A DNA stretch of 37,727 nt. Origin: Phycisphaerae bacterium (GTDB taxonomy: Bacteria > Planctomycetota > Phycisphaerae > UBA1845). Shown piece after piece: positions 1 to 37,727 of the stretch (positions within the stretch are counted from its first letter, which is position 1; the number at the start of each line of letters is the position of its first letter). The position numbers were made by a program, and so were the translations under genes. Below the pieces are notes generated by a model. It had not been told where the DNA came from. It saw only the letters and a list, made by a program, of their open reading frames with translations, and searched no databases. The stretch is from NCBI GenBank assembly GCA_029260025.1, contig JAJDDZ010000043.1, positions 1-37,727 of the forward strand, in the 5' to 3' direction.

Positions 1-175
1 GCGTTCGGATCCATACCGTTGGATTTGTCCTCAAATGGGACCATTGGATCTTCTCCACCAAGTCGTTTCCTCGTACCAGCCATTCTATTCAAGGTCGGCG
101 AAACGCTTCAACGGCTCTGGATGGAGTTCTTGCTATGGACAAGGCTAACTATGCGTTCGGTTTGACTAATGAAAC

Positions 176-249
176 TGGGCCCACCAGGACTCGAACCTGG
201 GACCTCGTCGTTATCAGCGACGCGCTCTAGCCAACTGAGCTATGAGCCC
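176..249 (-). tRNA. tRNA-Ile (anticodon GAU)
   Basis: Read on the minus strand this folds as a complete cloverleaf. It has a 7-bp acceptor stem (GGGCTCA with TGGGCCC, including one U-G pair), a D arm GCTC/GAGC, a 5-bp anticodon stem CGTCG/CGACG around the loop CTGATAA, a variable loop AGGTC and a T arm CCAGG-TTCGAGT-CCTGG. The anticodon GAT decodes isoleucine codons AUC and AUU. The discriminator base is A. The genomic 3' end continues GTTTC, so CCA is not encoded and must be added after transcription. It stands alone, not next to rRNA genes, which is where tRNA-Ile(GAU) is often found. It lies about 160 bp beyond the 3' end of dapF on the same strand and is probably transcribed from its own promoter. 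Confidence 0.97.
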
Positions 250-273
250 GGACGATCCGCCAAGATCGAGGCC

Positions 274-303
274 ACATGATCCCCGGAATGTTGATCCTGT
301 CAA
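274..303 (-). promoter_or_regulatory. Possible promoter of tRNA-Ile
   Basis: On the minus strand a perfect -35 hexamer TTGACA (303..298) is followed after 18 bp by TCATGT (279..274), a weak match to TATAAT. The predicted start would fall about 15-20 bp before the tRNA. The -35 is seen directly; the assignment is inference. Confidence 0.33.
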
Positions 304-409
304 CCATATGGCCTGTTCATGGGAGTCAGAGACACCCGCAAAGGCCCCTGTGAGTTAGCCTCAGTTCGAGCACAATCTAAAGGTCGCCCGATCTCAACCG
401 CATACGAAG

Positions 410-1249
410 TCACCTCAAAGAGTGAGGCCAGCTCCCCGGAAAAACTTCGACAGCAGGACCCCACATGAAAACCGAACCCCCCTCTTTCCACTCGATCGCC
501 AAGTCCCCCCCAGGGAGCGTCGCCACAATTTTTCGATCTATGCGCCCGGTGAGCACCCCCGCAACACAAACCGCGCAAGCACCGCTCCCACATGCCCGCG
601 TAATCCCACTCCCACGCTCCCACGTGCGCATCGTCACATGATCGCGACCATCGACGCATACGAAATGAACGTTGATCCGATTCGGAAATTCTCGAGCACA
701 TTCAAACGCAGGCCCTATCGTCGCAAGGTCGATCGCACCGAGATTACCAACAAAAACAACAGCGTGAGGATTCCCCATAGAAACGCACGTAACTTCAAAG
801 CACTCGCCGCCAACATGAATCGGATGGTCGATCACTTGATCGGTTTCGATCGTCGTCGGGACATCGGCAGCAGTCAGAACAGGCACGCCCAAGTCGATTC
901 GCACAAAATCAACAATGCTTCCCCGCATGTTGCAAAGCGCGGCGTGCACCCCAGCATCCGTCTCGATGGTAAGCTCCGGTCCCGGAACTAGAGCATGCTC
1001 AACCGCATATTTTGCGACACAGCGGATACCGTTCCCACACATTTCACTACGAGACCCGTCCGCGTTGAACATCTCCATGCGAACGTCAGCCATCTCCGAC
1101 GGACCCAGGAGAATCAGCCCGTCGCTGCCGATCCCAGTGTTTCGGTCAGCAATGATTGGTGCGAGCGCGGCAGGATCTGTGACGGTCTCGGTGTGCAAAT
1201 CGACAAAGACGTAATCGTTCCCGAGTCCATGCATCTTGGTGAATTTCAT
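410..1249 (-). CDS. dapF: Diaminopimelate epimerase
   Basis: This enzyme converts LL- to meso-diaminopimelate in the lysine and peptidoglycan pathway, in the cytoplasm, by a cofactor-free two-cysteine mechanism. Both signature loops are visible: MCGNGIRC (Cys about 71) and RACGSGACA (Cys about 220). The N-terminal MHGLGNDY motif of the family is also present. The length of 279 aa is normal. The ORF track starts 11 codons upstream at 1282, which would overlap the end of gltX. The family-typical start MKFTKMHGLGNDY at 1249 lies 5 bp after the gltX stop and is preferred, although no strong Shine-Dalgarno sequence precedes it. Translational coupling to gltX is likely. Confidence 0.95.
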   Translation of the reverse strand: MKFTKMHGLGNDYVFVDLHTETVTDPAALAPIIADRNTGIGSDGLILLGPSEMADVRMEMFNADGSRSEMCGNGIRCVAKYAVEHALVPGPELTIETDAGVHAALCNMRGSIVDFVRIDLGVPVLTAADVPTTIETDQVIDHPIHVGGECFEVTCVSMGNPHAVVFVGNLGAIDLATIGPAFECAREFPNRINVHFVCVDGRDHVTMRTWERGSGITRACGSGACAVCVAGVLTGRIDRKIVATLPGGDLAIEWKEGGSVFMWGPAVEVFPGSWPHSLR

Positions 1250-1254
1250 GGCGT

Positions 1255-2775
1255 TCACTTTGGCTCGCGGTTCATCAAGCACTTTCGAATTCGCGCCAGC
1301 GTGCTTTTTTTTCCTAAGAGGACCAGCGTATCGCCGATGGCCGGGCTAATTGTTGAACCACTGACAGCCACGCGAAGTGGCTGGGCGACGTTGCCCATTT
1401 TTATATCTCTTGCTTCACAAACGTCATTGATGAGCCGCTCGATCGATCCAACAGACCAATCCGCAAGCGCCTCAAGCCTCGTTATCATGTGGTCCAAAAT
1501 CGCATACCCGGCGTTTTCATTCTTGGCGAGCACTTTCTTGACAGCTTTCGGATCGAACTCGATATCATTGTCAGAAGCAAAAACGAAACCAACTTTCTTG
1601 ATAACGTCGGGGAAGATTCGAAAGCCCGAACAAGCCTTCAACGCCTCGCGAAGCTTCTTTTCGTCGGCGTCCCGAATCTCCTGCGGAATGTTTTCCGAAG
1701 CACTTAGGAAATCACAAAACGCCTTAAATAATAGGCCGAAATCCAAAGACGCAGCCCAGTTGGTGTTGAACGCCAGTAGCTTCTCGCGATCGAATTTCGC
1801 GTTCGTCTTCCCCACGCGATCGAGCGTGAACGTTTCAACCAGCTCGCCGAGGGAAAAGTGCTCTCGGTCGTCGCCAGGGTTCCATCCGAGAAGCGAGATA
1901 AAGTTGACTACCGCCTCGGGAAGATACCCCGCGACGCGAAAATCGTTAACGTCGATTTCAGGAGGCGGGTCGCCATTTTTAAGAGCCTTCTCCTTGTCGC
2001 GTTTGCTCATCTTGGACCCGTTCATGTTGAAAATCACGGGCATGTGTGCGTAATGAGGAGTCGTGAACCCAAGCGACCTCTGCATCGCTACGTGCTTGGG
2101 AGTGTTCATCAAGTGTTCTTGCCCCCGAAGGACGTGCGTTATTTTCATCAGCTCATCGTCAACCACGCACGCGAAGTGATACGTCGGAAAACCGTCACTC
2201 TTTTGAATGACGAAGTCTTCGATCTGTCCGGACTTAAGGGTTACGTCGCCAAGAATGTCGTCGCACACCGTGATATCCTCGTCAGGCATTTTGAAACGTA
2301 CAACGACCTTTTTCCGATCGCGCTTGGCAGCCTCGCCTTCCTCGATGGTCGGGATCGGACTAGGCCTATCGTAACTGAGGATGCGCTTTTCAGCTCGAGC
2401 ATTCTCGCGCATCGTTTCCAGCTCCTGAGGAGTTTCGAGAGCGTAGTACGCGTCGCCAGATTCGAGCATTCGTGCAAGATGCTCGTTATAAAGAGACAGC
2501 CGTTCGCTCTGAAAATAGGGACCCGCGTCCCCGCCAGCTTCTGGTCCTTCGTCCCAGGTCATCCCCAACCACCGAAGATCGTCGAGGATTTTTGCGACCG
2601 AGTCGCCGACGTGTCGCGATCGATCGGTGTCCTCAATGCGCAAGATAAACTTTCCACCAGACTTGCGAGCGAGAAGCCAATTGAATAGAACGGTCCGCGC
2701 CCCTCCAATATGCAAATACCCCGTCGGAGACGGTGCAAATCGTACGCGTACCTTCGTGCCCTCAAGTTTTGTCAT
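1255..2775 (-). CDS. gltX: Glutamyl-tRNA synthetase (class I)
   Basis: The protein of 506 aa charges tRNA-Glu (and possibly tRNA-Gln, if the organism uses the amidotransferase route) with glutamate. The class I signatures are visible: FAPSPTGYLHIGGART near the N terminus carries the HIGH motif as HIGG (residues 22-25), and SKMSKRDKE carries KMSKS as KMSKR. The segment LRGQEHLMNTPKH is typical of GltX. The C-terminal third forms the anticodon-binding helical region. The start ATG (2775) gives the expected N terminus. The upstream sequence AGAAAGAA is only a weak ribosome-binding site. It is followed 5 bp later by dapF, so the two form a two-gene unit. Whether it is discriminating or non-discriminating cannot be told from the motifs alone. 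Confidence 0.96.
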   Translation of the reverse strand: MTKLEGTKVRVRFAPSPTGYLHIGGARTVLFNWLLARKSGGKFILRIEDTDRSRHVGDSVAKILDDLRWLGMTWDEGPEAGGDAGPYFQSERLSLYNEHLARMLESGDAYYALETPQELETMRENARAEKRILSYDRPSPIPTIEEGEAAKRDRKKVVVRFKMPDEDITVCDDILGDVTLKSGQIEDFVIQKSDGFPTYHFACVVDDELMKITHVLRGQEHLMNTPKHVAMQRSLGFTTPHYAHMPVIFNMNGSKMSKRDKEKALKNGDPPPEIDVNDFRVAGYLPEAVVNFISLLGWNPGDDREHFSLGELVETFTLDRVGKTNAKFDREKLLAFNTNWAASLDFGLLFKAFCDFLSASENIPQEIRDADEKKLREALKACSGFRIFPDVIKKVGFVFASDNDIEFDPKAVKKVLAKNENAGYAILDHMITRLEALADWSVGSIERLINDVCEARDIKMGNVAQPLRVAVSGSTISPAIGDTLVLLGKKSTLARIRKCLMNREPK

Positions 2776-2924
2776 TGTTTCTTTCTACAGAAAAGACCGC
2801 GTTCAAGACGCCTCGCCAAACTCGAACCCGTAGTGTAGCCACCAGGGTCACTTCGGAAGAAGCAATCGTAACACGAGCGGTTGAGCCTGGACAGCGGGGT
2901 TGGACAACGCTTTGAAGATCGTTG

Positions 2925-3896
2925 CTAAGCGCCGGACGCCTGTTTGGGTCGATGCTCGTCGGAGTCAGAAGCGACATGACCCGAACGACCGCGGAAACGG
3001 CGCATGACGAGCTGTAGCGGGCCGCTGATTCCATACAGAATAGTCAATGCAAGAAGCGTGATCGATGGAGAGGATACAAAGACCACGACGACAAGCATGA
3101 ACACAAGAACTTGCCACACAGGCTGCCGCCCCGCGAGATAGACGCGGTGGACACGACGATAGGGAATGCGACTAACCATGAGCACGGCAATCGTCACCGT
3201 CAAGATCGGAGTCGTCACGACAAGCGTATTGCGCAACCAGGCCATGACGCTGTTTTCTTCAAAACGGAACTGCTCTTGGAACAAGATGAGGGCGACGAGA
3301 ATCGCGGCCGCTGCTGGCGAAGGCATGCCCCGAAAGGTTCGATGATCTGCGTCCGCGTCGGCATGCTCGACATTGAACCGCGCCAAACGAACCGCCGCCA
3401 TCGCGACGTAAAGCGCGGCTGCCATCCACGTGGCGCGACCGAGAAAATGGTCACTGATCGGCGACGGGACAATCGAGTCCCCGGCGAGTTCTTTGGTCAT
3501 GAAAGCAATCATCAGCGCCGCCGGCGCCGCACCAAAGCTGACCATGTCGGCGAGCGAATCGAGCTGCCCACCGAAATTTGTCGTGCTGCGAGTTATCCGA
3601 GCGACCAGCCCGTCAAAACAGTCCAAGACCATCCCCACAAACACAAGACTTGCGCCGACCGACAAGAACGACGGAAGCATTCTCTCCAAGATCGGATGTC
3701 CAAGAGCGCCGGTCAAAACCGGAGCAGCCCCTGCCCCGAATCCGTACATCGAACGCATGCAAAAGTGAATCGCGGCGAATCCGCAGAGCAAGTTCCCGAG
3801 CGTAATCAGGGTTGGCATGAACGCGAGCGAACGGAGCTTTCGTCGGCGCCGGCGCGGATGATCGTCACTGTCTGATCTGGTACCAACGACTTTCAT
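2925..3896 (-). CDS. pssA: CDP-diacylglycerol-serine O-phosphatidyltransferase (phosphatidylserine synthase)
   Basis: This membrane enzyme joins CDP-diacylglycerol and serine to give phosphatidylserine, the substrate of the gene immediately upstream (psd). The CDP-alcohol phosphatidyltransferase signature DGxxARx8GxxxDxxxD is complete: FDGLVAR at residues 94-100, then aspartates at about 113 and 117. Several hydrophobic segments follow, consistent with an integral membrane protein. The N terminus has a basic cluster (HPRRRRRKLR). The ORF track starts at 3962, inside psd and without a ribosome-binding site. The ATG at 3896 is preceded by TGAGGTCA at about 8-12 nt and follows the psd stop by 16 bp, so I use it (323 aa). 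The C terminus is somewhat longer than in short PssA proteins. Confidence 0.9.
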   Translation of the reverse strand: MKVVGTRSDSDDHPRRRRRKLRSLAFMPTLITLGNLLCGFAAIHFCMRSMYGFGAGAAPVLTGALGHPILERMLPSFLSVGASLVFVGMVLDCFDGLVARITRSTTNFGGQLDSLADMVSFGAAPAALMIAFMTKELAGDSIVPSPISDHFLGRATWMAAALYVAMAAVRLARFNVEHADADADHRTFRGMPSPAAAAILVALILFQEQFRFEENSVMAWLRNTLVVTTPILTVTIAVLMVSRIPYRRVHRVYLAGRQPVWQVLVFMLVVVVFVSSPSITLLALTILYGISGPLQLVMRRFRGRSGHVASDSDEHRPKQASGA

Positions 3897-3912
3897 TCGG
3901 AGACTGACCTCA

Positions 3913-4665
3913 CTAAACCGACTCCCTTGCCGTCGCGACTTCTTTTGATGCGGGCTTGGCATCTTGTATTGATATCGGTTGTCGCGCGAGCAGAGTCAAA
4001 CCTGCACTGACCTTGTCGCCAATCGCAACTGTGACCTCGGTACCCTTGAGGCGGGGAATAATCAGCTCCGTCCGCGATCCGAACTTGATCAGTCCAAAGC
4101 GCTCACCCGTCGTGAGATTCTGACCAGCTTTCGCATGGCAAATAATTCGACGAGCGACCAGTCCAGCTACCTGGCGGACTTCAACGGGACCGGGCAACGG
4201 TGAGGCTGGGTCGATGACAACCGAATTTGACTCGTTTCGCTGACCGGATTCGGGATGCCGCGCGTCGAGAAACTCGCCCTCACGATAAGAAAGCGATCGA
4301 ACCATACCATCACAGGGTGACCGATTAATGTGAACATTGAAGAGACTCAGAAACATTCCGATTCGTATCGACGGGCCGGGAATCGACGGGTGATCTTCGA
4401 GCTCGACAATTTCCGTAATCGTTCCGTCTGCGGGCGAGCACAGCTCACCGGGCCCGAAGGTTCCTCGCCGGGGAGGGTCTCGAAAAAAGGCCAGAACCCA
4501 GATCCATACAACGGCGAACGGAATTGCGAGTGGCCAAGCGATCAGGGAAGCCCCAAACGCTGCCCCCCCGAGGACAACAGTGGCAATCCCGATCTCTTTG
4601 AACCCTTCGGTAGCGATCAGCATAGAAATTGCGCCGCGGATATTAGTGACATTAGACAAACGCAT
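3913..4665 (-). CDS. psd: Phosphatidylserine decarboxylase proenzyme (short PSD-A type)
   Basis: The enzyme decarboxylates phosphatidylserine to phosphatidylethanolamine. It is made as a proenzyme that cleaves itself at a Gly-Ser bond to form the pyruvoyl group; here the site is KFGSRTEL (Gly196-Ser197), the form seen in short PSD proteins. Other family segments are SPADG, SLFNVHINRSPCDG (active-site histidine) and YREGEF. A hydrophobic segment at about residues 27-61 would anchor it in the membrane. The ORF track reaches back to 5058, antisense to eno, and that extension has no family similarity. MRLSNVTNIRG at 4665 gives 250 aa; an in-frame ATG at 4767 is a weaker alternative. psd and pssA are adjacent and act consecutively. 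Confidence 0.9.
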   Translation of the reverse strand: MRLSNVTNIRGAISMLIATEGFKEIGIATVVLGGAAFGASLIAWPLAIPFAVVWIWVLAFFRDPPRRGTFGPGELCSPADGTITEIVELEDHPSIPGPSIRIGMFLSLFNVHINRSPCDGMVRSLSYREGEFLDARHPESGQRNESNSVVIDPASPLPGPVEVRQVAGLVARRIICHAKAGQNLTTGERFGLIKFGSRTELIIPRLKGTEVTVAIGDKVSAGLTLLARQPISIQDAKPASKEVATARESV

Positions 4666-4769
4666 CGGAAATTGTACCAGAACACGGGAATTTCGCACGC
4701 CGTGATCGCCGGAGCAAGATGCCTCCTTATCCCAGCCTCTGAGAAAGTTAGAGTTCGTATCTGGCATCC

Positions 4770-4797
4770 TTGACTGGCGCCTCCGCCAGCCTAGAGT
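4770..4797 (+). promoter_or_regulatory. Candidate promoter for eno, with leader hairpins
   Basis: TTGACT (4770-4775) and TAGAGT (4792-4797) are separated by 16 bp. The spacer itself contains a perfect 6-bp inverted repeat CTGGCG-cctc-CGCCAG (4774-4789), which could be a protein-binding dyad. A second small hairpin, GCGGC-gagc-GCCGC (4816-4829), would lie near the 5' end of the eno leader. The promoter sits in the 217-bp region between divergent psd and eno. The hexamers are moderate matches; use in the cell is inferred. Confidence 0.4.
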
Positions 4798-4840
4798 GCC
4801 CAACGAGCGGGTAGAGCGGCGAGCGCCGCCAGGCCGATAG

Positions 4841-6175
<1,335 letters not shown>

Positions 6176-6179
6176 CCTC

Positions 6180-6728
6180 ATGCTGAAGTCCTCTCCACCG
6201 CAAGTTCCTATCTCGCAATCACTTGCATCAAAGAAAACACGCATCGCTGGTGGGGGATGGGTCTGCTGGATCTTGATGTTCATGGGGCTGGCGACGTTTG
6301 CTCCGTGCATCCTTCTTCCCGAGTGGCGAGAGTTTCAGGCGCTTAAAGTTGCCCAGCAGCGCGAAGAGCACCGCCTTTGGGAAATGGAATCTGCGCTTGA
6401 TCGAGAGCGAAAGTCCCTTGTCGCGATTCAGACTGACCCGGCGGTTGTTGCGAGGCTTGCCCGACGCGACCTGCGATACCACGATCCGACTGAGACGCGA
6501 GTTCGGGTCCCCAGTGCCCTCCGGGCAACCGAGAGTGCTTCTCCGTTTGTACCGCATCCCGTGAATCCACCTGCGTGGGTAACGGCTGGCGAGCGGTACC
6601 TTCCGCAACTCAACTATGACGGTGTCTTCTGCGATGAAGAGACGCGGCGGGTGGTCATGGGGATGTCGTTGGCGCTGCTGGCCCTCTCTATGTCGCTCTC
6701 GCCGCGCCGTGACCCCGATGGTTTGTGA
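6180..6728 (+). CDS. Small membrane protein with coiled coil, FtsB/DivIC-like
   Basis: This 182-aa protein has a short cytoplasmic N terminus, a hydrophobic segment at about 27-46 (WVCWILMFMGLATFAP), a charged heptad-like stretch at 48-85 and then TDPAVVARLARRDLRY. That last segment resembles the DPxxVExxAR region after the coiled coil of septum formation initiator proteins FtsB/DivIC. Many bacteria carry ftsB directly after eno, which agrees with its position 4 bp after the eno stop. Unlike typical FtsB (about 100 aa) it has a proline-rich linker and a second hydrophobic segment near the C terminus (158-174). A divisome role is inference from topology and synteny; it could instead be an unrelated planctomycete membrane protein. 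No ribosome-binding site is seen, which suggests coupling to eno. Confidence 0.6.
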   Translation: MLKSSPPQVPISQSLASKKTRIAGGGWVCWILMFMGLATFAPCILLPEWREFQALKVAQQREEHRLWEMESALDRERKSLVAIQTDPAVVARLARRDLRYHDPTETRVRVPSALRATESASPFVPHPVNPPAWVTAGERYLPQLNYDGVFCDEETRRVVMGMSLALLALSMSLSPRRDPDGL

Positions 6729-6749
6729 TAACATCTGAGCATGAAGAAA

Positions 6750-6781
6750 CGCCGGAGATCGGAAGATTCCGAACTCCGGCG
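6750..6781. terminator. Strong hairpin, probable bidirectional terminator
   Basis: CGCCGGAG (6750-6757) pairs with CTCCGGCG (6774-6781). After one A/A mismatch an inner stem TCGGA/TCCGA follows, with loop AGAT. The hairpin lies between the convergent FtsB-like gene and the VCBS lipoprotein gene. The T tract is short on either side (ATGTTTATT on plus), so termination efficiency is uncertain. Confidence 0.7.
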
Positions 6782-6813
6782 ATGTTTATTCGATTCGATA
6801 CGCGAAAGTGCCC

Positions 6814-8586
6814 CTAGTTGTCGGTTCGGGTGTTTCGATACCAGACTAGCCTATCGTCGCTGAGTCCAGATCCCGCTCGGCGGTCAAGGGTTCCGATGAT
6901 GTCGTTTCGACCATCGCCATCAAGATCGACGATGAGAAGATCGTTTATGACCGTCGTCGAATCTGTTCCGGAGACGCCAACGCCGCTACCTCCGGGTGCT
7001 TCGTTCGCAGTTCCACCGCTGTCATCTGGTTCGTCTTGGATGACAGTGTTGCCTGTCCAAGGATCGAAGACCGTGTCGCCTACGAGTGCGTCGTACCAGA
7101 GCACGCCGCCTTCGACCGCGACGAGCGCTTCGACCTGACCATCACCCGTCACATCACCAAGGGCGATCGCCCCGGGCTCTTGTCCGCCGAACTCAGTCAG
7201 CGTGAAGACTGGCCAAGGGAAGTTGAAACGCGCCGGAAGTGTGTCCGATGGAGGAAACTCTGGCTCGATGGCCTGAGCGTTGGGACGGCGGAACCACTGC
7301 ACGACACTTCCGAGCGTGGATCGCACGAGAATGTCGTCGAAACCGTCGTTGTCCACGTCGCCGATTGCAAGGATGTCAGCCTCGGTATCCACCTGCCCGA
7401 TCGGGCGATTTTCCCACGAACCGGTTACGGGAGCGGCTGGTCTTGGGTTTCTTGCCCAGCGGACGTTGCGACTGATGGCGTTGGTGTAAGTCGCGATTAT
7501 GTCCAGATCACCATCGCTATCGATGTCCATCGCCTTGATGTCTTTGACCTGCGGAAGATCGGAGTGAATCGCGTTTGGTACCCCCCACCCGCCGGACGTC
7601 ATCGACGCGGCGCCCCCCGGGTTGACCCAAAGATCGACGGTGTTGACCGGCGGGGCTTGACCAAGTTCCTCACACGCGGCTGGATTGACCGCCACAACAA
7701 TGTCATCGCCGTTTGCGCCATCAATGTCGGCGACGATCAGCGAGACGAAGCCCGAGAATTCTGGCTTGGTCTTGGCCTCTTCAAGTGGGAGAGTTTCGGC
7801 TCCGGGGAACTGGTTGCTCCATTGGTTCCCGAGCGAATCTACGACGAGAGGATTGATAAGAATCGTCTGCGACCAGAGGTCACCATCGGGAATATTCGCT
7901 GCGCCACCCGGACTGAAGTAAATGACGATGTCGCCGTCGAGGCGGCTCACTTGCTGGTCGTTGCACGCGCCATCGCAACATCCGTCGATGCAGAGCGACG
8001 TTCCGTTGCAATCGCCCGAGGTCACGCAACGTGTCGCTGGACACATACCCGCCGAACCTGTTGCTTTCACGAGAACCACAATATCCAGCCACCCATCGTC
8101 ATTGATTTGACCAAGCTCTACACCGGCGACAACCGCGACGGGACTCGTACCGGCGATCGTCACCGTTCGAAATGAGATATTGTCGTCGGCGTCGCGTTCT
8201 TGTAGGTGCAACTGGATAGGCTGAGATTGGTTCCAACCGCTCACCAAGTCGAGCAGACCGTCCTGGTTTACATCGCCAGAGACGACGAACTTGGGACCAG
8301 CAGTATCTTCTTCAACCGGGTCAATTTGAAACGCGGTGAAGAAACTCCGCGTATCTTCGGAGGGAAGTTCAACGCCTTCGGTAGCGCCCCCGGCGACCGG
8401 ATCGGTTGTCCCGCCCGTTCCGCCAGGTGAGACCGGAGCATCAGAGAATCCGCTATCGGCGTCGCCAACATCCGCTCCAGTGCCCGCCTCGTCGGCGACC
8501 TGATCGATGACCGTACTACAGCCGATCACAACGCCAAGCAGAACAGCGCCCGCCACTACCCATCGATGCACCCCAGTGTTCATCAC
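6814..8586 (-). CDS. FG-GAP/VCBS repeat lipoprotein with calcium-binding loops
   Basis: This 590-aa exported protein starts with a lipoprotein signal peptide ending VIGC (Cys23). A Gly/Asp/Thr-rich linker follows, then repeats of the FG-GAP/VCBS type. Calcium-binding DxDxDG-like loops recur through the chain: [36 protein letters not shown] and DLDGDGRND. Such repeats build a seven-bladed beta-propeller like the integrin head and are common in surface proteins of Planctomycetes. A cysteine-dense insertion of about 30 residues (CPATRC through GACNDQQ) interrupts one blade. It is convergent with the eno unit and is its own transcription unit. The ligand is unknown; cell-surface adhesion or polymer binding is a guess from the family. 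Confidence 0.85.
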
Positions 8587-8805
8587 AAACTCCCAATACC
8601 GGTCACTTGGACCGAAAACGACTACATTATCTCACTCTCGTTATCGGCGGCAGAGCCGGGGAACTTTCAGGCCCAAAAAATTCCTGATCGCGATCCACGA
8701 AATCCGCCAAAGTCCGATATAGTGTGCGCGTGCGGTCTCCCTGCGAGGCAACGGGCTACCTCGGCGACTGCGTACCGTCGCCGTGACTCAACCAATACGC
8801 GTGTG

Positions 8806-9339
8806 ATGCCTAGAACTATGACCAAAAACGCGCCAGCCTACCTTCTGCTCGACGACGCCGCGCTGCTGCGAGAATGCGAAGTGGATAAATACCGGGCAAG
8901 CGGTCCGGGCGGTCAAAAGAGGAACAAGACTGACTCGGCTGTTCGAATCCGCCACCTTCCAACCGCCATCGCCGCGATCGCCAACGAGGATCGATCGCAG
9001 CACGTCAACAAGCGTCGCGCGCTTCGACGACTTCGACTTCTGATCGCGCTCGACGTGAGATCCACCATCGACGCGGAGTCTTACGCGCCGAGTGAAACGA
9101 TGAGTGAATACATTACCGGAGACGGTGCTCTGCGAATCGCGGAAGTAAATGACGCCTATCCAATCGTTATCAGCGAGGTTATGGACGTTCTACATAGTTG
9201 CGACCTACGCATCAGTGACACAGCCGAAAAACTTGGCATCTCCACCGCGCAAATGTCAGATTTATTCCTACGAGACCCGTCCGTCTTGCGCGAAGTAAAC
9301 CGACAAAGACAGGCGGCGGACCTTAAGCCACTTCGCTAG
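8806..9339 (+). CDS. Stand-alone RF-1 domain (GGQ) peptide-release protein
   Basis: The protein contains the peptidyl-tRNA hydrolysis motif of class I release factors in the context [17 protein letters not shown] (GGQ at residues 35-37), preceded by LLRECEV as in short RF-like proteins. It lacks the codon-recognition domains 2 and 4 of RF1/RF2. It is therefore of the ArfB/ICT1 or RF-H class, which frees stalled ribosomes or releases peptides without codon reading. A C-terminal extension of about 90 residues contains a helix-turn-helix-like stretch ([17 protein letters not shown]). The ORF track start at 8566 runs over the VCBS gene; I use ATG 8806 (177 aa), with ATG 8818 equally possible, and no clear Shine-Dalgarno for either. 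The partner ribosome target is inferred from the family. Confidence 0.82.
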
Positions 9340-9366
9340 TGCAAGAATCAATCGACCTTTCAGGTC

Positions 9367-9396
9367 TTGGACGAACGATCGCGATACGCTTACAAT
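9367..9396 (+). promoter_or_regulatory. Candidate promoter of moaB
   Basis: TACAAT (9391-9396) is a five-of-six match to the -10 consensus, with TTGGAC (9367-9372) 18 bp upstream as a weak -35. The predicted transcription start (9402-9405) coincides with the GTG start codon of moaB at 9404. Confidence 0.4.
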
Positions 9397-9403
9397 AGAG
9401 CAC

Positions 9404-9910
9404 GTGTCTAGCAAGCATCATCATAGCAAAGACGCCACGGCGGTTTCTTGTTCGATCATTACCGTCAGCGATTCACGCACCTTCGAAACCGACACAAGCG
9501 GCATGACGATCCGCGACCTCATCACTGGACACGGCCACAACTTAAGCAACTACGAAATCGTCCCCGACGACACCAACACAATCGGACAACGGGTACGGAG
9601 TTCATGTGATAACGAAGACTGTAAAGTCGTGATTCTGACAGGAGGGACGGGGATCTCATCGCGCGATTCGACGATCGAAGCAGTGTTGCCGATCCTCGAA
9701 AAAAGACTCGACGGATTCGGCGAACTTTTTAGAATGCTCAGTTATGAAGAAATTGGCGCGGCCGCGATGCTTTCGCGTGCGATCGGGGGGATTTGCAACA
9801 ATACCGCCATCTTCGCCCTGCCTGGGTCGACAAAAGCGGTGAAGCTCGCGATGGAGTCGCTGATCATCCCGCAACTCGGACATATCGCTGGACTTCTGCG
9901 GCGCGACTAG
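9404..9910 (+). CDS. moaB: MoaB/MogA-family molybdenum cofactor protein
   Basis: This 168-aa protein belongs to the MoCF-binding family that adenylylates molybdopterin (MogA/MoaB) on the way to molybdenum cofactor. Visible family segments are the first strand ITVSDSR, the central VVILTGGTGISSRD, the SYEEIGAAAMLSRAIGG helix and ALPGSTKAV near the end. No other Mo-cofactor gene lies in the window. The start is GTG at 9404, with no ribosome-binding site and a possible -10 box just upstream, so the message may be leaderless. Its stop codon overlaps the stop of convergent yebC in a CTAG palindrome (9907-9910). Activity as adenylyltransferase rather than an inactive MoaB homologue cannot be decided here. 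Confidence 0.88.
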   Translation: MSSKHHHSKDATAVSCSIITVSDSRTFETDTSGMTIRDLITGHGHNLSNYEIVPDDTNTIGQRVRSSCDNEDCKVVILTGGTGISSRDSTIEAVLPILEKRLDGFGELFRMLSYEEIGAAAMLSRAIGGICNNTAIFALPGSTKAVKLAMESLIIPQLGHIAGLLRRD

Positions 9911-10659
9911 CCCTTCGCCAGCTCTGCAACGACGTCGTCGGGAATGTCGGCGTTGGAGTAAACCTCGTCAACGTCGTCCTGGTCCTCAAGGCCTTCCACC
10001 AGACGTAATACTTTTTTCGCCGTGAGAAGGTCAAGTTCAATCGTGTTGTCGGCGATCATCGCAAGCTCGGCAGACTGAATCGTGAGACTTGCCTCCTCGA
10101 TCGCCTTACGAACATTTTCAAACGCGTCGGTACTGCTGATCACTTCATGCGCCGCCTCAGATGAAGACACATCGTCCGCCCCTGCTTCCAGCGCGATTTC
10201 CATCAGGCGGTCTTCCTCAACCGCATCCGATTCGAGAACGATGACGCCCTTCTGGGCAAACTGAAAGGCAACACAGTTGGGCGATCCGAGATTTCCGCCC
10301 GCTTTTTCAAAAATCTTTTTGACCTCACCGCCGGTTCTATTCCGGTTGTCGGTCGTGGCCATGCACATGATCGCGACGCCGCCCGCACCATATCCCTCGT
10401 AAAGAATCTCCTCGTACGACTCGCCGTCCAGTTCGCCGGTTCCCTTTAGAATCGCCTTCTCGATCGTATCCTTGGGCATGTTCTCTTTTTTTGCTTTGTC
10501 GATGGCAAGGCGCAAGCGCGGATTGTCGTCAATATTCCCACCGCTCATCTTTGCGGAAATAGTGATCGCCTTGGCAAGCTTGCTCCAAACCTTGCTGCGC
10601 TTTTTGTCCGTCGCAGCCTTCTTGTGCTTGATTGTGGACCATTTCGAGTGACCGGACAC
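9907..10659 (-). CDS. yebC: YebC/PmpR family transcription/translation regulator
   Basis: The 250-aa protein has the invariant YebC N terminus SGHSKWSTIKHKKAATDKKR and the following family blocks: PRLRLAIDKAKKENMPKDTIE, YEGYGAGGVAIMC and GNLGSPNCVAFQF. Proteins of this family bind DNA as regulators in some species; recent work on relatives points to a ribosome role at polyproline stalls. The start is GTG at 10659, with AAGGAG 7 nt upstream located across the stop of the TPR gene. The gap to that gene is 11 bp, so the two form an operon with yebC second. The stop shares the CTAG palindrome with moaB. The length is normal. Confidence 0.95.
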   Translation of the reverse strand: MSGHSKWSTIKHKKAATDKKRSKVWSKLAKAITISAKMSGGNIDDNPRLRLAIDKAKKENMPKDTIEKAILKGTGELDGESYEEILYEGYGAGGVAIMCMATTDNRNRTGGEVKKIFEKAGGNLGSPNCVAFQFAQKGVIVLESDAVEEDRLMEIALEAGADDVSSSEAAHEVISSTDAFENVRKAIEEASLTIQSAELAMIADNTIELDLLTAKKVLRLVEGLEDQDDVDEVYSNADIPDDVVAELAKG

Positions 10660-10670
10660 TTTACTACTCC

Positions 10671-13600
10671 TTAGGCGTCATCGTCGCCCTTTTTGTTATT
10701 TGATTCTCCCCGCTTCACCGCCAGCGGGGCAATCTTCGGCGAACCTTTTGAACGAGCAGCCTCGATCTTAGAAGGCGTCTCTACCTTTACTCTTCGTTCG
10801 TCATCATTGACAAGATCATCGCCTTCGCGATCAGCGATCGACTCAACAGCCTTGGACCAATACCCGATCGCCTCTTCAACCGCGCCGAGTCGCCAGCAAG
10901 CATCGCCCAGGTGATCCATAATCACCGAATCGCCGCCCGTGCGGGCTCGGTCTGCACGTCTCAACCAAGTTCGAGCTTCACTAAATTCACCCTTCTTGTA
11001 AAGCAACCAACCGAACGTGTCCAGATAGGCTGCATTTGTTGGAATTCGACCCAGGGCGTAACGAACCAACGGTTCCGCTTTGTCAAGATAAATGCCGCGA
11101 TCGATCCACTGATACGCTAGATCGTTATTTCTTATTGGATCATTTGGGGCCAGAAGATGGACACGCTGCATCACATCAGCCGCTCTGTCGAAATGCCCCT
11201 GCCGGGTGTAACAGGTGGACAACAATAACAAGAACCTCGCTCGCAAACGAGGTTCGGTCGTCGCCTCAATCCATCCCGATAGCTCTTGCTCGGCTCGCTG
11301 ATACTGCTTGTCGAAGATCAGTTCTGTTACAAGCTGAAGCTGTAACACCGAGACTCGGTTCTGGATAACCTCATTTCGAAACGGATCATCGGGAAAGTAA
11401 ATAAGATCTTCGTCGCGCACGTCATCGCGCCAACGAGGCCCCCGACGCTCGACCCCGCCATGCAACACACCTATGGCTGCGTCTAGCAGCCTTTCCGCCA
11501 CTTCGACGCCATCGGAATATCGCTTTTCCGCGTTGAGCGCCCGAACCCAAAACCCCTGATACCAGCCGCGATTCCGCGTCTGCACGAGATGCGTCTGCGT
11601 CAGCGCCGAAGCCTCCTCAAACCTGTCCAGCAACACGAAGTGCAAGGCGAGAAGAGAAACCGTGTGATCATTCGCCGGGTCATCCTCTAACCATTCCAGC
11701 ATCAGTTGCTCTGCCCGATCAACACGACCAGCATCTCGCAGGCTACTGGTAGCGCCTTGCCTATTAAATTGCAAATTGGACGGATCAGTTTTCAACAGCT
11801 CATTGAAGATCTCCGCCGCCTCGGCGTACCGCTTCAATCGACTCAGCGCCCTCGCCAACCGGCGTTTTGAATCGGAATCATCGGAATCGCTTTCCACCCA
11901 ATTGCGTAGCGTCTTGAGCAACTCGTCGTCGGTCTCCTGAAGGGCGAGGACATCTTCGACGTCGTTGCGGAAAGCTTCGCGATCAAGCTGGGAGAGTTCC
12001 TTGTTTTCAAGCGGTTTGCGGGCAAGGGCAAGCGCTTTGTCATCCTGAAACAGCAACGTTTGCATACCGATCAACTCATGCCGCCAAGTGTGACGATTCG
12101 GATGATATCGCAATAGCTCTTCTAGGCGGCGGGTGCAAGACTCAAAGTCAAGCAAACTCCGCTCTGCCATCGCCAACCAAAAGGCAATATCGACCTGTGT
12201 CGGTTCAATCGCGAGCGCCTTCTCGAAAGCCGAACGACGATTGTCTCGTTCGTGCGTCGGATAGGTTTGAGCAATGGCGATCCAAGTCTCCGCATCTGGC
12301 GTCCCCTTGTCGAGCGCCTCAAGCAAGATTGCGCGCTGGGCTTCCAAGTCGCCAGCAATCTCCTTGTCCAATCTCACGCGGCACCGTGCAGCCACCGTCA
12401 AACTCTTCGTGCGGGCCTGCAATGCTTTGAAAGTCTCAGTGGCAAGGTCGTTCTTCTCGCCGCGAATATACGCTTCTCCTAGCAGTTCGCCAGCATCATC
12501 TCGATCGGGCTCTTTGTCTAGTAAGCTGCGTAGCAACTGCTGCGCCTTGAGGGGTTCGCGCACTCTTAAGTGCAGTCTTGCCATCGCCAGAATCGCCTCT
12601 GTTTTCTCTGGATCGAGTTGAGTAACAGCGCGATAGTTACGCATCGCCTGGGGTACGTCATCCAAGCGATCATGGATTTGCGCTCGGATCATCGCGAGGG
12701 CCGCGTTGTCCGTAACCTTGTCTTCATCGGAGTTACCGACGAGAGTTAACGCTTCGTCATAGCGATACTGCTTCAGATACAAACGTCCGAGCAAGATGCG
12801 CGTTGGTCCAAACTCGGGAGCCTCCGCCTTGCTTTTTTCCAGCAAAACCTCAGCATCTTTGGTTCGACCAATCGAGAGCGCAAGAGATCCACGGAGAAAG
12901 TGACCGATGTGATGATCGGCATGCCTCGCAGCATCGGCGAGTATCGATTCCACAGCCAATGGATCCGACGAAAGGGCAAGGATCGGTGCGCTGAGTACGT
13001 CAAATTGGTCCGGCGCCACGCGAATGCCATCCGCACACACGGCAAGTGCATCAGACCAACGCGAGTCAGCTAGAAGCATGTCCGTCAACCGCGACCGCGC
13101 CTTGTGAGCATCCTCGTTCGCTGAAACGAACGTCAAAAGCGTTTCAATCGCCTCTCCACGGCGACCTGTCTTAACGAGGACATCGGAAAGGGTCATCGCC
13201 AAACGCGGAACGTGCGGTTGGTCAACAAGGCGCCCGCGAAGATCGTCCAAAACACCATCCGGGTTTCCGGTCTTGGCGTAAATACCGATCAGAAGGGAAA
13301 TAAACTCATCATCGAACGCCGGGACTCTTCGCGCGGCGGCCAGAGCATCGCCATGTTTTCCCGCCCCCGCAAGCAGTCGGACATAACGACGACCAAGTGC
13401 CATATCGTCGGGGTTCGCGGTCACCAGATCAGTCAAGCTCGCAGCTGCCTCCGCAAGTCGACCGAGCTTCTCGAGAATCGATGCCCGTGCGTCTGCTGTC
13501 TTGCCGCCGTCGCGCGAAATAATGGCGGCGAGCTCGGTTGTCGTCGTACCTCTCGAACGGAGGGTCTGAGCAGCGGTAACGAGGTGATCGTATTGCAACA

Positions 13601-14234
13601 AGGCAGCCGTGAGATACCCCGATGTTCGAAGTAACTCCGCCAAGTGGTATCGCGTAAGTGCGGTCGTTTCTGCATCCCGCCCAAAATCAGAACATAAGAG
13701 CGCCGTACGGAATGCAACGAGGGCAGACTCTGCCAGATTGTCACGAAGTTGACACCGACCGTAGACGTATTGTGCGACGGCATCATCTGGGTTCCCCTCA
13801 AGAGCGCGTGCCGCGTGCGTCCGCGCCCTTTCGATATTCCCCGCACGCCAGTGTAACGTCGCTAGTACACGATGAACGTCAGGGTGGTCCGGGTCGAAAC
13901 GCAGCGCCCGTTCCAAGGCGATCGACGCCTCGGTGTATCTCTGTTGCGAGACAAGGTCGGTTGCATGAGTAACCTGCCGCTGCGATCGATCGGAAAGCAC
14001 ACCGAGGCCCGCGGTTCTTTTTGGTGCCTCGATCGGTGGCTTCAGTTCGTTGAGCGTCGCCAACGCCCGCGCGGGATCAACGCCTTCCGCAAGTCGCCCG
14101 GCCAAGGGAACTGCAGACCCCGAAGAAGCAGTGGATCCGTCATCCGAAACGCATGCGCCGACAGTTGCAAGCGCAAGACACCCGTGCACAAGCGTCAGGC
14201 ACACCAGTTTGTGACTCAAAGAATAAAGTTTCAT
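10671..14234 (-). CDS. Large TPR-repeat lipoprotein
   Basis: The protein has 1187 aa and opens with a lipoprotein signal peptide ending TVGAC (Cys28). Nearly the whole mature chain is made of tetratricopeptide-like helical hairpins. Examples are the region with RYTEASIALERALRFDPDHP at about 95-115, and later GNIERARTHAARALEGNPDDA and FSEARTWLRRADRA. A charged, lysine-containing tail ends in KKGDDDA. TPR superhelices are protein-binding scaffolds. The lipid anchor places this one at a membrane, presumably facing the periplasm, where it could organise an envelope assembly or secretion complex; the partner is unknown. The start ATG 14234 has GAGGG about 8 nt upstream. yebC follows by 11 bp. No peptidase or catalytic domain is visible. 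Confidence 0.85.
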   Translation of the reverse strand: MKLYSLSHKLVCLTLVHGCLALATVGACVSDDGSTASSGSAVPLAGRLAEGVDPARALATLNELKPPIEAPKRTAGLGVLSDRSQRQVTHATDLVSQQRYTEASIALERALRFDPDHPDVHRVLATLHWRAGNIERARTHAARALEGNPDDAVAQYVYGRCQLRDNLAESALVAFRTALLCSDFGRDAETTALTRYHLAELLRTSGYLTAALLQYDHLVTAAQTLRSRGTTTTELAAIISRDGGKTADARASILEKLGRLAEAAASLTDLVTANPDDMALGRRYVRLLAGAGKHGDALAAARRVPAFDDEFISLLIGIYAKTGNPDGVLDDLRGRLVDQPHVPRLAMTLSDVLVKTGRRGEAIETLLTFVSANEDAHKARSRLTDMLLADSRWSDALAVCADGIRVAPDQFDVLSAPILALSSDPLAVESILADAARHADHHIGHFLRGSLALSIGRTKDAEVLLEKSKAEAPEFGPTRILLGRLYLKQYRYDEALTLVGNSDEDKVTDNAALAMIRAQIHDRLDDVPQAMRNYRAVTQLDPEKTEAILAMARLHLRVREPLKAQQLLRSLLDKEPDRDDAGELLGEAYIRGEKNDLATETFKALQARTKSLTVAARCRVRLDKEIAGDLEAQRAILLEALDKGTPDAETWIAIAQTYPTHERDNRRSAFEKALAIEPTQVDIAFWLAMAERSLLDFESCTRRLEELLRYHPNRHTWRHELIGMQTLLFQDDKALALARKPLENKELSQLDREAFRNDVEDVLALQETDDELLKTLRNWVESDSDDSDSKRRLARALSRLKRYAEAAEIFNELLKTDPSNLQFNRQGATSSLRDAGRVDRAEQLMLEWLEDDPANDHTVSLLALHFVLLDRFEEASALTQTHLVQTRNRGWYQGFWVRALNAEKRYSDGVEVAERLLDAAIGVLHGGVERRGPRWRDDVRDEDLIYFPDDPFRNEVIQNRVSVLQLQLVTELIFDKQYQRAEQELSGWIEATTEPRLRARFLLLLSTCYTRQGHFDRAADVMQRVHLLAPNDPIRNNDLAYQWIDRGIYLDKAEPLVRYALGRIPTNAAYLDTFGWLLYKKGEFSEARTWLRRADRARTGGDSVIMDHLGDACWRLGAVEEAIGYWSKAVESIADREGDDLVNDDERRVKVETPSKIEAARSKGSPKIAPLAVKRGESNNKKGDDDA

Positions 14235-14374
14235 CCGTAGACCCTCGATTTCGCCCTGTGGAGATACTACACCCCGATGCGCCTAGGAATCGCCGAAAAT
14301 CATGCGTGACGATCTGTAGCGTGCGATTCTATCTGAAGATCGACCGTCTGACCGCCTCAGTCCAACTCTCGGAG

Positions 14375-15064
14375 CTACCCCTTTGATCCTGCCTTCTTGG
14401 CTGCTTTCTTCTTAGGAGCGGTCTTTTTCCTAACTTTCTTGCGCAACGTTTTCACGGACTTGGGAGTCGCCTTGAGAGTTTCTAGCACCAAGCAGGTTTC
14501 TTTCGCCTTGTCGGCCGCGACATGACGCTCTAGAAACGCCTGGACATCCGCGCGATTGGCAGACGGATGTACGAGGTCGCTTTCACGAAGAACCGCTAGG
14601 ACGCGATCGCCCACGGGGATCGCATGTCCGCCCAAACTCCACAAAATGACCGAGGCAGAAGCATATGCATCGATGCCGTCGAGCTGTTCAAAATAGTGCC
14701 TCGCTTCGCGCTTTCCAACCGTCTTGAGACGGTCGAGCGATACGACATGCTCCTGATTGTAAATCGCGTTCAGCGCACGAATCAGCTCACCACTGCGAAG
14801 CTCAGCCTGTGCGACCTGGTTCCCGATCACACGATGAATTTCCGAAGGATAAGAAGCTCGAACTTCGTTCCAATCGACCATCACCTCATTGAGTTTCTTG
14901 ATCGCGCGAGACGCCGGACCATCACCAGACTCAACCCCCAAGATCGCAGTCGCCAGGCGCTCGATCGGATCTGGCCACTCCGGAAGCTCCGGAATAGCTG
15001 CCCCTTGCTTCAGCTTTGTGTACGCTCGTTTGAATCTACCCGCGTATCGCGTCCCATCTTTCAT
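14375..15064 (-). CDS. HhH-GPD (endonuclease III fold) protein with lysine-rich tail
   Basis: The 229-aa protein resembles the helical core of endonuclease III/HhH-GPD DNA glycosylases. Helices occur in the right order, a helix-hairpin-helix-like segment FEQLDGIDAYASASVIL lies at about 125-141, and an aspartate in AIPVGDRVL (Asp153) sits where Nth has its catalytic Asp. The catalytic lysine of bifunctional Nth (LPGVGRKTA) appears replaced by Tyr (LDGIDAYAS). The four cysteines of the [4Fe-4S] loop are absent. The C terminus (205-229) is an Ala/Lys/Pro tail like histone H1 (KKTAPKKKAAKKA). The start overlaps the rbfA stop by 4 bp (ATGA), so it is the last gene of the nusA operon. Monofunctional glycosylase or structural DNA binder are both possible. 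Confidence 0.65.
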   Translation of the reverse strand: MKDGTRYAGRFKRAYTKLKQGAAIPELPEWPDPIERLATAILGVESGDGPASRAIKKLNEVMVDWNEVRASYPSEIHRVIGNQVAQAELRSGELIRALNAIYNQEHVVSLDRLKTVGKREARHYFEQLDGIDAYASASVILWSLGGHAIPVGDRVLAVLRESDLVHPSANRADVQAFLERHVAADKAKETCLVLETLKATPKSVKTLRKKVRKKTAPKKKAAKKAGSKG

Positions 15065-15540
15065 CGATTCACCTCATCTGGACCCTGGCCCGTCGGGTTG
15101 GTGTCGCGCTCGAGATCGGGAGCCGAGGGTTTTTCATCGCATCGATCCGCAATCTCACCGGCCACTGCCTCATTCTCGACGACGGTCTCGTCACGCTCGA
15201 CACGATTCGCCTCTATCTGCTCTAGTGTACGAATAACCCGCTTCTGTTGTTCATCAAGCTCCATGCGAAGCTCGGGACACTGCTTTAAGTTTAGTTCCTT
15301 GGCGACCATCCGTTGCAAGTACCCACGCGCGCTTTTCATCGCGGAGATCGTCTTGCGCTCGTCCGCCTCCCCCGTGGGAACCGTCACATAGACGATAGCC
15401 GTAAGGAGGTCTGGACCGACCTCAACACGACTAATCGTCGTTAGCGGAGCGATGCGCGGATCACTCAAGCGACGCGCAATCCCTTCGCTCACGATTTCTC
15501 GGATGGCGTTGGCTACTCTTTCCCTTCGATACTGCTTCAT
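15061..15540 (-). CDS. rbfA: Ribosome-binding factor A
   Basis: RbfA helps mature the 30S subunit at the 16S rRNA 5' end. The family features are the start MKQYRRERVANAIREIVSEGI, then DPRIAPLTTISRVEVGPDL and AIVYVTV (the KH-type fold), and the helix around RGYLQRMVAKELNLKQCPELRMELDE. A 45-residue acidic extension follows the KH core. Two starts are possible. ATG 15540 (159 aa) matches the usual N terminus. TTG 15570, used by the ORF track, adds ten residues and has AAGAGG about 7 nt upstream. I keep the ATG but cannot exclude the TTG. It follows ylxP closely and overlaps the HhH-GPD gene by ATGA. Confidence 0.92.
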   Translation of the reverse strand: MKQYRRERVANAIREIVSEGIARRLSDPRIAPLTTISRVEVGPDLLTAIVYVTVPTGEADERKTISAMKSARGYLQRMVAKELNLKQCPELRMELDEQQKRVIRTLEQIEANRVERDETVVENEAVAGEIADRCDEKPSAPDLERDTNPTGQGPDEVNR

Positions 15541-15581
15541 TGAATCTTCAAAACCTATCCGCACACGCAAGGCATGCCTCT

Positions 15582-15863
15582 TTAGTAAAACTCCCGCTCA
15601 TAATCGAGTAGGCTGACCATTCGAGCTTCGCGAACCATGTCAACCATCTGGTCGAACTGCGAGTGCATTGCTCGCGAATCGGTCGAAACCATCGCCAACC
15701 CAATCGTGCACCGCTTGTGAACGTCGTGGTGGTCCACCTCGGCGACCGAAACGTTGAACCGATCGCGAAGCTTCTGCTTAAGTCCCTTGATGGCATGCCG
15801 TTTGTCCTTCAACGACCGTGCTTCCAAGATCGCCAGATCGATCCGAAGGACGCCGACGATCAT
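15582..15863 (-). CDS. ylxP: DUF503/YlxP family protein
   Basis: This 93-aa protein shows the typical DUF503 pattern MIVGVLRIDLAILEARSLKDKRH, then IKGLKQKLRDRFNVSVAEVDHHD and a C-terminal strand region. In many bacteria this gene sits between infB and rbfA, exactly as here apart from one inserted gene. Its precise function is not settled; a role in ribosome assembly or RNA binding is assumed from its place. Its start codon overlaps the stop of the upstream Zn-ribbon gene by 4 bp (15860-15863, ATGA), which shows translational coupling. Confidence 0.9.
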   Translation of the reverse strand: MIVGVLRIDLAILEARSLKDKRHAIKGLKQKLRDRFNVSVAEVDHHDVHKRCTIGLAMVSTDSRAMHSQFDQMVDMVREARMVSLLDYEREFY

Positions 15864-16996
15864 GGCTCTGTCGTGTGAAGAACTCGCGCGGTCACATTGC
15901 CATTACGCGGATCAATCTTGAAAAGACGCGTCGTCTGATCGGCTGTCATGTAGGGAGCGATACCAACGCGTGATAGAAAGTCGATCACGAAACGCTGATC
16001 CGAAGCCGGAACACCATAAAAAGTAAGCTCGCCGCGTACATGCTGCTCATCAAAGCCGTACATTCTTGCCCGATCCGTATATCCGTGAAGAAGCGGTTCG
16101 AGAAGAAACGAATCGCTATCCGCAGTCTTCAAGCGAGGAAGAAACAACGACCGCACCGCCGCGAGGCCATCTTTCCCTACCGCCACCCCACGGTACTGCT
16201 TCACGAGATAGATCTGATCAACGGTTTCATCGACGAATGTACTAACAGCCCCATCTGGTAGAAAGAAAGATGAAGCAAGCTCTTGCCGCCGCGACTTAGA
16301 TGCACGCTCAATCGCGCGACGAAACGCCACATACTTATCGTAATGGGCAAGCCCAGGGTCGCTCAATTTCGGATGGTTCCAGGGAAAGGAAACCTCGACG
16401 ACATACGTACCCTCTTTGACGCGAGACGGCGCATCGTTCGCCCGAAACTGAACACACCGGGGGGCGTCTCGAACACGCCCGCCCTCGGGCAAATCGGTCT
16501 CTTCAATACAAGAAACCTGTGCACCATTAGGAATAGACGCAACCATCAGCCCACGCAGCACCTTAGAAGTTACCAATCCAAAGCGCCCTGGCGATTCCGT
16601 CTGGCGCACATCCGAAGTCGACGCTTGTGCCGTCGCCGCGTTCTTGCCGGCAAAACGATCCCGACGGACGTCTTCGTCGAACAGCGGGATCACGAACTTA
16701 CGGGCGACAACAATAATCACAACGATAACGCCGGCGATATAGCACAGTCGAAAAATGATCGCGAACGGGTTGAAATCCTTACGTCCGACAGGCTTTCGAA
16801 AAAGCGATCCGAGGAACCCGCCCTTTTTCGCCTCTTCCGCAGGAGTCTCAACATCGCGAAAGAGAAAACTCAGATCCGTATCGTTCGTCTCAGGAACGCC
16901 AGCGTTGCGACCGCAATAAGAACATCGCACGACGCCACCGGCGTCCTCGTCCTTCGCTCTAACCGTATGTCCGCAATCGGCTTTGAATTCGATCAT
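15860..16996 (-). CDS. Zn-ribbon single-pass membrane protein of unknown function
   Basis: I do not recognise the family. The 378-aa protein starts with a zinc-ribbon-like module (CGH, then CSYC about 15 residues later; Cys8, Cys25, Cys28). It continues with an acidic linker, one membrane segment at about 78-97 (FAIIFRLCYIAGVIVVIIVV) and a C-terminal globular part of about 260 residues with no evident catalytic motif. The topology suggests a cytoplasmic zinc module and an exported domain, or the reverse. The ORF track start at 17023 lacks a ribosome-binding site, whereas ATG 16996 has GGGGAG 9 nt upstream. It lies between infB and ylxP, an unusual insertion in this conserved operon, and overlaps ylxP by ATGA. 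Confidence 0.75.
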   Translation of the reverse strand: MIEFKADCGHTVRAKDEDAGGVVRCSYCGRNAGVPETNDTDLSFLFRDVETPAEEAKKGGFLGSLFRKPVGRKDFNPFAIIFRLCYIAGVIVVIIVVARKFVIPLFDEDVRRDRFAGKNAATAQASTSDVRQTESPGRFGLVTSKVLRGLMVASIPNGAQVSCIEETDLPEGGRVRDAPRCVQFRANDAPSRVKEGTYVVEVSFPWNHPKLSDPGLAHYDKYVAFRRAIERASKSRRQELASSFFLPDGAVSTFVDETVDQIYLVKQYRGVAVGKDGLAAVRSLFLPRLKTADSDSFLLEPLLHGYTDRARMYGFDEQHVRGELTFYGVPASDQRFVIDFLSRVGIAPYMTADQTTRLFKIDPRNGNVTARVLHTTEP

Positions 16997-17083
16997 CGCA
17001 TCACACTCCCCGACTGTGCTCATCCGACACAGCTGAACGGTTTCGACGTGTTCATTCTACGCGGACAACCAATCCCGCGCGAC

Positions 17084-19810
17084 CTACAGACTTCTGGCGG
17101 TTTGAATAATCTCGTAAGTCTCAATACGATCGCCGGCGTGGATGTCGTCGAACCCTTCAAGGCGAACGCCGCACTCCATACCAGATCGAACTGTCTTCAC
17201 ATCATCTTTTAGGTGTCGCAGCGACGACATCTTGCAACCTTCACGTATGACAACGCCGTCACGAATGACTTTTGCCAAATGCGTTCGGTCAACCAATCCG
17301 TCCGTTACATAGGAACCCGCCACAGGTCCAAGTTTTGTGATACGGAAAATCTGCCGCACGTCGATAACCGATCGACCTTCGATTTTCTCGTCTGGGGTAA
17401 GAAGACCAGACAACGCCTTCCGAATGTCGTCGCAAGCGTCATAAATCACGCGATAAGGGCGAACATCGACGCCATGCTGCTCAGCGAGTCGTCGAGCGCC
17501 AACGGACGTCTCAACTCGAAAGGCAACGATGATCGCTTTTGAAGTTGCTGCCAGCAAGATGTCGCTATCGTTGACAGGCCCAACCCCAGCGTGGCGAATC
17601 CCTAACCTAACTTCGTCAGAAGGGATATCACCAAGTGAAGCACGCAGCGCAGTCAAACTACCATCAACATCCGCCTTGAGAATAATATTTAGCTCTGGAA
17701 CTTCATCGCTCGTACGCTGCTGGAACATGTGTTCCAAAGACATGACCTTTCGCGACTGCACTCTGCTCTGATCAAGGCGATATTGTTTCGTCTCAGAAGC
17801 AATTTGCTTCGCCCGGGTCAGTGCTTCCACCGCAAAAAATTTGTCCCCAGATGCTGGAACGTCGTCCAGCCCCCAAACTTCCGCCGGAATCCCAGGCCCC
17901 GCTTCTTTCATCCTGTTGCCCCGGTCGTCCAGAAGCGCACGGACTTTGCCGGCTGCGTTCCCGCAGACAACGAAATCGCCTACACAAAGCGTCCCCTCAA
18001 CAACCAAAATATGCGCAACCGACCCCACCCCGACTTTCGTCTCGGCCTCAAGAACAGTTGCGTACGCTGGAAGAGTCGCGTCCGCCTCCAACTCAAGAAC
18101 ATCACTAAGATCCGCTAGGTGCTCGACAAGTTCTACGACGCCATCGCCCGTGATCGCGGACGTCGGAAGAACATCGGTTTCCCCGCCCCAGTCGCCGCTC
18201 GGCGTCAGTCCGTGCTCAGCGAGCTGTCCATAGATTCGCAGTTTGTTCTGATCTCCCAAGTCGGACTTGTTCATCGCAACAACCACCGGAACCTCAGCAG
18301 CCTTGGCGTGATTGATCGCCTCGATCGTTTGAGGCATAATTCCGTCGTCCGCTGCGACCACAAGCACTACCACGTCCGTAACCTGCGCACCGCGCTGACG
18401 CATCGCCGTAAAGGCTTCGTGGCCCGGCGTGTCTAGAAACGTAACAGGCCCATGTGCCGCCAGAAGATGGTACGACCCAATGTGCTGCGTAATTCCGCCG
18501 TCTTCACCAGCAACCACGCGCGTTTTCCGTATACGATCCATCAAGCTCGTTTTGCCGTGATCAACATGCCCAAGAAGCGTGACGATAGGCGGTCGCGACG
18601 TCAGATTGGCCCGCTCGCGCTTCTGATACTCCTCAACCAGTTCGTCAAGCATCGTCTTAGCCGGGATGACCTCAAGCTCAATCCCAAAGTGCAGGGCGAG
18701 CAGCTGCGCCGTTTCTGTCGGCAGCGTCATGTTGACATTGCCAAGGATCCCGTGCTCATCCCGCAAGATCTTAACGAGCTGCATGAAATTCAGCGCCGTC
18801 TCAGAGCAGAATTCCTTCATACGGATAGGTTCGTGTACCGTTGCATTTGTCTTTGGGCCTACGTCAAACTGTTGACCACCTTGTCCGCCATGCTGTGTCG
18901 CCCGGCGACGATGAATTCGACGACCGGTCGCGCCAGCCAAACGCTCGCGACGTTCGGCAAGATCGCGATCGCGTCTCTCGCTCGGAGTAGCGTCACGCGA
19001 ACCACCGCGTCCACGGCGCCGACCGCCCTTCTCGCTCTCAGGCGCAGCGCCAGGCGCGGAACTGGGACCACCGCCACCGCCACCGCCGGGCTGAGGACGC
19101 GGTGCGCGTCGAGGGGGCGCAGGGTGGTACTCAGGAGCTTCGTACCGAACAACGCGAGGCCCGGAAAGCTTCGCAGCAGCAGGAACATTTTGCGGTCCTG
19201 CAGGGGTGACAGGCTGCGGCCTGCTATCTTCCTCTAGATCGTCAGTTGCCTCAGAAGTTTCCACCGCTTCGGGGACCTCAGTCGTCACAATATCCGCCGA
19301 CGGAACCGATGAAACAGAATTCTCATCCGAAACTGGTGCAACCTCCGCAACTTCAACTAGAGGCGCCGTGGAATCTACAACTTCCTCGCAAGTCTCAACC
19401 ACGACTGACTCAGGCTCATCGGATAGTGGGCTGACAATTTCTTCAACCGGCAAAACATCCGCGGCAGTCGGAGGTAGTTCGGCAACGGCAGTCGATGCAG
19501 TGGCCTCAGCGTTCTCAACTTCGTCGTTCTTCGTGGCTGCCTTTCGTTTTGGCTTAACCTGAACCTTCTTGAGATCGATCCGCTTCGACGTCTCCATCAC
19601 GGTCGCGTGCTCGCCCTCACTGAACCACTCAGAAATCGTCGCGTGCAAACCCGCACTGAGCGTAGACATGTGATTCTTCACAGTATCAATGCCTTCGGCT
19701 TTGCACTTCTCGATAATTGTCTTACTGGTGACGTTCAATTCCTTCGCAAGAAGGTGAACACGCAATTTCTCAGCCAACGTCAATCTCCGTGCCTTAATCG
19801 CGGCAACCAT
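17084..19810 (-). CDS. infB: Translation initiation factor IF-2
   Basis: IF-2 is the GTPase that brings initiator tRNA to the 30S subunit and promotes subunit joining. In order the 908-aa protein has an IF2_N module (RVHLLAKELNVTSKTIIEKC), a long low-complexity Glu/Val/Thr-rich and Gly/Arg-rich linker, and a second IF2_N module (IRMKEFCSETALNFMQLVKIL). The GTPase domain follows, with GHVDHGKT, DTPGHEAF and NKSD. The beta-barrel and C1/C2 domains, which bind fMet-tRNA, complete it. The ORF track uses GTG 19822; ATG 19810 gives the typical MVAAIKARRLTLAEKLRV start. Neither has a clear Shine-Dalgarno. It follows nusA by about 40 bp in the same operon. Confidence 0.97.
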   Translation of the reverse strand: MVAAIKARRLTLAEKLRVHLLAKELNVTSKTIIEKCKAEGIDTVKNHMSTLSAGLHATISEWFSEGEHATVMETSKRIDLKKVQVKPKRKAATKNDEVENAEATASTAVAELPPTAADVLPVEEIVSPLSDEPESVVVETCEEVVDSTAPLVEVAEVAPVSDENSVSSVPSADIVTTEVPEAVETSEATDDLEEDSRPQPVTPAGPQNVPAAAKLSGPRVVRYEAPEYHPAPPRRAPRPQPGGGGGGGPSSAPGAAPESEKGGRRRGRGGSRDATPSERRDRDLAERRERLAGATGRRIHRRRATQHGGQGGQQFDVGPKTNATVHEPIRMKEFCSETALNFMQLVKILRDEHGILGNVNMTLPTETAQLLALHFGIELEVIPAKTMLDELVEEYQKRERANLTSRPPIVTLLGHVDHGKTSLMDRIRKTRVVAGEDGGITQHIGSYHLLAAHGPVTFLDTPGHEAFTAMRQRGAQVTDVVVLVVAADDGIMPQTIEAINHAKAAEVPVVVAMNKSDLGDQNKLRIYGQLAEHGLTPSGDWGGETDVLPTSAITGDGVVELVEHLADLSDVLELEADATLPAYATVLEAETKVGVGSVAHILVVEGTLCVGDFVVCGNAAGKVRALLDDRGNRMKEAGPGIPAEVWGLDDVPASGDKFFAVEALTRAKQIASETKQYRLDQSRVQSRKVMSLEHMFQQRTSDEVPELNIILKADVDGSLTALRASLGDIPSDEVRLGIRHAGVGPVNDSDILLAATSKAIIVAFRVETSVGARRLAEQHGVDVRPYRVIYDACDDIRKALSGLLTPDEKIEGRSVIDVRQIFRITKLGPVAGSYVTDGLVDRTHLAKVIRDGVVIREGCKMSSLRHLKDDVKTVRSGMECGVRLEGFDDIHAGDRIETYEIIQTARSL

Positions 19811-19850
19811 TTTCACGCACACCCGATCGATCGGGCGAGCTTGCTTCTAT

Positions 19851-21320
19851 TTATGAGGGCTGTTCTTCTAGCTCCTCGTCCGTTCCGGTCGCGTGGGTCT
19901 TAACCTCATTACCCTCGACGACCGGCTCTCCAACCTCTGCTTCAGGCGAAACCACGACATCGGTCACTGGGGATTCATCCGCCGTCTCCAACGTACCGCC
20001 ATCAAGGGCGTGAATCTCGGCACTAGCAATCTCGGTCGCATCAACCTCAGTGGCCCCAGCCTCAGCGGTCTCGACGCTTTTCTCCGCAAGGGACGGACCC
20101 GCTCCCGCAAACTCAGACCGCATCGACTCGCGGGATTCTTGCTCAAGTTTTTTTGCTTCAGCAGCCTCCGCCGCAAGCGCATCGGCCGCACCATTAGCAG
20201 CCTCGACCATCGTCTTAGCGAGCTCCGGATCGACGCCGAGTTCGTTTGTGAGCGGGTCAGCGCCGACAGCCTTCACGTCGGCAACGGAAATCACGCCCAT
20301 CGCCAGAAGTTTATCAAGGAGAACATCATCAACGCCGTCAATGATCTTCAGTACTCGTTCCATCCCGTCCATGTTGCGGTCATAATCTGCTGGAGTAAGA
20401 ATATCGATGTCCCAACCAGTCAACCGAGCACCGAGTCGGACGTTTTGCCCGCGCTTCCCGATCGCAAGGGACAACTGATCCTCGTCAACGACCACCGTCG
20501 CACGACCCAGCTCAAAGCACAGAAAAGTCTCTTTCACCTCAGCCGGCTTAAGCGCGTTGCTAATTAGCACCTGGGAGGATTCGTTCCATCGAACAATGTC
20601 GATCTTTTCGCCACCAAGCTCATCAACAATGTTCCGTATGCGACTTCCGCGCACGCCGACGCAAGCGCCGACCGGATCAACCTTCATGTCGATCGACGAC
20701 ACCGCGATTTTCGTGCGATAGCCTGCCTCACGAGCCAAAGCCCGAACCTCGATCACTTTTTCGGCGACCTCAGGGACTTCCAGTTCAAAGAGCTTACGGA
20801 TGTAGTCCGGGTGAGTTTGGGTAAGAACGATCCGCACCTGATTCGTTTCTTCGCGAACGTCAAGAATCATCCCCCGAATCCGCTCGCCAGGATGGTGCAT
20901 CTGACCAGGAATCTGCTCGCTTCGGGGCATGAACGCCTCAACACGCCCAAGATTTACAGTAAGCCCCCCGCCCTCATATCTGGTAACCGTACCGGTCACA
21001 ATCGTTCCAACGAGTTGCGAATACTCATCGAAGATTGAATTGCGCTCGTCTTCTCGGATCCGCTGAATCATCACTTGCTTAGCAGTCTGCGCGGCGATTC
21101 GACCCAACGACTGCATATCGATCGGCTTTCCTGCGACAAAGGCTTCAATCACCCCAGTCTGGCGATCGATCGAGGCGGAAGCTTCCTCCTCTTCGCCGCA
21201 ACCAAAGTGCTTGCGCGCGGCTGAAACAATCGCTGCTTCAAGGTCAGCAAAGACGCTCTCTTTGTCGATCGCCTTGTCTCGACTAATCGAGTCAATGAAT
21301 CTGATCAGATCCGTATTCAT
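19851..21320 (-). CDS. nusA: Transcription termination/antitermination factor NusA
   Basis: NusA binds RNA polymerase and modulates pausing, termination and antitermination. The start MNTDLIRFIDSISRDKAIDKE is typical. Next come the N-terminal polymerase-binding domain, an S1 domain (GTIVTGTVTRYEGGGLTVNLG), KH domains (GACVGVRGSRIRNIVDELGGEKIDIV and LAIGKRGQNVRLGARLTGWDI), and a HhH-like C-terminal segment (IDGVDDVLLDKLLAMGVISVADV). A 100-residue acidic Ala/Glu tail ends the protein. The ORF track extends 64 codons upstream through the leader hairpins; that part has no family similarity, so ATG 21320 (489 aa) is used. It is first in the operon. rimP, the usual upstream partner, is absent. Confidence 0.96.
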   Translation of the reverse strand: MNTDLIRFIDSISRDKAIDKESVFADLEAAIVSAARKHFGCGEEEEASASIDRQTGVIEAFVAGKPIDMQSLGRIAAQTAKQVMIQRIREDERNSIFDEYSQLVGTIVTGTVTRYEGGGLTVNLGRVEAFMPRSEQIPGQMHHPGERIRGMILDVREETNQVRIVLTQTHPDYIRKLFELEVPEVAEKVIEVRALAREAGYRTKIAVSSIDMKVDPVGACVGVRGSRIRNIVDELGGEKIDIVRWNESSQVLISNALKPAEVKETFLCFELGRATVVVDEDQLSLAIGKRGQNVRLGARLTGWDIDILTPADYDRNMDGMERVLKIIDGVDDVLLDKLLAMGVISVADVKAVGADPLTNELGVDPELAKTMVEAANGAADALAAEAAEAKKLEQESRESMRSEFAGAGPSLAEKSVETAEAGATEVDATEIASAEIHALDGGTLETADESPVTDVVVSPEAEVGEPVVEGNEVKTHATGTDEELEEQPS

Positions 21321-21342
21321 CTCGTTACGTCTGTTCCTTCCG

Positions 21343-21374
21343 AGCAGCCGTCGCCAAATCAGGCGACCGCTGCT
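21343..21374 (-). promoter_or_regulatory. Second leader hairpin directly before nusA
   Basis: On the minus strand AGCAGC-G-GTCGCC and GGCGAC-G-GCTGCT pair across the loop TGATTT, giving 12 bp with one G/G mismatch. It ends 22 nt before the nusA ATG and just upstream of GGAAGGA. It could hide or expose the ribosome-binding region, or act with the terminator hairpin upstream. Confidence 0.55.
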
Positions 21375-21381
21375 AGTCAAC

Positions 21382-21413
21382 AAAAAAACGTGGGCGCAAA
21401 ACGCGATCCCACG
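21382..21413 (-). terminator. Intrinsic terminator in the nusA leader (attenuator candidate)
   Basis: On the minus strand CGTGGG (21413..21408) pairs with CCCACG (21394..21389). An inner CGC/GCG stem with loop GTTTT lies inside it, and an uninterrupted T7 follows (21388..21382). This is a canonical intrinsic terminator, yet it points toward nusA and lies about 60 bp before its start codon. It either attenuates the operon or ends an independent short transcript. Confidence 0.72.
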
Positions 21414-21712
21414 CGGGCAAATAACTGCTTGACCTGGATGGGGCAATCTTAGTGCATCACCGCGCTCCGCATGATCCAAACAGAACCCGCTGGTCGGCCC
21501 TATTCCGCACAAACAACCTGCGATGTTTGCAAGACCTAACCATGTTGCGAGAATCTCGTCATCACTTCACCAAACACGCCCCCGCTCATCCTGGGAACGC
21601 TCTTCAATAGCTCAACCTGACGCCCGTACCCAGATACCGGCACGCTAGGCGCAGAACCACACCGTCTCCGACTCAACGAGAGTACGCAGACAATCTGTTT
21701 CGAGCGAAATCC

Positions 21713-21740
21713 ATTGTAATGGCCCTCGCTCATGCGTCAA
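21713..21740 (-). promoter_or_regulatory. Promoter for the nusA leader or a small RNA
   Basis: On the minus strand TTGACG (21740..21735) and TACAAT (21718..21713) are separated by 16 bp. Each matches the sigma-70 hexamer at five of six positions. The -10 is embedded in a small dyad CCATTgtAATGG. The predicted start is near 21706, giving about 325 nt to the terminator and about 386 nt to the nusA ATG. Confidence 0.55.
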
Positions 21741-21912
21741 TTCAATCTTCTCAGCACAACGTGATATGGCCTCCTCACAGCTCAGTTTTCTCAATCTACC
21801 TAAACTGCCGCCATAGGACCTAGCTCCAGAACTGGGAATCAAACTTCAATTGATGAACCGCTAGATCGTCCATTTGCCAAAAAAGCGTGAAGCGGGCATC
21901 CTCTATTGGCAC

Positions 21913-21920
21913 AAGGAGGT
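21913..21920 (+). promoter_or_regulatory. Shine-Dalgarno AAGGAGGT deciding the lipoprotein start
   Basis: A full AAGGAGGT stands 6 nt before ATG 21927, which rules out the TTG at 21906 used in the ORF track. Confidence 0.85.
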
Positions 21921-21926
21921 ACTTCG

Positions 21927-22442
21927 ATGCGAAAAATATGGAAATCCCTATCCAGAAACACTGCCCCCCTCTTCGGTATCATCCTGATCGCCTCCGGCGG
22001 GTGCGAGTTGGCGATACCGGATGAAACAACGCCGGATAGCGAAATCGGACGACCTGCCGAGCAGTTCGTAACCATCGCCTTCCGAAATCTCTCAACTGTC
22101 AATACGGTAGATGTAGAATTCCATGCGGTGACATCGGTGGAAGTCAGCCTCCCCGAGGGGCTATTCACTGACGAAAACCGGGTGTCGGAAAGCTTAGGCG
22201 TAGCAGGAACCGGGTTGCTCATCCCAGGAGCAACCGACATCCTTGAGATCTCCTGCACAGAAAACCTGGTCATCGGAACCGCAGGCGGCACATTCCTCGA
22301 CAATGAAACCGGCGAACTCAATGGACGCGGGGAACCACGGTGGCTGGACGCGACTTCGGCGGGACTCTGTGGCGCGATCGTCGGATTTACGTTTGAGAGC
22401 AGTGGCGATACATTCGCAACCAAAGTCGAGATCAGACGCTAA
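21927..22442 (+). CDS. Small putative lipoprotein of unknown function
   Basis: The 171-aa product has a basic start (MRKIWKSLSRN), a hydrophobic stretch and ASGGC (Cys26), a slightly atypical lipobox. The mature part begins with acidic and Thr-rich sequence and then reads as a compact beta-rich domain (VTIAFRNLSTVNTVDVEF, then repeated strand-like segments). Two further cysteines (in LEISCTEN and SAGLCGAI) could form a disulfide. I recognise no family. A perfect ribosome-binding site suggests good expression. It lies 72 bp before the FHA-GAF-PP2C gene on the same strand, so cotranscription is possible. Between them is an imperfect inverted repeat around CGCCATGGCG (22459-22471). Confidence 0.75.
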   Translation: MRKIWKSLSRNTAPLFGIILIASGGCELAIPDETTPDSEIGRPAEQFVTIAFRNLSTVNTVDVEFHAVTSVEVSLPEGLFTDENRVSESLGVAGTGLLIPGATDILEISCTENLVIGTAGGTFLDNETGELNGRGEPRWLDATSAGLCGAIVGFTFESSGDTFATKVEIRR

Positions 22443-22514
22443 CGATTAGGAACGCTTTATCGCCATGGCGTAAAAGCAATCGCCATAGCTTACAAGAATG
22501 GAGACGAGGTCGGG

Positions 22515-24140
22515 ATGGCCACACTTCGATACCTAGACGACAACGGGCAATGTCTGGCGTACAAGCTCAGCACAGGTCAGGTTCTGATCGGTCGTGCAGA
22601 GACATGCCAAGTCACGGTCGAGTCCGACATGATTTCTCGGGAGCATGCCCGGGTAGAGCTGACTCCAGACGGACGTTTTCGCGCCGTCGATCTCGGCAGC
22701 CGCAACAAGACCTTCGTCAACGGTGAGCAGATCACCGAAACGATTCTGACCGCCGGAGACATCCTTCGCGTGGGCGACCGCATCTTTGAATTCGTCGACG
22801 AAACCAACGTCTCCGAAGTTCTCGACATGCGATTTCTCACGCCGGAGAAGGGCGAGCCCCCAGGGGCGGAGTGGGCCAAGATCAAACAACCCATTTCGCT
22901 GACCATCGCCCAGCTCGAGCGCATCGCTCAGGTCGGCGCGGACAAACCCCTCACCGGGCGCGCCGAAGATGTAGCCTCAACTGCCCTCGGTCGAGTTATT
23001 CTCGATCTCAATGCAGAGCGCGGGTTCATCGCCCTTCGCGGAGACAAGAAAACGGACCTGCGACCCATCAGCCACCGCGGGCTTGCCCAGACCCCGGGCG
23101 GATCACTCACACCGGTCAGCGAAGCTTTCGTCATCGCCCCGCTACTCCAGCAGGTCGCCGGTTGCTATCCGCAGACAGCACGTCAAATGGACAAGAAACT
23201 CGGATACGCCGTCACAGGCGTCGTCGCTCCGCTGACCGACCGCGGTGAAATCATCGGCGTGCTCTACGTCGATCGCCCCGGAGGAAAAAGGCCCTTTCCA
23301 GCAACAAGCACCGCCTACGCCACCGCCGCCGGCGCACAAATCGGCAGTTTGCTTGGGAGTACGCTTCGTAGTTTGCCCAACACAGCCGCACGCGAGAGCG
23401 CAGCCTGGATGACAACGATCGGCCGCGTCCAGACCGCCCTTTCCGAGACATCAGAATCCAGCGAAGCTTACCAAGTCGCCGACAAGTGCTTCCCTGGTCG
23501 CGCAAGGCGCGGCGACTTCATTTGGGTTGACCATATCGATGAACATCGTTTGTCAATTCTTTTGGTCGACTGCGGCGGACACGGTATGACCGGACTCGCG
23601 CAAGCTGCGTTGATTCGCGGCGCTGTCTCGACAGCAGTTCGAATTGACGATGACGCCGTCATGGACCCCGCAACGATTTTCAACGCAATCAACACAACCC
23701 TCGCCAACTCGAGCGCAAGACAAGTGGTACCTACCATCTACCTCGCGATCGACAGCTCAATTGGAAAGCTCTCCTACATCAACGCCGGCGGTGTACCGCC
23801 TCTCCTAATGCTCAAGGCCGGGCGACTGCTTACGATGGATCAGACTTCGCTCGTCCTCGGCGTTGACGCCGACTATTCCTACGAAGCAACCCGCGTTGAT
23901 CTCCCCGACGCTTTTAGGCTCATCGCATACACCGACGGATTGATCGATGCCGCCAGCGCAGCAGGCGAAGCCCTGGGAAGCGACCGACTGCACGACGCCT
24001 TGCTAGTAAGCGATTCCTTCGGATCGGCTGAAGAGGTCCTCGCCCGAATCACGAAACTCTGGGCGACGCACCTTTCCGGCGCCATCCCAGACGATGACGC
24101 ATCCGCTCTCGTAGTCGCGCGGGGATGGGTCGCATCATGA
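22515..24140 (+). CDS. FHA-GAF-PP2C (SpoIIE/RsbU-type) phosphatase
   Basis: The 541-aa protein has three modules. Residues 20-95 form an FHA domain (IGRAETCQV, SREHARVEL, GSRNKTFVNG), which binds phosphothreonine peptides. Residues about 130-285 look like a GAF domain (ALGRVILDLNAERGFIAL, then GVLYVDRPGGKRPF). Residues about 315-538 are a PP2C-type serine/threonine phosphatase of the SpoIIE/RsbU class, with RRGDFIWVD, LLVDCGGHGMTG (Asp352), AYTDGLIDA and a final DDDASALVV metal site. The canonical GDVSGHG reads VDCGGHG. It would dephosphorylate a partner, for example an anti-anti-sigma factor or a secretion component, in response to phospho-signals. Its stop overlaps the start of the GspE-type ATPase by ATGA, so both proteins are made together. 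Confidence 0.87.
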   Translation: MATLRYLDDNGQCLAYKLSTGQVLIGRAETCQVTVESDMISREHARVELTPDGRFRAVDLGSRNKTFVNGEQITETILTAGDILRVGDRIFEFVDETNVSEVLDMRFLTPEKGEPPGAEWAKIKQPISLTIAQLERIAQVGADKPLTGRAEDVASTALGRVILDLNAERGFIALRGDKKTDLRPISHRGLAQTPGGSLTPVSEAFVIAPLLQQVAGCYPQTARQMDKKLGYAVTGVVAPLTDRGEIIGVLYVDRPGGKRPFPATSTAYATAAGAQIGSLLGSTLRSLPNTAARESAAWMTTIGRVQTALSETSESSEAYQVADKCFPGRARRGDFIWVDHIDEHRLSILLVDCGGHGMTGLAQAALIRGAVSTAVRIDDDAVMDPATIFNAINTTLANSSARQVVPTIYLAIDSSIGKLSYINAGGVPPLLMLKAGRLLTMDQTSLVLGVDADYSYEATRVDLPDAFRLIAYTDGLIDAASAAGEALGSDRLHDALLVSDSFGSAEEVLARITKLWATHLSGAIPDDDASALVVARGWVAS

Positions 24141-25813
24141 TCGCCGCCGAAGCAGCCGAACAGCTCATCGTATCCAAATTGATCAGTAGCGGAACGATCC
24201 CAGCGATCCAGTTGGATAACCACCGGCGCGAATCAGAGATCGACGGCGTCCCGCTCATCGAGGTCTTGATTCGCAACGATGTTGTCAGCGAAGCAGACGT
24301 TGGACAGTTCTACGCCGACGTGTCGGGCCTACGATTCCTAGACCTCACCAGAAGAAGACCAACAAACGCATGGGTGCTCACCCTTCCCGAAAACATCGCG
24401 AGACAGCGCCAATGCTTGCTCTTTGGGGAAGTATCGGGGCAACTCGTCGCAGCTGTCTCCGACCCCATCGATCCCGCGGTCCGTTCGTCAATCCAGGCGC
24501 GTTTTGAACGCCCCATCCAATACGTCGTAAGCCCCCGGTTCCAAATTCGGGCCGTTCTCGATGAGGTCTATTCAGAAGCCCGCGCCAAGGGCGCAAGAAT
24601 GACCGCACTCCCCCCGCCCTCAGCGCGAGTGGCTGAGTCCACCGGTACTGGCGTGAACATCGTCGAACAGTTTGATAGTATCATCGACGAAGCAGTCGAT
24701 CGCCGAGCGAGCGATATCCATGTCGAACCAGAAGTCGACCGTGTTCGAATCCGTTTGCGCATCGACGGAAGACTTATCGAAGCCCGCGCCTTCCCCGCAG
24801 AGGTGGCCGCCGCACTAGTGTCGAGAATCAAGGTTTTATCCAACCTCGATATCACGGAACGCCGCAAACCCCAAGACGGACGTTTCACACAACGCAGCTT
24901 TGATCAAAATATAGACGTACGTGTCGCCGTGATTCCCGGCGCCCGAGGCGAACGCGTCACCCTGCGGCTCCTCGCCCAAAACCGATCCGCCCTTTCCCTA
25001 GAAAGTCTGGGAATGGGAATCGAGCTGAGACAAGCGTTCGAGCGACTGATTCATCGCCCGTACGGGATCATTCTAATCACCGGCCCTACCGGAAGCGGAA
25101 AAACCACGACTCTCTACGTCGCCCTTCAGCAAGTCAACACCATCGACCGACACATTATTACGATTGAAGACCCCGTCGAATACGAAATGCCGGGCATCAA
25201 CCAAGTCGCCGTTGACGAGGAATATGGCGTCTCGTTTTCATTGGCACTGCGTAGCATCCTCCGTCACGACCCCGACATCATTATGGTCGGAGAAATTCGC
25301 GACGAGTCCACGGCAAGGCTCGCCATCGAGGCATCACTCACCGGTCACCTCGTTTTCGCCACACTACACACCAACACAGCCGTTGGCGCAGTGACAAGAC
25401 TCTTAGACATGGGGTGCGAACCCTATCTGGTCGCGAGCGCCCTCATCGGAACAATGGCACAAAGACTCGTTCGGAAAATCTGCACGAACTGTCGCAGAGG
25501 ATACGAGCCAACCCTCGCAGAAAAAAAGATCATGGGCATCCCCCCAGAACGCCCCGGCGTGCAAATCTTTCGAGGAGCAGGTTGCTCGCGATGTCTGCGT
25601 AGTGGCTACTATGATAGAGCGGGCGTCTTCGAGTACGTACCCTTCGATCAGGGTTTAGCCAACCTTGTCATAGAAAAAGCAACAACAGAGATGCTACAAC
25701 AATACGCACTCGAACATGGCGCGATCACCTTGCGCGACGACACCATGGCCAAGGTCCGCGAAGGCGGAACGACGCTTGAAGAAGCACTCCGCGTCACGAC
25801 CTTCACCGACTAG
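24137..25813 (+). CDS. GspE/PilB-family secretion ATPase with MshEN domain
   Basis: The 558-aa protein begins with an N-terminal MshEN-like domain (residues about 1-145), which in relatives can bind c-di-GMP. The bipartite hexameric ATPase of type II secretion/type IV pilus systems follows. Walker A is GPTGSGKT (316-323), the Asp box region is TIEDPVEYEMPGINQ, Walker B is IIMVGEIRD (381-389), and the His box contains TGHLVFATLHTNTA. The tetracysteine zinc site of GspE/PilB assembly ATPases is present (CTNC and CSRC, Cys 449, 452, 483, 486), which favours an assembly ATPase over PilT. The ORF track start 24125 is replaced by ATG 24137, which overlaps the phosphatase stop. No gspF, secretin or pseudopilin gene is nearby. 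Confidence 0.92.
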   Translation: MIAAEAAEQLIVSKLISSGTIPAIQLDNHRRESEIDGVPLIEVLIRNDVVSEADVGQFYADVSGLRFLDLTRRRPTNAWVLTLPENIARQRQCLLFGEVSGQLVAAVSDPIDPAVRSSIQARFERPIQYVVSPRFQIRAVLDEVYSEARAKGARMTALPPPSARVAESTGTGVNIVEQFDSIIDEAVDRRASDIHVEPEVDRVRIRLRIDGRLIEARAFPAEVAAALVSRIKVLSNLDITERRKPQDGRFTQRSFDQNIDVRVAVIPGARGERVTLRLLAQNRSALSLESLGMGIELRQAFERLIHRPYGIILITGPTGSGKTTTLYVALQQVNTIDRHIITIEDPVEYEMPGINQVAVDEEYGVSFSLALRSILRHDPDIIMVGEIRDESTARLAIEASLTGHLVFATLHTNTAVGAVTRLLDMGCEPYLVASALIGTMAQRLVRKICTNCRRGYEPTLAEKKIMGIPPERPGVQIFRGAGCSRCLRSGYYDRAGVFEYVPFDQGLANLVIEKATTEMLQQYALEHGAITLRDDTMAKVREGGTTLEEALRVTTFTD

Positions 25814-25820
25814 CGCACAA

Positions 25821-25852
25821 GAAGACCCTCACGAATGAACGCGAGGGTCTTC
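25821..25852. terminator. Bidirectional terminator between gspE-type gene and zinc-ribbon gene
   Basis: GAAGACCCTC (25821-25830) and GAGGGTCTTC (25843-25852) form a perfect 10-bp stem, extended by a CG/CG pair inside the loop. It lies between the two convergent stop codons. T tracts are weak on both sides. Confidence 0.72.
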
Positions 25853-25876
25853 AAAGTTCTCTTGCAATTCGCGGAC

Positions 25877-26197
25877 TTAGCTACTGCGGCTTCGATAGCA
25901 GTCGCGGCAATACACCGGTCGACCTTCAACAGGTTTGAACGGAACCTCAGTTTCCGTGCCGCATGCTTCACAAGTCGCCGGGTGGAATTCGCGAGGAGGG
26001 CGCGAATCGCCATAGCCACCGCCCCCACCACCGCCGCCACCGCGCGGGCTTGAAGCCTTTCGTTTTGCTCGGCAGTCACGGCAACGCTTGGGTTCATTAG
26101 TGAACCCGCGCTCTGCATAGCGTGCCTGGTCATCAGCAGAGTGGATGAAATCAGTACCACAATCTTCACATGGGATCGTCTTATCCTCGAACGACAT
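25877..26197 (-). CDS. Double zinc-ribbon protein with glycine-rich linker
   Basis: The 106-aa protein carries two cysteine-pair modules. The first is CEDC at 10-13 with CRDC at about 39-42, in the context FTNEPKRCRDCR, which matches the short probable zinc-ribbon (zf-trcl) family. The second is CEAC at about 75-78 with CRDC at about 97-100 in RPVYCRDCYRS. A Gly9 run links them. Such small proteins are common in Planctomycetes and other phyla, probably nucleic-acid binding, but without an assigned role. The start ATG 26197 has GGAGG 8 nt upstream. The next gene upstream on the same strand, a SenB-like glycosyltransferase, is 197 bp away, a gap in which I see nothing distinctive. Confidence 0.83.
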   Translation of the reverse strand: MSFEDKTIPCEDCGTDFIHSADDQARYAERGFTNEPKRCRDCRAKRKASSPRGGGGGGGGGYGDSRPPREFHPATCEACGTETEVPFKPVEGRPVYCRDCYRSRSS

Positions 26198-26394
26198 TTA
26201 CTCAGCCTCCATTGGGTCGGGCAAACCGGTGAGAACTCCTCGTACGTCTCGGTCGTGGGAAAAGACGATCGGACTAGATGCACCCCGCTAGGGACCGGCG
26301 GTAAGCCCAAGTTTTAATTACTGGTATCTCATCGCCCGGCAACCCCGCTGTCAACCCTAGCCCCACCTCCCCTGTTCGCCCCAAACGACCAAAC

Positions 26395-27345
26395 TCACTT
26401 CCTAGTCGAAAAGAGCGCCCCGAGCGCTGCGCGCTCCCGCTTCGGATCGAATAACCCCTTGAGCTCCGAGCACTCCAGCTTGAGGCGATCATGGAAACGC
26501 CGATCCGCTTCCGCTCGAACCAGCATCTTCAAAAGGGCTCCCGTATCTCCGACCGGAAAATATCCCGGATACCCACGGCCCAGAAGCCCAATAGACCCCG
26601 CGATTCGTGACGAAACCACCGGCGTCCCCATTACAATCGCTTCTCCGATCGCATTGGCACCCCCCTCCGACTTCGATGAAAGCACGCACAAATCGCTCGC
26701 CCCCATCGCTCGCAGCACCGCAGCACGAGGCCTATCCCCCATCCAACGATATCGCGAGTTGCGCGCCTGCTCTTGGAGCGCGCGACGCCGCATCGCATCA
26801 GAAAGGGCCGCGCCAAAGTGAACAACTTCGATCCGTGAAGACGCAGGCAATCCCCGAGCAGCCATCGCAGCGCGAAACGGATCTTTCACCAACCGAAGAT
26901 GCCCCACTACCACAACCCGGAAATTCTTCTTGTTGCGAGGCGCCCTAAGCGCAACAGGCTCAACGGATTGAAAAACCACCGACGCCTTCCGGCGATGCGT
27001 TCGGGGAATTTCTTGAAGCGCCAGAGGCTGAAGCACGACGAGACGATTTGCCACCTCAAGCGACCTCATCGCCGCACGCGACGCACAAAGGTCCCCGTAA
27101 ACATCAGTCCCAGTCAGTGCAACAACAACGGTCGATTGCGGTAGCGATTTGTGAAACCGAATCACAGACAATGAGCTCTTCACAGCATGGAGGGCAATGA
27201 GACCATCGAACCTCCCGGTCTCATATGATGTCAGAACCGAAACCCGATGACCCAACGAGCGCAACAACCGCGCCCACCGATTCGCTGTAATTCGGTTACC
27301 CTTGCGAGTCCCCGAAGCGGCTGGTGTAACTATCGCCAGATGCAT
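26395..27345 (-). CDS. senB: SenB-type glycosyltransferase (putative selenosugar synthase)
   Basis: The 316-aa protein starts MHLAIVTPAASGTRKGNRITA and continues with RWARLLRSLGHRVSVLT, LIALHAVKSS and VVALTGTDVYGDL. I recognise this set as the TIGR04348 family, now called SenB. SenB joins selenophosphate to a UDP-sugar to make a selenosugar, the first committed step to selenoneine. The C-terminal half is a GT-B nucleotide-sugar domain (VVVVGHLRLVKDPF, then SEGGANAIGEAIVMGTPVVSS). It is a cytoplasmic enzyme. The usual partners SenA (EgtB-like) and SenC (SelD-like) are not in the window, so the function here may be a selenosugar or a different sugar conjugate. A weak AGGGA precedes ATG 27345. 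It is divergent from the PFOR gene. Confidence 0.75.
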   Translation of the reverse strand: MHLAIVTPAASGTRKGNRITANRWARLLRSLGHRVSVLTSYETGRFDGLIALHAVKSSLSVIRFHKSLPQSTVVVALTGTDVYGDLCASRAAMRSLEVANRLVVLQPLALQEIPRTHRRKASVVFQSVEPVALRAPRNKKNFRVVVVGHLRLVKDPFRAAMAARGLPASSRIEVVHFGAALSDAMRRRALQEQARNSRYRWMGDRPRAAVLRAMGASDLCVLSSKSEGGANAIGEAIVMGTPVVSSRIAGSIGLLGRGYPGYFPVGDTGALLKMLVRAEADRRFHDRLKLECSELKGLFDPKRERAALGALFSTRK

Positions 27346-27576
27346 ATCCGTCCGTCCCTACCTCTGACACGATTCAACCCGTCACAAAAAAATCCGCCGG
27401 TCCGTGCTCCCCACCGCGAGTAAAGCCCTTTTCTGCCGCGCAACCGCTGTTTCCGATACCGGACCTCGCGCGTGGAACGCATCCTGCAGCAACCCCAGCG
27501 GGCATGTCCGGCCCGGTGTTCCTTTCAAGGTTCGCGAGCGGTGCACCGACCCCGGACCAAGTAAGGAGAGTATCGC

Positions 27577-30500
27577 ATGGACCGTCCGCTTGTCACTATC
27601 GACGGCAACGAGGCCGCCGCATTCGTCGCACATCGCGTCAGCGATGTCATCGCAATCTACCCCATCACGCCGAGCTCAGGAATGGGCGAGTGGGCCGACC
27701 TCTGGGCCTCGAAGGGAATTCCAAACATCTGGGGCACCGTACCCAGCGTGACAGAAATGCAGAGCGAAGGCGGCGCGGCCGGAACGATCCACGGCGCGCT
27801 CAGCACCGGAGCACTCGCCACAACCTTCACCGCATCCCAGGGACTTCTCTTAATGGTCCCCAATATGTTCAAAATCGCTGGTGAACTGACTCCGACAGTC
27901 TTCCATGTTTCCGCCCGAAGCATCGCAACACACGCCCTATCGATTTTTGGCGACCACAGCGACGTGATGGCTGCCCGCAGTACAGGCTTCGCGATGCTAG
28001 CAGCTGGTAGCGTCCAAGAAGTCATGGACCTCGCCCTCATCTCGCACGCCGCGACTCTCGAATCGCGTGTCCCCTTCGTGCACTTTTTCGATGGGTTTAG
28101 GACATCGCACGAGGTCGCCAAGATCGAGGCCCTCACCGAAGACGACATCCGGGCAATGATCGACGAGAAAATGGTCCATCATCATCGCTCGCGAGCATTA
28201 AACCCGGAAAGCCCAACCCTTCGTGGCAGCGCACAAAACCCAGACGTCTTTTTCCAAGCTAGAGAAGCCGTCAACCCCTTCTACGATGCTTGCCCGAAGA
28301 TCGTCCAAAACGCCATGAACCGATTCGCAAAGCTGACCGGACGCAGCTACAGCTTGTTCGACTACGTCGGTGATCCCGACGCCACAAGAGTCCTCATCAT
28401 GATGGGCTCAGGCGCAGAAGCAGCCCATGAAACCGTCGATTACCTTAACGAGCGCGGAGAGAAGATCGGACTCCTCAAAGTAAGATTATTCCGACCCTTG
28501 GATCCCAGAAGCCTAGTCGCCGCACTTCCCCCGACTGTAAAACGAATAGCTGTTCTAGATCGAACCAAAGAGCCAGGCGCAGCCGGTGAACCGCTCTATC
28601 AAGATGTCGTAACCGCAATCGCCGAACGATTCGGCGAAAACGATTGTCACCTGAAAGAGCTTCCGCGCGTCGTCGGCGGTCGATACGGACTGTCCTCCAA
28701 GGAATTCACCCCCGCAATGGTCAAAGCGGTCTTCGACGAATTAGAGACCCCGCGTGCTCGAAACCACTTTACCATCGGCATCAAAGACGATGTCACTCAT
28801 ACATCACTCGACTACGACCGATCATTCAGCACCGAGGACAGTGACGTAGTCCGCGGGATCTTCTACGGACTTGGCTCTGACGGGACAGTCGGAGCGAGCA
28901 AGAACTCCGTCAAAATCATCGGCGAGGAAACAGACAACTACGCCCAGGGATACTTCGTATACGACTCAAAAAAAGCGGGTTCGATGACCGTCTCCCACCT
29001 GCGATTCGGTTCCAAACCAATTCGCTCAACGTATCTCGTTGATCGAGCAGACTTCATCGCCTGTCATCAGCCATTCTTCCTCGAACGATTCGAGATGCTC
29101 AACCAAGCAATGGAGGGCGCAACGTTCCTGCTAAACAGCGAAACTGGTCCAGACGAAGTTTGGGAAACGCTTCCGACGGAAGTCCAGAAGCAGCTCATCG
29201 TCAAGAAACTCAGATTCTACGTCATTGACGCCTACCAGGTCGCCAAGGAAGCGGGCATGGCACGACGGATAAACACCATCATGCAGACCTGTTTTTTCGC
29301 AATCTCAGGCGTTCTCCCCCGCGAGGAAGCCATCGAGAAAATCAAGACGGCCATCCAAAAAACATATGGATCAAAAGGACAAGCGGTCCTCGCGAAAAAC
29401 TTCGCCGCCGTCGACGCCGCCCTATCCAATTTGCATGAAGTCCAAGTGCCGACATCCGAAAGCGAACTGCGTAATCGACCTAGCACCGTCGCTTACGACG
29501 CCCCAGAATTCGTCCGAGACGTCCTCGCCCCGGTCATCGCGGGTTACGGCGACGATTTGCCCGTTAGCGCAATGCCAAGCGATGGCACCTTTCCAACCGG
29601 AACCGCCAAATGGGAAAAACGAAACATCGCACTGGAAATCCCAGTCTGGGAAACCGAGATTTGCATCCAGTGCAACAAGTGCGCCCTAGTTTGTCCGCAT
29701 TCGGCGATCAGACCTAAGGCCTTCGATCCCGAGTGCCTCCAAAACGCACCGCCAACGTTTAAGAACACAGACGCCCGCGGCCGAGAGTTCGCCGGATTGC
29801 AATTCTCTCTCCAAGTCGCACCAGAAGACTGCACCGGATGCGCCCTTTGCGTTGAGATCTGCCCAGCACATAGCAAAGAGAACGCCGACCACCGCGCCAT
29901 CAACATGGCCCCCCAACCCCCCCTCCGCAAACAAGAGCGAGAAAACTTCGACTTTTTTCTCGACTTGCCAGAGCTAGACCGCCGCGAAATCAAAACAGGG
30001 TCCGTCAAAGGCTCGCAGTTCCTGCTACCGCTCTTTGAATTCTCAGGTGCGTGCGCCGCCTGCGGAGAAACGCCCTATGTCAAACTCGTCAGTCAGCTTT
30101 TCGGCGACCGCGCGATAATCGCCAACGCAACCGGATGTTCCTCAATCTACGGCGGCAACCTCCCGACAACCCCCTGGACAAAGAACAGTGCAGGACAAGG
30201 CCCCGCATGGTCAAACTCACTCTTCGAGGACAACGCAGAATTCGGACTCGGGTTTAGACTCTCGATCGACAGTCAAAAACGCTTCGCACAAGACCTTCTC
30301 CAGCAACTCAAGAACGAGGTCGGCGTTGCGCTTGCTGATGCCATCCTAACCGCCGACCAATCCGACGAAGCAGGAATCATCGCACAACGCGATCGCGTCG
30401 AAAAATTAAAGCAAAAACTATCAGGAATTGGTTGCGCGACGTCATTCAACCTCATCAGCGTCGCCGACACGCTCATCAAAAGAAGCATATGGATCATGGG

Positions 30501-31218
30501 CGGCGATGGCTGGGCCTACGACATCGGATTCGGAGGACTAGACCACGTCCTTGCATCAGGACAAGACGTCAACATCCTCGTCCTGGACACCGAAGTCTAT
30601 TCAAACACCGGCGGACAAGCGTCAAAATCAACTCCTCGCGGCGCGGTCGCGAAGTTCGCTACCGCAGGCAAACCCAGTGGCAAAAAAGATCTCGGACAAA
30701 TGGCCATAGCCTACGATAACGTCTACGTCGCAACCATTGCGATGGGCGCTAACGACAACCAAACCGTCCAGGCAATAGTCGAAGCGGAAAGCTACCCAGG
30801 TCCATCCATCGTCATCGCCTACAGCCACTGCATCGCCCACGGATTCGAAATGCGTGACGGACTCGCCCAACAGAAACTCGCGGTCGAATGCGGACATTGG
30901 CCCTTGTATCGCTTCGACCCAAGACGCTCAGATAAGAACCTCAACCCGCTTCGACTCGACTCAAAGGAACCCACCCTCCCTATCGCCAACTACCTCGACA
31001 GCGAAAACAGGTTCCGTCAATTGGCAAAAACTGACCCGGCGCGAGCATCTGAATTCGCCGGGTTGATGCAAGAATCCGTCATGAAACGCTACAAGGAACT
31101 AGCAAGACTCGCGGGAAAAGCCGAAAAAACGGCCTCGAAACAGGAACCCACCACCAACGAGAAAAAGAAGAACGCAACGCCCGAACCTCTCGCTCACCCC
31201 GAAGCGGCTTCGTCGTAG
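27577..31218 (+). CDS. nifJ: Pyruvate:ferredoxin (flavodoxin) oxidoreductase, single-chain
   Basis: This 1213-aa homodimer-type enzyme oxidises pyruvate with CoA to acetyl-CoA and CO2 and reduces ferredoxin or flavodoxin. The N-terminal domain has [15 protein letters not shown]. The middle part carries the CoA-binding and EKR regions. Two ferredoxin-type clusters follow ([12 protein letters not shown] at about 696 and [12 protein letters not shown] at about 752). The third cluster ligands (ACAACGETP) lead into the thiamine diphosphate domain ([10 protein letters not shown], then [10 protein letters not shown] and [15 protein letters not shown]). A Lys/Pro-rich tail ends the protein. AAGGAG lies 9 nt before ATG 27577. 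The enzyme is oxygen-sensitive in most hosts. It is convergent with malic enzyme, overlapping by 25 bp at the 3' ends. Base use on the plus strand is strikingly rich in C and A. Confidence 0.96.
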
Positions 31219-32930
31219 ACGTACTCGCGATATTCCGGATACCACATCGCCTCATCAACCGCCGCCTCGACCGCGTCGTCGGGGATCCTTCGCCCAAGGC
31301 CCAAGGCGTTCACCTCGCGCACGACGGCGCACGCGATCCGCCGACTCACCTCGCGCAGTTCACTTTGATCTGGAAAAATCGCCCCAACCGCCAATCGCTC
31401 CTCGCTTAGGCAATCCGCCAGCGTGCGCGCCGCGATCAAGAACATCGAGTCGGTCACCTCGCGAGACTCGCCGACGATGCACCCCAGCCCAACCCCCGGA
31501 AAAATATAAACATTGTTTCCCTGCCCGATGATATGTCGCACGCCGTCATGATCCACAGGGTTAAATGGACTTCCCGTCGCAACGATCGCTCGACCGTTTG
31601 TCCACCCGATCGCTTCGGCAGGCGTGCATTCTGCTTTGGAGGTGGGGTTACTAAACGGAAAAATGATCGGTCGATCGACGTGCTTTCCCATCTCCTCGAT
31701 GATCGCACGCGAAAACATCCCCGCCCGCGCTGTTGTCCCAATCAGAACCGTCGGTTTCACCGCCTTGATAACGTCGAGAAAATCGATTTGACCTTCCGGC
31801 GAAAGACCGTACGACTCGACGTCGTCTCTCGATAGAGCGAACGCCTTCTTCTCGTCATTCTGTCCCGCTCGCCCTTCGTACACCAACCCCTGCGAATCCA
31901 CAAAAACATGCGCGCGTCGGAAGACTTCTGCGTCAACCCCCGCCGCAGCCATACCGGATTTCACGAGCCGCCCGATTCCAATCCCCGCGGCCCCCGCCCC
32001 CATATACACGATACGCTGCTCGCCAAGTGATTTCTTTGTGATCCGGAGCGCAGAGTAAAGGCCCCCGAGAGCAACCGCCGACGTCCCCTGAATATCATCG
32101 TTGAAACTCGGAAGACGTTTCTGATAGCGATCCAGAACCATGAAGGCGATCTCTTTGTGGAAGTCTTCCCACTGTAGCAGAGTCCTCGGGAACACCTCCA
32201 TCACCGCAACAACAAATGCCTCGACAAACTCCTCATAATCCCGCCCGCGAAGTCGTCGCTCGCGAAAACCAAAGTACATAGGATCGTTGAGAAGCTCCGC
32301 GTTGTCCGTACCGACATCCAGACTCACAGGAAGCGTGTTCCATGGATGAATCCCGGCACCCGCACAATAAAGCGCCATCTTCCCGATCGGAATCCCGATC
32401 CCCCCCGCACCCTGATCCCCAAGCCCAAGAATCCGCTCGTTGTCGGTCGCCACAATCAACCGAACGTCTTGATGAACTGCATTGCGAAGTAGTTCGGGAA
32501 TGCGACCGATGTCGTCCGGCGTAAGCCAAAGACCGCGCGCCCGCCGAAGAATGTGACTATACCGCTCGCAGGCACGCCCAACCGTAGGCGTATAGATGAT
32601 CGGCATCAATTCTGCGATGTTCTCGACGAGCAACCGGTAGTACAGTGTTTCGTTTCGGTCCTGAAGCGCAGCAAGGCCGATGAACTTCTCCAGGTCATCG
32701 CTCTTTGCTCGGAGATGATTCATCTCGATCAACACCTGCTCCTCGATCGACCGTTGACGATGCGGAAGAAGGCCCTCAAGATGTAAACGCACACGCTCCT
32801 CAGGTGAAAACGCGGCGTCCTTGTTGAACTGAGGGTTGCGGAGCAGCTCGACTCCTGCATAGGGAACGCGTAGCGGTGCATCCGTGCCAACGCCAAGTTT
32901 AATGCTTCCAAGTCTCATGCTGGTGGCCAT
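31194..32930 (-). CDS. maeA: NAD-type malic enzyme (oxaloacetate-decarboxylating)
   Basis: Malic enzyme decarboxylates malate to pyruvate with reduction of NAD(P). The 578-aa length and motifs place it with the large malic enzymes such as E. coli MaeA. These include [39 protein letters not shown] (Tyr/Lys region), [15 protein letters not shown] (metal ligands), [12 protein letters not shown] (dinucleotide fold) and [18 protein letters not shown]. The ORF track extends to 33731, antisense to the Rrf2 gene, and that part is spurious. I use ATG 32930, preceded by AAGGA about 6 nt upstream. A possible -10 TATGCT lies about 40 bp upstream, with a run of ten C behind it on this strand. Pyruvate made here could feed the adjacent PFOR. 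Confidence 0.93.
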
Positions 32931-32994
32931 AGTGGATCCTTCCATAAACTGTTGCGCAGAGCATACCACGTCCAAACCATTTCCCCCAATCGTC

Positions 32995-33004
32995 GGGGGG
33001 GGGG
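32995..33004. repeat. G10 homopolymer in the malic enzyme upstream region
   Basis: Ten consecutive G on the plus strand (C10 upstream of maeA on the minus strand), flanked by CGTC and CGACG, which are inverted. It sits about 65 bp before the maeA start codon, near its presumed promoter. Such tracts are prone to slipped-strand length change or to sequencing error. Confidence 0.85.
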
Positions 33005-33062
33005 CGACGCATTCTGTCCAGTAGCCCCCGCTCGAACCGAAACACAAACTCCACCCAACCCC

Positions 33063-33091
33063 TTGACATGACTCCTTATCATCTATATAGA
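33063..33091 (+). promoter_or_regulatory. Promoter of the Rrf2-hemerythrin unit
   Basis: A perfect TTGACA (33063-33068) is followed after 17 bp by TATAGA (33086-33091); an overlapping TATATA with 15-bp spacing is the alternative. The predicted start is near 33098, about 20 nt before the start codon of the Rrf2 gene. Confidence 0.65.
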
Positions 33092-33102
33092 TATAGACGA
33101 TA
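33077..33102. promoter_or_regulatory. 26-bp dyad, probable Rrf2 autoregulatory operator
   Basis: TATCATCTATATA and GATATAGACGATA form an inverted repeat with 11 of 13 positions matching (half-site TATCrTCTATAT). The centre ATCTATATAGAT is a perfect palindrome. The dyad covers the -10 region and start site of the Rrf2 promoter. Its length is like IscR/NsrR-type operators of the same family, so self-repression is the likely use. Confidence 0.68.
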
Positions 33103-33118
33103 GGAACGAGGAGACAGC

Positions 33119-33562
33119 ATGCTGACACGCACAAGCGAATACGCCCTGCGAGCGATGATTCATCTCGCTCAGCACGAAAAGGACTGGCCAATCGCCGGAC
33201 CAAGAATCGCCAAGGCAACCGAAATCCCCCCCAAGTACCTCTCCAAGATCCTGGGCGACCTGGTCCGCGTAGGCGTCCTCGAATCTTCTCCCGGTAAGAG
33301 CGGCGGTTTCCGCATGTTTCGGACCCCGAAGGCGACATCGCTTCTAGCGGTCCTAACTCCCTTCGAGCAGTTTGCAAATCGCCGCTGCCCCTTCGGAAAC
33401 CAAAAATGCAACGAAATCGATCCCTGCAACGCCCACGACCAGTGGAAAAAAGTAATCGAAGCCCAGCAACAATTTCTCGCGAAAACCAGCGTGCAAGATA
33501 TCGCCGCGAAAATGTCGTTGCCAGTCCTAAAGAAATCGAGCAAAACAAAACCCAAGAGGTAG
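33119..33562 (+). CDS. Rrf2-family [Fe-S] transcriptional regulator
   Basis: The 147-aa protein begins [18 protein letters not shown], the standard Rrf2 winged-helix start. It continues with a recognition helix around [20 protein letters not shown] and the wing [11 protein letters not shown]. Three cysteines in [16 protein letters not shown] (Cys90, 97, 103) match the Fe-S ligand pattern of NsrR and IscR. Such regulators sense nitric oxide, iron or cluster status. The C terminus ends in a basic tail. GAGGAG lies 5 nt before ATG 33119. The promoter contains a 26-bp dyad that it probably binds. A hemerythrin-domain gene follows 53 bp later, a pairing that favours an NsrR-like nitric oxide role over IscR, since no isc/suf genes are near. 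Confidence 0.9.
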
Positions 33563-33615
33563 CGCCTTCCCATGGCCTTACGACTTCTTCCCTCAAGAAC
33601 GGAGACGAACTATCG

Positions 33616-34191
33616 ATGGCACTAGAATCTAACAACGAGCGCCCATCCACGACGCTAAAGAAAGAACACCAAGTTATCCTCCGCACCCTCGTCGTACTGG
33701 AAAGACTCGTAAACCGCGCCGACGCAGGCAACGGTTTTGAACATCAAGCCTTCGCAAAGTCCGTCGAATTCCTGAAGCTATTCGCCGACGCCTGCCACCA
33801 CGCAAAGGAAGAGGACCTTCTATTCCCTGCCCTAGAAGCTCGGGGAATCCCCAGGGAGGGTGGCCCCATCGGCGTCATGCTCTACGAGCACACGGTCTCA
33901 CGCGGGTTTGTGATCGAAATGGACCACGCGCTAGTCGCACATTCCGCCGGAGACACAGGCGCCCCCGATCGCTTCATCGCAGCCGCCAGAAGCTACATCT
34001 CACTCCTCCGCGACCACATCAACAAAGAAGATAACATCCTCTATATGATCGGGGACAACGTCATGACCGAAGACGATCAAGCATCGCTCTGCTCGAAATT
34101 CTGCGAGGTCGGATGCAAGACATTCGGCGGGAAAAAGAGCGAAGAACTCGAGCGCATCGCTGACGAACTAGAAGCAGCCTGGCCCGAGTAG
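33616..34191 (+). CDS. Hemerythrin HHE-domain protein
   Basis: The 191-aa protein has the histidine and acidic ligands of the hemerythrin/HHE family on four helices. These are KKEHQVIL (His18), [14 protein letters not shown] (His61/62, Glu66), YEHTVSRGF (His92) and [13 protein letters not shown] (His134, Glu138), which would hold a di-iron centre. Bacterial proteins of this type bind oxygen, remove or sense nitric oxide, or help repair Fe-S clusters. A short C-terminal cysteine pair ([10 protein letters not shown]) is unusual and could be redox active. The ORF track start at 33406 lies in the Rrf2 gene; ATG 33616 has GGAG about 11 nt upstream. It is probably cotranscribed with, and controlled by, the Rrf2 regulator. 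Confidence 0.88.
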
Positions 34192-34410
34192 CGCCCCACA
34201 TTAGAGAGCGAATCGCACGAAGAAGAAAGTTCACGTCAAAACGGTTATCGCGCCTCTGTACCTAACCGTTCCTCCTTTCAGCGATATGTCCCATCCTATC
34301 GGACGACTAGTCCCCATCCTTGGGCTCCTCCCGCACAGCTTCCAGAAGCCCTTTAACTGAGTCGATACTATTAAGGGCGGAAATACGATCACGGTGCCAG
34401 AACGCCGCGT

Positions 34411-36864
34411 ATGAAAGTCGGGCCTTCCCTCAAAGCGAACTTGTTCAGTGTGTGCGAAAAGATCCGGCGAATGACGTTAACATCCGCAAAACTCTCAACC
34501 AGCCCGCATCCCCCTCGTCAGCCAAGATGGTACCGGCTCTATTTCCTCATTGCTGGCTTCGACATCCTCACCGTCTGCATCAGCATGTCGATGAACCATC
34601 GTCTAATGGACATGTACGCCTCGTCCGTCGAAACAAACAGCGTATGGGCCGACCGACTCTCCAAATACGCAAACCTCAACGCCCTGGCCACCCAAACCAA
34701 CGCGCCCGGAAACGACGTCTTCAAATCACGAAATCCGGACGAGGCTTCCACCAGGCTTGATATCACACTAGCCGTATTCTCAAACGCAATCAGGATCGCG
34801 CGAAAAGACCTGCTTGACGAACTCGAACAGAAAATCGCCTCGAACCTCACGCCACACCTCGACCGCGCCGAAATCGCAATGGGAGTACAGGTAGCAGAAG
34901 CACGCGACATCTTCACCCATATCCGCACAGGAGACCTGCAGCAGGCGGGTGAGCGGATGGCCGCAATGGACCACGCCTTTTGCGAAGTCTCCGAGGCGGT
35001 CGCATCAATCGTCCATGAAGTACAGAGACTCCAACACCAAGAACTTGAGACACAGGCCGCCATCGCCGTATCCATGCGACGCGTCGAATACGTCATCGCC
35101 GCGCTCATTGCCATCATGATCGCACTGGCGGTCTGGTATGGGTACAGGCTCGCCCAGCGTGCGAAGAAAACCGATTCCACGCTACGAAGCCTAGCACGCG
35201 AAGCGCAGGAACATGCGTCAGTCGCAAACCGAAACAACGAGGAGCTGACCGAAGCCTTGGCACAGATCGAATCACAAAAGCGTGCGATGAACGAACATTC
35301 TATTGTCGTAGCAACAGATCCTTCCGGAAACATAACCTACGCAAACGACAAGTTCTGTGAGATCAGTAAGTACTCGCGTGAGGAACTGATCGGACAGGAT
35401 CACCGGATCATCAATTCCGGGCATCACTCAAGAGCGTTTTTTGCTGACTTATGGACGACCATCGCGGGTGATCGCGTCTGGCGAGGTGAGGTGTGTAACC
35501 GGGCGAAAGATGGCTCAAAATATTGGTTGAACACAACGATTGTTCCTTTCAAGAACGACGCCGGCCGCATCACCCAATATGTCGCGTGTCGCACCGACAT
35601 CACCGAACAAAAACGGACCGAGGAAGCCCTGAGAAAATCCCTCGCGGCCGCAGAATCCGCAGAATCCGCGGACCGCGCAAAAAGCGATTTCCTCGCCAAC
35701 ATGAGTCACGAAATCCGCACACCCATGACCGCGATCTTGGGCTTTGCGGAGAACATGCTAGATCCCGACCAATCAGAACCAGAGAGACTACAATCCGTCC
35801 ATACCATCCGACAAAACGGCGAGTTCCTGCTCGGAATCATAAATGACATACTCGACCTCTCAAAAATCGAAGCTGGAAAGATCACCGTCGAAAACAGAAA
35901 CTGCCAACCCTGCGATATCGTCGCCGAAGTCTCTTCTCTCATGAGCGCGCAAGCAGGCGCGAAGGGGCTACCGTTCATCGTTGAGTATGTGGGGAAAATT
36001 CCAGAAACTATCGTAAGCGACGCAACCCGCCTCCGCCAAATACTTATTAACCTGGTCGGCAACGCCATTAAGTTCACAAAAACCGGAGAGATTCGACTCG
36101 CCATTACATATGTAGGGGCGACCGAAGACCCTTCCCTGCAATTCGATGTTATCGATTCCGGACGCGGGATGACCCAGGACCAACAGAGAAACCTCTTTCA
36201 ACCATTCATGCAAGCAGACACCTCAACCACGAGAGAATTCGGTGGAACGGGACTAGGATTGGCTATTAGCAAACGCTTCGCAGAACTTCTTGGCGGAGAT
36301 GTTATTGTCGTCAAGACCGGAATTGGCACCGGAACAACGTTTCGCGCGACAGTGGCAACCGGACCGTGGAACCACACGAAAATGCTCGAAGACCCCACGT
36401 CGGCCACTGTCGTTGCCCCCTCCGATTCCGCTTTCCCAGTACCATCGGCGTCAACCTTGCAAGGATGTCGAATTCTGCTCGCGGAGGATAACCTCACCAA
36501 TCAGGTACTCGTCGCGGGCCTACTCAGGAAGGTCGGCGCATGCGTCACCAAGGTTAAGGACGGAAAACTCGCACTCGATACAGCGCTTGCTGAAAACGCC
36601 GCGGGCAACCCATTCGATTGCATCCTTATGGACATGCAAATGCCCGTCATGGACGGGTACGAAGCAACCGAAACCCTACGCGAAGCAGGATACATAAACC
36701 CAATCATCGCGCTAACTGCACACGCGATGGAAGGCGACCGCAAGAAATGCATAGAAGCCGGTTGCGACGACTACACGACCAAACCCATCAACCGCACAGC
36801 CTTAATCGCAAAAATCCACCAGCAGTGGCTCGCAAACCAGAACGCACAAGTGCCGACGGCATAG
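34411..36864 (+). CDS. Hybrid sensor histidine kinase (PAS, HisKA, HATPase, REC)
   Basis: The 817-aa protein has membrane segments at about 41-60 and 227-246 flanking a helical extracytoplasmic sensor of 165 residues. A coiled linker follows, then a PAS domain at about 292-400 (VVATDPSGNITYANDKFC). The dimerisation/phosphorylation domain has FLANMSHEIRTPM (His433). The ATPase domain has NLVGNAIKFT (Asn551), DSGRGM (Asp582) and GGTGLGLAIS. The receiver domain at 686-805 has AEDN, the phosphoacceptor in LMDMQMP (Asp741) and TKP (Lys791). No DNA-binding output or Hpt domain is present, so the signal must pass to another protein. Either ATG 34411 or ATG 34471 could be the start; neither has a good ribosome-binding site. 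It lies 219 bp after the hemerythrin gene. Confidence 0.93.
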   Translation: MKVGPSLKANLFSVCEKIRRMTLTSAKLSTSPHPPRQPRWYRLYFLIAGFDILTVCISMSMNHRLMDMYASSVETNSVWADRLSKYANLNALATQTNAPGNDVFKSRNPDEASTRLDITLAVFSNAIRIARKDLLDELEQKIASNLTPHLDRAEIAMGVQVAEARDIFTHIRTGDLQQAGERMAAMDHAFCEVSEAVASIVHEVQRLQHQELETQAAIAVSMRRVEYVIAALIAIMIALAVWYGYRLAQRAKKTDSTLRSLAREAQEHASVANRNNEELTEALAQIESQKRAMNEHSIVVATDPSGNITYANDKFCEISKYSREELIGQDHRIINSGHHSRAFFADLWTTIAGDRVWRGEVCNRAKDGSKYWLNTTIVPFKNDAGRITQYVACRTDITEQKRTEEALRKSLAAAESAESADRAKSDFLANMSHEIRTPMTAILGFAENMLDPDQSEPERLQSVHTIRQNGEFLLGIINDILDLSKIEAGKITVENRNCQPCDIVAEVSSLMSAQAGAKGLPFIVEYVGKIPETIVSDATRLRQILINLVGNAIKFTKTGEIRLAITYVGATEDPSLQFDVIDSGRGMTQDQQRNLFQPFMQADTSTTREFGGTGLGLAISKRFAELLGGDVIVVKTGIGTGTTFRATVATGPWNHTKMLEDPTSATVVAPSDSAFPVPSASTLQGCRILLAEDNLTNQVLVAGLLRKVGACVTKVKDGKLALDTALAENAAGNPFDCILMDMQMPVMDGYEATETLREAGYINPIIALTAHAMEGDRKKCIEAGCDDYTTKPINRTALIAKIHQQWLANQNAQVPTA

Positions 36865-37296
36865 CTCACCATTCCGCACCCAAAAATTCGAGAACAAGAA
36901 ACGCGAAAGATCTTCAAACCCGTTACGGTGGCGCTACGGTAGTCTCACGGATTCAATGACACAAAACAGACATCTGGCCTGTCAGACGACTGATTTTGAG
37001 GACAGAGCGAGCGGCGAAAGATCGCGCAGCATAGTTGTCCCCGCGGATAGCAAGGTGGACAAACGACCGGAGGTACGCAATCACATCCCGTTGATGTCGC
37101 TTTATCCAGCCATCTAAAGCCACGAAAAGGAGCTACCTTGCTCGAATTGAGTTCGTTTTCCTATTCTACAAACGTTGATTTGTCGGATGAAACGCCATGC
37201 AAAGCAATCACGTACGTAGGTTCGAGTTCTTGGACACTATGAGCACGGCGAAGATGGTCGAGGCGAGATCCTCGGTGCAAATGTAGCTGGGAACGA
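36865..37296. other. 432-bp intergenic region after the kinase gene
   Basis: I see no long coding region and no recognised RNA family. It contains a short inverted repeat TTGTCC...GGACAA (37035-37062) and AAAAGGAG at 37125-37132 in front of a TTG-started 34-codon frame (see that entry). No clear terminator for the kinase gene was found. Confidence 0.5.
37138..37242 (+). CDS. Possible 34-aa small ORF with good ribosome-binding site
   Basis: TTG at 37138 follows AAAAGGAG by 5 nt and opens a frame of 34 codons ending in TGA, beginning LLELSSFSYSTN as read (M first if used). It is too short for the ORF track. No family is recognised, and the frame could be chance. Confidence 0.22.
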   Translation: MLELSSFSYSTNVDLSDETPCKAITYVGSSSWTL

Positions 37297-37727
37297 TTAG
37301 CAGCGAAGCGAACTGTCGGTTTTCTTGGCTTTGATATCTTCGGAACGCGTTTTGTATCGCGACAGACCCAGTAGTGCAGCGCCGAATGCGACGACATGAG
37401 CCGGATACTCGGGAATGAGAAGCTCAGCCTCGAAACAATTCCTGCATGCGTGGATCATCCCCTCTTGTCGAACGACGCCGCCGATGAAAACAGCCGCGTC
37501 AGTAAATCCGACCATTCTGAGTTGGCTGAGCGCTCTACCGGCGAGGGATTCATGGGCACCGCGAATAATGTCGGCCACTGTTTTCCCTTCGGAAACGTGG
37601 TTGATGATTTCTGACTCGGCGAGGACGGCGCATACGCTGCTAATGGGCTGGGGATCTTCTGCTTGAAGTGACAACTGGCCGATGTCATCGACGCTGACTT
37701 CTAGGTATCGGCAAATACGCTCGAGAT
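37297..37727 (-). CDS. BadF/BadG/BcrA/HgdC-type activator ATPase, C-terminal part (cut by window end)
   Basis: The ORF track begins at a TTG (37674), but the frame stays open to the window edge, reading LERICRYLEVSVDDIGQLSL before it. The gene therefore continues beyond the window. The visible 143 residues match the C-terminal half of the ASKHA-fold ATPases that activate 2-hydroxyacyl-CoA dehydratases or benzoyl-CoA reductases: SSVCAVLAESEIINHVSEGKTVADIIRGAHESLAGR, then FIGGVVRQEGM and an Ala/Gly-rich AHVVAFGAALLGL end. These activators carry a [4Fe-4S] cluster between subunits and transfer an electron with ATP hydrolysis. The cluster cysteines expected around SVCAVLAESE and further upstream are partly visible (Cys in SSVCAV). 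The C terminus is a charged tail. The substrate enzyme is not in view. Confidence 0.8.
   Translation of the reverse strand, partial: LERICRYLEVSVDDIGQLSLQAEDPQPISSVCAVLAESEIINHVSEGKTVADIIRGAHESLAGRALSQLRMVGFTDAAVFIGGVVRQEGMIHACRNCFEAELLIPEYPAHVVAFGAALLGLSRYKTRSEDIKAKKTDSSLRC

Follow-up and report, generated by a model that had tools for sequence, protein, structure and literature searches.

The nusA leader and its operon

The window that we analysed, a stretch of 37,727 nucleotides of contig JAJDDZ010000043.1 from a Phycisphaerae bacterium, carries on its minus strand an operon that has nusA at its head and continues with infB, an uncharacterised gene, a DUF503 gene and rbfA (Table 1). No rimP lies in front of nusA in the window, and a search with the RimP_N profile found no match in the genome (89% complete) while 10 of 14 control genomes were positive; rimP may thus be absent from this lineage. 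On the other side of the leader the neighbouring gene (21927-22442, plus strand), encoding a lipoprotein-like product (MRKIWKSLSRN...ASGGCE), is divergent and shares its intergenic region with the nusA leader, so that the start of the nusA transcript must lie within this gap.

Table 1. Features of the nusA leader and operon, with their positions in the window
Feature	Position	Strand	Evidence
Promoter-like site TTGACG-N16-TACAAT	21713..21740	minus	10/12 matches; counterpart at the equivalent site of the sister species
Shine-Dalgarno GGAG of the minigene	21465..21468	minus	GGAG-like motif 4-10 nt 5' of ATG in the leaders of the order
Two-codon minigene ATG-CAC-TAA (Met-His-stop)	21449..21457	minus	Comparison of nusA leaders
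Intrinsic terminator CGTGGG...CCCACG + T7	21382..21413	minus	Before nusA in relatives
Second hairpin AGCAGC-GTCGCC...GGCGAC-GCTGCT	21343..21374	minus	Folds well
nusA	19851..21320	minus, ATG at 21320	Pfam NusA_N, S1, KH
infB (translation initiation factor IF2)	17084..19822	minus	Pfam IF-2, GTP_EFTU
DUF503 gene, same operon as nusA	15582..15863	minus	Pfam PF04456
rbfA	15061..15570	minus	Pfam RBFA

The original prediction, made from this sequence without database searches, had described a promoter, an intrinsic terminator and a second hairpin in this leader, and all three are found where it had placed them. The promoter-like site consists of a -35 element (TTGACG, 21740-21735), a 16-nt spacer and a -10 element (TACAAT, 21718-21713). 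Because a scan over 2.3 kb found one such site when 1.3 ± 1.1 were expected by chance, the match alone proves little; the sister species, G001, presents TTGACG-N16-TATACT at the equivalent place, and the divergent neighbour is likewise in keeping with a promoter here. The terminator comprises CGTGGG (21413-21408), CCCACG (21394-21389) and a run of seven T (21388-21382). Terminator-like sites are no rarer in this DNA than chance would have them (3 found, 2.3 expected), and the weight of this element comes from its conservation: in a DNA search of 60 relatives, besides the sister species, it was mainly the terminator that matched, always just 5' of nusA, the GTGGG...CCCAC stem is kept before nusA across the order, and nearly all the relatives examined carry a terminator ahead of this gene. 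The second hairpin is no family-wide feature, a similar one with changed bases being present in G001 only.

Comparison also delimits the part of the leader that has been maintained. The upstream 240 nt are conserved in the nearest species, G001, alone, and beyond that species conservation is limited to the stretch of about 85 nt from the ribosome-binding site through the T-run. A candidate second ORF of eight codons (ATGACGAGATTCTCGCAACATGGTTAG, MTRFSQHG*, 21562-21536, minus strand) sits upstream in a 39-nt block identical in G001, the two leaders being 77% identical overall; it is absent from all the other leaders compared. Searching Rfam at gathering and relaxed thresholds gave just chance matches for the leader (snoRNA families, Chloroflexus-1), in agreement with the earlier statement that it could not be matched to a known RNA family.

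Start-stop minigenes in the nusA leaders of the class

When the leaders of the family were compared with one another, their main conserved feature, overlooked in the original prediction, came to light: a GGAG motif, 6-8 nt, an ATG, one codon and a stop. In the window this takes the form GGAG-N7-ATG-CAC-TAA (GGAGCGCGGTG-ATG-CAC-TAA, 21468-21449, minus strand), located 36 nt ahead of the terminator's GTGGG, and all the elements that define a two-codon minigene (Shine-Dalgarno sequence, start codon, one codon and stop) are present. We also considered the GCACTAAG string as a -10 promoter element and dropped this reading, the clades having just the Shine-Dalgarno sequence, the ATG and the stop in common.

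The evidence is comparative and comes from metagenome-assembled and other genomes, confined to Planctomycetota and spanning 67 genera in the sample of the order; the leaders are related to one another and their counts are not independent. Of the 168 nusA leaders taken from Phycisphaerae and kin, 120 contain a Shine-Dalgarno sequence followed by ATG-NNN-stop, compared with 3.2 in dinucleotide shuffles, and about one fifth of the class leaders have no recognisable minigene. Out-of-frame spacings between ATG and stop occurred in 2-6 of the 168 leaders (2, 2, 5 and 5 for N1, N2, N4 and N5, respectively), as in the shuffles, and the other in-frame spacings, N0 (8 leaders) and N6 (14 leaders), were raised. 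Because this count itself looks for the stop, we recounted 72 leaders of the order to which the window belongs after choosing the ATG by its Shine-Dalgarno sequence and its place before the terminator, ignoring stops. The first in-frame stop was then the second codon in 5 leaders, the third in 62 and the fourth in 3, so that even with the choice of ATG blind to stops 67 of the 72 leaders terminate at the second or third codon; in the remaining two (G018 and G010) the minigene is present and a different ATG was picked.

The identity of the codons is informative as to what has been maintained. Stop usage in the leaders of the order is even (TAA, TAG and TGA in 21, 23 and 23, respectively), and the second codon is most often CGN or CAC, with GTN, AGT, AAC, TCN and CCT also found, to which the rest of the class adds GCC, ACC, AGG or GGN. 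Five genera (g1, g3, g5, g9 and g24) present more than one stop codon at the minigene site and every one of these changes is from stop to stop, and one leader (G040) has TGG where the stop is expected and TAG as the next codon. Pure start-stops (ATGTAG or ATGTAA) with a G-rich Shine-Dalgarno sequence occur in G015, G065, G066, G064, G030 and likewise L182. The stop usage, the variable second codon and the stop-to-stop changes point to selection for early termination of translation rather than for a peptide or an RNA shape. Comparison thus shows that a putative ribosome-binding site and AUG meeting a stop after zero to two codons are under selection in these leaders.

Spacing between minigene and terminator, and their distribution

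The distance between the minigene and the terminator is also maintained. From AUG to U-tract it is 71 nt (IQR 69-73) in the family of the window and 94.5 nt (91-98) elsewhere in the order, the stop being 37.9 ± 2.8 nt from the terminator stem in the former, while the distance from terminator to nusA is loose (132.6 ± 46.1 nt, range 54 to 249). Many of the longer-distance leaders have an extra GC-rich hairpin between minigene and terminator, and in many folds from the other families of the order this hairpin may keep the effective spacing constant. When the whole module was sought as one pattern in 100 whole genomes, covering only terminators of the GTGGG type and an N7 Shine-Dalgarno spacing, 29 of the 30 matches were directly 5' of nusA; the single match elsewhere has TGG in the "stop" position, and the reversed pattern gave one match. 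In the rest of the class a hairpin with a T-run was found at most 170 nt from 31 of 65 minigenes, a low proportion partly because terminators there are weaker or further off. Taken together, these comparisons show that the distance between the putative minigene and the terminator is under clade-specific selection and that the module belongs to nusA.

Other groups show the two elements in different combinations. Outside the class most of the other sampled families have no clear minigene, and several carry a terminator of the AGTGGG...CCCACT type before nusA. In one family of another class of the phylum (f40), ATGTAA or ATGTAG is present in 13 of 17 sampled leaders, 122-143 nt before the terminator and 162 to 327 nt from nusA, with a clear Shine-Dalgarno sequence in 12 (0.4 in shuffles). 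Conversely, in family f4, of the same order as the window, all 15 leaders examined are without minigene and keep a terminator, so the two elements are separable. The f4 terminator differs in sequence (GGGTCGC...GCGGCCC) and lies near nusA (for example, in L079, L081, L083-L085 and L089-L097); this family is a natural loss of the minigene that can be used as a comparison. As regards local folds, many Phycisphaeraceae leaders (L131, L136, L142, L145 and L164) have, immediately 3' of the minigene, a hairpin of the form TGCAC...GTGCAT or a variant, and in L180, L182, L192 and L194 the loop of a local hairpin contains the minigene ATG (as in CCGCC-ATGCGGTA-GGCGG). In several Phycisphaerae such a hairpin around the ATG may gate the access of ribosomes.

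We also sought an antiterminator by comparing duplex energies with those of shuffled spacers. Pairing of the spacer with the 5' arm of the terminator was no better than in shuffled sequences (mean rank 0.555), that with the 3' arm was worse (0.689), and pairing between the Shine-Dalgarno sequence and the spacer was slightly better (0.413). The Shine-Dalgarno sequence can pair with a CUCC a few nucleotides after the minigene in G002, G018, G023, G034 and G053; sequestration by this downstream CUCC is clear in a minority of leaders and weak overall, and we rejected it as a general device. A pairing between CCCAU and GUGGG, seen by eye in the window, did not generalise to other leaders, and the consensus fold of the family contains the terminator stem alone.

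Initiation as the possible signal of a nusA attenuator

Placing these results into a model, the reading that we favour, with little more than even confidence and on comparative grounds, is that the nusA leader acts as a transcription attenuator that senses the initiation of translation. Attenuation of nusA-infB-rbfA, one of two options in the original prediction, is supported by the presence ahead of nusA of a terminator in almost every relative examined, in most cases at a set spacing from the tiny ORF. Feedback by NusA on the leader is possible, and the conserved ORF shows, as far as comparison can, that ribosomes would be a second input, one that the original prediction did not include. More tentatively, and with rather less than even confidence, we propose that the start-stop ORF holds an initiating ribosome close enough to RNA polymerase at the terminator for the two to couple, and that NusA and IF2 regulate the operon encoding them through formation of their coupled complex. 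A ribosome (a 30S initiation complex or a 70S) would load on the minigene AUG once it exits RNA polymerase and would stay there, the immediate stop blocking its advance and a quick finish not being possible. Because the stop follows the AUG at once, occupancy of the minigene would read neither elongation nor an amino acid and would report the capacity for initiation only, namely free 30S, IF2-GTP and fMet-tRNA. On arrival of RNA polymerase at the terminator, some 70 nt downstream, the parked ribosome, linked to it via NusG/NusA and perhaps through contacts between IF2 and NusA, would alter the odds of NusA-aided termination. As the operon encodes both NusA and IF2, a feedback loop is suggested.

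With regard to the sign of this effect, it is somewhat likelier that the loaded ribosome permits read-through, since in the bare leader the terminator would form of itself and our search for a competing hairpin found none. The same lack of an RNA competitor weighs against the model, in which the action of the ribosome on the terminator is conjectural, and makes a direct effect of the ribosome on RNA polymerase likelier than a trp-like switch. Such an effect is plausible: a paused RNA polymerase and a 30S initiation complex have been described in physical coupling across an mRNA spacer of more than 70 nt (PMC12820379), and an interaction between IF2 and NusA is known from E. coli cells; this contact maps to non-conserved parts, which counts against the model (PMC12297416).

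The data can be explained in other ways. Minigene and terminator could be two independent devices, the terminator being a target of NusA feedback as in the rimP-leader and the minigene holding a ribosome that shields the leader RNA from nucleases. In support of this, rimP-leader terminators are ascribed to NusA feedback (PMC2965389), examples are known of minigenes to which ribosomes bind and which stabilise mRNA, a role of this kind having been proposed for txe and LEE (PMC8708949), and family f4 has one element without the other. Mere protection, however, needs no set spacing, and that between minigene and terminator is tight while other distances drift, so we regard this explanation as unlikely. 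We give somewhat less credit still to classical ribosome-mediated attenuation, in which the minigene ribosome would choose between terminator and antiterminator hairpins: the Shine-Dalgarno-CUCC pairing available to some leaders would suit it, yet neither the ranks of spacer pairing nor a consensus fold with a single stem provide the alternative structure that it demands.

The two remaining explanations would remove either translation or nusA from the picture, and both are very improbable. If the ATG-NNN-stop string were untranslated and served in an RNA fold or as a binding site for a protein, its position in local hairpins in some clades would be understandable, but flanking sequence and fold vary between clades and what these share is what translation needs and nothing else (a Shine-Dalgarno sequence, an ATG and any stop, in frame, with zero to two codons between). 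The second option of the original prediction, a separate regulatory RNA of some 325 nt running from promoter to terminator and unrelated to nusA expression, would fit a region framed by these two signals with no gene between them; it finds hardly any credence with us, however, given that the upstream 240 nt are confined to the nearest species, that Rfam yielded no match, and that what is conserved within the stretch of about 85 nt is a reading frame rather than a structured RNA and is tied to nusA in every clade.

The initiation-sensing attenuator that we propose shares features with several known systems, the rimP-leader and the two-codon minigenes being the closest. In many bacteria rimP-nusA-infB is preceded by a conserved GGG...CCC terminator, the rimP-leader (RF01770; Naville and Gautheret 2010, PMC2965389). 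It resembles the leader studied here in the position of its terminator, the type of stem, the lack of a visible antiterminator and the proposal of NusA feedback. It differs in that here no rimP precedes nusA, and we found no leader ORF mentioned for it in that report. At its gathering score the RF01770 covariance model found no match in this leader or genome, with E. coli and B. subtilis controls positive, and none of 60 relatives exceeded the cut-off. Autoregulation of the E. coli metY-nusA-infB operon, which PMC2965389 and PMC4448216 cite, likewise concerns the same operon and feedback on termination in the leader, but no minigene is described there. Like the two-codon minigenes of txe, LEE1 ler and B. 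subtilis ycbK (PMC8708949), this leader carries a Shine-Dalgarno sequence, AUG, a codon and a stop; those minigenes act in cis on the translation or mRNA stability of single genes, whereas the present one, whose cis effect is putative, keeps a set spacing to a terminator, ahead of a universal operon and across a bacterial class. The trp and his attenuators also place a short ORF (here a putative one, recognised by comparison) before an intrinsic terminator and the controlled operon. In contrast to them, the ORF has zero to two codons, no conserved regulatory amino acid and no detectable antiterminator, and a start-stop ORF can report initiation but hardly elongation; among the hallmarks of leader-peptide attenuators, the terminator and a putatively translated ORF were found, and a regulatory codon run and an antiterminator were not. 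In the open-access literature, subscription journals aside, we came across no terminator coupled to an ORF of the start-stop or two-codon type, neither for nusA-infB nor for other genes.

The ribosome-mediated attenuators known so far respond to elongation, through amino-acid supply or drugs; there is little besides initiation that an ORF ending at its own start could read. If our interpretation is true, this would be an attenuator without peptide, codon or ligand, in which the terminator would lie at a spacing over which coupling of a 30S initiation complex with RNA polymerase is known. Such a natural and compact system would make early transcription-translation coupling and IF2 homeostasis directly testable. 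Start-stop ORFs are below the size that gene finders consider, and this class of elements may be more widespread.

Follow-up and report, generated by a model that had tools for sequence, protein, structure and literature searches.

Organisation of the phosphatase-ATPase locus

The window analysed here, a 37,727-nucleotide stretch of DNA from a Phycisphaerae bacterium, is one contig (C331) of an assembly of 4.13 Mb in 393 contigs that is 88.7% complete. Two genes on its forward strand encode a 541-residue Ser/Thr phosphatase, in which FHA and GAF domains and a long helix precede a SpoIIE/PPM domain (22515-24140), and a 558-residue motor ATPase of the GspE/PilB family (24137-25813), which comprises an MshEN-like N-terminal region, a T2SSE core and a tetracysteine motif. 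The mechanical list of open reading frames places the ATPase start at 24125; the alignment of 16 ATPase orthologues begins at the second ATG, at 24137 (MIAAEAAE), and the ATPase start therefore overlaps the phosphatase stop as ATGA (24137-24140, forward strand). Coordinates, domains and the orthologue-backed start all agree with an earlier sequence-only reading, which had described an FHA-GAF-PP2C phosphatase and a GspE-type ATPase overlapping by ATGA. The exact overlap is restricted to the closest relatives (the genome itself, G473 and L031), while elsewhere the two genes are separated by 7-374 bases, counted from where the matched coding stretch ends.

Upstream of the pair, the forward strand encodes a small exported protein of 178 residues (21906-22442). 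The sequence-only reading had called it a lipoprotein; the small protein is present, but it displays only a weak lipobox and no Pfam or NCBIfam match, and is best described as a possible lipoprotein. Among the 16 loci compared, counterparts were found only in Dive96 (62%) and G018 (45%), and the protein probably does not belong to the core of the module. A strong hairpin (25821-25852, forward strand; RNA fold -21.1 kcal/mol, z -4.9) separates the ATPase stop from a convergent zinc-finger (zf_Tbcl) gene and is possibly a terminator shared by the two genes; it has no T-tract and was not returned by the terminator scan. As had been claimed from the sequence, no secretion partners lie nearby: GspF and secretin gave no match on the contig, and inspection by eye recognised no pilin among the window's large open frames. 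The window also has no STAS or kinase gene linked to the pair.

Structure and motifs of the phosphatase

Pfam assigns an FHA domain to residues 23-87 (3e-17), a GAF domain to residues 153-277 (1.6e-4, barely above the cut-off) and a SpoIIE-type PP2C domain to residues 342-535 (1e-27). The PF07228 score of 97.6 bits lies well above the cut-off of 25, and the metal-binding aspartates are present as Asp334 (GD334), Asp352, Asp474 (TD474G) and Asp527/528. The FHA domain (PF00498) displays the residues of phosphothreonine binding, namely GR (IGR), SxxH (SREH) and N..N (N...VN). Both sets of residues are conserved across the phosphatase orthologues with the single exception of G042, where Glu replaces one catalytic Asp (TEG). 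In the AlphaFold model (mean pLDDT 88.7) the FHA, GAF and PP2C domains can be made out, and a long helix extends from residue 263 to 309. By fold the model best matches, among solved structures, the RssB, RsbU and SiaA PP2C domains, together with phosphothreonine-binding FHA domains.

The known substrates of RssB, RsbU and SiaA are STAS or STAS-like regulators (PMC11418112, and in part general background). In these genomes two other machine types have a STAS gene immediately before their ATPase, and since the phosphatase shares the fold of STAS phosphatases, a STAS switch protein would be its likeliest substrate, likelier than the paired ATPase. The same genome encodes a paralogue with FHA-GAF-SpoIIE architecture (about 26% identity) that has no ATPase neighbour (L089:4727-6340, G000:C248), and similar matches occur in most sampled genomes of the order.

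The motor ATPase and its N-terminal region

The ATPase displays a T2SSE domain (Pfam, 1e-122) and an MshEN match at residues 64-150 (3e-14). Walker A, Asp box, Walker B and His box are all found within a catalytic core that spans the full PF00437 profile, and these motifs, as well as the CxxC...CxxC motif, are conserved in 16 of 16 orthologues, whose cores show a mean pairwise identity of 74%. By sequence the PDB hits are GspE and PilB, and structures of both align with the model (mean pLDDT 83.8) over about 380-390 residues. The protein is thus predicted to be an active motor of the PilB/GspE type, and by their motifs both members of the pair look intact. The sequence-only reading had allowed for a complete T2SS with its own GspE and a degenerate copy here; other machines do possess their own ATPases, but degeneration of the window copy is ruled out by its conserved catalytic and zinc motifs.

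Scores fell below the curated cut-offs of all three type-specific models: 513.7 bits for GspE (TIGR02533, cut-off 630), 484.7 bits for PilB (TIGR02538, cut-off 675) and 394 bits for TfpB (NF053534, cut-off 850). In a maximum-likelihood tree of 53 ATPase cores the 16 orthologues cluster as a single group (98/98) with a long stem, separate from the PilB, second PilB-like, C342, C292 and GspE types; the tree program warns of long branches, and the single-group status is well supported while the sister group is not.

The MshEN match had been read as a possible c-di-GMP-binding domain. The published motif is a tandem RLGxx(L/V/I)(L/V/I)xxG(L/V/I)(L/V/I)xxxxLxxxLxxQ (PMC5013675), and an MshEN receptor was defined by two RLGxx..xxG....LxxxLxxQ motifs about 5 residues apart, a pattern that the window ATPase does not display. 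It retains 3 of the 14 key residues (range 1-7 over the 16 orthologues), as compared with 9-12 in the genome's own PilB, the second PilB-like and the C292 ATPases and 5 in C342 and the genome's own GspE. On the 22-position motif score the own PilB, second PilB-like and C292 ATPases reach 16-19 and C342 reaches 12, while the window ATPase family scores 8-12, against 9 for the own GspE, in which no motif can be recognised. Most sister ATPases in the genome therefore keep much of the motif, and the window family scores at the level of an ATPase without it, which makes c-di-GMP binding unlikely on sequence grounds. Gating of this ATPase by c-di-GMP was rejected as an explanation, as the tandem motif is absent.

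Distribution and conservation of the pair

In a 61-genome sample of the order, 15 genomes have orthologues of both the phosphatase and the ATPase, and the rest have neither. Fourteen of the 15 are all the sampled members of the window's family; the fifteenth, G006, belongs to a different family. Within the 51-genome family, a group of uncultured Planctomycetota, 42 genomes encode the ATPase, 46 the phosphatase, 40 both and 3 neither; many of these genomes are fragmented, such that the absence of a gene may reflect incompleteness. As the co-occurrence is clade-bound, the Fisher p of 0.03 obtained within the family, uncorrected for phylogeny, is weak. The two genes are adjacent and co-directional, with the phosphatase first, in 28 of the 40 family genomes with both, over many genera, and kept apart in the other 12. 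The pair is adjacent also in G006, and the arrangement is thus not due to chance; adjacency is probably ancestral and was later broken several times. Six family genomes, including the single-contig G466, have the phosphatase without the ATPase, which suggests that the phosphatase has some role independent of the motor.

Across the 16 loci compared, the phosphatase and the ATPase are the only broadly conserved neighbours of each other. In 6 of 15 relatives the gene immediately preceding the phosphatase encodes an esterase-like protein (L078:6543-7946, L076:6543-7904); this gene is not found in the window. In a sample of 391 other Planctomycetota genomes, with three candidates scored per genome, no orthologue passed E 1e-128, and the one further match (42% identity) belongs to a different clade. 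Conservation of the pair beyond close relatives, the check proposed with the sequence-only reading, therefore extends to the whole family and one genome of another, but not across the Planctomycetota. All matches in a plasmid collection were below 60% identity, and a literature search found no study of an FHA/SpoIIE phosphatase-GspE pair in Planctomycetes.

Motors and platforms elsewhere in the genome

A full-genome search for gspF/pilC and secretin genes, which the sequence-only reading had suggested, located platforms, secretins and pilins, all encoded outside the window. On contig C95 a type IV pilus locus encodes PilB, PilC and PilT together with a second ATPase that is PilB-like. The second PilB-like ATPase (L062:16725-18548, G000:C95) has the same arrangement in relatives such as G018. 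The genome also has T2SS-like loci on C320 and C261, a Tad-like locus on C119 and one machine that seems to be split across C292 and C134, apparently cut by the contig ends. The T2SS GspE-GspF segments of C320 (L069) and C261 (L074) are 91% identical over 3.56 kb and represent either a duplication or a strain mixture in the assembly. In the C292 (L065:953-5303) and C134 (L068) loci, HD-, GGDEF- and STAS-domain genes lie directly upstream of the ATPase of a pilus-like machine, and a STAS gene precedes the ATPase of another machine type as well (L156:6717-7136). Exclusive co-occurrence of the pair with the C292/C134 machine was considered and ruled out: the ATPase of that machine is of a type found widely in the order and thus does not explain the restricted distribution of the pair.

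Platform families were paired with ATPases using relatives of better assembly, with linkage defined as GspF/PilC within 6 kb. No window-type ATPase has a GspF within this distance (0 of 15 genomes), as against 59 of 78 other ATPases (Fisher p 2e-8, not corrected for phylogeny). ATPases outnumber GspF platforms by exactly two in 12 of the 15 genomes, the two surplus ATPases being the window type and the second PilB-like copy of the type IV pilus locus. The exceptions are the window genome, which is fragmented, G046 and G006, where one gene is partly masked. A third GspF of G006 seemed to lack an ATPase; the C-terminus of its cognate ATPase is present beside a masked run of N. The sequence-only reading had offered the pair as a possible switch for a machine encoded elsewhere. 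Such machines do exist, but because their platform families already have cognate ATPases, the window ATPase is probably a surplus motor and not the missing motor of one of them.

A proposed signalling module and its alternatives

We consider it an even proposition that the pair constitutes a lineage-specific signalling module, in which a Ser/Thr phosphatase is joined to a supernumerary extension-type motor that works on the platform of another machine. In favour are the intact catalytic motifs of both proteins, the frequent co-directional adjacency and the retention of both genes in the 12 genomes where they lie apart, the identical distribution in the order sample, the unlinked and surplus status of the ATPase with its separate clade, and the fold of the phosphatase. 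The activity, target, platform partner, sensed signal and direction of control of such a module might be as follows. The GAF domain would sense a cue and the FHA domain would dock a phosphothreonine protein, while the long helix may pass the resulting state to the PPM phosphatase in the manner of RsbU-type enzymes. This enzyme would then reset a target in its phosphorylated form; the likeliest candidate is a STAS-domain switch protein, ahead of the motor. As the ATPase lacks a dedicated platform, it would engage one encoded elsewhere, most simply PilC of the type IV pilus, and could supplement the ATPase of that machine as a conditional extension motor. PilB/TfpB of Acinetobacter baylyi show that one machine can use two extension ATPases; as a rule such motors are platform-specific, which counts against a shared platform (both PMC11656802). 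The clade-bound co-occurrence, phosphatase-only genomes, the lack of a linked STAS or kinase gene in the window and the Asp to Glu substitution of G042 also weigh against a module.

One alternative, that the ATPase is the missing motor of an ordinary scattered T2SS or type IV pilus, appears improbable. An example of such a machine would be C153, where GspF and pilin-like genes lack an adjoining ATPase. GspF of this type is, however, found across the whole order, which mostly lacks the window-type ATPase, and it adjoins an ATPase of its own in G008, G022 and G026; that of G008 shares a clade with C342 from the window genome, and this clade is separate from the window type. The C153 platform thus belongs with the C342-type ATPase, which largely rules out the window ATPase as its motor. 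Hardly more probable is a proximity due to history only, with an independent FHA-GAF-PP2C regulator of a STAS or sigma pathway lying next to an unrelated extra ATPase. The separated and phosphatase-only genomes and the ATPase-free paralogue agree with this, and are set against adjacency in most family genomes with both genes and in another family, the overlap within the genus, and the identical distribution in the order sample.

More plausible than either, and still doubtful, is that the ATPase no longer drives a filament and serves under phosphatase control as a regulatory partner, for example in a mixed hexamer, as a decoy or as a signalling ATPase. The lack of a linked platform in all 15 genomes, the long stem of the clade and the N-terminal region without the c-di-GMP motif are consistent with such a role, and Myxococcus xanthus PilB is reported to act in the regulation of exopolysaccharide (EPS) (PMC5544727). 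The retention of all catalytic and zinc motifs and the mean core identity of 74% are nevertheless what is expected of a working motor. Returning to the signalling module, we tentatively extend it, as a possibility on the unlikely side, to a phosphatase-gated interchangeable motor: the lineage would have gained a further pilus or secretion motor with no machine of its own, Ser/Thr phosphorylation would replace c-di-GMP control, and the cell would switch motors on a shared platform. How a motor is chosen among several extension ATPases, and whether platforms accept more than one, are open questions in the type IV pilus field (PMC11656802). The surplus motors described here form a defined family, are linked to a phosphatase and, as judged by sequence, have no c-di-GMP site; they could connect Ser/Thr phosphorylation to motor choice.

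Comparison with known systems

In the type VI secretion system PpkA-PppA-Fha, a PP2C phosphatase and FHA reading control a secretion machine, and a PppA structure appears among the fold matches of the window phosphatase. The arrangement differs in that FHA and PP2C are fused in the window protein, the partner is a PilB/GspE-type ATPase and no T6SS genes were seen beside the pair. The phosphatase resembles RsbU, RssB, SiaA and SpoIIE in its PP2C fold, metal aspartates and the sensor domain and helix that precede the phosphatase domain. It differs by its N-terminal FHA domain and the lack of an adjoining STAS or kinase gene, and scores below the cut-offs of both the RssB and the SiaA models. The ATPase shares with GspE and PilB of T2SS and T4aP (PDB codes 4pht, 5oiu and 5tsh) the core fold, Walker A/B, His box and tetracysteine motif, although it remains below both curated cut-offs and has no platform gene within 6 kb in 15 genomes. 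The Pfam MshEN match recalls Vibrio MshE, which is gated by c-di-GMP; the tandem RLG...LxxxLxxQ motif of MshEN (PMC5013675) is absent here. By comparison with PilB/TfpB of A. baylyi, the window ATPase is not TfpB by sequence and is linked to a Ser/Thr phosphatase. The two cases are alike in that the cell has more than one PilB-family extension ATPase, both of which act on one type IV pilus system in A. baylyi (PMC11656802).
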